This document shows positions 1-64,000 of a stretch of DNA of 64,000 bases, piece after piece. Positions within the stretch are counted from its first letter, which is position 1. Each line of letters opens with the position of its first letter. The notes below the pieces were generated by a model. The model did not search any database, was not told the DNA's origin, and worked only from the letters and a program-made list of their open reading frames with translations. A program made the translations under genes and the position numbers. Origin of the DNA: Buxus sempervirens (Eukaryota > Streptophyta > Magnoliopsida > Buxales > Buxaceae); contig OX387185.1 of NCBI GenBank assembly GCA_947561395.2, positions 22,759,866-22,823,865 on the forward strand, read 5' to 3'.

Positions 1-440
1 CATGTTTCCATATCGTAGTAGGAACCATTTCGTGTTTCTGCTGTTCCCGAAGCCATTTCGTGCTTCCTCTAAATTGAAACCATTTCGTGTTTCCAAATCC
101 GAAGCCATTTCGTGCTTCCCCCAAATTGAAACCATTTCGTGATTCCAAAATTGAAACCATTTCGTGTTTCCTGAATCCGAAGCCATTTCATGCTCCCCCA
201 AATTTAAAACCATATCATAGTAGGAACCATTTCGTGTTTCTGCTGCTCCCGAAGCCATTTCGTGCTTCCCCAAAATCTGAAACCACTTCGTGTTTCCAAT
301 TTGAAGCCATTTCGTGCTTCCGCTACTCTGAAACCGTTTCGTGTTTCCGAAATCCAAATCGAAGCCATTTCGCGCTTCCCCGGTTCCTAATAGAAGTCAT
401 TTCGTACTTCTGCTGCTTTGGAAATCATTTCGCATTTCCC
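1..440 (+). repeat. CATTTCGT hairpin-repeat array, unit 1 (right end only)
   Basis: Tail of the array described at 10664; about 16 copies before the window edge. The last two are GAAGT-CATTTCGT-ACTTC (393) and GGAAAT-CATTTCGC-ATTTCC (420), both with matching arm changes. Confidence 0.88.
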
Positions 441-618
441 CAAATTCGGTAGGAATCACTTACCCCGCAGGAATCAACTCTTGAAGTTCCTGGAGGTCAA
501 ATACAGGGACTGTCCCATGGACGTGTACCAATATTTGGAAATCAACTCTTGCAGTTTCCAAAATTTGCGTAAATCAATTCTCGTGGGTCCTAAAGTCAAA
601 ACAGGGACTCTCCCCTTG

Positions 619-960
619 CCTCCGAAGTGGCGGTTAAAATGAGATCACAATGAAAATCAACTCTTGCAGTTTCCCAAAAATTCCATAAAAATCTTGTAGT
701 TCCCCAAAATCAAAACAAAACCTTATCTCCTTACCTCCGAAGTGGCGGTTGAAAAAGATTAATTTTCTCCCTTTACCTCCGAAGTGGCGGTTAAAAGGAA
801 TCCAACCTCCGAAGTGGCGGTCAAAACAAAATCTTACCTGCTTACCTCCGAAGTGGCGGTCAAAAAGAAGTCCTCACCTCCGAAGTAGCGGTTGAGGGAA
901 AATCATAACCTCCGAAATGGCGGTTCAAAATCTTCTTCCCTAACCTCCGAAGCGGCGGTT
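619..960 (+). repeat. ACCTCCGAAGTGGCGGTT repeats, unit 1 (8 copies)
   Basis: Eight dispersed copies of an 18-bp core are separated by A-rich spacers of 15-100 bp. The ends can pair (ACC/GGT and CC/GG around loop GAAGT, with one T/C mismatch). Variants are GAAGTAGCGG, GAAATGGCGG and GAAGCGGCGG. Just upstream (469-680) are copies of a TCAACTCTTGNAGTT motif flanked by GGAA/TTCC arms. Other units: 12017-12358, 23415-23756 and 34813-35154. Confidence 0.85.
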
Positions 961-1047
961 AAAAAAAGGGAATCAAATAAAGAAAAATCATCACAGTTAA
1001 TCTGCACAGACATGCATTATATTTCATTGCAATATGCATTCCTTATA

Positions 1048-1072
1048 CTGACTTGTCTATTTTCAATCAAGG
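1048..1072 (+). promoter_or_regulatory. Predicted 3' splice acceptor before gag, unit 1
   Basis: CTGACTTGTCTATTTTCAATCAAG|GTACC: a possible branch point CTGAC, a pyrimidine-rich stretch and AG at 1070-1071. The complete element has TTTTTCCAG|GTACCAAG at the matching place (54149), and both lie 54-56 nt before the first gag ATG. Other units: AG at 12469, 23867 and 35265. Confidence 0.65.
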
Positions 1073-1127
1073 TACCAAGATTGCGTTTCGCAGTCCATAC
1101 CTCCTACGTTCAAGAAGAAGATTACAG

Positions 1128-2705
1128 ATGGATCCTGCTGAAGAACTTGAGCAAGCGCCACCTCTCCCGCCTCATGGGCAAGAGGACTTGGAAGGCCACC
1201 CCGTGATCGCTGGTCTTAATCAGTAGATGGCCAACATGACCACCATGATGACTGCCATGATGCAGCAAATGGAGAGAATGCAAGCGCCGCAGAAGCTTGT
1301 ACAGCCACCACCAGTGGTACCTCCGCCACAGCAGCTGATACCGCCGGTACAACAGCCACAGCTAGAGCAGCCACCACCAGTTCTCCCACAGTTGAACCTA
1401 CAGCCGCCCGAACCACAGATCCCGCATCGTTTGGCAGCTCAACCAGAACAGCCGTTACAAATTCCGGCACCCCTGGCCAGGCCACCACAGCAAGTAATGC
1501 CACAAGGAATGGGGCACGACGAAGAAGAGTGGTACCGAGCACGGGAAGCACCAGGTATCTCAGTCCAGGTGCAAGCGGATGTGGAGATGCTAAAAGAACA
1601 GATGCGGATTGTGAACCAAGGTTCTATACCAAAGGAAGCCTCATTGGACAGACTAGGATTCTTACCTAATCTGCAACTCTCGCCGAAGTTTAGGTGCCCA
1701 GACTTTGTGAAATTTGATGGAAGTGGGTGCCCATTGTCTCACCTTAGGGCATACTACGGGGATATGTGCCAGTACGCCTATGACGAGAGAATCATGATCC
1801 AATTCTTTCAACGCTCCCTGATAGGCTCAGCGCAGAAATGGTTCGCCAGTCTGGACAGGAACCAGATAAGAACGTGGGATGACCTGGCCAGCATATTCCT
1901 TGAACACTTCAAGTTCAACACAGAGGTCTTGCCCACACGGATGGAATTGCAAAAAATGACAAAGAAGAGCATTGAGTCCATTCGCGAATATGCAAAGAGA
2001 TGGCGAGAAATGGCCGGTATGGTGCAACCACCCATGTTGGAGAAGGAAATGGTGACATTGTTCATCTCGACACTAGGGCAGCCGTACTACACTTTGCTAC
2101 TGGGGCAGTTTGCCGCAAGTTTTGCAGACCTCGTCGTGGTAGCAGACCGAATAGAAGATGGGGTGAAGTCTGGCAGAGTGGCTGGCTTTGCAACTGAGCA
2201 GAGAAGGACCCCTGTCACTGGAAGGGGAATGGATAGAAAGAGAGAGGACGAGGCCGTCAACTACGTCCAGCAGAATAGGCCCTTCCACTTTTCAGCACCC
2301 GACAGAAGAGAAAATCGGAATAGTGGTCAAGGGGCACAACCTGCATGGCAGCCGAGATGGACCAAGGAGGAATTCCAAGCAAGGTTGAACCGGGTGTTCG
2401 CACCCTTACCTTATCCCTTGTCAGAATTGCTGCCAACCCTATTAAAGAAAGGGTACTTACAGAAGAAGCAGCCAACTCAGCAACCGTCCAACAGTCGCTC
2501 CTACAATCCCAATGAGTATTGCGACTACCACATGGGAGCCCCCGGGCATCATACCAATCGTTGCTGGGAACTGAAGCACGATGTTCAGGATTTGATCGAC
2601 AACAAGCGTATCTCGGTTGATCCCTCGGTATCGACTCCTCCCGCGGCCACCACCACGAACCCTCTCCCTGACCACAATCAGGTGTCTTCAAGTGGCACCC
2701 GCTGA
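1128..2705 (+). CDS. gag: Gag (capsid/nucleocapsid) protein, unit 1, with an amber codon after codon 32
   Basis: Structural protein expected to coat element RNA in cytoplasmic particles. The frame from the first ATG at 1128 is stopped by TAG at 1224-1226 and is followed at once by ATG 1227, in the same frame, giving a 492-residue open frame. From that ATG: a Met-rich start, a Pro/Gln-rich segment (about 25-95), the Retrotrans_gag-type core (about 155-320; FRCPDF, RTWDDL, REYAKRWRE, TLGQPYY, RIEDGVKSG), then a zinc knuckle C432-H435-H441-C446 followed by WELKHDVQDLIDN. The frame ends soon after, where autonomous relatives continue into protease and reverse transcriptase. CAGTAGATG suggests the amber was once CAG. 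Translation may start at 1227 or pass the amber; the sequence does not decide. Confidence 0.88.
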
Positions 2706-3229
2706 ACAAGGTAGTAAAACTGCAAGGCAGAGAGCAATCCCGAAATCCAAAATCATCAAGTCTACCTTGACCAGGATAAGTTGAACTTTGCTTTTTGCAC
2801 CAAGTATCCCTGGTAGGAGTGTTTGCTTTGTAAATATTTTAAATGTTTTTTACTTTCATGCAAGCTTTGTAAAAAAAAAAAAAACCTTTTTGAAAAACAC
2901 AAAAAGAAAGGAAAAATACTTTTTGGAAAAAAAAAATGCAAGTGAGTGGTCGGTGATGACACTGCTCTGAGATCACATTTCTTTTGGCAATGACCACGAT
3001 CATGGAAGGATGCCAAGTTGCTCAAAGGTATCTTCAGTTGGGTGCAGTATGCTGTCCCATGAGAACCTTGACTGAGCTAAAGGCAATTCCTTCTTGATCC
3101 AGACCATAATTTTCTTCCTAAAAACCTGTCTCCACGTTGGGTAGGGCGATCCTTGAGAGAAAAGAAAGAAAGAAAGTGAAAGTGCAAAAACCAGTTAAGG
3201 GCCGAGGCCGGCTTTAACATCATGTCTCT

Positions 3230-3530
3230 AAGAAAGGATGAGAGGCCATCCTTCATACATCCTTGAATTGCGAGAATCGTTAGTCAAAACACTTTGAGCT
3301 TGATCGTGTTGTTCAAATACCTGTGTTGTGTCTAGCCACCCCACACTGGGGCAAAGCTACAAAAGAAAATGAAAAGGATAAATAGATTCTTGAATAAGTT
3401 TGCATGAGCATTCCAAGTCGTCACAACTCCTGCAAAAGGATGAAAGGCCATCCTTGCTTTATTTCCCCGGTTTTCAAAGTCATATCTCTAGTCAAACCAT
3501 TTTGAGCCTAATTTTCTTTCTTCCAACCCA
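3230..3530 (+). other. Conserved non-coding module A (two copies), unit 1
   Basis: Two copies of a block: AAGGATG-loop-CATCCTT hairpin, then TAGTCAAAnCAnTTTGAGC. The first copy is followed by CCCCA-CAC-TGGGG-CAAA (3339-3351), a small hairpin. The complete element has the same order at 56605-56735, although the two elements otherwise share almost no non-coding sequence. Also at +11,395 (unit 2) and matching places in units 3 and 4, where the unit-4 hairpin reads CCCCACATTGGGG. Confidence 0.75.
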
Positions 3531-3829
3531 CTGAGTCATGAGCCCTAAATCTGGTGCTGGGTAAAGAAGAGAAGACCTGAATGAGCAGAAACAAAGAAGA
3601 GAAAAGCAAGCAGGAAATACACTGGGACTTGCTAATCAAGGCGAAAAGTCAAGATGATCCCAAAGCAAAGGACAGAAAAAGAACCAAAAAAAATGATGAT
3701 GATGATAGAGCAAAAGCAAAAGAAAAAGGCGAAGGTCACAAAAGACCTCAAAAAGGAAAATGGAGGAAAGCAAAAGGTAATGGCAAAGCCCAAGCGGCTG
3801 AGAAAAGAGTAGAACATGACTCGACCCAT

Positions 3830-4116
3830 TTACAAAGAAACTTTGAGCCATACTCCTTTCTTTCATGAACCAAAAAACCCCAGCCTTTGTTTCGTCCTAT
3901 CAAAAAGTCCTTTCTGATTGCGGAAAATGTGACAATGGGATTCATGCAAATCTATGATGAAGGAATCTAAAAAGAAGAACGAGCTTTTGCAAGACACAAA
4001 GCAAAACCTGAAAATGAAAAGATAAGAATTTGGGCCTTATATCCCTTCATTTCTTAGATTTAAAACCAAGCCAATGTTTCGTCCTAATGTAAAGACCTCT
4101 CTGATCTATGAGACAT
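3830..4116 (+). other. Conserved non-coding module B (two copies), unit 1
   Basis: GTTTCGTCCTA at 3889-3899 and 4076-4086, each preceded by CCnAGCC and followed by AAAGnCCTnTCTGAT. The complete element has one copy at 57030-57150 (GTTTCGTCCTA at 57101), with the upstream TTTGAGCC and TTCCTTTnTTTC also kept. The function is unknown; it is not open in a shared reading frame. Confidence 0.75.
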
Positions 4117-5461
4117 GATGTGCGAGTTGGCCAAAATCCGTAAACTGGGACTGGCACTAACCCAAGGGAAAAGAGAAAGGGAAAAACCTTCAATTGCAAA
4201 ATCCTGAAACCACCTTGAAAAAAATTTTGGATCAAGGTGAGAGAAAACCCAAAACCGAGAGAGGGAGAACATCCCTCGAGATGCCCTTCAATTTTCTAAA
4301 CCTCTGCAAAGCCTTAGTTGGCACAAGTCGAGAATCTCATGGGATTGCGTGTCAAACACACCGTCCCGAAACACCTCGAGCTAACAAGGCAATTCACCAT
4401 GACCGTTGGTCTCGCCTCTCTTTTTAAATCACTTGTACAATTTTCAAAAAAAAAAAAAAAAAAAACTTTTGAAAATTGTGTCATTTCAGTCATGTGCACT
4501 GGCATACACATTAAAAGCAAGTAAACCGCGGATGCTTACCTCTGTTCAAATTTCAGATACCTCACTGCTTTGTGAGAATTTTGTAGGCCCAGGCAAGGCA
4601 AAAGAATCAGAAAGAGGTCCGGAAGCACATTGAAGTCAAGAGCAGAAGAAAGGCAGAACGGCGGAAAGCCAATGCAGTAATACACCGGCAAGGGGAATGG
4701 CAAAGACTTCCTCTGTCCCTAAAACTGATTCTTTTCCCCAAGCAGAGTGTCCAAGAAACCTGAAGCTGTATGTCAAGACCATGCCCAGTCTGAAGAGGCT
4801 GGTTTTGCAAAAGAAAGACAAATGCAAGAAGGCTTCCGCAAATCCTCAGTGGAACGGTCCTTTCAAAAGAAGCCCCAATTTTGCTTAAATGATGATCTCC
4901 TCCTCAGAACAGGGAGGGCCTCCACTCAGAAAGACAAGAGCCAGAAGGCCGATCAACTCACGCTCGACAAGAAGGAGCTGAGTCATGCAAAAAAGTGAGA
5001 TGGCAGGGACTCCCACCAATCCCCAGTGGAGTTACTTCGAACTGGGAAACCCTTACCTTATTAAAACGGGGACTGACAGAAGCACCCTCCCCTCTGGAAA
5101 AGCAGAAAGAGACAAAGAACCTCTGAAGAAGAAGAAGACAAAAAGAAGAAATCTTCGGGCATGATGGCCCCATTTGTAAATTTTTCATTTCCCACTTTTG
5201 TAAATAGAGTAGGACAGGTGTGTGGGCTCCCTTGAGGCACCGAGCAGCGCTGAGAGCACCTCCTCGCCAAGAGCATCTCCTCATTCTTCGTTCCTTCCAG
5301 TCCTTAATCCAAACCCTTGAAAAAAGAAAAAAAAAACTATCCTTAAAAGTCCCAAGTCTAAAAATCTGAAATCTGAAATCAAATCCCAAATCTGAAATCT
5401 GGAGTCACCTAAAAGCTGTAATGGAACAAACAAGAGAAAGAGAAAACTGTTGAGTGCCTTG

Positions 5462-5637
5462 CATCAACGTCGAAACGGGTTGATGAGCTTAAGTCCAACC
5501 CCATCTTTTTTAATCTAAATCAAAATTAGAAGTTGCTCCGAGAAGCCCGAAGTGGGTGAGCAAACTTCGAAATCTTAGTGGAAATCATTTCGTATTTCCA
5601 CTGCTTTGAAAATCAAAAGGATTTAAGCTCATCAATC
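5462..5637 (+). repeat. Inverted repeat with alternative pairing before the polypurine tract, unit 1
   Basis: GGTTGATGAGCTTAAGTCC (5478-5496) can pair with GGATTTAAGCTCATCAATC (5619-5637) across 122 nt. Alternatively its GTTGATG pairs with CATCAAC at 5462-5468. Inside the large loop is a lone CATTTCGT hairpin with arms GGAAAT/ATTTCC (5580-5599), the same motif as in the leader array. Repeated in all units. Confidence 0.75.
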
Positions 5638-5711
5638 ATGACGACAGAAGTGCAAGGCGCAAAAACAAGGTTCTTCTTTTTCTTTGCCGTTCATCCCCAA
5701 GGTGACTCCGG

Positions 5712-5725
5712 CAAAGAGGGACTGC
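5712..5725 (+). other. Polypurine tract, unit 1
   Basis: CAAAGAGGGACTGC directly precedes the LTR start TGTAAGCACC. It corresponds to AAAGAGGGGGCAGC before the 3' LTR of the complete element at 59191. It is the expected plus-strand primer for reverse transcription. Confidence 0.8.
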
Positions 5726-5825
5726 TGTAAGCACCTTATTTTTGCACCCCTGGAATTGCTGAAAATGAAAACCCTGGCAGAAAGTCAAACCCCAAGGGGA
5801 CAAGAAGTTGACTTTTTGATCAAGT

Positions 5826-6100
5826 GAAATTTGACTACCTTGCCCTATACCATTGGATAGGGAATCCTGACACGAGTCCAACGCAACTGAGTTTGCTGGA
5901 ATCGGAGTCCGGATGAAGGTTCTGTGGGCGGTCAAACTTGAGGGAAGGCCAAAAGTTGACTTTTCCTCGAACCCCGTGCCAAGTGCTTAGCCCTATGTCA
6001 TTAAATAGAGGGCTCCGATACGAGTTCAACGCAATTGAGTTTGCTCAGATCGGAGTTCAGATGAAGGAGATATGGGCTGTCGAACTTTCCGAGCAACAAA
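5826..6100 (+). repeat. Two diverged ~150-bp direct repeats in U3 of the array LTR
   Basis: The blocks at about 5840-5945 and 5985-6090 share the order CCTATnnnATTnnATAGnG, ACGAGTnCAACGCAA, TGAGTTTGCT, ATCGGAGT and GATGAAGG. Related copies occur three times in the minus-strand LTR (47500-47900) and once in the solo LTR (62930-63030), so copy number varies between lineages. Also at +11,398, +22,796 and +34,194. A role as an upstream promoter element is possible but unproven. Confidence 0.8.
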
Positions 6101-6307
6101 ACCAGAAACTGCACACGTGGCGCAGGAACTGCCCACGTGGCAGCCAATGCAGCAAAATATCTCAGGGACTAAATCTCAAGTATCCAAAAATCATCAAATA
6201 TCTCAGGGACTAAACCAAAATTCGCAGGGGGCAATCCGTAGATATCCAAAAGTGTCAAATCGGTCGAATCGGTCATGTCGAAGGGCAAATCCGTAATTTT
6301 TCGATTT

Positions 6308-6552
6308 GTATCCGGTCATGTATACCGGATACACAGCCTCTCCTTCATATCCGGACATGAAGACCGGATATATGAAGATATTTCTGCAGGATTCGCGCCA
6401 CTTGACCGACAAGCTCGCAGCGGCATTTAATTTTCAAATGATTGTGTTTGTATCCGGACTTGAAGACCGGATACAAAGGAGCCTTAGTGTATCCGGACTT
6501 CAAGTCCGGATACAAAGGAGCCTTAGTGTATCCGGACTTGAAGTCCGGATAC
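6308..6552 (+). repeat. U3 palindrome array, LTR 1 (five 25-bp hyphenated palindromes)
   Basis: Five 25-bp units at 6308, 6347, 6450, 6489 and 6528 have arms GTATCCGGAC/GTCCGGATAC or close variants. The last three are spaced exactly 39 bp by AAAGGAGCCTTAGT and end 13 bp before the TATA box. The best units have arms that pair almost without mismatch. The position just upstream of the TATA box suggests protein binding or cruciform-type promoter elements. Confidence 0.9.
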
Positions 6553-6564
6553 ATTAAGTTTGCT

Positions 6565-6572
6565 TATAAATA
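6565..6572 (+). promoter_or_regulatory. TATA box of LTR 1
   Basis: TATAAATA lies after the U3 palindromes and about 290 nt before the splice donor. Transcription should start roughly 30 nt downstream, near 6597. The other LTRs of this and related elements have TATAAATA at the matching place. Confidence 0.8.
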
Positions 6573-6850
6573 TCAAACAGCAGCTCATTTTCGGGGTTGG
6601 CTGATTTTTTCTGGTTTCCACCCCTTTCTTCTCCACCTCCACTTGTTCGAGACCTCCTCCCTTGGCCCCTCCTTGCTCCCCAAAGCTAACCACTTCACTA
6701 AAGACCATTTTACCCTTCCCCCACCCCCTTCTCATCCTCACTCAAGAGCTTGAAGAAGGAGAAGAAGCCACGGTTGGTGGGCGGAGGTGCTGTTCCAGCA
6801 ACTACTCCGGCTTCAAGGAAGTTCTCTACACAACTCCGGGGTTCAAGAAC

Positions 6851-6862
6851 CCCCAGGTAAGA
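6851..6862 (+). promoter_or_regulatory. Predicted 5' splice donor in LTR 1
   Basis: CCCCAG|GTAAGA, a near-perfect plant donor, with the intron starting at 6857. It lies about 260 nt after the expected transcription start. Paired with the acceptor before gag of the next unit (12469) it would remove about 5.6 kb of U5, PBS and hairpin-repeat leader. The same donor, in the same local sequence, is found in the diverged LTRs at 46703 and 62218 (minus) and a matching one at 50041. Further copies: 18255, 29653 and 41051. Confidence 0.72.
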
Positions 6863-7479
6863 TCCCTCCTCACATTTTATTGTACATATATTAAAATGAG
6901 CATATTCTAAAGAGTTTGCCCAGCTTGCTTTCTTCCTTAGCATAAATTTGTCTTCATGGTATGTTAGCATGTGTTGTTCTCTTCTTGCCACTGTTTTGAC
7001 ATGTGCTTGGTATCTTAAGAGGAAGCATGTTTCCTCATGTTATGATCCCATGTAACCCCTGTGTAACCCCCTACTCCCTTCTGTAGACACCTTTTTAGCT
7101 AGGCGTGATTCGGTCTTGCATGGCTGTGGTTTGAGCAGCATGTGATGTATTTGTTTCTTTTTTTTACTTTCGTGCACATGAGCATTGTTGTGACCATGCG
7201 TGTTGGGTTGCCGTTTGTGGCCGTGAACAACCGGAACAGAGGCACATGACCTCTGTTCCCCTGCTGGTTTCTACCCAAGGGAATGATCAAAGGGGGAAGC
7301 CCCCTCCATTTTCCCCTTTGTCCTTGTTAAGGAACCCCAAAGAATGACCAAGATGAGGTGATTCCTCATCACCCGAACCAATGTGGGCTCACACAGGAGC
7401 CCACACAACTCCTGGAACATCCCAAGAAGCATGAAAACCCAACCCCAGTGCCCAAAATCCGAAAACAGGCTTCTGTGCC

Positions 7480-7595
7480 TTGATCCGGCAACTCAGGCCG
7501 GATCAACATAAGCCTGTGTGTAGCCGGTTATAGATACCGGATACACAGAGACCAGTGTGTAACCGGTATCTCAGACCGGCTACACTGCCAGAATT
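7480..7595 (+). repeat. Second group of CCGG-centred inverted repeats in the LTR
   Basis: Three imperfect palindromes in the transcribed part of the LTR: GATCCGGCAACTCAGGCCGGATC, then TGTGTAGCCGGTTATA followed by GATACCGGATACACA, then GTGTAACCGGTATCTC followed by AGACCGGCTACAC. They echo the U3 palindromes but with other arms. Copies lie at +11,398, +22,796 and +34,194; the fourth has CCGATATC. Confidence 0.75.
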
Positions 7596-7664
7596 CATTT
7601 TTTTGCTATTTTGTGATTTTGTGCAATATTTTGAATTGTTTGGTCAAATCCGGGCGAACCAGTA

Positions 7665-7689
7665 GGGTTTCCGGGTCACCCGGAAACCC
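7665..7689 (+). repeat. Perfect 25-bp palindrome in the LTR
   Basis: Arms GGGTTTCCGGGT and ACCCGGAAACCC flank a single C, so 12+1+12 with no mismatch. Also at 19063, 30461 and 41859, unchanged in all four. Confidence 0.9.
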
Positions 7690-8652
7690 AAGATGGGCCA
7701 TGGACCGACCCGGTCCGAATTGATTCCCGGTGGGCCTTCCAACGGGGCCCACCAAGCCCGACCAACTCATTCATGCCTAAAATAATATAAACAAGAAATT
7801 TGAGTGGGCCGGACCAATTGAGGCCCACCCAAGCCCTATTCAGGCCATGCATGCTTAAAATAGATTGTGGTTTGGCCGAGACCACGGGCAGGGCCTGTCG
7901 GGCCCACTAAGCCCATTAAACCAAGGTTAGGGTGTCAAAACCCTAATTCAAGAAGTCTTGGGTTTTTCAAAGCCCAAGCCCAGGTAGAGGGCCCCAAGCC
8001 CAATACCTGGCCCACTTTGGTGAATTTTAATAAAAGATAAATTAAATCATTTGGCAACCAGGGTGAGGCCCACTCACGGGCCCATAAACAGTCCCGGCCC
8101 ACTCGTGCATAGAAATCATTTAAATAATCATACTGGAATTTAAATAAAATCAATTCACTTGAACCGAAGCCCAAAGGGCCTCTCAGGCTAGACTGAGGCC
8201 CACAAGGGACACGTGGGCTCCACCAAGCCCACCAAGGAATCCACGGGCCTTCCAACGGGGCCCGCCCATGCAGACTCATCTCACTTTAAACTAAAGAAGA
8301 TAAAAATCAAGTAAAGGGACCCACACCACTTTGGCGGTCCCGCCAGACTTAATCAAATTTCATGCTGGAATAGGAATCGGGTGAGTGAGAAACCAAAGTT
8401 GACTCAAACCAGGGAAACCTATGGGACCCGTCACTTGACGGGGTGGACTGGGGTGTCTACGGACTTCCCCAGACCGCAACCGAGCCCCTACTTAGAATCT
8501 CAAAGCCGCAGACCAAAAGCCTTAGTAGAAGAACTTAGGCACCCAGGTGTCTGCCTGCACCCCATCAGGCAGTGGCGACTCCAAACAAATCCCGAGCCAC
8601 GCATCGTTTTGCGTGCGCCTCGTCGTGCGACCGAAATCGGGTGCGCACAGCC

Positions 8653-8670
8653 TGGCGACTCCACTGGGGA
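8653..8670 (+). other. Primer binding site, unit 2
   Basis: TGGCGACTCCACTGGGGA lies three bases downstream of the LTR end. The TGG start matches the CCA end of a tRNA. This type of site occurs in RIRE2/Ogre-like elements, where tRNA-Arg is the usual primer; that tRNA assignment is from memory of the family and not tested here. Confidence 0.85.
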
Positions 8671-10511
8671 CTTTTCAGCCCAATAGAACCCTTGGTTAGA
8701 ATGAGTCAACCTAAGAGGGATTTAGTCGATTTTAGGGTTTTACTACCTCACTTAGTAAGACGTGGAATACACGCAATTGCGTATTCTGGGGAGTCCTGTC
8801 ACAAGGACATGATAATCGCCTAAGGAAAGTGGGATTTAAGCGGTCCCCTGTGACCCCCCACTTACCTGGGGACTCTCCCGGAACCTCGTATTGTGTGCCA
8901 ATTCTGCACCTTACTATACGAGATGGTAAAAACTCCTTTGTCAACAAAATCCAGTCAAATCTCACCGGTTAGACACCGCACTCAGCCCAAATGCACATAC
9001 GGGCACACCACCACACCGTGGATGGATTTATCTTCCAGTTTTGTGATAAACTGCGTGGGGTGACACGCACGAGGGAGGATGCGTGAATGATCCGACCCTG
9101 AATGATTGAGTGAATACGGATATTGCATCTTCTTCTCCAAAACCTAGACCTATCTAGCAGCCTACCATTCTGATTCCTATGAACTGACTCTTGGGATGGT
9201 ATTAGCACCTACACTCCCGTGGCTTGCCGGGGAAAGCAGGGTAAACCCATCCCCCCAGTTTTCTGGAGTCCATTAGCACCACTGGTTTCTTGCCGTGGCA
9301 CGCGAGGATCCAGTACTGATCCAGACCCTTGTAGGCTTATGTCTCGGGCTGGGTATCCTCCCCCACCTAACGTGTCTGAGTAAACCACGCGTTGAGCATG
9401 CGAGGGTGAGTATGTTGTGAATGATGAATACAAGAGGAGTAAAACTGGAATAAAACTCAGAGTCCATCAGGGGCAGCAACCCCCGCTGTTTGCATCAAAT
9501 GGAGTAAACCCTAGATATGGGCTGCCTTAGCCCTAATTTAGGAAGCTAACCTAACTTTGATCAGGGGAACCACCCCGGATCCATGCATGGAGTCCTGCGA
9601 GCCGTGGGCCTTGACCCATTGAGTCCGTTGGAAGCACTCTGAGTCCGGGTCAGCCTTTTGAGCAGATAAAAGCCGGCTAGATCAGACAATCAAGTGAAGG
9701 CAGGCCAGATCAGAGCAGGGGAACTAAACCCTAGATTTAGGAATTTGGCTTACCCGCCTTGAAGCAAATTTGTATCCTTCCTTTTGGCTCTCAACAGCCC
9801 TGAGGATGAATCCTTTGCAGATTTTTTGTGAATATCATGTAAATTTTCGCCCTCGCTGGCAAGTTGTAAATTCTTTTGGTTTGATACCTGAAGGCAAAAG
9901 CAGATGAAAGAAAAGCAGACCGAGACTCGGATGTGCTTCCATACACAAGTATGTCTAGAGGTCGTGCCCCATGAGGCACCAACCTTTTTAGGGCTATGCA
10001 CACACCCTTTTGATGTAATTTTCTCATATTCAATTTTGGATATAGGTTTTTGAATGGTAATGCCATTTAGCCTCAGCTTTAATTTTATGTAAGCATCTCC
10101 ATGCATTGAGTGCACAAACTTCAAAATCATTTGCACAAGCTTTTTTATCAAATCATTTTCAAAAGAAATAATGCAAGGAATTTTCCAAAGATCAAAGCTA
10201 CACCGGGACTTGCTCTAATCCCCTGTGCCTCAATCAGCTTCATCTTAATCAGAAAAATCATTGAAATAAATGGGCTGTGACCTAGCCCAAAATGACAAGT
10301 CAAGAAAAACCAAGGATGAGTCTAACCCCTGTTGAGGACCATCAGCCAAGTTGAGAAAGAAAAAAAAATGATGATGAAAAGAAAATAAAGAAGAAATTTC
10401 AAATCCAAGTAAAGACCAAATATGGCAAAATGCCAATCGCTAATCTCAAATCTCAGTCAAAGCCATTTTGTGCTTCTGCAGCCCTAGGAAATCATTTCGC
10501 GTTTCCCCAAA
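8671..10511 (+). other. Non-coding leader after the PBS, unit 2
   Basis: About 1.8 kb with no convincing coding frame. Short motifs (CCCGTGGCTTGCCGG near 9217, CTCGGGCTGGGTA near 9342, GCAAGTTGTAAATTCTTTTGG near 9857, ACACAAGTATGTCTAGAGGT near 9942) are conserved in reverse complement in the leader at 42844-44466, so the leader is shared by diverged relatives. It lies wholly inside the predicted 5' intron. Confidence 0.75.
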
Positions 10512-10514
10512 AAC

Positions 10515-10635
10515 AGGAACTCTTCCCAAACCGGGACTTCTTCCCAAACTGGGACTTCTTCCCAAGCAGGGACTTTCTGCCGAAGACAGGGACTTCTGCC
10601 CAAACCGGGACCACCCACAAGATCAGGAACTCTTC
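10515..10635 (+). repeat. CCC-AAACC-GGGACTTCTT short tandem repeats, unit 2
   Basis: About five copies of a roughly 20-bp unit (TTCCCAAACCGGGACTTC and variants) with short CCC/GGG arms precede the main hairpin array. Other copies: 21913-22033 and 33311-33431, the latter with CTGCCCAAG instead of CTGCCGAAG. Confidence 0.75.
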
Positions 10636-10663
10636 CCCTCGCCTCTGAATGGCAAAATTTTAG

Positions 10664-11838
10664 CCGAAGCCATTTCACGTTTCTGCTACCCTTGAAGCCA
10701 TTTCGTGCTTCCACCAAAAGTGAAACCATTTCGTGTTTCCCAAAATCTTAATCCGAAGTCATTTCGTGCTTCCCCCAAATTGAAACCATTTCGTGTTTCC
10801 AAAATTGAAACCATTTCGTGTTTCCTAAATCCGAAGCCATTTCGTGCTTCCTCTAAATTGAAACCATTTCGTGCTTCCCTTATCCGAAGCCATTTCGTGC
10901 TTCCTCTAAATTGAAACCATTTCGTGTTTCCAAATCCGAAGCCATTTCGTGCTTCCTCTAAATTGAAACCATTTCGTGTTTCCAAATCCGAAGCCATTTC
11001 GTGCTTCCCCCAAATTGAAACCATTTCATGTTTCCAAAATTGAAACCATTTCGTGTTTCCTGAATCCGAAGCCATTTCGTGCTTCCCCCAATTTGAAACC
11101 ATTTCGTGCGTCCATATCGTAGTAGGAACCATTTCGTGTTTCTGCTGTTCCCGAAGCCATTTCGTGCTTCCTCTAAATTGAAACCATTTCGTGTTTCCAA
11201 ATCCGAAGCCATTTCGTGCTTCCCCCAAATTGAAACCATTTCGTGTTTCCTAAATCCGAAGTCATTTCGTGCTTCCTCTAAATTGAAACCATTTCGTGTT
11301 TCCAAATCCGAAGCCATTTCGTGCTCCCTCTAAATTGAAACCATTTCGTGTTTCCAAATCCGAAGCCATTTCGTGCTTCCCCCAAATTGAAACCATTTCA
11401 TGTTTCCATATCGTAGTAGGAACCATTTCGTGTTTCTGCTGTTCCCGAAGCCATTTCGTGCTTCCTCTAAATTGAAACCATTTCGTGTTTCCAAATCCGA
11501 AGCCATTTCGTGCTTCCCCCAAATTGAAACCATTTCGTGATTCCAAAATTGAAACCATTTCGTGTTTCCTGAATCCGAAGCCATTTCATGCTCCCCCAAA
11601 TTTAAAACCATATCATAGTAGGAACCATTTCGTGTTTCTGCTGCTCCCGAAGCCATTTCGTGCTTCCCCAAAATCTGAAACCACTTCGTGTTTCCAATTT
11701 GAAGCCATTTCGTGCTTCCGCTACTCTGAAACCGTTTCGTGTTTCCGAAATCCAAATCGAAGCCATTTCGCGCTTCCCCGGTTCCTAATAGAAGTCATTT
11801 CGTACTTCTGCTGCTTTGGAAATCATTTCGCATTTCCC
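10664..11838 (+). repeat. CATTTCGT hairpin-repeat array, unit 2 (~43 copies, 26-28 bp spacing)
   Basis: Each copy has the form arm-CATTTCGT-arm. The loop is nearly constant while the arms change in pairs: GAAAC/GTTTC, GAAGC/GCTTC, GAAGT/ACTTC (11791-11808) and GGAAAT/ATTTCC (11818-11837). Wobble forms (GGAAC/GTTTC, GAAGT/GCTTC) are common and true mismatches (GAAAC/GCTTC near 10858) are few. Spacers such as CTCTAAATT and AAATCC are shorter and more variable. The array sits between the predicted splice donor and acceptor, upstream of gag. Both strands give spurious open frames here (NGFNLEEAR and KPFRASSKL repeats), which are not genes. Confidence 0.9.
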
Positions 11839-12016
11839 CAAATTCGGTAGGAATCACTTACCCCGCAGGAATCAACTCTTGAAGTTCCTGGAGGTCAAAT
11901 ACAGGGACTGTCCCATGGACGTGTACCAATATTTGGAAATCAACTCTTGCAGTTTCCAAAATTTGCGTAAATCAATTCTCGTGGGTCCTAAAGTCAAAAC
12001 AGGGACTCTCCCCTTG

Positions 12017-12358
12017 CCTCCGAAGTGGCGGTTAAAATGAGATCACAATGAAAATCAACTCTTGCAGTTTCCCAAAAATTCCATAAAAATCTTGTAGTTC
12101 CCCAAAATCAAAACAAAACCTTATCTCCTTACCTCCGAAGTGGCGGTTGAAAAAGATTAATTTTCTCCCTTTACCTCCGAAGTGGCGGTTAAAAGGAATC
12201 CAACCTCCGAAGTGGCGGTCAAAACAAAATCTTACCTGCTTACCTCCGAAGTGGCGGTCAAAAAGAAGTCCTCACCTCCGAAGTAGCGGTTGAGGGAAAA
12301 TCATAACCTCCGAAATGGCGGTTCAAAATCTTCTTCCCTAACCTCCGAAGCGGCGGTT
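12017..12358 (+). repeat. ACCTCCGAAGTGGCGGTT repeats, unit 2
   Basis: Same eight copies as at 619-960. Confidence 0.85.
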
Positions 12359-12525
12359 AAAAAAAGGGAATCAAATAAAGAAAAATCATCACAGTTAATC
12401 TGCACAGACATGCATTATATTTCATTGCAATATGCATTCCTTATACTGACTTGTCTATTTTCAATCAAGGTACCAAGATTGCGTTTCGCAGTCCATACCT
12501 CCTACGTTCAAGAAGAAGATTACAG

Positions 12526-14102
12526 ATGGATCCTGCTGAAGAACTTGAGCAAGCGCCACCTCTCCCGCCTCATGGGCAAGAGGACTTGGAAGGCCACCCC
12601 GTGATCGCTGGTCTTAATCAGTAGATGGCCAACATGACCACCATGATGACTGCCATGATGCAGCAAATGGAGAGAATGCAAGCGCCGCAGAAGCTTGTAC
12701 AGCCACCACCAGTGGTACCTCCGCCACAGCAGCTGATACCGCCGGTACAACAGCCACAGCTAGAGCAGCCACCACCAGTTCTCCCACAGTTGAACCTACA
12801 GCCGCCCGAACCACAGATCCTGCATCGTTTGGCAGCTCAACCAGAACAGCCGTTACAAATTCCGGCACCCCTGGCCAGGCCACCACAGCAAGTAATGCCA
12901 CAAGGAATGGGGCACGACGAAGAAGAGTGGTACCGAGCACGGGAAGCACCAGGTATCTCAGTCCAGGTGCAAGCGGATGTGGAGATGCTAAAAGAACAGA
13001 TGCGGATTGTGAACCAAGGTTCTATACCAAAGGAAGCCTCATTGGACAGACTAGGATTCTTCCCTAATCTGCAACTCTCGCCGAAGTTTAGGTGCCCAGA
13101 CTTTGTGAAATTTGATGGAAGTGGGTGCCCATTGTCTCACCTTAGGGCATACTACGGGGATATGTGCCAGTACGCCTATGACGAGAGAATCATGATCCAA
13201 TTCTTTCAACGCTCCCTGATAGGCTCAGCGCAGAAATGGTTCGCCAGTCTGGACAGGAACCAGATAAGAACGTGGGATGACCTGGCCAGCATATTCCTTG
13301 AACATTCAAGTTCAACACAGAGGTCTTGCCCACACGGATGGAATTGCAAAAAATGACAAAGAAAAGCATTGAGTCCATTCGCGAATATGCAAAGAGATGG
13401 CGAGAAATGGCCGGTATGGTGCAACCACCCATGTTGGAGAAGGAAATGGTGACATTGTTCATCTCAACACTAGGGCAGCCGTACTACACTTTGCTACTGG
13501 GGCAGTTTGCCGCAAGTTTTGCAGACCTCGTCGTGGTAGCAGACCGAATAGAAGATGGGGTGAAGTCTGGCAGAGTGGCTGGCTTTGCAACTGAGCAGAG
13601 AAGGACCCCTGTCACTGGAAGGGGAATGGATAGAAAGAGAGAGGACGAGGCCGTCAACTACGTCCAGCAGAATAGGCCCTTCCACTTTTCAGCACCCGAC
13701 AGAAGAGCAAATCGGAATAGTGGTCAAGGGGCACAACCTGCATGGCAGCCGAGATGGACCAAGGAGGAATTCCAAGCAAGGTTGAACCGGGTGTTCGCAC
13801 CCTTACCTTATCCCTTGTCAGAATTGCTGCCAACCCTATTAAAGAAAGGGTACTTACAGAAGAAGCAGCCAACTCAGCAACCGTCCAACAGTCGCTCCTA
13901 CAATCCCAATGAGTATTGCGACTACCACATGGGAGCCCCCGGGCATCATACCAATCGTTGCTGGGAACTGAAGCACGATGTTCAGGATTTGATCGACAAC
14001 AAGCGTATCTCGGTTGATCCCTCGGTATCGACTCCTCCCGCGGCCACCACCACGAACCCTCTCCCTGACCACAATCAGGTGTCTTCAAGTGGCACCCGCT
14101 GA
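12526..14102 (+). pseudogene. gag: Gag, unit 2, broken by a 1-bp deletion
   Basis: Same amber at 12622-12624. A single base is lost at about 13303-13306 (GAACATTCAAG here, GAACACTTCAAG in units 1 and 4), inside the conserved core just after RTWDDL. The frame opened at 12625 then ends at 13356, and the rest of gag stays open in the next frame to 14102. A product would lack the end of the core and the zinc knuckle. Unit 3 has the same deletion, so the two share a recent ancestor. Private residue changes against unit 1 include Pro to Leu near residue 65 and Glu to Ala near 13709. Confidence 0.9.
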
Positions 14103-17100
14103 ACAAGGTAGTAAAACTGCAAGGCAGAGAGCAATCCCGAAATCCAAAATCATCAAGTCTACCTTGACCAGGATAAGTTGAACTTTGCTTTTTGCACCAA
14201 GTATCCCTGGTAGGAGTGTTTGCTTTGTAAATATTTTAAATGTTTTTTACTTTCATGCAAGCTTTGTAAAAAAAAAAAAACCTTTTTGAAAAACACAAAA
14301 AGAAAGGAAAAATACTTTTTGGAAAAAAAAATGCAAGTGAGTGGTCGGTGATGACACTGCTCTGAGATCACATTTCTTTTGGCAATGACCACGATCATGG
14401 AAGGATGCCAAGTTGCTCAAAGGTATCTTCAGTTGGGTGCAGTATGCTGTCCCATGAGAACCTTGACTGAGCTAAAGGCAATTCCTTCTTGATCCAGACC
14501 ATAATTTTCTTCCTAAAAACCTGTCTCCACGTTGGGTAGGGCGATCCTTGAGAGAAAAGAAAGAAAGAAAGTGAAAGTGCAAAAACCAGTTAAGGGCCGA
14601 GGCCGGCTTTAACATCATGTCTCTAAGAAAGGATGAGAGGCCATCCTTCATACATCCTTGAATTGCGAGAATCGTTAGTCAAAACACTTTGAGCTTGATC
14701 GTGTTGTTCAAATACCTGTGTTGTGTCTAGCCACCCCACACTGGGGCAAAGCTACAAAAGAAAATGAAAAGGATAAATAGATTCTTGAATAAGTTTGCAT
14801 GAGCATTCCAAGTCGTCACAACTCCTGCAAAAGGATGAAAGGCCATCCTTGCTTTATTTCCCCGGTTTTCAAAGTCATATCTCTAGTCAAACCATTTTGA
14901 GCCTAATTTTCTTTCTTCCAACCCACTGAGTCATGAGCCCTAAATCTGGTGCTGGGTAAAGAAGAGAAGACCTGAATGAGCAGAAACAAAGAAGAGAAAA
15001 GCAAGCAGGAAATACACTGGGACTTGCTAATCAAGGCGAAAAGTCAAGATGATCCCAAAGCAAAGGACAGAAAAAGAACCAAAAAAAATGATGATGATGA
15101 TAGAGCAAAAGCAAAAGAAAAAGGCGAAGGTCACAAAAGACCTCAAAAAGGAAAATGGAGGAAAGCAAAAGGTAATGGCAAAGCCCAAGCGGCTGAGAAA
15201 AGAGTAGAACATGACTCGACCCATTTACAAAGAAACTTTGAGCCATACTCCTTTCTTTCATGAACCAAAAAACCCCAGCCTTTGTTTCGTCCTATCAAAA
15301 AGTCCTTTCTGATTGCGGAAAATGTGACAATGGGATTCATGCAAATCTATGATGAAGGAATCTAAAAAGAAGAACGAGCTTTTGCAAGACACAAAGCAAA
15401 ACCTGAAAATGAAAAGATAAGAATTTGGGCCTTATATCCCTTCATTTCTTAGATTTAAAACCAAGCCAATGTTTCGTCCTAATGTAAAGACCTCTCTGAT
15501 CTATGAGACATGATGTGCGAGTTGGCCAAAATCCGTAAACTGGGACTGGCACTAACCCAAGGGAAAAGAGAAAGGGAAAAACCTTCAATTGCAAAATCCT
15601 GAAACCACCTTGAAAAAAATTTTGGATCAAGGTGAGAGAAAACCCAAAACCGAGAGAGGGAGAACATCCCTCGAGATGCCCTTCAATTTTCTAAACCTCT
15701 GCAAAGCCTTAGTTGGCACAAGTCGAGAATCTCATGGGATTGCGTGTCAAACACACCGTCCCGAAACACCTCGAGCTAACAAGGCAATTCACCATGACCG
15801 TTGGTCTCGCCTCTCTTTTTAAATCACTTGTACAATTTTCAAAAAAAAAAAAAAAAAAAAAAACTTTTGAAAATTGTGTCATTTCAGTCATGTGCACTGG
15901 CATACACATTAAAAGCAAGTAAACCGCGGATGCTTACCTCTGTTCAAATTTCAGATACCTCACTGCTTTGTGAGAATTTTGTAGGCCCAGGCAAGGCAAA
16001 AGAATCAGAAAGAGGTCCGGAAGCACATTGAAGTCAAGAGCAGAAGAAAGGCAGAACGGCGGAAAGCCAATGCAGTAATACACCGGCAAGGGGAATGGCA
16101 AAGACTTCCTCTGTCCCTAAAACTGATTCTTTTCCCCAAGCAGAGTGTCCAAGAAACCTGAAGCTGTATGTCAAGACCATGCCCAGTCTGAAGAGGCTGG
16201 TTTTGCAAAAGAAAGACAAATGCAAGAAGGCTTCCGCAAATCCTCAGTGGAACGGTCCTTTCAAAAGAAGCCCCAATTTTGCTTAAATGATGATCTCCTC
16301 CTCAGAACAGGGAGGGCCTCCACTCAGAAAGACAAGAGCCAGAAGGCCGATCAACTCACGCTCGACAAGAAGGAGCTGAGTCATGCAAAAAAGTGAGATG
16401 GCAGGGACTCCCACCAATCCCCAGTGGAGTTACTTCGAACTGGGAAACCCTTACCTTATTAAAACGGGGACTGACAGAAGCACCCTCCCCTCTGGAAAAG
16501 CAGAAAGAGACAAAGAACCTCTGAAGAAGAAGAAGACAAAAAGAAGAAATCTTCGGGCATGATGGCCCCATTTGTAAATTTTTCATTTCCCACTTTTGTA
16601 AATAGAGTAGGACAGGTGTGTGGGCTCCCTTGAGGCACCGAGCAGCGCTGAGAGCACCTCCTCGCCAAGAGCATCTCCTCATTCTTCGTTCCTTCCAGTC
16701 CTTAATCCAAACCCTTGAAAAAAGAAAAAAAAAACTATCCTTAAAAGTCCCAAGTCTAAAAATCTGAAATCTGAAATCAAATCCCAAATCTGAAATCTGG
16801 AGTCACCTAAAAGCTGTAATGGAACAAACAAGAGAAAGAGAAAACTGTTGAGTGCCTTGCATCAACGTCGAAACGGGTTGATGAGCTTAAGTCCAACCCC
16901 ATCCTTTTTAATCTAAATCAAAATTAGAAGTTGCTCCGAGAAGCCCGAAGTGGGTGAGCAAACTTCGAAATCTTAGTGGAAATCATTTCGTATTTCCACT
17001 GCTTTGAAAATCAAAAGGATTTAAGCTCATCAATCATGACGACAGAAGTGCAAGGCGCAAAAACAAGGTTCTTCTTTTTCTTTGCCGTTCATCCCCAAGG

Positions 17101-17109
17101 TGACTCCGG
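14103..17109 (+). other. Non-coding region between gag and polypurine tract, unit 2
   Basis: As unit 1, with different homopolymer lengths (A-run near 15841 is longer). Nothing coding seen. Confidence 0.8.
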
Positions 17110-17123
17110 TAAAGAGGGACTGC
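17110..17123 (+). other. Polypurine tract, unit 2
   Basis: TAAAGAGGGACTGC directly before the second LTR; first base changed from C to T. Confidence 0.78.
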
Positions 17124-17705
17124 TGTAAGCACCTTATTTTTGCACCCCTGGAATTGCTGAAAATGAAAACCCTGGCAGAAAGTCAAACCCCAAGGGGACA
17201 AGAAGTTGACTTTTTGATCAAGTGAAATTTGACTACCTTGCCCTATACCATTGGATAGGGAATCCTGACACGAGTCCAACGCAACTGAGTTTGCTGGAAT
17301 CGGAGTCCGGATGAAGGTTCTGTGGGCGGTCAAACTTGAGGGAAGGCCAAAAGTTGACTTTTCCTCGAACCCCGTGCCAAGTGCTTAGCCCTATGTCATT
17401 AAATAGAGGGCTCCGATACGAGTTCAACGCAATTGAGTTTGCTCAGATCGGAGTTCAGATGAAGGAGATATGGGCTGTCGAACTTTCCGAGCAGCAAAAC
17501 CAGAAACTGCACACGTGGCGCAGGAACTGCCCACGTGGCAGCCAATGCAGCAAAATATCTCAGGGACTAAATCTCAAGTATCCAAAAATCATCAAATATC
17601 TCAGGGACTAAACCAAAATTCGCAGGGGGCAATCCGTAGATATCCAAAAGTGTCAAATCGGTCGAATCGGTCAAGTCGAAGGGCAAATCCGTAATTTTTC
17701 GATTT

Positions 17706-17950
17706 GTATCCGGTCATGTATACCGGATACACAGCCTCTCCTTCATATCCGGACATGAAGACCGGATATATGAAGATATTTCTGCAGGATTCGCGCCACT
17801 TGACCGACAAGCTCGCAGCGGCATTTAATTTTCAAATGATTGTGTTTGTATCCGGACTTGAAGACCGGATACAAAGGAGCCTTAGTGTATCCGGACTTCA
17901 AGTCCGGATACAAAGGAGCCTTAGTGTATCCGGACTTGAAGTCCGGATAC
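17706..17950 (+). repeat. U3 palindrome array, LTR 2
   Basis: Same five palindromes in the same spacing as at 6308. Confidence 0.9.
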
Positions 17951-17962
17951 ATTAAGTTTGCT

Positions 17963-17970
17963 TATAAATA
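17963..17970 (+). promoter_or_regulatory. TATA box of LTR 2
   Basis: TATAAATA; same context as at 6565. This LTR can act as promoter for unit 3. Confidence 0.8.
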
Positions 17971-18248
17971 TCAAACAGCAGCTCATTTTCGGGGTTGGCT
18001 GATTTTTTCTGGTTTCCACCCCTTTCTTCTCCACCTCCACTTGTTCGAGACCTCCTCCCTTGGCCCCTCCTTGCTCCCCAAAGCTAACCACTTCACTAAA
18101 GACCATTTTACCCTTCCCCCACCCCCTTCTCATCCTCACTCAAGAGCTTGAAGAAGGAGAAGAAGCCACGGTTGGTGGGCGGAGGTGCTGTTCCAGCAAC
18201 TACTCCGGCTTCAAGGAAGTTCTCTACACAACTCCGGGGTTCAAGAAC

Positions 18249-18260
18249 CCCCAGGTAAGA
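18249..18260 (+). promoter_or_regulatory. Predicted 5' splice donor in LTR 2
   Basis: Intron would start at 18255 and end at 23867. Confidence 0.72.
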
Positions 18261-20050
18261 TCCCTCCTCACATTTTATTGTACATATATTAAAATGAGCA
18301 TATTCTAAAGAGTTTGCCCAGCTTGCTTTCTTCCTTAGCATAAATTTGTCTTCATGGTATGTTAGCATGTGTTGTTCTCTTCTTGCCACTGTTTTGACAT
18401 GTGCTTGGTATCTTAAGAGGAAGCATGTTTCCTCATGTTATGATCCCATGTAACCCCTGTGTAACCCCCTACTCCCTTCTGTAGACACCTTTTTAGCTAG
18501 GCGTGATTCGGTCTTGCATGGCTGTGGTTTGAGCAGCATGTGATGTATTTGTTTCTTTTTTTTACTTTCGTGCACATGAGCATTGTTGTGACCATGCGTG
18601 TTGGGTTGCCGTTTGTGGCCGTGAACAACCGGAACAGAGGCACATGACCTCTGTTCCCCTGCTGGTTTCTACCCAAGGGAATGATCAAAGGGGGAAGCCC
18701 CCTCCATTTTCCCCTTTGTCCTTGTTAAGGAACCCCAAAGAATGACCAAGATGAGGTGATTCCTCATCACCCGAACCAATGTGGGCTCACACAGGAGCCC
18801 ACACAACTCCTGGAACATCCCAAGAAGCATGAAAACCCAACCCCAGTGCCCAAAATCCGAAAACAGGCTTCTGTGCCTTGATCCGGCAACTCAGGCCGGA
18901 TCAACATAAGCCTGTGTGTAGCCGGTTATAGATACCGGATACACAGAGACCAGTGTGTAACCGGTATCTCAGACCGGCTACACTGCCAGAATTCATTTTT
19001 TTGCTATTTTGTGATTTTGTGCAATATTTTGAATTGTTTGGTCAAATCCGGGCGAACCAGTAGGGTTTCCGGGTCACCCGGAAACCCAAGATGGGCCATG
19101 GACCGACCCGGTCCGAATTGATTCCCGGTGGGCCTTCCAACGGGGCCCACCAAGCCCGACCAACTCATTCATGCCTAAAATAATATAAACAAGAAATTTG
19201 AGTGGGCCGGACCAATTGAGGCCCACCCAAGCCCTATTCAGGCCATGCATGCTTAAAATAGATTGTGGTTTGGCCGAGACCACGGGCAGGGCCTGTCGGG
19301 CCCACTAAGCCCATTAAACCAAGGTTAGGGTGTCAAAACCCTAATTCAAGAAGTCTTGGGTTTTTCAAAGCCCAAGCCCAGGTAGAGGGCCCCAAGCCCA
19401 ATACCTGGCCCACTTTGGTGAATTTTAATAAAAGATAAATTAAATCATTTGGCAACCAGGGTGAGGCCCACTCACGGGCCCATAAACAGTCCCGGCCCAC
19501 TCGTGCATAGAAATCATTTAAATAATCATACTGGAATTTAAATAAAATCAATTCACTTGAACCGAAGCCCAAAGGGCCTCTCAGGCTAGACTGAGGCCCA
19601 CAAGGGACACGTGGGCTCCACCAAGCCCACCAAGGAATCCACGGGCCTTCCAACGGGGCCCGCCCATGCAGACTCATCTCACTTTAAACTAAAGAAGATA
19701 AAAATCAAGTAAAGGGACCCACACCACTTTGGCGGTCCCGCCAGACTTAATCAAATTTCATGCTGGAATAGGAATCGGGTGAGTGAGAAACCAAAGTTGA
19801 CTCAAACCAGGGAAACCTATGGGACCCGTCACTTGACGGGGTGGACTGGGGTGTCTACGGACTTCCCCAGACCGCAACCGAGCCCCTACTTAGAATCTCA
19901 AAGCCGCAGACCAAAAGCCTTAGTAGAAGAACTTAGGCACCCAGGTGTCTGCCTGCACCCCATCAGGCAGTGGCGACTCCAAACAAATCCCGAGCCACGC
20001 ATCGTTTTGCGTGCGCCTCGTCGTGCGACCGAAATCGGGTGCGCACAGCC

Positions 20051-20068
20051 TGGCGACTCCACTGGGGA
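20051..20068 (+). other. Primer binding site, unit 3
   Basis: Identical to the site at 8653, three bases after the second LTR. Confidence 0.85.
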
Positions 20069-21909
20069 CTTTTCAGCCCAATAGAACCCTTGGTTAGAAT
20101 GAGTCAACCTAAGAGGGATTTAGTCGATTTTAGGGTTTTACTACCTCACTTAGTAAGACGTGGAATACACGCAATTGCGTATTCTGGGGAGTCCTGTCAC
20201 AAGGACATGATAATCGCCTAAGGAAAGTGGGATTTAAGCGGTCCCCTGTGACCCCCCACTTACCTGGGGACTCTCCCGGAACCTCGTATTGTGTGCCAAT
20301 TCTGCACCTTACTATACGAGATGGTAAAAACTCCTTTGTCAACAAAATCCAGTCAAATCTCACCGGTTAGACACCGCACTCAGCCCAAATGCACATACGG
20401 GCACACCACCACACCGTGGATGGATTTATCTTCCAGTTTTGTGATAAACTGCGTGGGGTGACACGCACGAGGGAGGATGCGTGAATGATCCGACCCTGAA
20501 TGATTGAGTGAATACGGATATTGCATCTTCTTCTCCAAAACCTAGACCTATCTAGCAGCCTACCATTCTGATTCCTATGAACTGACTCTTGGGATGGTAT
20601 TAGCACCTACACTCCCGTGGCTTGCCGGGGAAAGCAGGGTAAACCCATCCCCCCAGTTTTCTGGAGTCCATTAGCACCACTGGTTTCTTGCCGTGGCACG
20701 CGAGGATCCAGTACTGATCCAGACCCTTGTAGGCTTATGTCTCGGGCTGGGTATCCTCCCCCACCTAACGTGTCTGAGTAAACCACGCGTTGAGCATGCG
20801 AGGGTGAGTATGTTGTGAATGATGAATACAAGAGGAGTAAAACTGGAATAAAACTCAGAGTCCATCAGGGGCAGCAACCCCCGCTGTTTGCATCAAATGG
20901 AGTAAACCCTAGATATGGGCTGCCTTAGCCCTAATTTAGGAAGCTAACCTAACTTTGATCAGGGGAACCACCCCGGATCCATGCATGGAGTCCTGCGAGC
21001 CGTGGGCCTTGACCCATTGAGTCCGTTGGAAGCACTCTGAGTCCGGGTCAGCCTTTTGAGCAGATAAAAGCCGGCTAGATCAGACAATCAAGTGAAGGCA
21101 GGCCAGATCAGAGCAGGGGAACTAAACCCTAGATTTAGGAATTTGGCTTACCCGCCTTGAAGCAAATTTGTATCCTTCCTTTTGGCTCTCAACAGCCCTG
21201 AGGATGAATCCTTTGCAGATTTTTTGTGAATATCATGTAAATTTTCGCCCTCGCTGGCAAGTTGTAAATTCTTTTGGTTTGATACCTGAAGGCAAAAGCA
21301 GATGAAAGAAAAGCAGACCGAGACTCGGATGTGCTTCCATACACAAGTATGTCTAGAGGTCGTGCCCCATGAGGCACCAACCTTTTTAGGGCTATGCACA
21401 CACCCTTTTGATGTAATTTTCTCATATTCAATTTTGGATATAGGTTTTTGAATGGTAATGCCATTTAGCCTCAGCTTTAATTTTATGTAAGCATCTCCAT
21501 GCATTGAGTGCACAAACTTCAAAATCATTTGCACAAGCTTTTTTATCAAATCATTTTCAAAAGAAATAATGCAAGGAATTTTCCAAAGATCAAAGCTACA
21601 CCGGGACTTGCTCTAATCCCCTGTGCCTCAATCAGCTTCATCTTAATCAGAAAAATCATTGAAATAAATGGGCTGTGACCTAGCCCAAAATGACAAGTCA
21701 AGAAAAACCAAGGATGAGTCTAACCCCTGTTGAGGACCATCAGCCAAGTTGAGAAAGAAAAAAAAATGATGATGAAAAGAAAATAAAGAAGAAATTTCAA
21801 ATCCAAGTAAAGACCAAATATGGCAAAATGCCAATCGCTAATCTCAAATCTCAGTCAAAGCCATTTTGTGCTTCTGCAGCCCTAGGAAATCATTTCGCGT
21901 TTCCCCAAA
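20069..21909 (+). other. Non-coding leader after the PBS, unit 3
   Basis: Matches the unit-2 leader; no gene seen. Confidence 0.75.
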
Positions 21910-22061
21910 AACAGGAACTCTTCCCAAACCGGGACTTCTTCCCAAACTGGGACTTCTTCCCAAGCAGGGACTTTCTGCCGAAGACAGGGACTTCTGCCCA
22001 AACCGGGACCACCCACAAGATCAGGAACTCTTCCCCTCGCCTCTGAATGGCAAAATTTTAG

Positions 22062-23236
22062 CCGAAGCCATTTCACGTTTCTGCTACCCTTGAAGCCATT
22101 TCGTGCTTCCACCAAAAGTGAAACCATTTCGTGTTTCCCAAAATCTTAATCCGAAGTCATTTCGTGCTTCCCCCAAATTGAAACCATTTCGTGTTTCCAA
22201 AATTGAAACCATTTCGTGTTTCCTAAATCCGAAGCCATTTCGTGCTTCCTCTAAATTGAAACCATTTCGTGCTTCCCTTATCCGAAGCCATTTCGTGCTT
22301 CCTCTAAATTGAAACCATTTCGTGTTTCCAAATCCGAAGCCATTTCGTGCTTCCTCTAAATTGAAACCATTTCGTGTTTCCAAATCCGAAGCCATTTCGT
22401 GCTTCCCCCAAATTGAAACCATTTCATGTTTCCAAAATTGAAACCATTTCGTGTTTCCTGAATCCGAAGCCATTTCGTGCTTCCCCCAATTTGAAACCAT
22501 TTCGTGCGTCCATATCGTAGTAGGAACCATTTCGTGTTTCTGCTGTTCCCGAAGCCATTTCGTGCTTCCTCTAAATTGAAACCATTTCGTGTTTCCAAAT
22601 CCGAAGCCATTTCGTGCTTCCCCCAAATTGAAACCATTTCGTGTTTCCTAAATCCGAAGTCATTTCGTGCTTCCTCTAAATTGAAACCATTTCGTGTTTC
22701 CAAATCCGAAGCCATTTCGTGCTCCCTCTAAATTGAAACCATTTCGTGTTTCCAAATCCGAAGCCATTTCGTGCTTCCCCCAAATTGAAACCATTTCATG
22801 TTTCCATATCGTAGTAGGAACCATTTCGTGTTTCTGCTGTTCCCGAAGCCATTTCGTGCTTCCTCTAAATTGAAACCATTTCGTGTTTCCAAATCCGAAG
22901 CCATTTCGTGCTTCCCCCAAATTGAAACCATTTCGTGATTCCAAAATTGAAACCATTTCGTGTTTCCTGAATCCGAAGCCATTTCATGCTCCCCCAAATT
23001 TAAAACCATATCATAGTAGGAACCATTTCGTGTTTCTGCTGCTCCCGAAGCCATTTCGTGCTTCCCCAAAATCTGAAACCACTTCGTGTTTCCAATTTGA
23101 AGCCATTTCGTGCTTCCGCTACTCTGAAACCGTTTCGTGTTTCCGAAATCCAAATCGAAGCCATTTCGCGCTTCCCCGGTTCCTAATAGAAGTCATTTCG
23201 TACTTCTGCTGCTTTGGAAATCATTTCGCATTTCCC
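22062..23236 (+). repeat. CATTTCGT hairpin-repeat array, unit 3
   Basis: Appears identical to the unit-2 array, copy for copy. Confidence 0.9.
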
Positions 23237-23414
23237 CAAATTCGGTAGGAATCACTTACCCCGCAGGAATCAACTCTTGAAGTTCCTGGAGGTCAAATAC
23301 AGGGACTGTCCCATGGACGTGTACCAATATTTGGAAATCAACTCTTGCAGTTTCCAAAATTTGCGTAAATCAATTCTCGTGGGTCCTAAAGTCAAAACAG
23401 GGACTCTCCCCTTG

Positions 23415-23756
23415 CCTCCGAAGTGGCGGTTAAAATGAGATCACAATGAAAATCAACTCTTGCAGTTTCCCAAAAATTCCATAAAAATCTTGTAGTTCCC
23501 CAAAATCAAAACAAAACCTTATCTCCTTACCTCCGAAGTGGCGGTTGAAAAAGATTAATTTTCTCCCTTTACCTCCGAAGTGGCGGTTAAAAGGAATCCA
23601 ACCTCCGAAGTGGCGGTCAAAACAAAATCTTACCTGCTTACCTCCGAAGTGGCGGTCAAAAAGAAGTCCTCACCTCCGAAGTAGCGGTTGAGGGAAAATC
23701 ATAACCTCCGAAATGGCGGTTCAAAATCTTCTTCCCTAACCTCCGAAGCGGCGGTT
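23415..23756 (+). repeat. ACCTCCGAAGTGGCGGTT repeats, unit 3
   Basis: Same eight copies as at 619-960. Confidence 0.85.
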
Positions 23757-23923
23757 AAAAAAAGGGAATCAAATAAAGAAAAATCATCACAGTTAATCTG
23801 CACAGACATGCATTATATTTCATTGCAATATGCATTCCTTATACTGACTTGTCTATTTTCAATCAAGGTACCAAGATTGCGTTTCGCAGTCCATACCTCC
23901 TACGTTCAAGAAGAAGATTACAG

Positions 23924-25500
23924 ATGGATCCTGCTGAAGAACTTGAGCAAGCGCCACCTCTCCCGCCTCATGGGCAAGAGGACTTGGAAGGCCACCCCGT
24001 GATCGCTGGTCTTAATCAGTAGATGGCCAACATGACCACCATGATGACTGCCATGATGCAGCAAATGGAGAGAATGCAAGCGCCGCAGAAGCTTGTACAG
24101 CCACCACCAGTGGTACCTCCGCCACAGCAGCTGATACCGCCGGTACAACAGCCACAGCTAGAGCAGCCACCACCAGTTCTCCCACAGTTGAACCTACAGC
24201 CGCCCGAACCACAGATCCTGCATCGTTTGGCAGCTCAACCAGAACAGCCGTTACAAATTCCGGCACCCCTGGCCAGGCCACCACAGCAAGTAATGCCACA
24301 AGGAATGGGGCACGACGAAGAAGAGTGGTACCGAGCACGGGAAGCACCAGGTATCTCAGTCCAGGTGCAAGCGGATGTGGAGATGCTAAAAGAACAGATG
24401 CGGATTGTGAACCAAGGTTCTATACCAAAGGAAGCCTCATTGGACAGACTAGGATTCTTCCCTAATCTGCAACTCTCGCCGAAGTTTAGGTGCCCAGACT
24501 TTGTGAAATTTGATGGAAGTGGGTGCCCATTGTCTCACCTTAGGGCATACTACGGGGATATGTGCCAGTACGCCTATGACGAGAGAATCATGATCCAATT
24601 CTTTCAACGCTCCCTGATAGGCTCAGCGCAGAAATGGTTCGCCAGTCTGGACAGGAACCAGATAAGAACGTGGGATGACCTGGCCAGCATATTCCTTGAA
24701 CATTCAAGTTCAACACAGAGGTCTTGCCCACACGGATGGAATTGCAAAAAATGACAAAGAAAAGCATTGAGTCCATTCGCGAATATGCAAAGAGATGGCG
24801 AGAAATGGCCGGTATGGTGCAACCACCCATGTTGGAGAAGGAAATGGTGACATTGTTCATCTCAACACTAGGGCAGCCGTACTACACTTTGCTACTGGGG
24901 CAGTTTGCCGCAAGTTTTGCAGACCTCGTCGTGGTAGCAGACCGAATAGAAGATGGGGTGAAGTCTGGCAGAGTGGCTGGCTTTGCAACTGAGCAGAGAA
25001 GGACCCCTGTCACTGGAAGGGGAATGGATAGAAAGAGAGAGGACGAGGCCGTCAACTACGTCCAGCAGAATAGGCCCTTCCACTTTTCAGCACCCGACAG
25101 AAGAGCAAATCGGAATAGTGGTCAAGGGGCACAACCTGCATGGCAGCCGAGATGGACCAAGGAGGAATTCCAAGCAAGGTTGAACCGGGTGTTCGCACCC
25201 TTACCTTATCCCTTGTCAGAATTGCTGCCAACCCTATTAAAGAAAGGGTACTTACAGAAGAAGCAGCCAACTCAGCAACCGTCCAACAGTCGCTCCTACA
25301 ATCCCAATGAGTATTGCGACTACCACATGGGAGCCCCCGGGCATCATACCAATCGTTGCTGGGAACTGAAGCACGATGTTCAGGATTTGATCGACAACAA
25401 GCGTATCTCGGTTGATCCCTCGGTATCGACTCCTCCCGCGGCCACCACCACGAACCCTCTCCCTGACCACAATCAGGTGTCTTCAAGTGGCACCCGCTGA
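23924..25500 (+). pseudogene. gag: Gag, unit 3, same 1-bp deletion as unit 2
   Basis: Amber at 24020-24022 and the shared deletion near 24702. Both partial frames (24023-24754 and the downstream part ending at 25500) match those of unit 2 residue for residue, so this copy and unit 2 are products of one recent duplication. Confidence 0.9.
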
Positions 25501-28500
25501 ACAAGGTAGTAAAACTGCAAGGCAGAGAGCAATCCCGAAATCCAAAATCATCAAGTCTACCTTGACCAGGATAAGTTGAACTTTGCTTTTTGCACCAAGT
25601 ATCCCTGGTAGGAGTGTTTGCTTTGTAAATATTTTAAATGTTTTTTACTTTCATGCAAGCTTTGTAAAAAAAAAAAAACCTTTTTGAAAAACACAAAAAG
25701 AAAGGAAAAATACTTTTTGGAAAAAAAAATGCAAGTGAGTGGTCGGTGATGACACTGCTCTGAGATCACATTTCTTTTGGCAATGACCACGATCATGGAA
25801 GGATGCCAAGTTGCTCAAAGGTATCTTCAGTTGGGTGCAGTATGCTGTCCCATGAGAACCTTGACTGAGCTAAAGGCAATTCCTTCTTGATCCAGACCAT
25901 AATTTTCTTCCTAAAAACCTGTCTCCACGTTGGGTAGGGCGATCCTTGAGAGAAAAGAAAGAAAGAAAGTGAAAGTGCAAAAACCAGTTAAGGGCCGAGG
26001 CCGGCTTTAACATCATGTCTCTAAGAAAGGATGAGAGGCCATCCTTCATACATCCTTGAATTGCGAGAATCGTTAGTCAAAACACTTTGAGCTTGATCGT
26101 GTTGTTCAAATACCTGTGTTGTGTCTAGCCACCCCACACTGGGGCAAAGCTACAAAAGAAAATGAAAAGGATAAATAGATTCTTGAATAAGTTTGCATGA
26201 GCATTCCAAGTCGTCACAACTCCTGCAAAAGGATGAAAGGCCATCCTTGCTTTATTTCCCCGGTTTTCAAAGTCATATCTCTAGTCAAACCATTTTGAGC
26301 CTAATTTTCTTTCTTCCAACCCACTGAGTCATGAGCCCTAAATCTGGTGCTGGGTAAAGAAGAGAAGACCTGAATGAGCAGAAACAAAGAAGAGAAAAGC
26401 AAGCAGGAAATACACTGGGACTTGCTAATCAAGGCGAAAAGTCAAGATGATCCCAAAGCAAAGGACAGAAAAAGAACCAAAAAAAATGATGATGATGATA
26501 GAGCAAAAGCAAAAGAAAAAGGCGAAGGTCACAAAAGACCTCAAAAAGGAAAATGGAGGAAAGCAAAAGGTAATGGCAAAGCCCAAGCGGCTGAGAAAAG
26601 AGTAGAACATGACTCGACCCATTTACAAAGAAACTTTGAGCCATACTCCTTTCTTTCATGAACCAAAAAACCCCAGCCTTTGTTTCGTCCTATCAAAAAG
26701 TCCTTTCTGATTGCGGAAAATGTGACAATGGGATTCATGCAAATCTATGATGAAGGAATCTAAAAAGAAGAACGAGCTTTTGCAAGACACAAAGCAAAAC
26801 CTGAAAATGAAAAGATAAGAATTTGGGCCTTATATCCCTTCATTTCTTAGATTTAAAACCAAGCCAATGTTTCGTCCTAATGTAAAGACCTCTCTGATCT
26901 ATGAGACATGATGTGCGAGTTGGCCAAAATCCGTAAACTGGGACTGGCACTAACCCAAGGGAAAAGAGAAAGGGAAAAACCTTCAATTGCAAAATCCTGA
27001 AACCACCTTGAAAAAAATTTTGGATCAAGGTGAGAGAAAACCCAAAACCGAGAGAGGGAGAACATCCCTCGAGATGCCCTTCAATTTTCTAAACCTCTGC
27101 AAAGCCTTAGTTGGCACAAGTCGAGAATCTCATGGGATTGCGTGTCAAACACACCGTCCCGAAACACCTCGAGCTAACAAGGCAATTCACCATGACCGTT
27201 GGTCTCGCCTCTCTTTTTAAATCACTTGTACAATTTTCAAAAAAAAAAAAAAAAAAAAAAACTTTTGAAAATTGTGTCATTTCAGTCATGTGCACTGGCA
27301 TACACATTAAAAGCAAGTAAACCGCGGATGCTTACCTCTGTTCAAATTTCAGATACCTCACTGCTTTGTGAGAATTTTGTAGGCCCAGGCAAGGCAAAAG
27401 AATCAGAAAGAGGTCCGGAAGCACATTGAAGTCAAGAGCAGAAGAAAGGCAGAACGGCGGAAAGCCAATGCAGTAATACACCGGCAAGGGGAATGGCAAA
27501 GACTTCCTCTGTCCCTAAAACTGATTCTTTTCCCCAAGCAGAGTGTCCAAGAAACCTGAAGCTGTATGTCAAGACCATGCCCAGTCTGAAGAGGCTGGTT
27601 TTGCAAAAGAAAGACAAATGCAAGAAGGCTTCCGCAAATCCTCAGTGGAACGGTCCTTTCAAAAGAAGCCCCAATTTTGCTTAAATGATGATCTCCTCCT
27701 CAGAACAGGGAGGGCCTCCACTCAGAAAGACAAGAGCCAGAAGGCCGATCAACTCACGCTCGACAAGAAGGAGCTGAGTCATGCAAAAAAGTGAGATGGC
27801 AGGGACTCCCACCAATCCCCAGTGGAGTTACTTCGAACTGGGAAACCCTTACCTTATTAAAACGGGGACTGACAGAAGCACCCTCCCCTCTGGAAAAGCA
27901 GAAAGAGACAAAGAACCTCTGAAGAAGAAGAAGACAAAAAGAAGAAATCTTCGGGCATGATGGCCCCATTTGTAAATTTTTCATTTCCCACTTTTGTAAA
28001 TAGAGTAGGACAGGTGTGTGGGCTCCCTTGAGGCACCGAGCAGCGCTGAGAGCACCTCCTCGCCAAGAGCATCTCCTCATTCTTCGTTCCTTCCAGTCCT
28101 TAATCCAAACCCTTGAAAAAAGAAAAAAAAAACTATCCTTAAAAGTCCCAAGTCTAAAAATCTGAAATCTGAAATCAAATCCCAAATCTGAAATCTGGAG
28201 TCACCTAAAAGCTGTAATGGAACAAACAAGAGAAAGAGAAAACTGTTGAGTGCCTTGCATCAACGTCGAAACGGGTTGATGAGCTTAAGTCCAACCCCAT
28301 CCTTTTTAATCTAAATCAAAATTAGAAGTTGCTCCGAGAAGCCCGAAGTGGGTGAGCAAACTTCGAAATCTTAGTGGAAATCATTTCGTATTTCCACTGC
28401 TTTGAAAATCAAAAGGATTTAAGCTCATCAATCATGACGACAGAAGTGCAAGGCGCAAAAACAAGGTTCTTCTTTTTCTTTGCCGTTCATCCCCAAGGTG

Positions 28501-28507
28501 ACTCCGG
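25501..28507 (+). other. Non-coding region between gag and polypurine tract, unit 3
   Basis: Same length as unit 2, including homopolymers. Nothing coding seen. Confidence 0.8.
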
Positions 28508-28521
28508 TAAAGAGGGACTGC
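28508..28521 (+). other. Polypurine tract, unit 3
   Basis: Same as in unit 2, directly before the third LTR. Confidence 0.78.
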
Positions 28522-29103
28522 TGTAAGCACCTTATTTTTGCACCCCTGGAATTGCTGAAAATGAAAACCCTGGCAGAAAGTCAAACCCCAAGGGGACAAG
28601 AAGTTGACTTTTTGATCAAGTGAAATTTGACTACCTTGCCCTATACCATTGGATAGGGAATCCTGACACGAGTCCAACGCAACTGAGTTTGCTGGAATCG
28701 GAGTCCGGATGAAGGTTCTGTGGGCGGTCAAACTTGAGGGAAGGCCAAAAGTTGACTTTTCCTCGAACCCCGTGCCAAGTGCTTAGCCCTATGTCATTAA
28801 ATAGAGGGCTCCGATACGAGTTCAACGCAATTGAGTTTGCTCAGATCGGAGTTCAGATGAAGGAGATATGGGCTGTCGAACTTTCCGAGCAGCAAAACCA
28901 GAAACTGCACACGTGGCGCAGGAACTGCCCACGTGGCAGCCAATGCAGCAAAATATCTCAGGGACTAAATCTCAAGTATCCAAAAATCATCAAATATCTC
29001 AGGGACTAAACCAAAATTCGCAGGGGGCAATCCGTAGATATCCAAAAGTGTCAAATCGGTCGAATCGGTCAAGTCGAAGGGCAAATCCGTAATTTTTCGA
29101 TTT

Positions 29104-29348
29104 GTATCCGGTCATGTATACCGGATACACAGCCTCTCCTTCATATCCGGACATGAAGACCGGATATATGAAGATATTTCTGCAGGATTCGCGCCACTTG
29201 ACCGACAAGCTCGCAGCGGCATTTAATTTTCAAATGATTGTGTTTGTATCCGGACTTGAAGACCGGATACAAAGGAGCCTTAGTGTATCCGGACTTCAAG
29301 TCCGGATACAAAGGAGCCTTAGTGTATCCGGACTTGAAGTCCGGATAC
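29104..29348 (+). repeat. U3 palindrome array, LTR 3
   Basis: Same five palindromes in the same spacing as at 6308. Confidence 0.9.
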
Positions 29349-29360
29349 ATTAAGTTTGCT

Positions 29361-29368
29361 TATAAATA
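29361..29368 (+). promoter_or_regulatory. TATA box of LTR 3
   Basis: TATAAATA; same context as at 6565. This LTR would drive unit 4, whose gag frame is open after the amber codon. Confidence 0.8.
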
Positions 29369-29646
29369 TCAAACAGCAGCTCATTTTCGGGGTTGGCTGA
29401 TTTTTTCTGGTTTCCACCCCTTTCTTCTCCACCTCCACTTGTTCGAGACCTCCTCCCTTGGCCCCTCCTTGCTCCCCAAAGCTAACCACTTCACTAAAGA
29501 CCATTTTACCCTTCCCCCACCCCCTTCTCATCCTCACTCAAGAGCTTGAAGAAGGAGAAGAAGCCACGGTTGGTGGGCGGAGGTGCTGTTCCAGCAACTA
29601 CTCCGGCTTCAAGGAAGTTCTCTACACAACTCCGGGGTTCAAGAAC

Positions 29647-29658
29647 CCCCAGGTAAGA
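29647..29658 (+). promoter_or_regulatory. Predicted 5' splice donor in LTR 3
   Basis: Intron would start at 29653 and end at 35265, giving a short leader for the unit-4 gag. Confidence 0.72.
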
Positions 29659-31448
29659 TCCCTCCTCACATTTTATTGTACATATATTAAAATGAGCATA
29701 TTCTAAAGAGTTTGCCCAGCTTGCTTTCTTCCTTAGCATAAATTTGTCTTCATGGTATGTTAGCATGTGTTGTTCTCTTCTTGCCACTGTTTTGACATGT
29801 GCTTGGTATCTTAAGAGGAAGCATGTTTCCTCATGTTATGATCCCATGTAACCCCTGTGTAACCCCCTACTCCCTTCTGTAGACACCTTTTTAGCTAGGC
29901 GTGATTCGGTCTTGCATGGCTGTGGTTTGAGCAGCATGTGATGTATTTGTTTCTTTTTTTTACTTTCGTGCACATGAGCATTGTTGTGACCATGCGTGTT
30001 GGGTTGCCGTTTGTGGCCGTGAACAACCGGAACAGAGGCACATGACCTCTGTTCCCCTGCTGGTTTCTACCCAAGGGAATGATCAAAGGGGGAAGCCCCC
30101 TCCATTTTCCCCTTTGTCCTTGTTAAGGAACCCCAAAGAATGACCAAGATGAGGTGATTCCTCATCACCCGAACCAATGTGGGCTCACACAGGAGCCCAC
30201 ACAACTCCTGGAACATCCCAAGAAGCATGAAAACCCAACCCCAGTGCCCAAAATCCGAAAACAGGCTTCTGTGCCTTGATCCGGTAACTCAGGCCGGATC
30301 AACATAAGCCTGTGTGTAGCCGGTTATAGATACCGGATACACAGAGACCAGTGTGTAACCGGTATCTCAGACCGGCTACACTGCCAGAATTCATTTTTTT
30401 GCTATTTTGTGATTTTGTGCAATATTTTGAATTGTTTGGTCAAATCCGGGCGAACCAGTAGGGTTTCCGGGTCACCCGGAAACCCAAGATGGGCCATGGA
30501 CCGACCCGGTCCGAATTGATTCCCGGTGGGCCTTCCAACGGGGCCCACCAAGCCCGACCAACTCATTCATGCCTAAAATAATATAAACAAGAAATTTGAG
30601 TGGGTCGGACCAATTGAGGCCCACCCAAGCCCTATTCAGGCCATGCATGCTTAAAATAGATTGTGGTTTGGCCGAGACCACGGGCAGGGCCTGTCGGGCC
30701 CACTAAGCCCATTAAACCAAGGTTAGGGTGTCAAAACCCTAATTCAAGAAGTCTTGGGTTTTTCAAAGCCCAAGCCCAGGTAGAGGGCCCCAAGCCCAAT
30801 ACCTGGCCCACTTTGGTGAATTTTAATAAAAGATAAATTAAATCATTTGGCAACCAGGGTGAGGCCCACTCACGGGCCCATAAACAGTCCCGGCCCACTC
30901 GTGCATAGAAATCATTTAAATAATCATACTGGAATTTAAATAAAATCAATTCACTTGAACCGAAGCCCAAAGGGCCTCTCAAGCTAGACTGAGGCCCACA
31001 AGGGACACGTGGGCTCCACCAAGCCCACCAAGGAATCCACGGGCCTTCCAACGGGGCCCGCCCATGCAGACTCATCTCACTTTAAACTAAAGAAGATAAA
31101 AATCAAGTAAAGGGACCCACACCACTTTGGCGGTCCCGCCAGACTTAATCAAATTTCATGCTGGAATAGGAATCGGGTGAGTGAGAAACCAAAGTTGACT
31201 CAAACCAGGGAAACCTATGGGACCCGTCACTTGACGGGGTGGACTGGGGTGTCTACGGACTTCCCCAGACCGCAACCGAGCCCCTACTTAGAATCTCAAA
31301 GCCGCAGACCAAAAGCCTTAGTAGAAGAACTTAGGCACCTAGGTGTCTGCCTGCACCCCATCAGGCAGTGGCGACTCCAAACAAATCCCGAGCCACGCAT
31401 CGTTTTGCGTGCGCCTCGTCGTGCGACCGAAATCGGGTGCGCACAGCC

Positions 31449-31466
31449 TGGCGACTCCACTGGGGA
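31449..31466 (+). other. Primer binding site, unit 4
   Basis: Identical to the site at 8653, three bases after the third LTR. Confidence 0.85.
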
Positions 31467-33307
31467 CTTTTCAGCCCAATAGAACCCTTGGTTAGAATGA
31501 GTCAACCTAAGAGGGATTTAGTCGATTTTAGGGTTTTACTACCTCACTTAGTAAGACGTGGAATACACGCAATTGCGTATTCTGGGGAGTCCTGTCACAA
31601 GGACATGATAATCGCCTAAGGAAAGTGGGATTTAAGCGGTCCCCTGTGACCCCCCACTTACCTGGGGACTCTCCCGGAACCTCGTATTGTGTGCCAATTC
31701 TGCACCTTACTATACGAAACGGTAAAAACTCCTTTGTCAACAAAATCCAGTCAAATCTCACCGGTTAGACACCGCACTCAGCCCAAATGCACATACGGGC
31801 ACACCACCACACCGTGGATGGATTTATCTTCCAGTTTTGTGATAAACTGCGTGGGGTGACACGCACGAGGGAGGATGCGTGAATGATCCGACCCTGAATG
31901 ATTGAGTGAATACGGATATTGCATCTTCTTCTCCAAAACCTAGACCTATCTAGCAGCCTACCATTCTGATTCCTATGAACTGACTCTTGGGATGGTATTA
32001 GCACCTACACTCCCGTGGCTTGCCGGGGAAAGCAGGGTAAACCCATCCCCCCAGTTTTCTGGAGTCCATTAGCACCACTGGTTTCTTGCCGTGGCACGCG
32101 AGGATCCAGTACTGATCCAGACCCTTGTAGGCTTATGTCTCGGGCTGGGTATCCTCCCCCACCTAACGTGTCTGAGTAAACCACGCGTTGAGCATGCGAG
32201 GGTGAGTATGTTGTGAATGATGAATACAAGAGGAGTAAAACTGGAATAAAACTCAGAGTCCATCAGGGGCAGCAACCCCCGCTGTTTGCATCAAATGGAG
32301 TAAACCCTAGATATGGGCTGCCTTAGCCCTAATTTAGGAAGCTAACCTAACTTTGATCAGGGGAACCACCCCGGATCCATGCATGGAGTCCTGCGAGCCG
32401 TGGGCCTTGACCCATTGAGTCCGTTGGAAGCACTCTGAGTCCGGGTCAGCCTTTTGAGCAGATAAAAGCCGGCTAGATCAGACAATCAAGTGAAGGCAGG
32501 CCAGATCAGAGCAGGGGAACTAAACCCTAGATTTAGGAATTTGGCTTACCCGCCTTGAAGCAAATTTGTATCCTTCCTTTTGGCTCTCAACAGCCCTGAG
32601 GATGAATCCTTTGCAGATTTTTTGTGAATATCATGTAAATTTTCGCCCTCGCTGGCAAGTTGTAAATTCTTTTGGTTTGATACCTGAAGGCAAAAGCAGA
32701 TGAAAGAAAAGCAGACCGAGACTCGGATGTGCTTCCATACACAAGTATGTCTAGAGGTCGTGCCCCATGAGGCACCAACCTTTTTAGGGCTATGCACACA
32801 CCCTTTTGATGTAATTTTCTCATATTCAATTTTGGATATAGGTTTTTGAATGGTAATGCCATTTAGCCTCAGCTTTAATTTTATGTAAGCATCTCCATGC
32901 ATTGAGTGCACAAACTTCAAAATCATTTGCACAAGCTTTTTTATCAAATCATTTTCAAAAGAAATAATGCAAGGAATTTTCCAAAGATCAAAGCTACACC
33001 GGGACTTGCTCTAATCCCCTGTGCCTCAATCAGCTTCATCTTAATCAGAAAAATCATTGAAATAAATGGGCTGTGACCTAGCCCAAAATGACAAGTCAAG
33101 AAAAACCAAGGATGAGTCTAACCCCTGTTGAGGACCATTAGCCAAGTTGAGAAAGAAAAAAAAATGATGATGAAAAGAAAATAAAGAAGAAATTTCAAAT
33201 CCAAGTAAAGACCAAATATGGCAAAATGCCAATCGCTAATCTCAAATCTCAGTCAAAGCCATTTTGCGCTTCTGCAGCCCTAGGAAATCATTTCGCGTTT
33301 CCCCAAA
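31467..33307 (+). other. Non-coding leader after the PBS, unit 4
   Basis: Matches the other leaders with private changes, for example ACGAAACGG near 31717 (ACGAGATGG in the others) and CCATTAGCC near 33136. No gene seen. Confidence 0.75.
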
Positions 33308-33459
33308 AACAGGAACTCTTCCCAAACCGGGACTTCTTCCCAAACTGGGACTTCTTCCCAAGCAGGGACTTTCTGCCCAAGACAGGGACTTCTGCCCAAA
33401 CCGGGACCACCCACAAGATCAGGAACTCTTCCCCTCGCCTCTGAATGGCAAAATTTTAG

Positions 33460-34634
33460 CCGAAGCCATTTCACGTTTCTGCTACCCTTGAAGCCATTTC
33501 GTGCTTCCACCAAAAGTGAAACCATTTCGTGTTTCCCAAAATCTTAATCCGAAGTCATTTCGTGCTTCCCCCAAATTGAAACCATTTCGTGTTTCCAAAA
33601 TTGAAACCATTTCGTGTTTCCTAAATCCGAAGCCATTTCGTGCTTCCTCTAAATTGAAACCATTTCGTGCTTCCCTTATCCGAAGCCATTTCGTGCTTCC
33701 TCTAAATTGAAACCATTTCGTGTTTCCAAATCCGAAGCCATTTCGTGCTTCCTCTAAATTGAAACCATTTCGTGTTTCCAAATCCGAAGCCATTTCGTGC
33801 TTCCCCCAAATTGAAACCATTTCATGTTTCCAAAATTGAAACCATTTCGTGTTTCCTGAATCCGAAGCCATTTCGTGCTTCCCCCAATTTGAAACCATTT
33901 CGTGCGTCCATATCGTAGTAGGAACCATTTCGTGTTTCTGCTGTTCCCGAAGCCATTTCGTGCTTCCTCTAAATTGAAACCATTTCGTGTTTCCAAATCC
34001 GAAGCCATTTCGTGCTTCCCCCAAATTGAAACCATTTCGTGTTTCCTAAATCCGAAGTCATTTCGTGCTTCCTCTAAATTGAAACCATTTCGTGTTTCCA
34101 AATCCGAAGCCATTTCGTGCTCCCTCTAAATTGAAACCATTTCGTGTTTCCAAATCCGAAGCCATTTCGTGCTTCCCCCAAATTGAAACCATTTCATGTT
34201 TCCATATCGTAGTAGGAACCATTTCGTGTTTCTGCTGTTCCCGAAGCCATTTCGTGCTTCCTCTAAATTGAAACCATTTCGTGTTTCCAAATCCGAAGCC
34301 ATTTCGTGCTTCCCCCAAATTGAAACCATTTCGTGATTCCAAAATTGAAACCATTTCGTGTTTCCTGAATCCGAAGCCATTTCATGCTCCCCCAAATTTA
34401 AAACCATATCATAGTAGGAACCATTTCGTGTTTCTGCTGCTCCCGAAGCCATTTCGTGCTTCCCCAAAATCTGAAACCACTTCGTGTTTCCAATTTGAAG
34501 CCATTTCGTGCTTCCGCTACTCTGAAACCGTTTCGTGTTTCCGAAATCCAAATCGAAGCCATTTCGCGCTTCCCCGGTTCCTAATAGAAGTCATTTCGTA
34601 CTTCTGCTGCTTTGGAAATCATTTCGCATTTCCC
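33460..34634 (+). repeat. CATTTCGT hairpin-repeat array, unit 4
   Basis: Same number and order of copies as in unit 2; no expansion or contraction was seen, although tandem repeats normally change length quickly. Confidence 0.9.
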
Positions 34635-34812
34635 CAAATTCGGTAGGAATCACTTACCCCGCAGGAATCAACTCTTGAAGTTCCTGGAGGTCAAATACAG
34701 GGACTGTCCCATGGACGTGTACCAATATTTGGAAATCAACTCTTGCAGTTTCCAAAATTTGCGTAAATCAATTCTCGTGGGTCCTAAAGTCAAAACAGGG
34801 ACTCTCCCCTTG

Positions 34813-35154
34813 CCTCCGAAGTGGCGGTTAAAATGAGATCACAATGAAAATCAACTCTTGCAGTTTCCCAAAAATTCCATAAAAATCTTGTAGTTCCCCA
34901 AAATCAAAACAAAACCTTATCTCCTTACCTCCGAAGTGGCGGTTGAAAAAGATTAATTTTCTCCCTTTACCTCCGAAGTGGCGGTTAAAAGGAATCCAAC
35001 CTCCGAAGTGGCGGTCAAAACAAAATCTTACCTGCTTACCTCCGAAGTGGCGGTCAAAAAGAAGTCCTCACCTCCGAAGTAGCGGTTGAGGGAAAATCAT
35101 AACCTCCGAAATGGCGGTTCAAAATCTTCTTCCCTAACCTCCGAAGCGGCGGTT
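34813..35154 (+). repeat. ACCTCCGAAGTGGCGGTT repeats, unit 4
   Basis: Same eight copies as at 619-960. Confidence 0.85.
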
Positions 35155-35321
35155 AAAAAAAGGGAATCAAATAAAGAAAAATCATCACAGTTAATCTGCA
35201 CAGACATGCATTATATTTCATTGCAATATGCATTCCTTATACTGACTTGTCTATTTTCAATCAAGGTACCAAGATTGCGTTTCGCAGTCCATACCTCCTA
35301 CGTTCAAGAAGAAGATTACAG

Positions 35322-36899
35322 ATGGATCCTGCTGAAGAACTTGAGCAAGCGCCACCTCTCCCGCCTCATGGGCAAGAGGACTTGGAAGGCCACCCCGTGA
35401 TCGCTGGTCTTAATCAGTAGATGGCCAACATGACCACCATGATGACTGCCATGATGCAGCAAATGGAGAGAATGCAAGCGCCGCAGAAGCTTGTACAGCC
35501 ACCACCAGTGGTACCTCCGCCACAGCAGCTGATACCGCCGGTACAACAGCCACAGCTAGAGCAGCCACCACCAGTTCTCCCACAGTTGAACCTACAGCCG
35601 CCCGAACCACAGATCCCGCATCGTTTGGCAGCTCAACCAGAACAGCCGTTACAAATTCCGGCACCCCTGGCCAGGCCACCACAGCAAGTAATGCCACAAG
35701 GAATGGGGCACGACGAAGAAGAGTGGTACCGAGCACGGGAAGCACCAGGTATCTCAGTCCAGGTGCAAGCGGATGTGGAGATGCTAAAAGAACAGATGCG
35801 GATTGTGAACCAAGGTTCTATACCAAAGGAAGCCTCATTGGACAGACTAGGATTCTTCCCTAATCTGCAACTCTCGCCGAAGTTTAGGTGCCCAGACTTT
35901 GTGAAATTTGATGGAAGTGGGTGCCCATTGTCTCACCTTAGGGCATACTACGGGGATATGTGCCAGTACGCCTATGACGAGAGAATCATGATCCAATTCT
36001 TTCAACGCTCCCTGATAGGCTCAGCGCAGAAATGGTTCGCCAGTCTGGACAGGAACCAGATAAGAACGTGGGATGACCTGGCCAGCATATTCCTTGAACA
36101 CTTCAAGTTCAACACAGAGGTCTTGCCCACACGGATGGAATTGCAAAAAATGACAAAGAAGAGCATTGAGTCCATTCGCGAATATGCAAAGAGATGGCGA
36201 GAAATGGCCGGTATGGTGCAACCACCCATGTTGGAGAAGGAAATGGTGACATTGTTCATCTCGACACTAGGGCAGCCATACTACACTTTGCTACTGGGGC
36301 AGTTTGCCGCAAGTTTTGCAGACCTCGTCGTGGTAGCAAACCGAATAGAAGATGGGGTGAAGTCTGGCAGAGTGGCTGGCTTTGCAACTGAGCAGAGAAG
36401 GACCCCTGTCACTGGAAGGGGAATGGATAGAAAGAGAGAGGACGAGGCCGTCAACTACGTCCAGCAGAATAGGCCCTTCCACTTTTCAGCACCCGACAGA
36501 AGAGAAAATCGGAATAGTGGTCAAGGGGCACAACCTGCATGGCAGCCGAGATGGACCAAGGAGGAATTCCAAGCAAGGTTGAACCGGGTGTTCGCACCCT
36601 TACCTTATCCCTTGTCAGAATTGCTGCCAACCCTATTAAAGAAAGGGTACTTACAGAAGAAGCAGCCAACTCAGCAACCGTCCAACAGTCGCTCCTACAA
36701 TCCCAATGAGTATTGCGACTACCACATGGGAGCCCCCGGGCATCATACCAATCGTTGCTGGGAACTGAAGCACGATGTTCAGGATTTGATTGACAACAAG
36801 CGTATCTCGGTTGATCCCCCGGTATCGACTCCTCCCGCGGCCACCACCACGAACCCTCTCCCTGACAACAATCAGGCGTCTTCAAGTGGCACCCGCTGA
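35322..36899 (+). CDS. gag: Gag, unit 4, open after the amber codon
   Basis: Amber at 35418-35420, then an open 492-residue frame from 35421 with the core and zinc knuckle of unit 1. Differences include D-to-N in RIEDG context (VVANRIED) and changes near the C-terminus (DPPVSTPP, DNNQASS). It has the undeleted GAACACTTC of unit 1. Like unit 1 it could supply Gag for the array if translated from the second ATG. Confidence 0.87.
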
Positions 36900-39800
36900 A
36901 CAAGGTAGTAAAACTGCAAGGCAGAGAGCAATCCCGAAATCCAAAATCATCAAGTCTACCTTGACCAGGATAAGTTGAACTTTGCTTTTTGCACCAAGTA
37001 TCCCTGGTAGGAGTGTTTGCTTTGTAAATATTTTAAATGTTTTTTACTTTCATGCAAGCTTTGTAAAAAAAAAAAAACCTTTTTGAAAAACACAAAAAGA
37101 AAGGAAAAATACTTTTTGGAAAAAAAAAATGCAAGTGAGTGGTCGGTGATGACACTGCTCTGAGATCACATTTCTTTTGGCAATGACCACGATCATGGAA
37201 GGATGCCAAGTTGCTCAAAGGTATCTTCAGTTGGGTGCAGTATGCTGTCCCATGAGAACCTTGACTGAGCTAAAGGCAATTCCTTCTTGATCCAGACCAT
37301 AATTTTCTTCCTAAAAACCTGTCTCCACGTTGGGTAGGGCGATCCTTGAGAGAAAAGAAAGAAAGAAAGTGAAAGTGCAAAAACCAGTTAAGGGCCGAGG
37401 CCGGCTTTAACATCATGTCTCTAAGAAAGGATGAGAGGCCATCCTTCATACATCCTTGAATTGCGAGAATCGTTAGTCAAAACACTTTGAGCTTGATCGT
37501 GTTGTTCAAATACCTGTGTTGTGTCTAGCCACCCCACATTGGGGCAAAGCTACAAAAGAAAATGAAAAGGATAAATAGATTCTTGAATAAGTTTGCATGA
37601 GCATTCCAAGTCGTCACAACTCCTGCAAAAGGATGAAAGGCCATCCTTGCTTTATTTCCCCGGTTTTCAAAGTCATATCTCTAGTCAAACCATTTTGAGC
37701 CTAATTTTCTTTCTTCCAACCCACTGAGTCATGAGCCCTAAATCTGGTGCTGGGTAAAGAAGAGAAGACCTGAATGAGCAGAAACAAAGAAGAGAAAAGC
37801 AAGCAGGAAATACACTGGGACTTGCTAATCAAGGCGAAAAGTCAAGATGATCCCAAAGCAAAGGACAGAAAAAGAACCAAAAAAAAAATGATGATGATGA
37901 TAGAGCAAAAGCAAAAGAAAAAGGCGAAGGTCACAAAAGACCTCAAAAAGGAAAATGGAGGAAAGCAAAAGGTAATGGCAAAGCCCAAGCGGCTGAGAAA
38001 AGAGTAGAACATGACTCGACCCATTTACAAAGAAACTTTGAGCCATACTCCTTTCTTTCATGAACCAAAAAACCCCAGCCTTTGTTTCGTCCTATCAAAA
38101 AGTCCTTTCTGATTGCGGAAAATGTGACAATGGGATTCATGCAAATCTATGATGAAGGAATCTAAAAAGAAGAACGAGCTTTTGCAAGACACAAAGCAAA
38201 ACCTGAAAATGAAAAGATAAGAATTTGGGCCTTATATCCCTTCATTTCTTAGATTTAAAACCAAGCCAATGTTTCGTCCTAATGTAAAGACCTCTCTGAT
38301 CTATGAGACATGATGTGCGAGTTGGCCAAAATCCGTAAACTGGGACTGGCACTAACCCAAGGGAAAAGAGAAAGGGAAAAACCTTCAATTGCAAAATCCT
38401 GAAACCACCTTGAAAAAAATTTTGGATCAAGGTGAGAGAAAACCCAAAACCGAGAGAGGGAGAACATCCCTCGAGATGCCCTTCAATTTTCTAAACCTCT
38501 GCAAAGCCTTAGTTGGCACAAGTCGAGAATCTCATGGGATTGCGTGTCAAACACACCGTCCCGAAACACCTCGAGCTAACAAGGCAATTCACCATGACCG
38601 TTGGTCTCGCCTCTCTTTTTAAATCACTTGTACAATTTTCCAAAAAAAAAAAAAAAACTTTTGAAAATTGTGTCATTTCAGTCATGTGCACTGGCATACA
38701 CATTAAAAGCAAGTAAACCGCGGATGCTTACCTCTGTTCAAATTTCAGATACCTCACTGCTTTGTGAGAATTTTGTAGGCCCAGGCAAGGCAAAAGAATC
38801 AGAAAGAGGTCCGGAAGCACATTGAAGTCAAGAGCAGAAGAAAGGCAGAACGGCGGAAAGCCAATGCAGTAATACACCGGCAAGGGGAATGGCAAAGACT
38901 TCCTCTGTCCCTAAAACTGATTCTTTTCCCCAAGCAGAGTGTCCAAGAAACCTGAAGCTGTATGTCAAGACCATGCCCAGTCTGAAGAGGCTGGTTTTGC
39001 AAAAGAAAGACAAATGCAAGAAGGCTTCCGCAAATCCTCAGTGGAACGGTCCTTTCAAAAGAAGCCCCAATTTTGCTTAAATGATGATCTCCTCCTCAGA
39101 ACAGGGAGGGCCTCCACTCAGAAAGACAAGAGCCAGAAGGCCGATCAACTCACGCTTGACAAGAAGGAGCTGAGTCATGCAAAAAAGTGAGATGGCAGGG
39201 ACTCCCACCAATCCCCAGTGGAGTTACTTCGAACTGGGAAACCCTTACCTTATTAAAACGGGGACTGACAGAAGCACCCTCCCCTCTGGAAAAGCAGAAA
39301 GAGACAAAGAACCTCTGAAGAAGAAGAAGACAAAAAGAAGAAATCTTCGGGCATGATGGCCCCATTTGTAAATTTTTCATTTCCCACTTTTGTAAATAGA
39401 GTAGGACAGGTGTGTGGGCTCCCTTGAGGCACCGAGCAGCGCTGAGAGCACCTCCTCGCCAAGAGCATCTCCTCATTCTTCGTTCCTTCCAGTCCTTAAT
39501 CCAAACCCTTGAAAAAAGAAAAAAAAAAAACTATCCTCAAAAGTCCCAAGTCTAAAAATCTGAAATCTGAAATCAAATCCCAAATCTGAAATCTGGAGTC
39601 ACCTAAAAGCTGTAATGGAACAAACAAGAGAAAGAGAAAACTGTTGAGTGCCTTGCATCAACGTCGAAACGGGTTGATGAGCTTAAGTCCAACCCCATCC
39701 TTTTTAATCTAAATCAAAATTAGAAGTTGCTCCGAGAAGCCCGAAGTGGGTGAGCAAACTTCGAAATCTTAGTGGAAATCATTTCGTATTTCCACTGCTT

Positions 39801-39905
39801 TGAAAATCAAAAGGATTTAAGCTCATCAATCATGACGACAGAAGTGCAAGGCGCAAAAACAAGGTTCTTCTTTTTCTTTGCCGTTCATCCCCAAGGTGAC
39901 TCCGG
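36900..39905 (+). other. Non-coding region between gag and polypurine tract, unit 4
   Basis: Differs from the others in homopolymers at 37068, 37882, 38641 and 39519 and in single bases (CACATTGGGG near 37537). Nothing coding seen. Confidence 0.8.
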
Positions 39906-39919
39906 CAATGAGGGACTGC
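39906..39919 (+). other. Polypurine tract, unit 4 (variant)
   Basis: CAATGAGGGACTGC before the terminal LTR. The A-to-T change interrupts the purine run, a private mutation of this copy. Confidence 0.75.
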
Positions 39920-40501
39920 TGTAAGCACCTTATTTTTGCACCCCTGGAATTGCTGAAAATGAAAACCCTGGCAGAAAGTCAAACCCCAAGGGGACAAGAA
40001 GTTGACTTTTTGATCAAGTGAAATTTGACTACCTTGCCCTATACCATTGGATAGGGAATCCTGACACGAGTCCAACGCAACTGAGTTTGCTGGAATCGGA
40101 GTCCGGATGAAGGTTCTGTGGGCGGTCAAACTTGAGGGAAGGCCAAAAGTTGACTTTTCCTCGAACCCCGTGCCAAGTGCTTAGCCCTATGTCATTAAAT
40201 AGAGGGCTCCAATACGAGTTCAACGCAATTGAGTTTGCTCAGATCGGAGTTCAGATGAAGGAGATATGGGCTGTCGAACTTTCCGAGCAGCAAAACCAGA
40301 AACTGCACACGTGGCGCAGGAACTGCCCACGTGGCAGCCAATGCAGCAAAATATCTCAGGGACTAAATCTCAAGTATCCAAAAATCATCAAATATCTCAG
40401 GGACTAAACCAAAATTCGCAGGGGGCAATCCGTAGATATCCAAAAGTGTCAAATCGGTCGAATCGGTCAAGTCGAAGGGCAAATCCGTAATTTTTCGATT
40501 T

Positions 40502-40746
40502 GTATCCGGTCATGTATACCGGATACACAGCCTCTCCTTCATATCCGGACATGAAGACCGGATATATGAAGATATTTCTGCAGGATTCGCGCCACTTGAC
40601 CGACAAGCTCGCAGCGGCATTTAATTTTCAAATGATTGTGTTTGTATCCGGACTTGAAGACCGGATACAAAGGAGCCTTAGTGTATCCGGACTTCAAGTC
40701 CGGATACAAAGGAGCCTTAGTGTATCCGGACTTGAAGTCCGGATAC
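40502..40746 (+). repeat. U3 palindrome array, LTR 4
   Basis: Same five palindromes in the same spacing as at 6308. Confidence 0.9.
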
Positions 40747-40758
40747 ATTAAGTTTGCT

Positions 40759-40766
40759 TATAAATA
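40759..40766 (+). promoter_or_regulatory. TATA box of LTR 4
   Basis: TATAAATA in the terminal LTR; transcription from here would read outward into the minus-strand element. Confidence 0.78.
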
Positions 40767-41044
40767 TCAAACAGCAGCTCATTTTCGGGGTTGGCTGATT
40801 TTTTCTGGTTTCCACCCCTTTCTTCTCCACCTCCACTGGTTCGAGACCTCCTCCCTTGGCCCCTCCTTGCTCCCCAAAGCTAACCACTTCACTAAAGACC
40901 ATTTTACCCTTCCCCCACCCCCTTCTCATCCTCACTCAAGAGCTTGAAGAAGGAGAAGAAGCCACGGTTGGTGGGCGGAGGTGCTGTTCCAGCAACTACT
41001 CCGGCTTCAAGGAAGTTCTCTACACAACTCCGGGGTTCAAGAAC

Positions 41045-41056
41045 CCCCAGGTAAGA
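41045..41056 (+). promoter_or_regulatory. Predicted 5' splice donor in LTR 4
   Basis: Donor sequence intact at 41051, but no downstream gag acceptor of the same element exists. Confidence 0.65.
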
Positions 41057-42843
41057 TCCCTCCTCACATTTTATTGTACATATATTAAAATGAGCATATT
41101 CTAAAGAGTTTGCCCAGCTTGCTTTCTTCCTTAGCATAAATTTGTCTTCATGGTATGTTAGCATGTGTTGTTCTCTTCTTGCCACTGTTTTGACATGTGC
41201 TTGGTATCTTAAGAGGAAGCATGTTTCCTCATGTTATGATCCCATGTAACCCCTGTGTAACCCCCTACTCCCTTCTGTAGACACCTTTTTAGCTAGGCGT
41301 GATTCGGTCTTGCATGGCTGTGGTTTGAGCAGCATGTGATGTATTTGTTTCTTTTTTTTACTTTCGTGCACATGAGCATTGTTGTGACCATGCGTGTTGG
41401 GTTGCCGTTTGTGGCCGTGAACAACCGGAACAGAGGCACATGACCTCTGTTCCCCTGCTGGTTTCTACCCAAGGGAATGATCAAAGGGGGAAGCCCCCTC
41501 CATTTTCCCCTTTGTCCTTGTTAAGGAACCCCAAAGAATGACCAAGATGAGGTGATTCCTCATCACCCGAACCAATGTGGGCTCACACAGGAGCCCACAC
41601 AACTCCTGGAACATCCCAAGAAGCATGAAAACCCAACCCCAGTGCCCAAAATCCGAAAACAGGCTTCTGTGCCTTGATCCGGCAACTCAGGCCGGATCAA
41701 CATAAGCCTGTGTGTAGCCGGTTATAGATACCGGATACACAGAGACCAGTGTGTAACCGATATCTCAGACCGGCTACACTGCCAGAATTCATTTTTTTGC
41801 TATTTTGTGATTTTGTGCAATATTTTGAATTGTTTGGTCAAATCCGGGCGAACCAGTAGGGTTTCCGGGTCACCCGGAAACCCAAGATGGGCCATGGACC
41901 GACCCGGTCCGAATTGATTCCCGGTGGGCCTTCCAACGGGGCCCACCAAGCCCGACCAACTCATTCATGCCTAAAATAATATAAACAAGAAATTTGAGTG
42001 GGCCGGACCAATTGAGGCCCACCCAAGCCCTATTCAGGCCATGCATGCTTAAAATAGATTGTGGTTTGGCCGAGACCACGGGCAGGGCCTGTCGGGCCCA
42101 CTAAGCCCATTAAACCAAGGTTAGGGTGTCAAAACCCTAATTCAAGAAGTCTTGGGTTTTTCAAAGCCCAAGCCCAGGTAGAGGGCCCCAAGCCCAATAC
42201 CTGGCCCACTTTGGTGAATTTTAATAAAAGATAAATTAAATCATTTGGCAACCAGGGTGAGGCCCACTCACGGGCCCATAAACAGTCCCGGCCCACTCGT
42301 GCATAGAAATCATTTAAATAATCATACTGGAATTTAAATAAAATCAATTCACTTGAACCGAAGCCCAAAGGGCCTCTCAGGCTAGACTGAGGCCCACAAG
42401 GGACACGTGGGCTCCACCAAGCCCACCAAGGAATCCACGGGCCTTCCAACGGGGCCCGCCCATGCAGACTCATCTCACTTTAAACTAAAGAAGATAAAAA
42501 TCAAGTAAAGGGACCCACACCACTTTGGCGGTCCCGCCAGACTTAATCAAATTTCATGCTGGAATAGGAATCGGGTGAGTGAGAAACCAAAGTTGACTCA
42601 AACCAGGGAAACCTATGGGACCCGTCACTTGACGGGGTCGACTGGGGTGTCTACGGACTTCCCCAGACCGCAACCGAGCCCCTACTTAGAATCTCAAAGC
42701 CGTAGACCAAAAGCCTTAGTAGAAGAACTTAGGCACCCAGGTGTCTGCCTGCACCCCATCAGGCAGTGGCGACTCCAAACAAATCCCGAGCCACGCATCA
42801 TTTTGCGTGCGCCTCGTCGTGCGACCGAAATCGGGTGCGCACA

Positions 42844-44466
42844 ACCTCCGTTCCATTACCTTGATCTCAAAGAACAAGGGAAAAGTCACTTCTAGAGCTG
42901 GAGGAAGCTCCAAAAGGCGGCTTGATGTACGCCTGGAGGTGGCTTTGATGTACGCCCGGAGGCGACTTTGATTTTGGAAATTCTTTTGTGCATCTTTGAA
43001 AACGGTTTGACCAAACGTGTTTGTGTAAATGATCTCGAAGTGCGTGCACTTAAGGCGCGAACAGGCATACACAAGTAAAGTGGAGGTTAAGTGATATTAC
43101 CATCCCGAGTGTCTGTATCAACGGATAGATATCAAAAACATATCCCAAAAGTGTGTGCACAGTCCTAGGAATGGTTGGTGCCTATCAAGGCACAACTCCT
43201 AGACATACTTGTGTATGGAAGTACATCTAAGCCCAAATTAGCTTTTCTTTCATCTGCTTTGATTTCAGGTGTCGGACCAAAAGAATTTACAACTTGCCAG
43301 CGAGGGTGAAAATTACATGATATTTACAAAACTGGAAAAGAATGCAATCATGGGGTTGTTGGGAACCCCAAGACAGGATTTTAGCAAAGGTAGGCTGAAA
43401 ATACCTAATTCTAGGGTTTCACAACCTTTGTTCTGATCTGGTCAGCTTTCATCTGCTTGTCTGATCTGGTCAGCTTTCATCTGCTCAAAAGACTAATTCG
43501 GACTCAGGGTGCTTCCAGCGGATTCAATGGGTCGAGCCCACAGCTCACAGGACTCAATGCATGGATCTGGGGTGGTTGCCCCGATCAACATTAGGTTGGC
43601 TTCCTAAATCAGGGCTAAGGCAGCCTATGGTCTAGGGTTCATTCGATTTGATGCAAAAAGGCGGAGGTTGCTGCCCCTAATGGACTCTTGGGTTTTAAAT
43701 TAATTTTACTCCTCTTGCATTCATCATTCAAACACATTCAAGAATCGTGGTGTGTCAGACGTAATATGTGGGAACAGGGTACCCAGCCCGAGACATACGC
43801 CTACAAGGGTTTGGACCAAGCATTAGACCCTTACGTACCACAGCAAGAAACCGGTGGTGCTATAGGATCCCAGAAACCTGGGGGGATGTTTTACCTCGCT
43901 TTCCCAGGCAAGCCACGGGCACGTGAGGCTAATACCATCCCGAAATTTGTTTATACGAATCAGAAGGGTGGCTGCTAGAGAGGTCTAAGTCTTGGTAAAG
44001 AAGAAGCAATATCCGCATATCCACATATCTCATGTTAGGTTGGATCATTCACGTAGCCTCCCTCGTGCATGTCACCCCACGCAGTTTTTATTAAAGCTGT
44101 AAATCATCCATAGTGTTTGTGAGTGCACATTTGTGCAAGTGGTGTGAGTGCTGTGTCTAATTGGGTGAGTTTGATTTGGATATTTATTGGTAAAAGGAAT
44201 TCTCACTACCTAATATAGTAAACTGAAGAATTGGCACGCAAATCAATGTTCTAGGAAAGTTCTCAGGAAACTAGAAGGGTCACAGTGGTCCCACTTAAAA
44301 CCCAATTTCCTTAGGGCATTTAAGTCTTGTTTGACAGAACTCTCCCAGATCATGTATTTGTGTGTATTCTATATTTTACTAAGGCAAGGTAGGAAAACAT
44401 CCCTAAACCAACTTATATCCCCCTTGTGTTGACTCTTTTAAACCAGGATCCGTCTGGGTTGACCAT
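42844..44466 (-). other. Leader of the minus-strand relative (partial)
   Basis: Reverse-complement similarity to 8671-10000 of the array leader in order: GGGTACCCAGCCCGAGACAT near 43779, CAAGCCACGGGCACG near 43909, ACACAAGTATGTCTAGGAGT on the minus strand near 43196, and TTTACAACTTGCCAGCGAGG near 43286. Near the cut end, a GCCnCCTCC-GGCGTACATCAA unit occurs two to three times (42910-42970), possibly the start of this element's own repeat array. A frame at 43688-43978 is not conserved and is not called. Confidence 0.78.
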
Positions 44467-44484
44467 TCCCCAATGGAGTTGCCA
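44467..44484 (-). other. Primer binding site of the minus-strand relative
   Basis: Minus strand TGGCAACTCCATTGGGGA, two changes from the array site, three bases from the LTR end. Confidence 0.85.
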
Positions 44485-46696
44485 GGCTGTGCATGTGTCA
44501 TAACCGCAGGGCCGCACATCTGACTAGAGGCGCACGCGGGTGCGGGCCCCTATTTGAAGGTAGAATGTCGGGGTTTGGAGTTGCCACTGCCTGATGGGGT
44601 GCAGGCAAACACTTGGGTGCCTAGGGTTTGTCTATTAAATGGTCTGCGGCTTGAGATTCTAGCTAAGTTCTCGGTTACGGTCCAGGGAAGTCCATAGACA
44701 CCCCGGCCCGCCTTGTTGGGTGACGGGTCCCATGGGTCATCTTGGTTAGAGTCAACTTGTCTATCTCACCCAATCCTAATCCGATGTGCACTCTTTTCGT
44801 TAAGTCTGTGTGGGGACCACCTGAGTGGTGTGGGTTCCCTTTACTTGATTTTATCTTCTTTATTTAAGTGGTCTCTGTCTGATTTGGGCGGGCCCTTTTG
44901 GAAGGCCTGCGGAATCCTTGGTGGGCTAAGCATAGTCCACATGTCCCTCTGGTGGGCTTTTTGAACTAACCCTAGAAAGCCCTTTAGGGTTTGGTTTGAT
45001 TTGATTGCTTTTATTTGAGACTTTATCAAATAATTAGCTTAAAGTTTTATTTTGGTGGGCCTAGATGGTTGTGGGCCCATTGGGTGGGCCTCACAAGAGT
45101 TGCCTTCTGATTTATCTATCTTCATTTTAATTGGATTCCATATGGGCTAGGAATGGGCTTGGGGCCCATGTCCTAGGCTTTGGGCAAAAAGGCCCAAGTC
45201 TTTGTGGGTATGGGATTTGGATCCCTTCTCATCTTTGGTGAACGGGCTTTCCTTAAAGAAGGAAGTAGGGCCCGATAGGCCCAGGCCCAGGTCTCGGCCA
45301 AAGCCAACATGATTCTTTTTAGGCTATTATTGGGCCTCAAATGGTGTGGCCCATTGATTAGGTTATTTACTTGGCTTTAATTATTTAAAGTATGTGGGTT
45401 GGAATGGGTGGGTCCCATTGGAAGGCCCACCGGTATTCAATTAGAGCCTCATGGGTCCAAGACCCAAGTTGGGTTATGGGTTGACCCAAAACCCTGTTGG
45501 ATTGATTGGTTTATTTGAACATGGGCCCAAGGCCCATGTTGACTTTTTGGACCAAGGAGAGGGAAGCTAAGGCTTGGGGCCTTGCTTCCCCTCTAGGAGC
45601 TGAAGCTCAAGGATAAACAGGGACCTTTTATGTCCTTGCTTTGGTGTTCAAAGCATCTCTCTTCCCTTCACGAGGAGGAGGAGAGTGGCCCGGTTGGCCT
45701 ATGTACCCACACATGGAGATGAGCTAAAGAAGACTTAAAGCATGCTACAAAACAATGATTAAAAGTGTGTGCATGTGTGAGTATGTATGTTAATGAAGTA
45801 AAATTAAAGAGTGGTAACCTAAGCATACTTTGTAAGTGCAACATGCATGTGCATGTGTGTGTATGTGTGCACTACATATGAAGGGATGACCCAAAACAGT
45901 AAGCAATAAAGAGATAAAAAAATGATTCTAAGATGCTTAAAAAACATGAGGGAGGACTCAAGCATGTAATGCACATGTATTCACTTGAAAAGGCAAACAT
46001 GTGGCTAGGCATGTGCATATGGTAGTTTGGTATTCCACCTTCTAAGGATGCCTCCAAAACAGCGAATGAAGTGTAGTGAGGAGGGTGCTAGCATGCCATG
46101 TGTAAATAAGGAATTCATGGGAACAAAAGAAGGGGGAACCTGAACATGTTACCTAAGTGTATCATGCACATGTTTGTGGCTTGCTGTGCATGGAAATATC
46201 ATGCAAGAGAAACCTAAAAAATCAAGGAGGAAGTGGACATGTGAGCATGGCAATGAAGTTAGTAGAACATGCTATTTAAGTGCACAATAAACTTTAATCT
46301 CATACAACACATTTCATAATGAAAGAAGCATAAAAAGTGAGCTTGAAAATACTTTGAAAGTCATTAAAGAAGGGATTAAGGGGATTTAAAGGGTACATGT
46401 GATGAAAAGAGGGAGGGGAACATGCTCCCCTTCATTCAATAAAAAAGGAAAATAAACACATGGAAAGACATGCTTTAGACCCAAGACCTAAATGATAATG
46501 ACATGCCCTCTTATCCTCTCTTTTTTGGACCTATCCACCTCCCCTCACCAGGGGAGTTCCATTGACAAGTGAGAAATAGGGGAAACATGAAGAGGAGAGG
46601 AGATGAGACATGTTTAAATGAGGGAAAACAGTAGATGGGAAGAACATGTTCACATTAGGCTCATTTTTACATACGTCAAATAAGATGCCCCAAGGA

Positions 46697-46709
46697 AGCT
46701 TACCTTGGG
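46697..46709 (-). promoter_or_regulatory. Predicted splice donor in the minus-strand LTR
   Basis: Minus strand AACCCCAAG|GTAAGC with the intron starting at 46703. The upstream sequence (CCTTCAAGGGAGCTCCAACACC) aligns with that before the array donor, so the site is homologous and kept despite heavy divergence. Confidence 0.65.
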
Positions 46710-46912
46710 GTTAGAAGATCTTCTTGAGGGTGTTGGAGCTCCCTTGAAGGCTGGACAGCAATTGGACCTCCTCCTTTGCACCACTAAGCTTCCTTCTTGG
46801 CTTCAAGTTGGAGAAGAAGAGAAGGGGAGAGGTTGGGGAGTGTCTTGAAGGGGGTTTAGAGTGTTAAGAAGGTGTTGAGGGGGAAGGGTTTTTAAGAGAG
46901 AAGGGTTAGGGA

Positions 46913-47165
46913 AGAGATCGGTTCAACCGGGAGAAGGTTTCATGGGGGAGAAGGGTTGGAGAAGGGTTAGAGAAGGGGTGGAGAAAGGTTCATGGGGGAG
47001 AAAGTTTCATGGGGAGAAAGGTTCAAGAGAAGTGTTGGAGAAGGGTTAGAGAAGGGGTGGAGAAAGGTTCATGGGGGAGAAGGTTTCATGGGGGAGAGGG
47101 TTCAAGAGAAAGGTTGGAGAAAGGTTCATGGGGGAGAGAGAGAGGAGATAGATGGGAGAGAGAGG
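46913..47165. repeat. Purine-rich minisatellite in the minus-strand LTR
   Basis: Irregular repeats of GAGAAGGGTTGGAGAAGGGT, GTGGAGAAAGGTTCATGGGG and similar. A (CT)11 tract follows at 47259-47280. This expansion accounts for part of the extra length of this LTR and may have displaced its promoter. Confidence 0.8.
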
Positions 47166-47169
47166 GGGA

Positions 47170-47309
47170 GAGACCCACGTGGGTCTCTTCTCTCTCTTCC
47201 ATCACCTCTTTTTTTTTTGTTACTTAGTGGTTAAGGAAGAAAAGATGTGGTGGTGGTGCTCTCTCTCTCTCTCTCTCTCTAATGTGATTCTCTCATTTAA
47301 TGAGAGAAT
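47170..47309. repeat. U3 palindromes of the minus-strand LTR
   Basis: Perfect 18-bp palindrome GAGACCCACGTGGGTCTC at 47170-47187, and at 47287-47309 arms ATTCTCTCATT and AATGAGAGAAT around a single base. They occupy the U3 position held by other palindromes in the array LTR. Confidence 0.8.
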
Positions 47310-47499
47310 GGATTTTTAGATTTTTTAATTAATTTAATTGGCTAAATTCAAGATTTTTTAGAAAAATTAGTATTATATTCAGGATATTTTGTTTCTTTTG
47401 TCCTTTTGTCCTTTCTTTGCCACGTGGTAGATGTGAGTTGCATATTCGCCACGTAGACAGCTTTCTACATTTTTGCCCTAGGGCTTGACCCTCTCATAA

Positions 47500-47910
47500 T
47501 TGCTTTATCCGGAACCTGATTCTACCAAACTCAATTGCATCAAAATCGTGTCGGGATTTCCTATCCATTGGGATAGAGTGCGGCAGCTAAATCAGCTTTT
47601 GAGTAGAAGGTCGAAACTACTCCCTAGGATTTGATTCTGCCCATAACCCCTTCATCTGGACCCAGATTCTGGCAAATTCAGTTGTGCCATAATCATGTCA
47701 GAATTTCCTATCTGCTGGGATAGGGCATGGCAGTTGATTCAGGTTTGATCAGAAAGTCAATTTCTGCTCCCCCTAGGGTTTGAATTGCTCATAACTTCCT
47801 CATATGGACTTCGATTCTAGCAAATTCAGTTGCGTCAGAACCGTATCAGGATTTCCTATCCATTGGGATAGGGTATGACAGTCAATCTAGGTTTGATCAT
47901 AAAGTCAATT
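47500..47910 (-). repeat. Three ~145-bp direct repeats in U3 of the minus-strand LTR
   Basis: The blocks at about 47510, 47655 and 47800 each contain CCTATCNnTTGGGATAG and CAAAnTCAnTTGnnTCA. They are homologous to the two-copy repeat of the array LTR. Confidence 0.8.
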
Positions 47911-47980
47911 TCTGATCCCTAGGGTTTTGAGTTGTCTTTTAGGGTTCACTTCCGAGAGGTGCAAAAATGGGGTGCTTACA

Positions 47981-48340
47981 AGTGGCACCGAAGTCGCCGA
48001 CGGGTGAGTCTAGTTTGACTAAGGAATTGTCGGGTAATACTGGACAAAGTTTAGGGCACCAAGGTTACCGACGGGTGAGTCTGGTTTGACTAAGGAACAT
48101 CCTGGCATAGCCTACCCCAATTATTGGCGCTGAAGTCACCGACGGGTGAGTCTGGTTTGACTGAGGAACGTCCAAGTACTACTAGCCGAAGTTTAGGGCA
48201 CCAAGGTCACTGACGAGTGAGTTTGTTTTGACTAAGGAATGTCCTAGTATAGCCTACTCCAATCATGGCACCGAAGCCACCGATGGGTGAGTTTGGTCTG
48301 GCTGAGGAACAATTGGTGGGGCCGAAGCCGCTGACAAATG
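47981..48340 (+). repeat. GTCACC-GACG-GGTGA repeats of the old relic leader
   Basis: Six diverged copies with GGCACCGAAGTCACCGACGG and GTTTGACTAAGGAA. The core is a small hairpin with loop GACG whose arms co-vary: TCACC/GGTGA (48136-48149) and TCACT/AGTGA (48207-48220). The left end is cut by the minus-strand LTR. It belongs to the leader of the plus-strand relic whose gag is at 63116. Confidence 0.75.
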
Positions 48341-48465
48341 AGTCAGAGACATGTTGAGGTAAGCCCGGGTGCTGCTTTTTAGCTCACCCCCTACACAAAC
48401 CTGACCTAGTCCAACCCCGTGACACTGAGCTCAACCAAAAGCCCTCGTAATGAAGGTTATCTTCC
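48341..48465 (+). other. Relic leader, unique spacer
   Basis: Short spacer between the two repeat blocks; no gene or structure recognised. Confidence 0.5.
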
Positions 48466-49445
48466 CTTGTCGCGGTAAGGCAACTAAAATAGATCAGTAG
48501 GGTTCTCTTTCCCAGTTGCCTGCAGGTGACTAAAATAGATCAGTTTCAATAGGGTTCTCTTTCCCAATTGCCTACGGGTGACTAAAACAGATTAGTTCAC
48601 AAAAATAGGGTTCTCTCTCCCAGTTGCCTACGGGTGACTAAAATAGATCAAAAAATCGGGTTCTCTCTCCCAGTCACCTCCAAGTGGCTAAAATAGATCA
48701 GTCTTCATCATCAGGGTTCTCTTTCCCGGTTGCTTGCGAGGGACTAAAATAGATTAGATTCATAGGGTTCTCTTTCCTAGTTCCCTGTGGGTGACTAAAA
48801 CAGATAAGTTTCAATAGGCTTCTCTTTACCAATTGCCTACGGGTGGCTAAAACAGATCAGTTCACAAAAATAGGGTTCTCTCTCCCAGTTGCCTACGGGT
48901 GACTAAAATAAATCAGAAAATCGGGTTCTCTTTCCCAGTCACCTCCAAGTGGCTAAAATAGATCAGTTTTCATCATCAGGGTTCTCTTTCCTGGTTGCTT
49001 GTGGGTGACTAAAATATATTAGTTTCAATAGGGTTCTCTTTCCCAATTGCTTACGGGTGACTAAAACAGATCAGTTCACAAAAATAGGGTTCTCTTTCCC
49101 AGTTGCCAACGGGTGACTAAAATAGATCAGAAAATCGGGTTCTTTCTCCCAGTCACCTCCAAGTGGATAAAATAGATCAGTCTTCATCATTAGGGTTCTG
49201 TTTCCCGGTTGCCTGCAAGTGTCTCAAATAGATTATATTCATAGGGTTGTTTTTCTTAGTTGCCTACGGGTAACTAAAATAGATCAGATTCATAGGGTTC
49301 TCTTTCCCAGCCATCTCCGCGCAGCTAAAATAGATCAGTTCCAAATCGGGTTCTCTCCCCCCCCCCCCCCAGTCACCTCCAGGTGGCAAAAATAGATCAT
49401 GAAAAATCAAGTTCTCTTCCCTTGTTGCCTTTGGGCAACAAAAAC
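48466..49445 (+). repeat. AGTTGCC-TACG-GGTGACT hairpin repeats of the old relic leader (~19 copies)
   Basis: A 50-58 bp unit GGGTTCTCTTTCCC-hairpin-AAAATAGATCAG is repeated about 19 times. Hairpin variants keep pairing, with wobble: AGTTGCC/GGTGACT (48622-48639), AGTCAC/GTGGCT (48672-48689) and TGTTGCC/GGCAACA (49423-49440). The flanks AGGGTTCTC and AAAATAGATCAG are far more constant than the arms. A 14-C run lies near 49357. Confidence 0.82.
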
Positions 49446-49629
49446 AAATGAGTTAACCCAGTCTTAATCAGATCAAAAGGAGAAAACAACAAAAATGATG
49501 TATGAATAAATTGGTTCAACCAGACAAAGTGTAGACACCCCAAATTGCACTACAAAATGAGAAAATAATGAAAACATTAATTGGAATTTAAAACAGGCCA
49601 AAAATGCATGAAAATGAATAATTAGAGCC

Positions 49630-49736
49630 TGGACCGTATTGCCACTACGGGCTAAGCATGCCCGAATTTTGAATACGGGCACACAACGCCCGTAGTAAAT
49701 ATACGGACATCGTTGGACCGTAAATCATTTACGGGC
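49630..49736 (+). repeat. CCGTA/TACGG palindromes in U3 of the complete element
   Basis: Four hyphenated palindromes: CCGTATTGCCACTACGGG, TGCCCGAATTTTGAATACGG, CCGTAGTAAATATACGG and CCGTAAATCATTTACGGG. They lie upstream of the TATA box, like the unrelated palindromes of the array LTR. A second set lies in the leader at 52568-52700, and a copy at 59305-59411 in the 3' LTR. Confidence 0.85.
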
Positions 49737-49936
49737 ACTCTAGACTCGTGCGAGTTTTGATCTTCTCTCGATTTCTGAGCCTTATCCTTGGTCCAATATC
49801 CCTTTAAATGAGCAAATTATTTATTTTATTCGTGCGAAATATCTTTGTGCATAAAGGAGTGGCATGATCTTGTGTTTAACTCAAACTGAAACTCTATCTT
49901 GCCAAACCTTGGACCAACCATACCCCTGTGTTTGAA

Positions 49937-49944
49937 TATAAATA
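49937..49944 (+). promoter_or_regulatory. TATA box of the complete element, 5' LTR
   Basis: TATAAATA followed by GAGAGCC; expected start of transcription near 49970, about 70 nt before the splice donor. The 3' LTR copy is at 59612-59619. Confidence 0.82.
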
Positions 49945-50034
49945 GAGAGCCTTTCCTCAAGCAAAAGGCCACAAAAATTTGAAGTCCAAGGAGCTCCAAG
50001 AGAAGAGAGGAACCCCTGCTGCTCTGCTTGCTCA

Positions 50035-50046
50035 ATCCAGGTAAGT
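50035..50046 (+). promoter_or_regulatory. Predicted splice donor of the complete element
   Basis: AATCCAG|GTAAGT, a perfect plant donor, with the intron starting at 50041. With the acceptor at 54149 the intron would be 4,109 nt and would remove the PBS and the hairpin array. The 3' LTR copy starts at 59716. Confidence 0.75.
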
Positions 50047-51345
50047 CCCTTTTCCCTTTTATTTTATGTCTTCAATTCTAGATGTAATAGGATCATCTCT
50101 ATTGCTGTAGAATAAGGCCATCTTTTGTATCTAGTATTCCTAAACTTGCCTCTAAGTACCTCAAGAGTCTCTCTAGCCGTAAAACGTGAAGAGAGAGCTA
50201 GGGGAAAAGAGAACAGGTGGATCCCTAGAATAGAACCCCATATCTGTTTTTCTCCTCTTTTTTGTAGAATAAAGCCTGTGATTGTGTTTGTGTAACCAAA
50301 CCTATCTCCAAGTACCTCAAGAATCCTCTCTAGCCGTAAAACGTGAAGAGAGAGCTAGGGGAAAAGAGAATAGGTGGATCCGTAGGGTAGACCCCCATGT
50401 GCTCTAATCTGTGAGATGTGGTTGCTTTAAATATCTTGATCATGTTTTAATGGTTTTTATGATGAATCTGGATTAATCCTATGAATCCATGATGTTTATA
50501 GCATGCGATCCCCACTTTTTTTATAAAATTCAGATTTTTGCCACTTTTGCACCTACAGCACTGTTTTCGTGATTTTTGTGATTTTAGGCTAAGATCTTGG
50601 ATTTATCATGATCAATATGATAGATCTGGATCCAGAAGCCTGAAAGTAAACTCTAAGGTTTCATGATGTGGTTTTTAAATCGTTTTTCATTATTGAGAGA
50701 AGACCCTACGGTCTAAGTTCTCCCCTTTTGATGTTCTTCATCAACATGGGTATTTTTGGTTTTTATTTCTTGATTTAACGTGAAATTTGGGCTTTATCTA
50801 TGTCCTGGACGATTCAAGTTCAATTCTGAAATATTTTATAAAAATCATATTTTTCTAGATTTCTAGAATTTAACTTGAAGCCAGATTTTTGGATTTTTCA
50901 CTTTAAATTGATTTTATTTGATTTTATCTTAATTTTGTTTTGATCATGAAACCCTTGGAATGGTATGATCATATTTGAAAGTTCTGGATCAATCAGGCTA
51001 TTCATATGAAAAAACCATACAATTTTGTCTTTTTATGTGATTTTTCATGATTTTTATAGCAAGCCTTTTTTCTTTGTAAAACATGAACAATACCTGGCAA
51101 CCACCTTGTGTGGATGAATAGGGGTGCCTAACACCTTCCCCTGTTCATAACCTAATCCCCTTACCCATCTCTGGTTGTTTTTTTAGGAGGGTTATTTTTA
51201 CCCTAAAATTGCCTTTTGTGCTTATTTAATATTTTGGTGTCCATTAACACCTAAATTGAATGGTGGCGACTCTTTGTTTTATTTTAATCCCGTGTGATGA
51301 TTGTGGAAGTCAAAGGATTTTTGATTTTTTCCCATGTCTCACAAC

Positions 51346-51363
51346 TGGCGACTCTGCTGGGGA
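51346..51363 (+). other. Primer binding site of the complete element
   Basis: TGGCGACTCTGCTGGGGA two bases after the LTR end; two changes from the array site. Confidence 0.88.
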
Positions 51364-52560
51364 CTTGAGGATTTCAGCCTTTTTGGTGTTTGTTCATGTT
51401 TTTGATTTTTTTGATTTGCTTGCTATTTTGTGTTCTTAAGCATATTGAGTATGTTTTAAATCTGAATTATTGCTTAAGAATTCATGAGGGTAGAAACATG
51501 CTTAATTCTGATATATAGGATTGTTTCTACAAACATGCGTAGGGGAAGTCCGTTTTGCTGAACCATGCTTATTTTTTGCTATATTTTCATAATAGCATGT
51601 TTTAATTTTCAGCATGATCTCCATGATGATTTTTGGTGTATAACATGATCATATGTTTGCATGATTAGATGATTTTTTTTATGAGCATGTTTTAGGTGCT
51701 ATAGGATTGCTGTATTTACTTGTTTATTTCAAATATGCTTTCTTATTATGCCTTGGTTTGTTTATGCATGGCTACGAAAAGAGTGGCAAGGGTTTGGGAC
51801 GTTGTGAATGCACCCTATTTTTACAATGCACTGTGCACCTTTTATTTTTTACACAGCCTACCCTTAACCTATAGGAAGTTGAACACGAATGTGTGTAGCT
51901 TGGCCCAACGAGGTCGATACTTCGGAAAGTGAAAGTGAAAACATTCACCTTAAAACTTTGAGCTAATGATGTGATGATAACGTGGATCTGGGATTCTGGT
52001 CATCACTAGGCTTGAGTGCTAAGTTGCCATTAAGCCAAAACCCAAAGCCCCTACGCTTGAAGGTGGAGTTACACGTTTTTTTGGCTAAAATACACAATTA
52101 CGTGGGAATATAGGTTTGTAATTGTGGGAAGGCCGTTTGCATGGCTTACAAACCAGGGCATAATGCGGATGCCATATTGAAGGTAAACAAGGTAACAAGG
52201 TAATCCTATTCTTCTACATTATTTTCATGTCATAGGGGAGTCATGGTGCCCATTGGTTTGGAATAAATTGGTCCCAAAATATGCACGTTTCTAAAATTGG
52301 TGCAGCCCATAGGAAGAGTTTCTAACTCTGTTTAGAATCAACCCTACCCAATGTTCATGCAAGAGTCAACAAAAGGGTACCAAATCCTTGAGTATGGTGT
52401 CAATTTGGAGGGTAAATGTGCCCTCCCAAGCATGTGTTTTTACAAATAGGCCAAGGTCCACTTTGGGACAGTTTAGAAGCCTTGCACTGGGTGAACCGTA
52501 TGTTTGGATGAGCAATTAAAGTGATCAAACCATGAAAAAATTGAGAAAACATAAAAGAGC
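51364..52560 (+). other. Leader of the complete element, no gene
   Basis: T-rich non-coding leader. Short frames such as 51720-51932 have no conserved features. Nothing resembling the array leader beyond the PBS was recognised. Confidence 0.7.
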
Positions 52561-52567
52561 TCCGTAA

Positions 52568-52700
52568 AACCGTATTTGATACACGGACTGGGCTCGCCCG
52601 TATTAGTTATACGGGCTGGGTTCGCCCGTGAATTTCATACGGTCACGGCTCGCTCGTAATTTGAATACGGGCAGGGCTGGAACGTACTGTATATACGGTT
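52568..52700 (+). repeat. CCGTA/TACGG palindromes in the leader of the complete element
   Basis: About five copies: CCGTATTTGATACACGG, CCCGTATTAGTTATACGGG, CCCGTGAATTTCATACGG, CTCGTAATTTGAATACGGG and CGTACTGTATATACGG. They are the same family as the U3 palindromes of this element, some 2.9 kb away. Confidence 0.82.
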
Positions 52701-52832
52701 TTCGCGGAAAACTCAATTTTAATCAGTTTTTCCCACTAAATATTATTCCTTTAACCTTTAAATAATGATAAAGGGAAATGAGTTTGAATAAAATGCTTCC
52801 AAAAAAAAATATGTGAGAGAAAATCCTTTGGA

Positions 52833-54004
52833 CCTCTGAAAGCCTTTGAATTTCAGACTTTTTCTCAAAACTCCTTGGGCCTATGAAAGCCTTTGAATTT
52901 CAGAATTTTTCACAAAAATCCTATGGGCCTCTGAAAGCCTTTAAATTTCAGACTTTTTCTCAAAAACTCTTTGGGCCTCTGGAAGCCTTTAAATTTCAGA
53001 CTTTTCCTCAAAAATCCTTTGGGCCTCTGAAAGCCTTTAAATTTCAGACTTTTCCTCAAAAATCCTTTGGGCCTCTGAAAGCCTTTGAATTTCAGACATT
53101 TTCTCAAAAATGTCCTTGGGCCTCTGAAAGCCTTTGAATTTCAGATCTTTTGGGCCATTTGAAAGCCTCTGAATTTCAAACATCCATTTCATCTTTGGGC
53201 CGTCTAAAAGCCTCTGAATTTTAGACAAATCATATCCTTTGGGCGGTCTAAAAGCCTCTGAATTTTAGACAAATCATTTCTTTGGGCCTTCTAAAAGCCT
53301 CTGAATTTTATACAATCATTTTTTTTGGGCCGTCTATAAGCCTCTAAATTATAGACACATATCCTTTGGGCCGTCTAAAAGCCTCTGAATTTTAGACAAT
53401 CATATCCTTTGGGCCGTCTAAAAGCCTCTGAATTTTAGACAATCATATCCTTTGGGCCGTCTAAAAGCCTCTGAATTTTAGACAAATCATTTCTTTGGGC
53501 CGTCTAAAAGCCTCTGAATTTTAGACAATCATTTTTTTGGGCCGTCTATAAGCCTCTGAATTATAGACACATATCCTTTGGGCTGTCTAAAAGCCTCTGA
53601 ATTTTAGACAAATCATATTCTTTGGGCCGTCTAAAAGCCTCTGAATTTTAGACAATCATTTCTTTGGGCCATCTAAAAGCCTCTGAATTTTAGACAAATC
53701 ATTTCTTTGGGCCGTCTAAAAGCCTCTGAATTTTAGACACAACCTTTTTGGGCCGTCTATAAGCCTCTGAATTATAGACACATATTCTTTGGGCCGTCTA
53801 TAAGCCTCTGAATTATAGACACATATCCTTTGGGCCTCTGAAAGCCTTTGAATTTCAGACTTTTTTCAAAAATATCCCTGGGCCTCTGAAAGCCTTTGAA
53901 TTTCAAACTTTTTCCAAAAATTTCTTTGGGCCTCTGAAAGCCTTTGAATTTCATATCTTTTTCTCTTTTTGTGGGACCTGTTGGAAGCCCTAGAATATTC
54001 CAAC
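52833..54004 (+). repeat. GCCTCTGAA-loop hairpin array (~25 copies) with co-varying stems
   Basis: Repeats of 40-60 bp. The loop GCCTCTGAA or GCCTTTGAA is kept while the arms change together: TCTGAAA/TTTCAGA (53026-53048), TTTGAAA/TTTCAAA (53158-53180), GTCTAAAA/TTTTAGAC (53416-53440), GTCTATAA/TTATAGAC (53544-53568) and a last GTTGGAA/TTCCAAC (53980-54004). Spacers are TTGGGCC and T-rich stretches. The array lies inside the predicted intron, upstream of gag. Frames on both strands here are repeat artefacts. Confidence 0.9.
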
Positions 54005-54125
54005 AATTCAAAAAAAAAAAAAAGAAGGAAAAGAAGCAAATAAAGAAAGAAACAAATTCAAACTCGTGTTCACCCAGCTTGCACATAGGCATACATAGGC
54101 ATGTGAATGAGATTAAATTGGCACT

Positions 54126-54150
54126 GATATTTTCTCTTTATTTTTCCAGG
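54126..54150 (+). promoter_or_regulatory. Predicted 3' splice acceptor before gag of the complete element
   Basis: A strong pyrimidine tract and CAG: TTTTCTCTTTATTTTTCCAG, then GTACCAAG. It lies 54 nt before the gag ATG at 54204. GTACCAAG after the AG is shared with the array. Confidence 0.75.
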
Positions 54151-54203
54151 TACCAAGTACACTTGCAACCATAGCTCTTGTAACCAGATCAAGAGCTCGC
54201 GCC

Positions 54204-55820
54204 ATGAATCCCATTGAGACTGAAGCTGATGCTCCTCACCCAGATATTGTCTTGTTTCAAGAACAAGTGGCAGGACTAGCCCGAATGCTCGAAAACATAC
54301 TATCAGTGCAGGCCCAACAAGTGCAAGCCTAGAATCAAGCATCCACTTCCAACTCAGCACCTCCACCCCAAATCAATATCCCACCTCCGGTTCAACCTAT
54401 TCCTGAACCCATTTATGAACCCACCCCTGAACCTATACTGATCAGGGATGAGACAGTTGAGTCTGAGAAAGAAAAGGAAAAAGAAAAAATGAGGGAAGAA
54501 ATGGAGAAGAAATTCATGCACCGACTGGAGATGATCCAAGATGAACTAAGGGAGGTAAAAGGGGTGAATAACTTTGGAGGCACCAATTTCGAAGATTTGT
54601 GCCTATACCCTGATGTATGTCTACCGGCCAAGTTTAAATGCCCAGATTTCGATAAATATGATGGCACTGGCTGCCCAATGAGCCATTTGAAGTTGTACTA
54701 TGGTGCCCTATGCCAATTTGGCCGGGATGACGGCATACTAATTCAACTATTTCAGAGGAGTTTAACTGGAGCTGCTTTGAGGTGGTTTACCACTTTAGAT
54801 CATGGGAAAATAAGAAGGTGGAAGGATTTAGCAGATTCCTTTTTGGCACAATACAAGTTTAACTCGGAGATCGTGCCAGACCGGTATGACATGATGAGGA
54901 TGACAAAGAGAAATGATGAGACCATAAGGAAATATGCTAAAAGGTGGAGGGAGTTGGCTGCACAAGTCAAGCCACCCGTGGGAGAACCAGAAATGATTTC
55001 AACTTTCATCATGACATTGGGTCAACCATTTTACAGTCACTTTGTGGGTCAAACTACCACCAACTTTGCTGCCCTAGTGCAAGTGGCAAACAGAATTGAA
55101 GATGGGATCAAGTCTGGGAAAATAGCTGATTACTCTGCAGTGTTGAACCAGGAAGCTTCCACCACTTTCTCTACATAGAAAAAGGAGAATGGTAATGAAA
55201 GAATAAAGAATGAAGAAAGGAGAGAAGCAAAAGTGAATATGGTACAACTTCCCAGGGAACCCTTCCAAATCAATGCCCATCCACCTCCTATCAAGCCAAC
55301 CCATCAATTTCCTTTGCTGCCTATTCAAATTAATGTCCCTTTTGCACAGCCTGCGAAGGAGGAAACAGAAGTAAGGAAGAGAAGGGAATTTTCTAAACTG
55401 CCTATGAGACCATCTGAGCTTTTGCCTACTTTACTTCAAAAGGGTTATGTGACTTTGAGGTTGCCAAATCCTCATGCAAGCAAGGGGAAGAATTATAATT
55501 CATCTGCAATCTGTGATTATCATATGAGCACTCCAGGGCATACCACAGATCGTTGCTTGGCCCTAAAGCATGCAATCCAAGATTTGTTGGATAATAACTC
55601 CTTATCATTTAATTTAGTTACACCCATCCCACCTACCGATAACAATGGGGCAGGCAGCTCAAATGCAATATTGGCAATTTTCTCTGGAGAAAGAAGATTT
55701 GACCCTTCTCAGCTTATCGCTCTTATTGGTCTAACAGTCAGGGTTTATCTTGAAAGAAATGCTCCTAGTTATGAGCAGGAAGGCTTGCCTCACTCAGCAA
55801 GAGAAAGAAATTATATGTAA
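54204..55820 (+). pseudogene. gag: Gag of the complete element, interrupted by two amber codons
   Basis: A single frame runs from ATG 54204 to the stop at 55820 (538 codons), broken only by TAG at 54330-54332 (codon 43) and TAG at 55176-55178. A short acidic N-terminus and a Pro/Glu-rich part precede a Lys/Glu coiled-coil-like stretch (about codons 85-115). The core starts at FKCPDF (codon 144) and includes FQRSL, RRWKDL, KYAKRWREL, TLGQPF and RIEDGIKSG. The zinc knuckle CDYHMSTPGHTTDRC begins at codon 437, followed by LALKHAIQDLLDN. No frameshift was seen. Both stops are one C-to-T change from CAG. Not functional as a full Gag unless ambers are read through. Confidence 0.88.
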
Positions 55821-56604
55821 AAGGGAGAAAAGTCAACTTTTGCCTTTGAGAACAGGGGCAGTTTTCGAACTCCCATGTTCTCTGAAAAGAAACCTGCATA
55901 AGAAGAATGCACATTTCCTGAGGATCTTAGGGAGCCTTGTTCTCAGGAAGTGATTTCAATAAAGGCTCTTCCAAAACAAAAAAAAAAAAGATTTTCCCCT
56001 TTAACATTTTTCTAGAAAAAAAAAGTTTTCAATAAGGTCCTTTTACTTATGAATCATATCTCTTATTGAATTTCATTGAGTTGAATATGACTTTGACATT
56101 GGGCTCAATTTTGAGACCAAAATCGAAGAAAAAGACATTTTATGTGAAAATTCAAATTTTTTTAAGTGTCATGAGAAGAATATTCTGCAAAATTATGAAA
56201 TGACCAATTTTATGGCCTTTGGAACCAAAGATGACCCACAGTCTTCAACAGAAAGATAGAAGAAGATTTGAAGTTCCTTCATTATAATTCAGAAAAGGAT
56301 TGCACCACTTGCTGATTCGTTCAAAGGGAGGTTGATAATATTGTTTGAAGAAATTTTGGGGCTTTGCACTTGAAAATATGGGAGAAGATTTGACATTTTC
56401 GTTGGAAATAGAATTGGGCATTATTTGATGGAAAGAATCCAAATTCATAAGATTGATCAAAAAATGAAGAACTTGTTCATAACAGAAGTTCTATTTGAAG
56501 AGGCTTTTATCTTGATAGAAGTTGATTTAAAAGGAAGAAGAAAAAATTCCTGAACTAGTCATGTAGTACAACTTTACCAAGTCTGAAAATTCAAACTTTT
56601 CCTA

Positions 56605-56735
56605 AAATGATAAGAGGCCTTTCTTTCTTATATCCCCAACAATTTTGAAATCCCTAGTTAAACCCTTTGAACTTGATACATTTTTCCAAGTAAACTAAAC
56701 TGAGAATTGTAACCCCACACTGGGGCAAATTTATT
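56605..56735 (+). other. Conserved non-coding module A in the complete element
   Basis: GATAAGAGGCCTTTC, ATCCC(T)AGTTAAACCCTTTGA, ACTTGAT and CCCCACACTGGGGCAAA (hairpin 56713-56725) follow the order seen in the array at 3230-3360. Confidence 0.75.
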
Positions 56736-57029
56736 AAGGCATAAAAAAAAGGAATGAAGGAACAATTGGGATTTTGAATATGTTTTCAGAAAAGGGGACA
56801 AAGAAAAAAAAGGAAAAAGAAAAAAGAAGAAGGAAGAAAAAGAGCTCATCAAATGATATGGGATATTTGGAGAATGTCTTCAAAATTGTGAAGAAAAGAA
56901 TGGAAAAAAGAAGTTCAATACTGGAGAATAAGTTTCAAATGAAGAAATCAAATTGAAAGAAGAACTTCATTACTGGGGGCAATTTTGTATTCATTCCAAA
57001 GGAAAAAATGCCTTAAAAATTACAATTTC

Positions 57030-57150
57030 AGTTAACCCATTTGATCATAGGGTATTTGAGCCTTTTATTCCTTTTCTTTCTAAACTAACACCAAGCCTTC
57101 GTTTCGTCCTATTCATAAGTCCTCTTTGATTAAGAAATTTTGAATTAAGA
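57030..57150 (+). other. Conserved non-coding module B in the complete element
   Basis: AACCCATTTGA, TTTGAGCC, ATTCCTTTTCTTTC, CCAAGCCTTCGTTTCGTCCT and AAGTCCTCTTTGATT match the array at 3830-3925. Confidence 0.75.
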
Positions 57151-58640
57151 CAGTTTTGACTACATGGTTGATGGTGATGAAGGATAAAAAAAAAGAAAAA
57201 AGAAAAAAAAAGAAGAAAAAAGAAAAAAAAAAAGAAAAAGGAAAAAAATGGAGAAAATGTAGTGAAACCCCGGAAAGGCACTACATGGCAAATAATCAGC
57301 TATCTACAAGAAGGAAATTGTCAGAGAGGAAAGTCCAGAATTGGTATAGATCCAAATGAAGTCCTCATATTGGAGGTTATTTTGAGATACAGTCACTCTT
57401 CAAGTGATTGAGGAAAATTCTCTTTTCAAGACTGAAGCAACATAATCAGAACTATGATATGAATCATCTGTGAACAAGTTAATGGCCATCAAAATTGCCA
57501 TTAGAAAATTGTTGCTGAAGTTGAAGTCATAAATTCTCATACCATGGATACAATGGAGAAACAATTGCTCTTCAATTGGATGAAGGAAAATGTATTTCTA
57601 GACTAGGGCAAAAGAGTCAGATTGAAAGAATCATCATATCTAGAGCATCAATTGACAAGCCGATGGTCATGGGAATGATTCTAAAGGTTCCAAAGGCTTA
57701 TTTTGGTCTTTCTTCATTTTCTGAAATAATCTTCTCATTATTCAACTTGATTTTAATTCTTTTGGACTATATGCTAATAAGTGATTGGATCAATTTTCAA
57801 AAAAAATCAAAACACAAAAAAAGGCAAAAACTATATTTTTGGCATATGATGAGAATCTATATCTTTTCATAAAACATTGGTTTTACAAGCATTAGAGAAT
57901 TCTGAGGCCACTAGTATAAAACATATTTTCTTATGTTTGCATTTGCATTCTTCTATTAGGGTTTCTTTTTGGCAAAGGTAAAAAAAAAAAGAAAAAAGAA
58001 AAAAAAAGAGAAAAAGAAAATAAGGAAAAAAAAAGAAAAAAAGGAAAAAAAAGAGAAAAAGGAAAAAAGAGGATCATCTCTACTGAGGGGCAAATACCTC
58101 TTCAAACAATCAAAACCGGGGCATGCTCAGTGTCTTTCCTTCTGGGTTTTCATTGGAATGAATTCCAACATCTGGAAGAAGTAATCAAGCTTTAGTCTTC
58201 GAATTTGAAAGAAAAAAAAGGCTTCGAAGCAATTGCATGTTTTCTCTGTTAAACAAGGGTTCCCAATTCTTCAATCATGAAGAAGGATTTTACTGGGGCA
58301 GCAAGAAGGCATGAAAGACAGATCATGGGTTGTAAAGGCATGAGGTTAGATCAACAGATCATGATCCATCAATCAAGATGAGGGCATTCACTTGGGCAAT
58401 TAAAAAGCATGAAGACAGGTTATGGGCAGTAAGGGCACATACATCGTTATTGAGAGAGCAAGAAGATAAAGAAGCAAAAGCAAGTTGCAGAATATTCAAG
58501 CACAGGTTCGGGCATCAAATGACACCCAGGTATATCAAATAAGAAAATCAATCAGGAAAATTAAAAAAGCGAAAAACATCAAAATCAATTGAATTTGCAA
58601 TGGTCAATTTTAAATCCACATTCTTTTCAAAATTTGCTTG

Positions 58641-58686
58641 TCTCAGATTTCTTTTCATAGCCACGAGAGCTCCAAGAAATCTGAGA
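58641..58686 (+). repeat. 13-bp perfect inverted repeat around a repeated loop
   Basis: TCTCAGATTTCTT (58641-58653) and AAGAAATCTGAGA (58674-58686) enclose TTCATAGCCACGAGAGCTCC. The loop sequence TTTCATAGCCACGAGAGCTC recurs near 58992 with a shorter CTCA/TGAG pairing, again a constant loop with different arms. Confidence 0.8.
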
Positions 58687-59168
58687 TAAGGAAGAGACGC
58701 CACCCCATCAGACTTCAAGCAGGGGTTTCATTGGCTATCTTCAAATCCATGTTTTTTATCACTCATTTTTTGACCAAAGCAAGTGCAATTAATGAGAAGT
58801 TTTTCAAATGTGCAATTTTGAGTTGTGTTTGTTCTTTGCTGTTCATTATGTTATAACTGCAGGCCACCCAGAAAAATTGTCTTTTTTATTATTTTCTCCA
58901 CACTTTTTAGGAGATCAATGTCTATATTAGTTGTAAGTTGCAAAGATTGCCATCTTACCCACTTTGTTTAAAAATTTTGTCTCAAATCTCATTTCATAGC
59001 CACGAGAGCTCAGTGAGAGGATAGAGGAGGATTTGGCCTTTAAGTTGAGGGACTTCTAGCAAATCTTCCACAATAAATCCTTTTTCATCCATTCAATCCT
59101 TGCAAAATGCAATTAGTTAGACAAAGATCTCAAAAAGTGCAATTGGTGGGACTTTTTGCTCTCTGCTT

Positions 59169-59186
59169 GTAATTGGTTCCAATTAC
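59169..59186 (+). repeat. Palindrome next to the polypurine tract
   Basis: GTAATTGG-TT-CCAATTAC, a perfect 8-bp stem with a 2-nt loop, four bases before the purine run. Confidence 0.75.
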
Positions 59187-59190
59187 CAGC

Positions 59191-59204
59191 AAAGAGGGGG
59201 CAGC
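59191..59204 (+). other. Polypurine tract of the complete element
   Basis: AAAGAGGGGGCAGC directly before the 3' LTR. Confidence 0.9.
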
Positions 59205-61017
59205 TGTAGACACCCCAAATTGCACTACAAAATGAGAAAATAATGAAAACATTAATTGGAATTTAAAACAGGCCAAAAATGCATGAAAATGAATAATTAG
59301 AGCCTGGACCGTATTGCCACTACGGGCTAAGCATGCTCGAATTTTGAATACGGGCACACAGCGCCCGTAGTAAATATACGGACATCGTTGGACCGTAAAT
59401 CATTTACGGGCACTCTAGACTCGTGCAAGTTCTGATCTTCTCTCAATTTCTGAGCCTTATCCTTGGTCCAATATCCCTTTAAATGAGCAAATTATTTATT
59501 TTATTCGTGCGAAATATCTTTGTGGATAAAGGATTGGCATGATCTTGTGTTTAACTCAAACTGAAACTCTATCTTGCCAAACCTTGGACCAACCATACCC
59601 CTATGTTTGCCTATAAATAGAGAGCCTTTCCTCAAGCAAAAGGCCACGAAAATTTGAAGTCCAAGGAGCTCCAAGAGAAGAGAGGAACCCCTGCTGCTCT
59701 GCTTGCTCAATCCAGGTAAGTCCCTTTTCCCTTTTATTTTATGTCTTCAATTCTAGATGTAATAGGATCATCTCTATTGCTGTAGAATAAGGCCATCTTT
59801 TGTATCTAGTATTCCTAAACTTGCCTCTAAGTACCTCAAGAGTCTCTCTAGCCGTAAAACGTGAAGAGAGAGCTAGGGGAAAAGAGAACAGGTGGATCCC
59901 TAGAATAGAACCCCATATCTGTTTTTCTCCTCTTTTTTGTAGAATAAAGCCTGTGATTGTGTTTGTGTAACCAAACCTATCTCCAAGTACCTCAAGAATC
60001 CTCTCTAGCCGTAAAACGTGAAAAGAGAGCTAGGGGAAAAGAGAATAGGTGGATCCGTAGGGTAGACCCCCATGTGCTCTAATCTGTGAGATGTGGTTGC
60101 TTTAAATATCTTGATCATGTTTTAATGGTTTTTATGCTGAATCTGGATTAATCCTATGAATCCATGATGTTTATAGCATGAGATCCCCACTTTTTTATAA
60201 AATTCGGATTTTTGCCAATTTTGCACCTACAGCACTGTTTTCGTGATTTTTGTGATTTTAGGCTAAGATCTTGGATTTATCATGATCAATATGATAGATC
60301 TGGATCCAGAAGCCTGAAAGTAAACTCTAAGGTTTTATGATGTGGTTTTTAAATCGTTTTTCATTATTGAGAGAAGACCCTACGGTCTAAGTTCTCCCCT
60401 TTTGATGTTCTTCATCAACATGGGTATTTTTGGTTTTTATTTCTTGATTTAACGTGAAATTTGGGCTTTATCTATGTCCTGGACGATTCAATTTCAATTC
60501 TGAAATATTTTATAAAAATCATATTTTTCTAGATTTCTAGAATTTAACTTGAAGCCAGATTTTTGGATTTTTCACTTTAAATTGATTTTATTTGATTTTA
60601 TCTTAATTTTGTTTTGATCATGAAACACTTGGAATGCTATGATCATATTTGAAAGTTCTGGATCAATCAGGCTATTCATATGAAAAAACCATACAATTTT
60701 GTCTTTTTATGTGATTTTTCATGATTTTTATAGCAAGCCTTTTTTCTTTGTAAAACATGAACAATAACTGGCAACCACCTTGTGTGGATGAATAGGGGTG
60801 CCTAACACCTTCCCCTGTTCATAACCTAATCCCCTTACCCATCTCTGGTTGTTTTTTTAGGAGGGTTATTTTTACCCTAAAATTGCCTTTTGTGCTTATT
60901 TAATATTTTGATGTCCATTAACACCTAAATTGAATGGTGGCGACTCTTTGTTTTATTTTAATCCCGTGTGATGATTGTGGAAGTCAAAGGATTTTTTATT
61001 TTTTCCCATGTCTCACA
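59205..61017 (+). repeat. 3' LTR of the complete element (1,813 bp)
   Basis: Same ends as the 5' LTR, directly after the polypurine tract. Differences include TTTGCCTATAAATAG instead of TTTGAATATAAATAG and one base less in a T run near 60193. Confidence 0.93.
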
Positions 61018-61022
61018 CAAAG

Positions 61023-61245
61023 AAAGGAAAACTACAAGATAAAGTTGTGTAAAACTGCACTAATGCCTGTTATTAGTTCTAACAGATACCAAAATTGCTT
61101 TCAGAAACCCGTACCTGCTAAGATCAAGGAAAAGACTTGAAATGGATTAGCAAGGGAATCAGACACCGCCAGGCCAACATTTGGCAAAGTCTAGTCAGAC
61201 ACAAGTCGTTAACAACATGCAACATAAAATTGATAGCATGGGTAC
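61023..61245 (+). mobile_element. Relic leader segment between two insertions
   Basis: This continues the host sequence interrupted at 49529: CAAAG plus AAAGGAAAACTACAAG. It ends with GGTAC, the target site of the solo LTR. It should be the part of the old element between its repeat leader and its gag. No gene is visible. Confidence 0.7.
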
Positions 61246-62211
61246 TGTGCGCACGTGGGCGCACGATGTCGTGCCCGACTTTCCGTGGATTTTTCTTTGG
61301 TTTCGGGGAGTTTCCACTGTTCATTGTTAAGGGTGTGAATAGTCACCCAATTTTTGATTTTTGATTTATGTGCATGGTCTACCTAGAGACTTTGGATAAG
61401 TGGTTCGGTTGTAACCCAGGGAAGTCCATGGACACCTTGAGTTACCCCGCAAGATAATGGGTTCCCATTATACGGAATTTAGGCAAGTTGACTCGATTAA
61501 CTTGTGTGTGGGCTTCCCAACTCATATGACAGCAAATAGGTGAGGCACATGAAGTACCAAAATTAGCGGTAAAACCCAAAGTATGTGCGTGTACATGAGC
61601 GGACACTAACAAACCCAATCAAGATGACTTACCATGACTTCCCGGCAAGGTATATACAAACTGAACTTGGGGTACCTTAGGGGAGTGGGAGCATACTTGA
61701 ACAGCGGATATTCAAGAAAGAAAATGACATGCTAAAGATGCCAAACAATGGCTACATGTTAAGGGGGAAGAGAGCATGCATGTGGGATCCTTAAACATGT
61801 ACACATATGTTTTATGGGATTTAAAACATGCTGAAATCAAGTTCTAAAACATGCTAAGACTAGCTATTCTGAAGATAAAAAAACAAGCATGAGAAGGGAT
61901 AAAGGGGCTTATGAAAAGGGTTACAAAAGATGGTCAAGCAAGAGGGAACATGCTCCCTCATCGAATAAGAAAAAGAAGCATACAAAACAGTAATCTCAAA
62001 AGACCCAAAAGTGTGTGGAAAACCTCTCATTCTCCCGTGGAGTTACACGTATGCTCCCTCTTACCTTGGGAGACTTTCACATGATGAAAATGGAAAGAAA
62101 AACACATGAAAACTATGTTGAAAAACCAATTTGAACAAAATGGGGACAAGGCTTTCTAAACATTACAAAATACTCCCATTCTTACATATATGATGTACAA
62201 GGAGATAGGAA

Positions 62212-62224
62212 ACATTACCTTGGG
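62212..62224 (-). promoter_or_regulatory. Predicted splice donor in the solo LTR
   Basis: Minus strand CCCCCAAG|GTAATG with the intron from 62218. The preceding TTCCAGCAACTGTCC and ATCAAGGGAGG align with the array sequence before its donor. Confidence 0.62.
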
Positions 62225-62493
62225 GGTTTAAAAGCCCTGGAATAGTGTGTGTGACCTCCCTTGATGCTAGGACAGTTGCTGGAAGCCCTCCTCCTCAACC
62301 TTCCAACAAGTTCACAAGCTCTTTTTTCACTTGGATTCTAGAGGAAAGGACCAAGAAGGGGTGTTTAAGGAGGTTAAAGGGGCTTTGAAGGCTTGAGGGT
62401 GGTAAACAAAGGTGGTTCGAAGGCTCAGGCAGTAGAGAGGAGGTGTAGGAAGCAGTAAAAACCAACCAACCCCTGTCTACTATTTGGATTTTC

Positions 62494-62501
62494 TATTTAT
62501 A
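62494..62501 (-). promoter_or_regulatory. TATA box of the solo LTR
   Basis: Minus-strand TATAAATA, about 280 nt before the donor, as in the array LTR. Confidence 0.75.
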
Positions 62502-62516
62502 GAACACAGAGACAAA

Positions 62517-62721
62517 ACTGCACATGCAGTGCGGTTCGGCCACGTCTTTTCAGCATTAAACAGGGGACAAATTGGCGTAGGTGCAGACTGACGAAAAGTC
62601 AACCGCACTTACAGTGCGGTTGCTTTTCATCCACCGCCCGTTGTGATTGGCTCGCGCAAACGGTGGCCGAAAAAATCAACTGCACTCTATATGTGGTCGC
62701 GAAGCGACCGCATATAGTGTG
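62517..62721. repeat. U3 palindromes of the solo LTR
   Basis: ACTGCACATGCAGT (62517-62530); arms GAAAAGTCAACCGCACT and CAGTGCGGTTGCTTTTC (62593-62628, one bulged base); arms CACTCTATATGTGGTCGC and GCGACCGCATATAGTGTG around GAA (62683-62721). The arms are unrelated in sequence to those of the other LTRs but hold the same place upstream of TATA. Confidence 0.85.
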
Positions 62722-63115
62722 TGGTCGCGGCAAATCTTTCATATTTGCCTTTTTCTCTCCCCCTTTTGCTTGAGTTGACAGTTGAGGTGATTCAGCTGCC
62801 CACTCGAGCGAATCAAATTCCTCCGATTTATATATATTTTTATTATTATTTTCCATTTATCTTAGCTAGTTTAATTAAGACATTTTAAACTTTGACTGAT
62901 TTGCCCCTGGGACTGTTTTGCTCATATCTTTTCCATCCGGGCTCAGATTCACGCAAACTTAATTGCGTTGAAACCATGTCAGGATATTCTACCCATTGGG
63001 ATAGGGTATAGCAATCAATTTGGGTTCAGGTAGAAAGTCACTTTCTGCTCCTTAGGGTTTTGTTGTTTTTTAGCACATTTTTTGGTTTGATCAAAATTTG
63101 GGTGCTTATAGGTAC

Positions 63116-63743
63116 CATCATTCAGGATCTAATGGCAGCAGAGTTAAGGGACCTAAAGCAAACCCAGCCTACATACCAGTAGCTCAGTAGTAGCAACTGC
63201 AGTTCCCACTTCAAGCAGAGGTGGCACCACCCCCATATCCGGGGCATCCTCCACCAATGGCACCACCACAACCACCGCAAGCAGCACCATTTTAGGCCAC
63301 AATACCAGTCCACCCTCCACAGCAGGACTAGTACGTGCTTGTCCAACTGGGGGAGGATGAAGAGGATTGGTACCGAACTCATGAGGTCCAGTTTGAGGAA
63401 AGATTGGTGGCAATGAAAGAGGACAACAAGGCACAAATGGCCACCAGGAGGGAGGACCTACTGAAGCAGCTCTAGCCTAGTACAGTCCAGAGCGAGGCTA
63501 CCCTAGAAATCCTCTGCTTCTTCACAGACATCCAACTCCCGGTTAAGTTCAGATGCCCAGAAGTGAACCAATTGGATGGCACTGGCTGCCCACTAAATCA
63601 TCTAAGGTCGTACTCCGACGACATGTGCCAATACTCCAAGGAGGAGAAGATAATGGTGCAGTTCTTCTAGAAGTCGGTGACTAAGGCAGCTTACTCTTGG
63701 TTTTTGATTCTGGATAAAACCAAGATCAGGACATGGAACAACC
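63116..63743 (+). pseudogene. gag: Gag pseudogene of the old plus-strand relic, six amber stops, truncated
   Basis: The frame shows a Pro/Gln-rich part (VAPPPYPGHPPPMAPP), EDEEDWYRTHE matching the DEEEWYRARE of the array Gag, and the core start FRCPEV, LDGTGCPLNHLRSY, DDMCQY and KIRTWNNL. TAG codons occur at 63188, 63191, 63293, 63329, 63473 and 63668; no TAA, TGA or frameshift was seen. It stops at 63743, where another element starts in the middle of the core. The start ATG is not clear. It is the gag of the same old element as the repeats at 47981-49529. Confidence 0.85.
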
Positions 63744-64000
63744 TGTAACGCCTCGAACCTGGGTCAGTGCAAACCAGCACCCAACCCGAACCCGGTTCAC
63801 TACTGTAACAACCCGAATTCAGTTCAACAACCAAATCCGAGGTGTTACTGGCCCATATCAAATATACATCAAGAATATACCAAACAAGAGAATTAAATAA
63901 TCTATTCAATTAATTAACTATCAGAGTGCGGAACAAGTATGTGCGGAAGTGTAGTATAAAATCCTCAAGAACTAATATAGTTAATCATCAACATTAATAT
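63744..64000 (+). mobile_element. Start of another insertion, probably an LTR (partial)
   Basis: Gag homology stops at 63743 and TGTAACGCCTCGAACC follows. TGTAAC(A/G)CC(C/T)CGAAC is a frequent start of plant LTRs. A similar TGTAACAACCCGAATTC is at 63804. The other end is outside the window, so the type and target duplication cannot be tested. Confidence 0.55.

What the first reader, a model, noticed from the sequence alone, without database searches (positions are those of the whole stretch)
52833..54004. A second, unrelated hairpin array built on the same rule in the complete element
The loop GCCTCTGAA/GCCTTTGAA is kept and at least five different stems all pair: TCTGAAA/TTTCAGA, TTTGAAA/TTTCAAA, GTCTAAAA/TTTTAGAC, GTCTATAA/TTATAGAC, GTTGGAA/TTCCAAC. 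The sequence is unrelated to CATTTCGT, but the position (leader, before gag) and logic are the same. This suggests convergent or fast-diverging evolution of loop-reading arrays.
Basis: seen in the sequence. Interest (0 to 1): 0.9.

Follow-up and report, generated by a model that had tools for sequence, protein, structure and literature searches.

The report
Hairpin array in a retrotransposon leader
A high-copy plant retrotransposon carries about 27 near-identical small hairpins just before its gag gene, inside what looks like an intron, so that the array would mark the full-length genome RNA and be absent from the messenger RNA that makes Gag.

Summary
The array is real: 27 hairpin units at 52829-54005. 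All 20 copies fetched for their gag gene, not for the array, carry it (18-36 units). Stems fall into three homogenised types (A, B, C), a rare F and an end unit D, and the loop mostly follows the type. A genome pattern search found no hairpin with the exact GGGCC and loop and another closing pair. Cores differ from their type by 0.6-0.9% per site; the next 180 bases differ by 6.3%.

The new point is location. A TATA box is followed by CAG|GTAAGT in the LTR (9 of 9 copies covering it), and a 3' splice site lies 54 nt before the gag ATG (AG in 51 of 52 copies where found). The spliced leader would lack ATGs; the intron holds 79, and the whole array. A second gag family in the window has the same plan and a third has part of it, each with an unrelated array. 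Best reading: a tag for unspliced genomic RNA, probably read by Gag. Splicing, folding in the cell and Gag binding are inferred, not shown.

The parts
49530..51343 (+). 5' LTR of the element
   Evidence: 98.7% identical to 59205-61017 over 1814 aligned positions; flanked by CAAAG at 49525-49529 and 61018-61022
49937..49945 (+). TATA box-like TATAAATAG in the LTR
   Evidence: TATA-to-donor distance 104-115 nt in the 9 covering copies
50038..50046 (+). predicted 5' splice site CAG|GTAAGT (intron starts 50041)
   Evidence: highest plus-strand donor score in the window, equalled only by the 3' LTR copy (matrix recalled); identical in the 9 of 14 fetched upstream stretches that cover it
50041..54149 (+). 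predicted leader intron (rest of LTR, PBS, leader, array), about 4.1 kb, 79 ATGs
   Evidence: inferred from splice signals, no transcript data
51346..51363 (+). primer-binding-site-like sequence just after the LTR
   Evidence: position only; tRNA not tested
52829..53146 (+). first A block: 7 units, stem TCTGAAA/TTTCAGA (one mismatch, one G-U), loop GCCTTTGAA or GCCTTTAAA
53152..53181 (+). unit F: stem TTTGAAA/TTTCAAA
53197..53820 (+). 15 B/C units: stems GTCTAAAA/TTTTAGAC and GTCTATAA/TTATAGAC, loop GCCTCTGAA in 14 of 15 (one unit with a mismatch, one with the outer pair lost)
53831..53956 (+). second A block, 3 units (two with a mismatch)
53974..54005 (+). end unit D: stem GTTGGAA/TTCCAAC, loop GCCCTAGAATA
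   Evidence: last unit in 35 of 37 arrays and 19 of 20 gag-chosen copies
54122..54149 (+). predicted branch point (CACTGAT; consensus recalled) and 3' splice site (pyrimidine tract, CAG|GTACCAAG)
   Evidence: found with the gag ATG in 52 of 56 fetched copies, AG in 51 of 52 (search motif included the AG, 4 substitutions allowed)
54150..54203 (+). predicted exon 2 before gag, 54 nt, no ATG
54204..55820 (+). gag (Retrotrans_gag E 8.7e-13); in-frame TAG at 54330 and 55176 in this copy
   Evidence: longer open frames in other copies
59205..61017 (+). 3' LTR

Best explanation
The array is a multivalent RNA tag for the element's unspliced genomic RNA. Transcription starts in the LTR. A donor about 75-85 nt downstream can be spliced to an acceptor 54 nt before gag, giving a short, ATG-free leader from which Gag is made. 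The array and the PBS lie in the removed intron, so only the full-length RNA keeps them. The repeated hairpins (two A-T closing pairs plus a loop of the GCCYYTGAA kind) offer about 18-43 similar binding sites. The most likely reader is the element's own Gag, selecting genomes for the particle. Shown by sequence: the hairpins, their conservation, their order, and conserved splice signals.
For: Array present in 20 of 20 copies fetched by gag (20 of the 150 listed matches). Order A..B/C..A..D broadly kept while unit number varies 18-36 (L063 has no B/C units). Core deviation 0.88/0.94/0.58% per site (5' arm/loop/3' arm, 519 units) against 6.3% in the 180 nt after the array in the same copies; first set 0.75-1.2% against 3.6-7.3% in LTR, leader and gag pieces. 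Where both arms fit one of the four types exactly, the types agree in 846 of 878 units, 322.6 if arms were independent (shared descent contributes to this). CAG|GTAAGT in 9 of 9 copies covering the site; AG in 51 of 52; exon 1 without ATG in 9 of 9 and exon 2 in 51 of 52, against 79 ATGs in the window intron. The 11.4-kb family repeats the plan: TATA 17963, donor 18255, acceptor 12468-12469 one repeat unit upstream, no ATG in either exon, with its own array of 32 hairpins of 5 bp and 8-nt loop where 2.05 are expected. A third family has an array followed by an acceptor 56 nt before its ATG. Parallel: BARE makes Gag from a spliced RNA and packages another RNA pool (PMC3735527, passages).
Against: No transcript, structure-probing or binding data. 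Free folding puts 14 of 27 units in the named hairpin, and the fold is not more stable against shuffles than that of the LTR. Stems of one type are homogenised, so covariation rests on about four paired changes. Recent single changes do not avoid breaking pairs (C>T giving G-U 21, G>A giving mismatch 21 in the 25 listed kinds), as expected for decay after insertion. Spacers of type C are also nearly uniform apart from a few positions, so some of the low variation is homogenisation. D is not only an end unit: 6 of 37 arrays also have it inside.
Confidence: 0.42

Rival explanations
1. Export or intron-retention element: the array keeps the leader intron unspliced or carries the intron-containing RNA out of the nucleus by binding host proteins, as RTE and MTE do for mouse retroelements.
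For: Same location argument. IAP and MusD carry structured transport elements (PMC12786077, passages). An element that depends on an unspliced RNA needs such a step.
Against: Rfam gives nothing above threshold. Three different arrays in one host fit element-specific reading better than one host reader.
Confidence: 0.22
2. No function of its own: a palindromic unit amplified by unequal exchange or reverse-transcriptase template switching, with paired changes made in one step by hairpin-templated correction.
For: Stems are a few homogenised types and each paired change seems to have few origins. Tandem repeats are common and family-specific in related plant elements (PMC7004042, PMC11963269, passages).
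Against: Cores carry less variation than spacers of the same units, clearly for types A and B, and than gag itself. The array was in all 20 gag-chosen copies and ends in the same unit in 19. Different arrays sit in the same slot in other families.
Confidence: 0.22
3. The units act as DNA: sites for a host DNA-binding protein or chromatin factor.
For: The GGG before the stem is conserved as sequence together with the core; cores are near-palindromes on both strands.
Against: Array 3 forms its stems through G-U pairs that exist on the sense strand only (7 against 1.0 expected sense, 1 against 1.4 antisense). All three arrays lie inside the predicted transcript.
Confidence: 0.08
4. Dimer linkage: self-complementary units of two genomic RNAs pair in trans to bring two genomes together.
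For: Palindromic arms can pair between units, and only about half of the units fold on themselves in the whole-array fold.
Against: Mixed stem types in one array would weaken register; a single site usually suffices in retroviruses (recalled).
Confidence: 0.06

Closest known systems
Retroviral packaging signal (psi)
   Same: Leader hairpins upstream of gag, downstream of a splice donor, hence only in unspliced RNA; shared loop motifs (recalled)
   Different: A tandem array of about 18-43 units; the donor lies in the LTR and the intron removes the PBS; Gag itself would come from the spliced RNA; no binding shown
Multiple dispersed packaging signals of RNA viruses (PMC6281560, passages)
   Same: Many stem-loops share a short recognition motif
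   Different: Here they are clustered in one tandem array and stems are homogenised
BARE distinct RNA pools (PMC3735527, passages)
   Same: Plant LTR element with a spliced Gag-only RNA and a separate packaged RNA
   Different: BARE splices out 104 nt near the end of gag; no leader intron or hairpin array in the passages seen
Tandem repeats of Ogre and Retand elements (PMC7004042, PMC11963269, passages)
   Same: Family-specific tandem arrays inside plant Gypsy elements
   Different: Those lie mostly between pol and the 3' LTR; this one lies between PBS and gag and is made of hairpins
TR-GAG elements (definition recalled; name seen in the listing)
   Same: LTRs plus gag, no pol seen
   Different: This one is 11.5 kb with a 2.9-kb leader; sizes of TR-GAG elements were not looked up

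Membership tests
Retroviral-type packaging signal | Lies downstream of the splice donor so that it is missing from spliced RNA | tested here: inconclusive
   Predicted intron 50041-54149 contains the array; signals conserved in copies; no RNA data
Retroviral-type packaging signal | Specific binding by Gag | not testable with these tools
   No binding data; Gag has a Cys/His knuckle-like stretch (recalled motif) in 55179-55817 that Pfam does not recognise
Multiple dispersed packaging signals | Stem-loops sharing a recognition motif | tested here: met
   22 of 27 units have a perfect 7-bp stem, with related loops; that the motif is recognised is not tested
Multiple dispersed packaging signals | Dispersed over the genome | tested here: not met
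   Units clustered at 52829-54005
Ogre/Retand 3' tandem repeats | Array between pol and 3' LTR | tested here: not met
   Array lies upstream of gag
Tat/Ogre clade | RT/aRH phylogeny | not testable with these tools
   No pol seen in the element; affinity rests on Gag motifs that are recalled
TR-GAG (definition recalled) | LTRs, gag, no pol | tested here: met
   window copy only; minus-strand frames after gag were not scanned
Rfam RNA family | Match above gathering score | tested here: not met
   Two sub-threshold hits outside the array in 47900-61100

The most novel reading that the evidence does not exclude
A class of plant Gypsy elements separates messenger from genome by a leader intron that starts in the LTR. 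In that intron each family keeps its own multicopy hairpin code, read by its own Gag. The codes turn over quickly between families while the slot is inherited, so that each Gag packages its own genomes and not those of its relatives.
Probability: 0.25. Interest if true: 0.85.

Novelty: new variant of a known kind. Interest (0 to 1): 0.62.

Why it matters
How plant LTR retrotransposons tell their genome RNA from their messenger RNA is largely open; [quoted passage not shown] A conserved, countable hairpin array in a predicted intron, with two different counterparts beside it, makes the question testable with RNA sequencing and simple binding assays. It would also show one way in which tandem repeats are kept in mobile elements by constraint rather than drift.

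Tried and rejected
Loop constant with stems free: a genome pattern search for the exact GGGCC and loop with a closing pair other than A-T gave 3 matches; I fetched 121 bases around each and none forms a hairpin in that register, one of them lying inside an ordinary A-type array.

Pseudoknot (GGGC before the stem pairing with GCC of the loop): geometry fits and the end unit keeps GGG/CCC, but variants show no compensation by eye, and in the CATTTCGT array the equivalent AAAT/ATTT is missing from several units (by eye). Left open, not claimed.

Strong thermodynamic signal: not found. A general hairpin count (stem 6 or more, loop 3-12) stood out for array 1 (23 against 5.5) but not for arrays 2 and 3 (2 against 3.9, 2 against 1.9). 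Those two exceed shuffles only at fitted sizes (array 2 also at stem 5, loop 3-12: 32 against 11), so the parameters are post hoc.

Other searches: viral contigs 0 matches for two patterns; Rfam nothing above threshold. Other gag families by foreign Gags (P0002, P0003) and by the 11.4-kb family's Gag: not completed, so the survey of families stops at the three in the window. Enod40 paper on stem-loops from mobile elements (PMC10578108, passages): no match to this. In print: the searches listed no title or abstract start on a hairpin array upstream of gag in an LTR retrotransposon; only listings and the named passages were read, and the library holds open-licence papers only.

Full report
What is there. 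Window 49530-61017 is an LTR element: LTRs of 1.8 kb, 98.7% identical, target-site repeat CAAAG on both sides, a PBS-like sequence at 51346, and a gag gene from 54204 (Retrotrans_gag, E 8.7e-13; six relatives, one named Eucalyptus globulus). This copy's gag has in-frame stops at 54330 and 55176. In the genome search with this Gag, 9145 candidates were seen and the best 150 scored (92-100% identical); by eye most of these rows show an open frame of 570 aa or more. No pol was seen: after gag, the plus-strand frames of at least 80 aa are 80-115 aa long, with no retroelement domain; minus-strand frames there were not scanned.

The array. 27 units lie at 52829-54005. A unit is GGGC(C), a 7-8 bp stem, a 9-nt loop, the second arm, and a spacer. 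In order: seven A units (one mismatch, one G-U), F, fifteen B and C units mixed, three A units (two with a mismatch), D. A 143-base piece of the array matched 142 places in the host genome, which I grouped by hand into 38 loci; 36 besides the window were fetched. In these 37 arrays I counted 1100 units, 23-43 per array. Units were found by loop motif (2 mismatches allowed) and GGGC (1 allowed), so very divergent units would be missed; 21 of 1063 spacings are 55 nt or more. These copies were chosen by array similarity; the 20 copies were chosen by gag alone from the list. All 20 carry 18-36 units; 19 end in D and one has D followed by a single further hit; the acceptor was found in 19, each with AG. 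Of the 37 first arrays, 35 end in D, one has a hit after D and one (L010) has no D; 6 have a further D inside.

Is the pairing real and constrained? In the window's units three covariation measures beat all 500 shuffles and the slid controls; two others do not clearly (details in the observation check). In 33 arrays (four near-duplicates dropped: L035, L042, L043, L044; 980 units) both arms fit a type exactly in 878, and the types agree in 846, against 322.6 if arms were independent; common descent of whole units contributes to this. Core deviation is 0.88% (5' arm), 0.94% (loop) and 0.58% (3' arm) in 519 units of the 20 gag-chosen copies (D and poorly fitting units left out), against 6.3% in the 180 nt that follow. 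In the first set it is 0.75-1.2% (938 units), against 3.6% (leader start, 13 rows), 5.3-5.4% (other leader pieces, 24 and 30 rows; LTR, 9 rows) and 7.3% (gag start and pre-gag, 28 and 32 rows). Cores were compared with the nearest of four types, which lowers their figure somewhat; the loop was not used for typing. Among spacers of the commonest length, several columns of type A vary in 32-44% of units, type B up to 22%, and type C hardly beyond one column. So cores are constrained beyond unit homogenisation for A and B; for C the case is weaker.

Paired changes are few: A/B at pair 4 (G-C to A-T), B/C at pair 3 (A-T to T-A), A/F at pair 6 (C-G to T-A; 8 units in 7 of 37 arrays), and the end stem. 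All 8 double changes scored in 1054 units are A to F. Loop and stem type are linked. No hairpin with the exact GGGCC and loop and another closing pair was found. Whole-array folding is not dominated by the hairpins.

Location: a predicted leader intron. In the LTR, TATAAATAG (49937) is followed by CAG|GTAAGT (50041), the highest plus-strand donor score of the window, equalled only by its 3' LTR copy (matrix recalled). Of 14 upstream stretches fetched, 9 cover this site by alignment and all 9 have CAGGTAAGT and an ATG-free exon 1, in LTRs 83-90% identical to the window's; exon 1 is taken to start 30 nt after the TATA box. The acceptor (CACTGAT, pyrimidine tract, CAG) lies 54 nt before the gag ATG. 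It was found together with that ATG in 52 of 56 fetched copies, with AG in 51 and no earlier ATG in 51 (the motif searched includes the AG). The spliced leader of the window copy would be about 128 nt without ATG; the intron has 79 ATGs. So Gag is plausibly made from the spliced RNA, and the unspliced RNA is the genome. No RNA data were available.

Same plan elsewhere in the window. The 11.4-kb elements (tandem period 11398 bp; array region identical in the copies compared) have the CATTTCGT array: 45 units used, three CATATC.T places left out; stems GAAGC/GCTTC, GAAAC/GTTTC, GAAGT/ACTTC, GAAAT/ATTTC; covariation 0.086 against 0.026, but pairs with a two-sided change 3 against 1.6, p 0.15. They have TATA 17963, donor 18255, acceptor 12468-12469 (in the unit upstream), exon 2 of 56 nt and no ATG in either exon. 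Their Gag is 47% identical to this one over 107 aa. A third family was hit by this element's insertion: its array (48503-49460, 18 units) precedes the insertion, and its acceptor (CTAACAG|ATACCAAA, 61084-61085) and ATG (61142) follow it, 56 nt apart; that ATG is followed by a stop two codons on, and no donor was looked for (read by eye). The array-3 stems are weaker evidence: 7 against 1.0 expected on the sense strand and 1 against 1.4 on the antisense; paired cells and covariation do not clearly exceed shuffles (p 0.22 and 0.08). The three arrays share no sequence that I could see by eye.

Mechanism. Shown by sequence: a hairpin array in every gag-chosen copy sampled, conserved and ordered; conserved splice signals that place it in an intron; the same plan in one further family and part of it in a third. 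Inferred: that splicing happens; that hairpins form in the RNA; that the array serves selection of the unspliced RNA; that Gag reads it. Export or retention is the main functional rival, and homogenised junk the main null.

Literature. BARE makes a spliced Gag-only RNA and packages a different RNA pool (PMC3735527, passages). Ogre elements splice between gag-pro and RT (PMC6317226, passages). Tandem repeats of Ogre and Retand lie mostly 3' of pol (PMC7004042 and PMC11963269, passages and the latter's abstract). RNA viruses can use many stem-loops with one motif (PMC6281560, passages). C. elegans Cer1 needs a protein to export unspliced RNA (PMC10309623, title and abstract start in the listing). 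I found no description of a pre-gag hairpin array in the listings.

Noticed in passing
1-42847: An 11,398-bp LTR element stands in tandem (repeats about 99.7-99.8% identical), with its own pre-gag CATTTCGT hairpin array in each unit.
   Followed up: partly
17847-17951: Tandem 39-bp units with palindromes (TGTATCCGGACTT...AAGTCCGGATACA) lie directly upstream of the TATA box of the 11.4-kb element: a possible promoter or silencing feature.
   Followed up: no
48503-49460 and 61018-61144: The element is inserted in the leader of a third gag family, splitting that family's array from its acceptor and gag start.
   Followed up: partly
61246-63112: By eye, a further LTR-like insertion appears to split the gag of the third family (GGTAC-like repeated ends); a gag-like stretch follows from about 63113.
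   Followed up: no
49635-49735 and 52570-52680: CGGGC/GCCCG-type repeats occur both early in the LTR and just before the hairpin array.
   Followed up: no
12020-12370: A second repeat set (ACCTCCGAAGTGGCGGT) between the CATTTCGT array and the acceptor could also form short hairpins.
   Followed up: no
G000: The 14 contigs whose lengths were shown add up to 666 of the stated 676.5 Mb, yet numbers such as C2, C5, C7 and C13 are missing from the size-ordered series; the genome may be held in part only.
   Followed up: no
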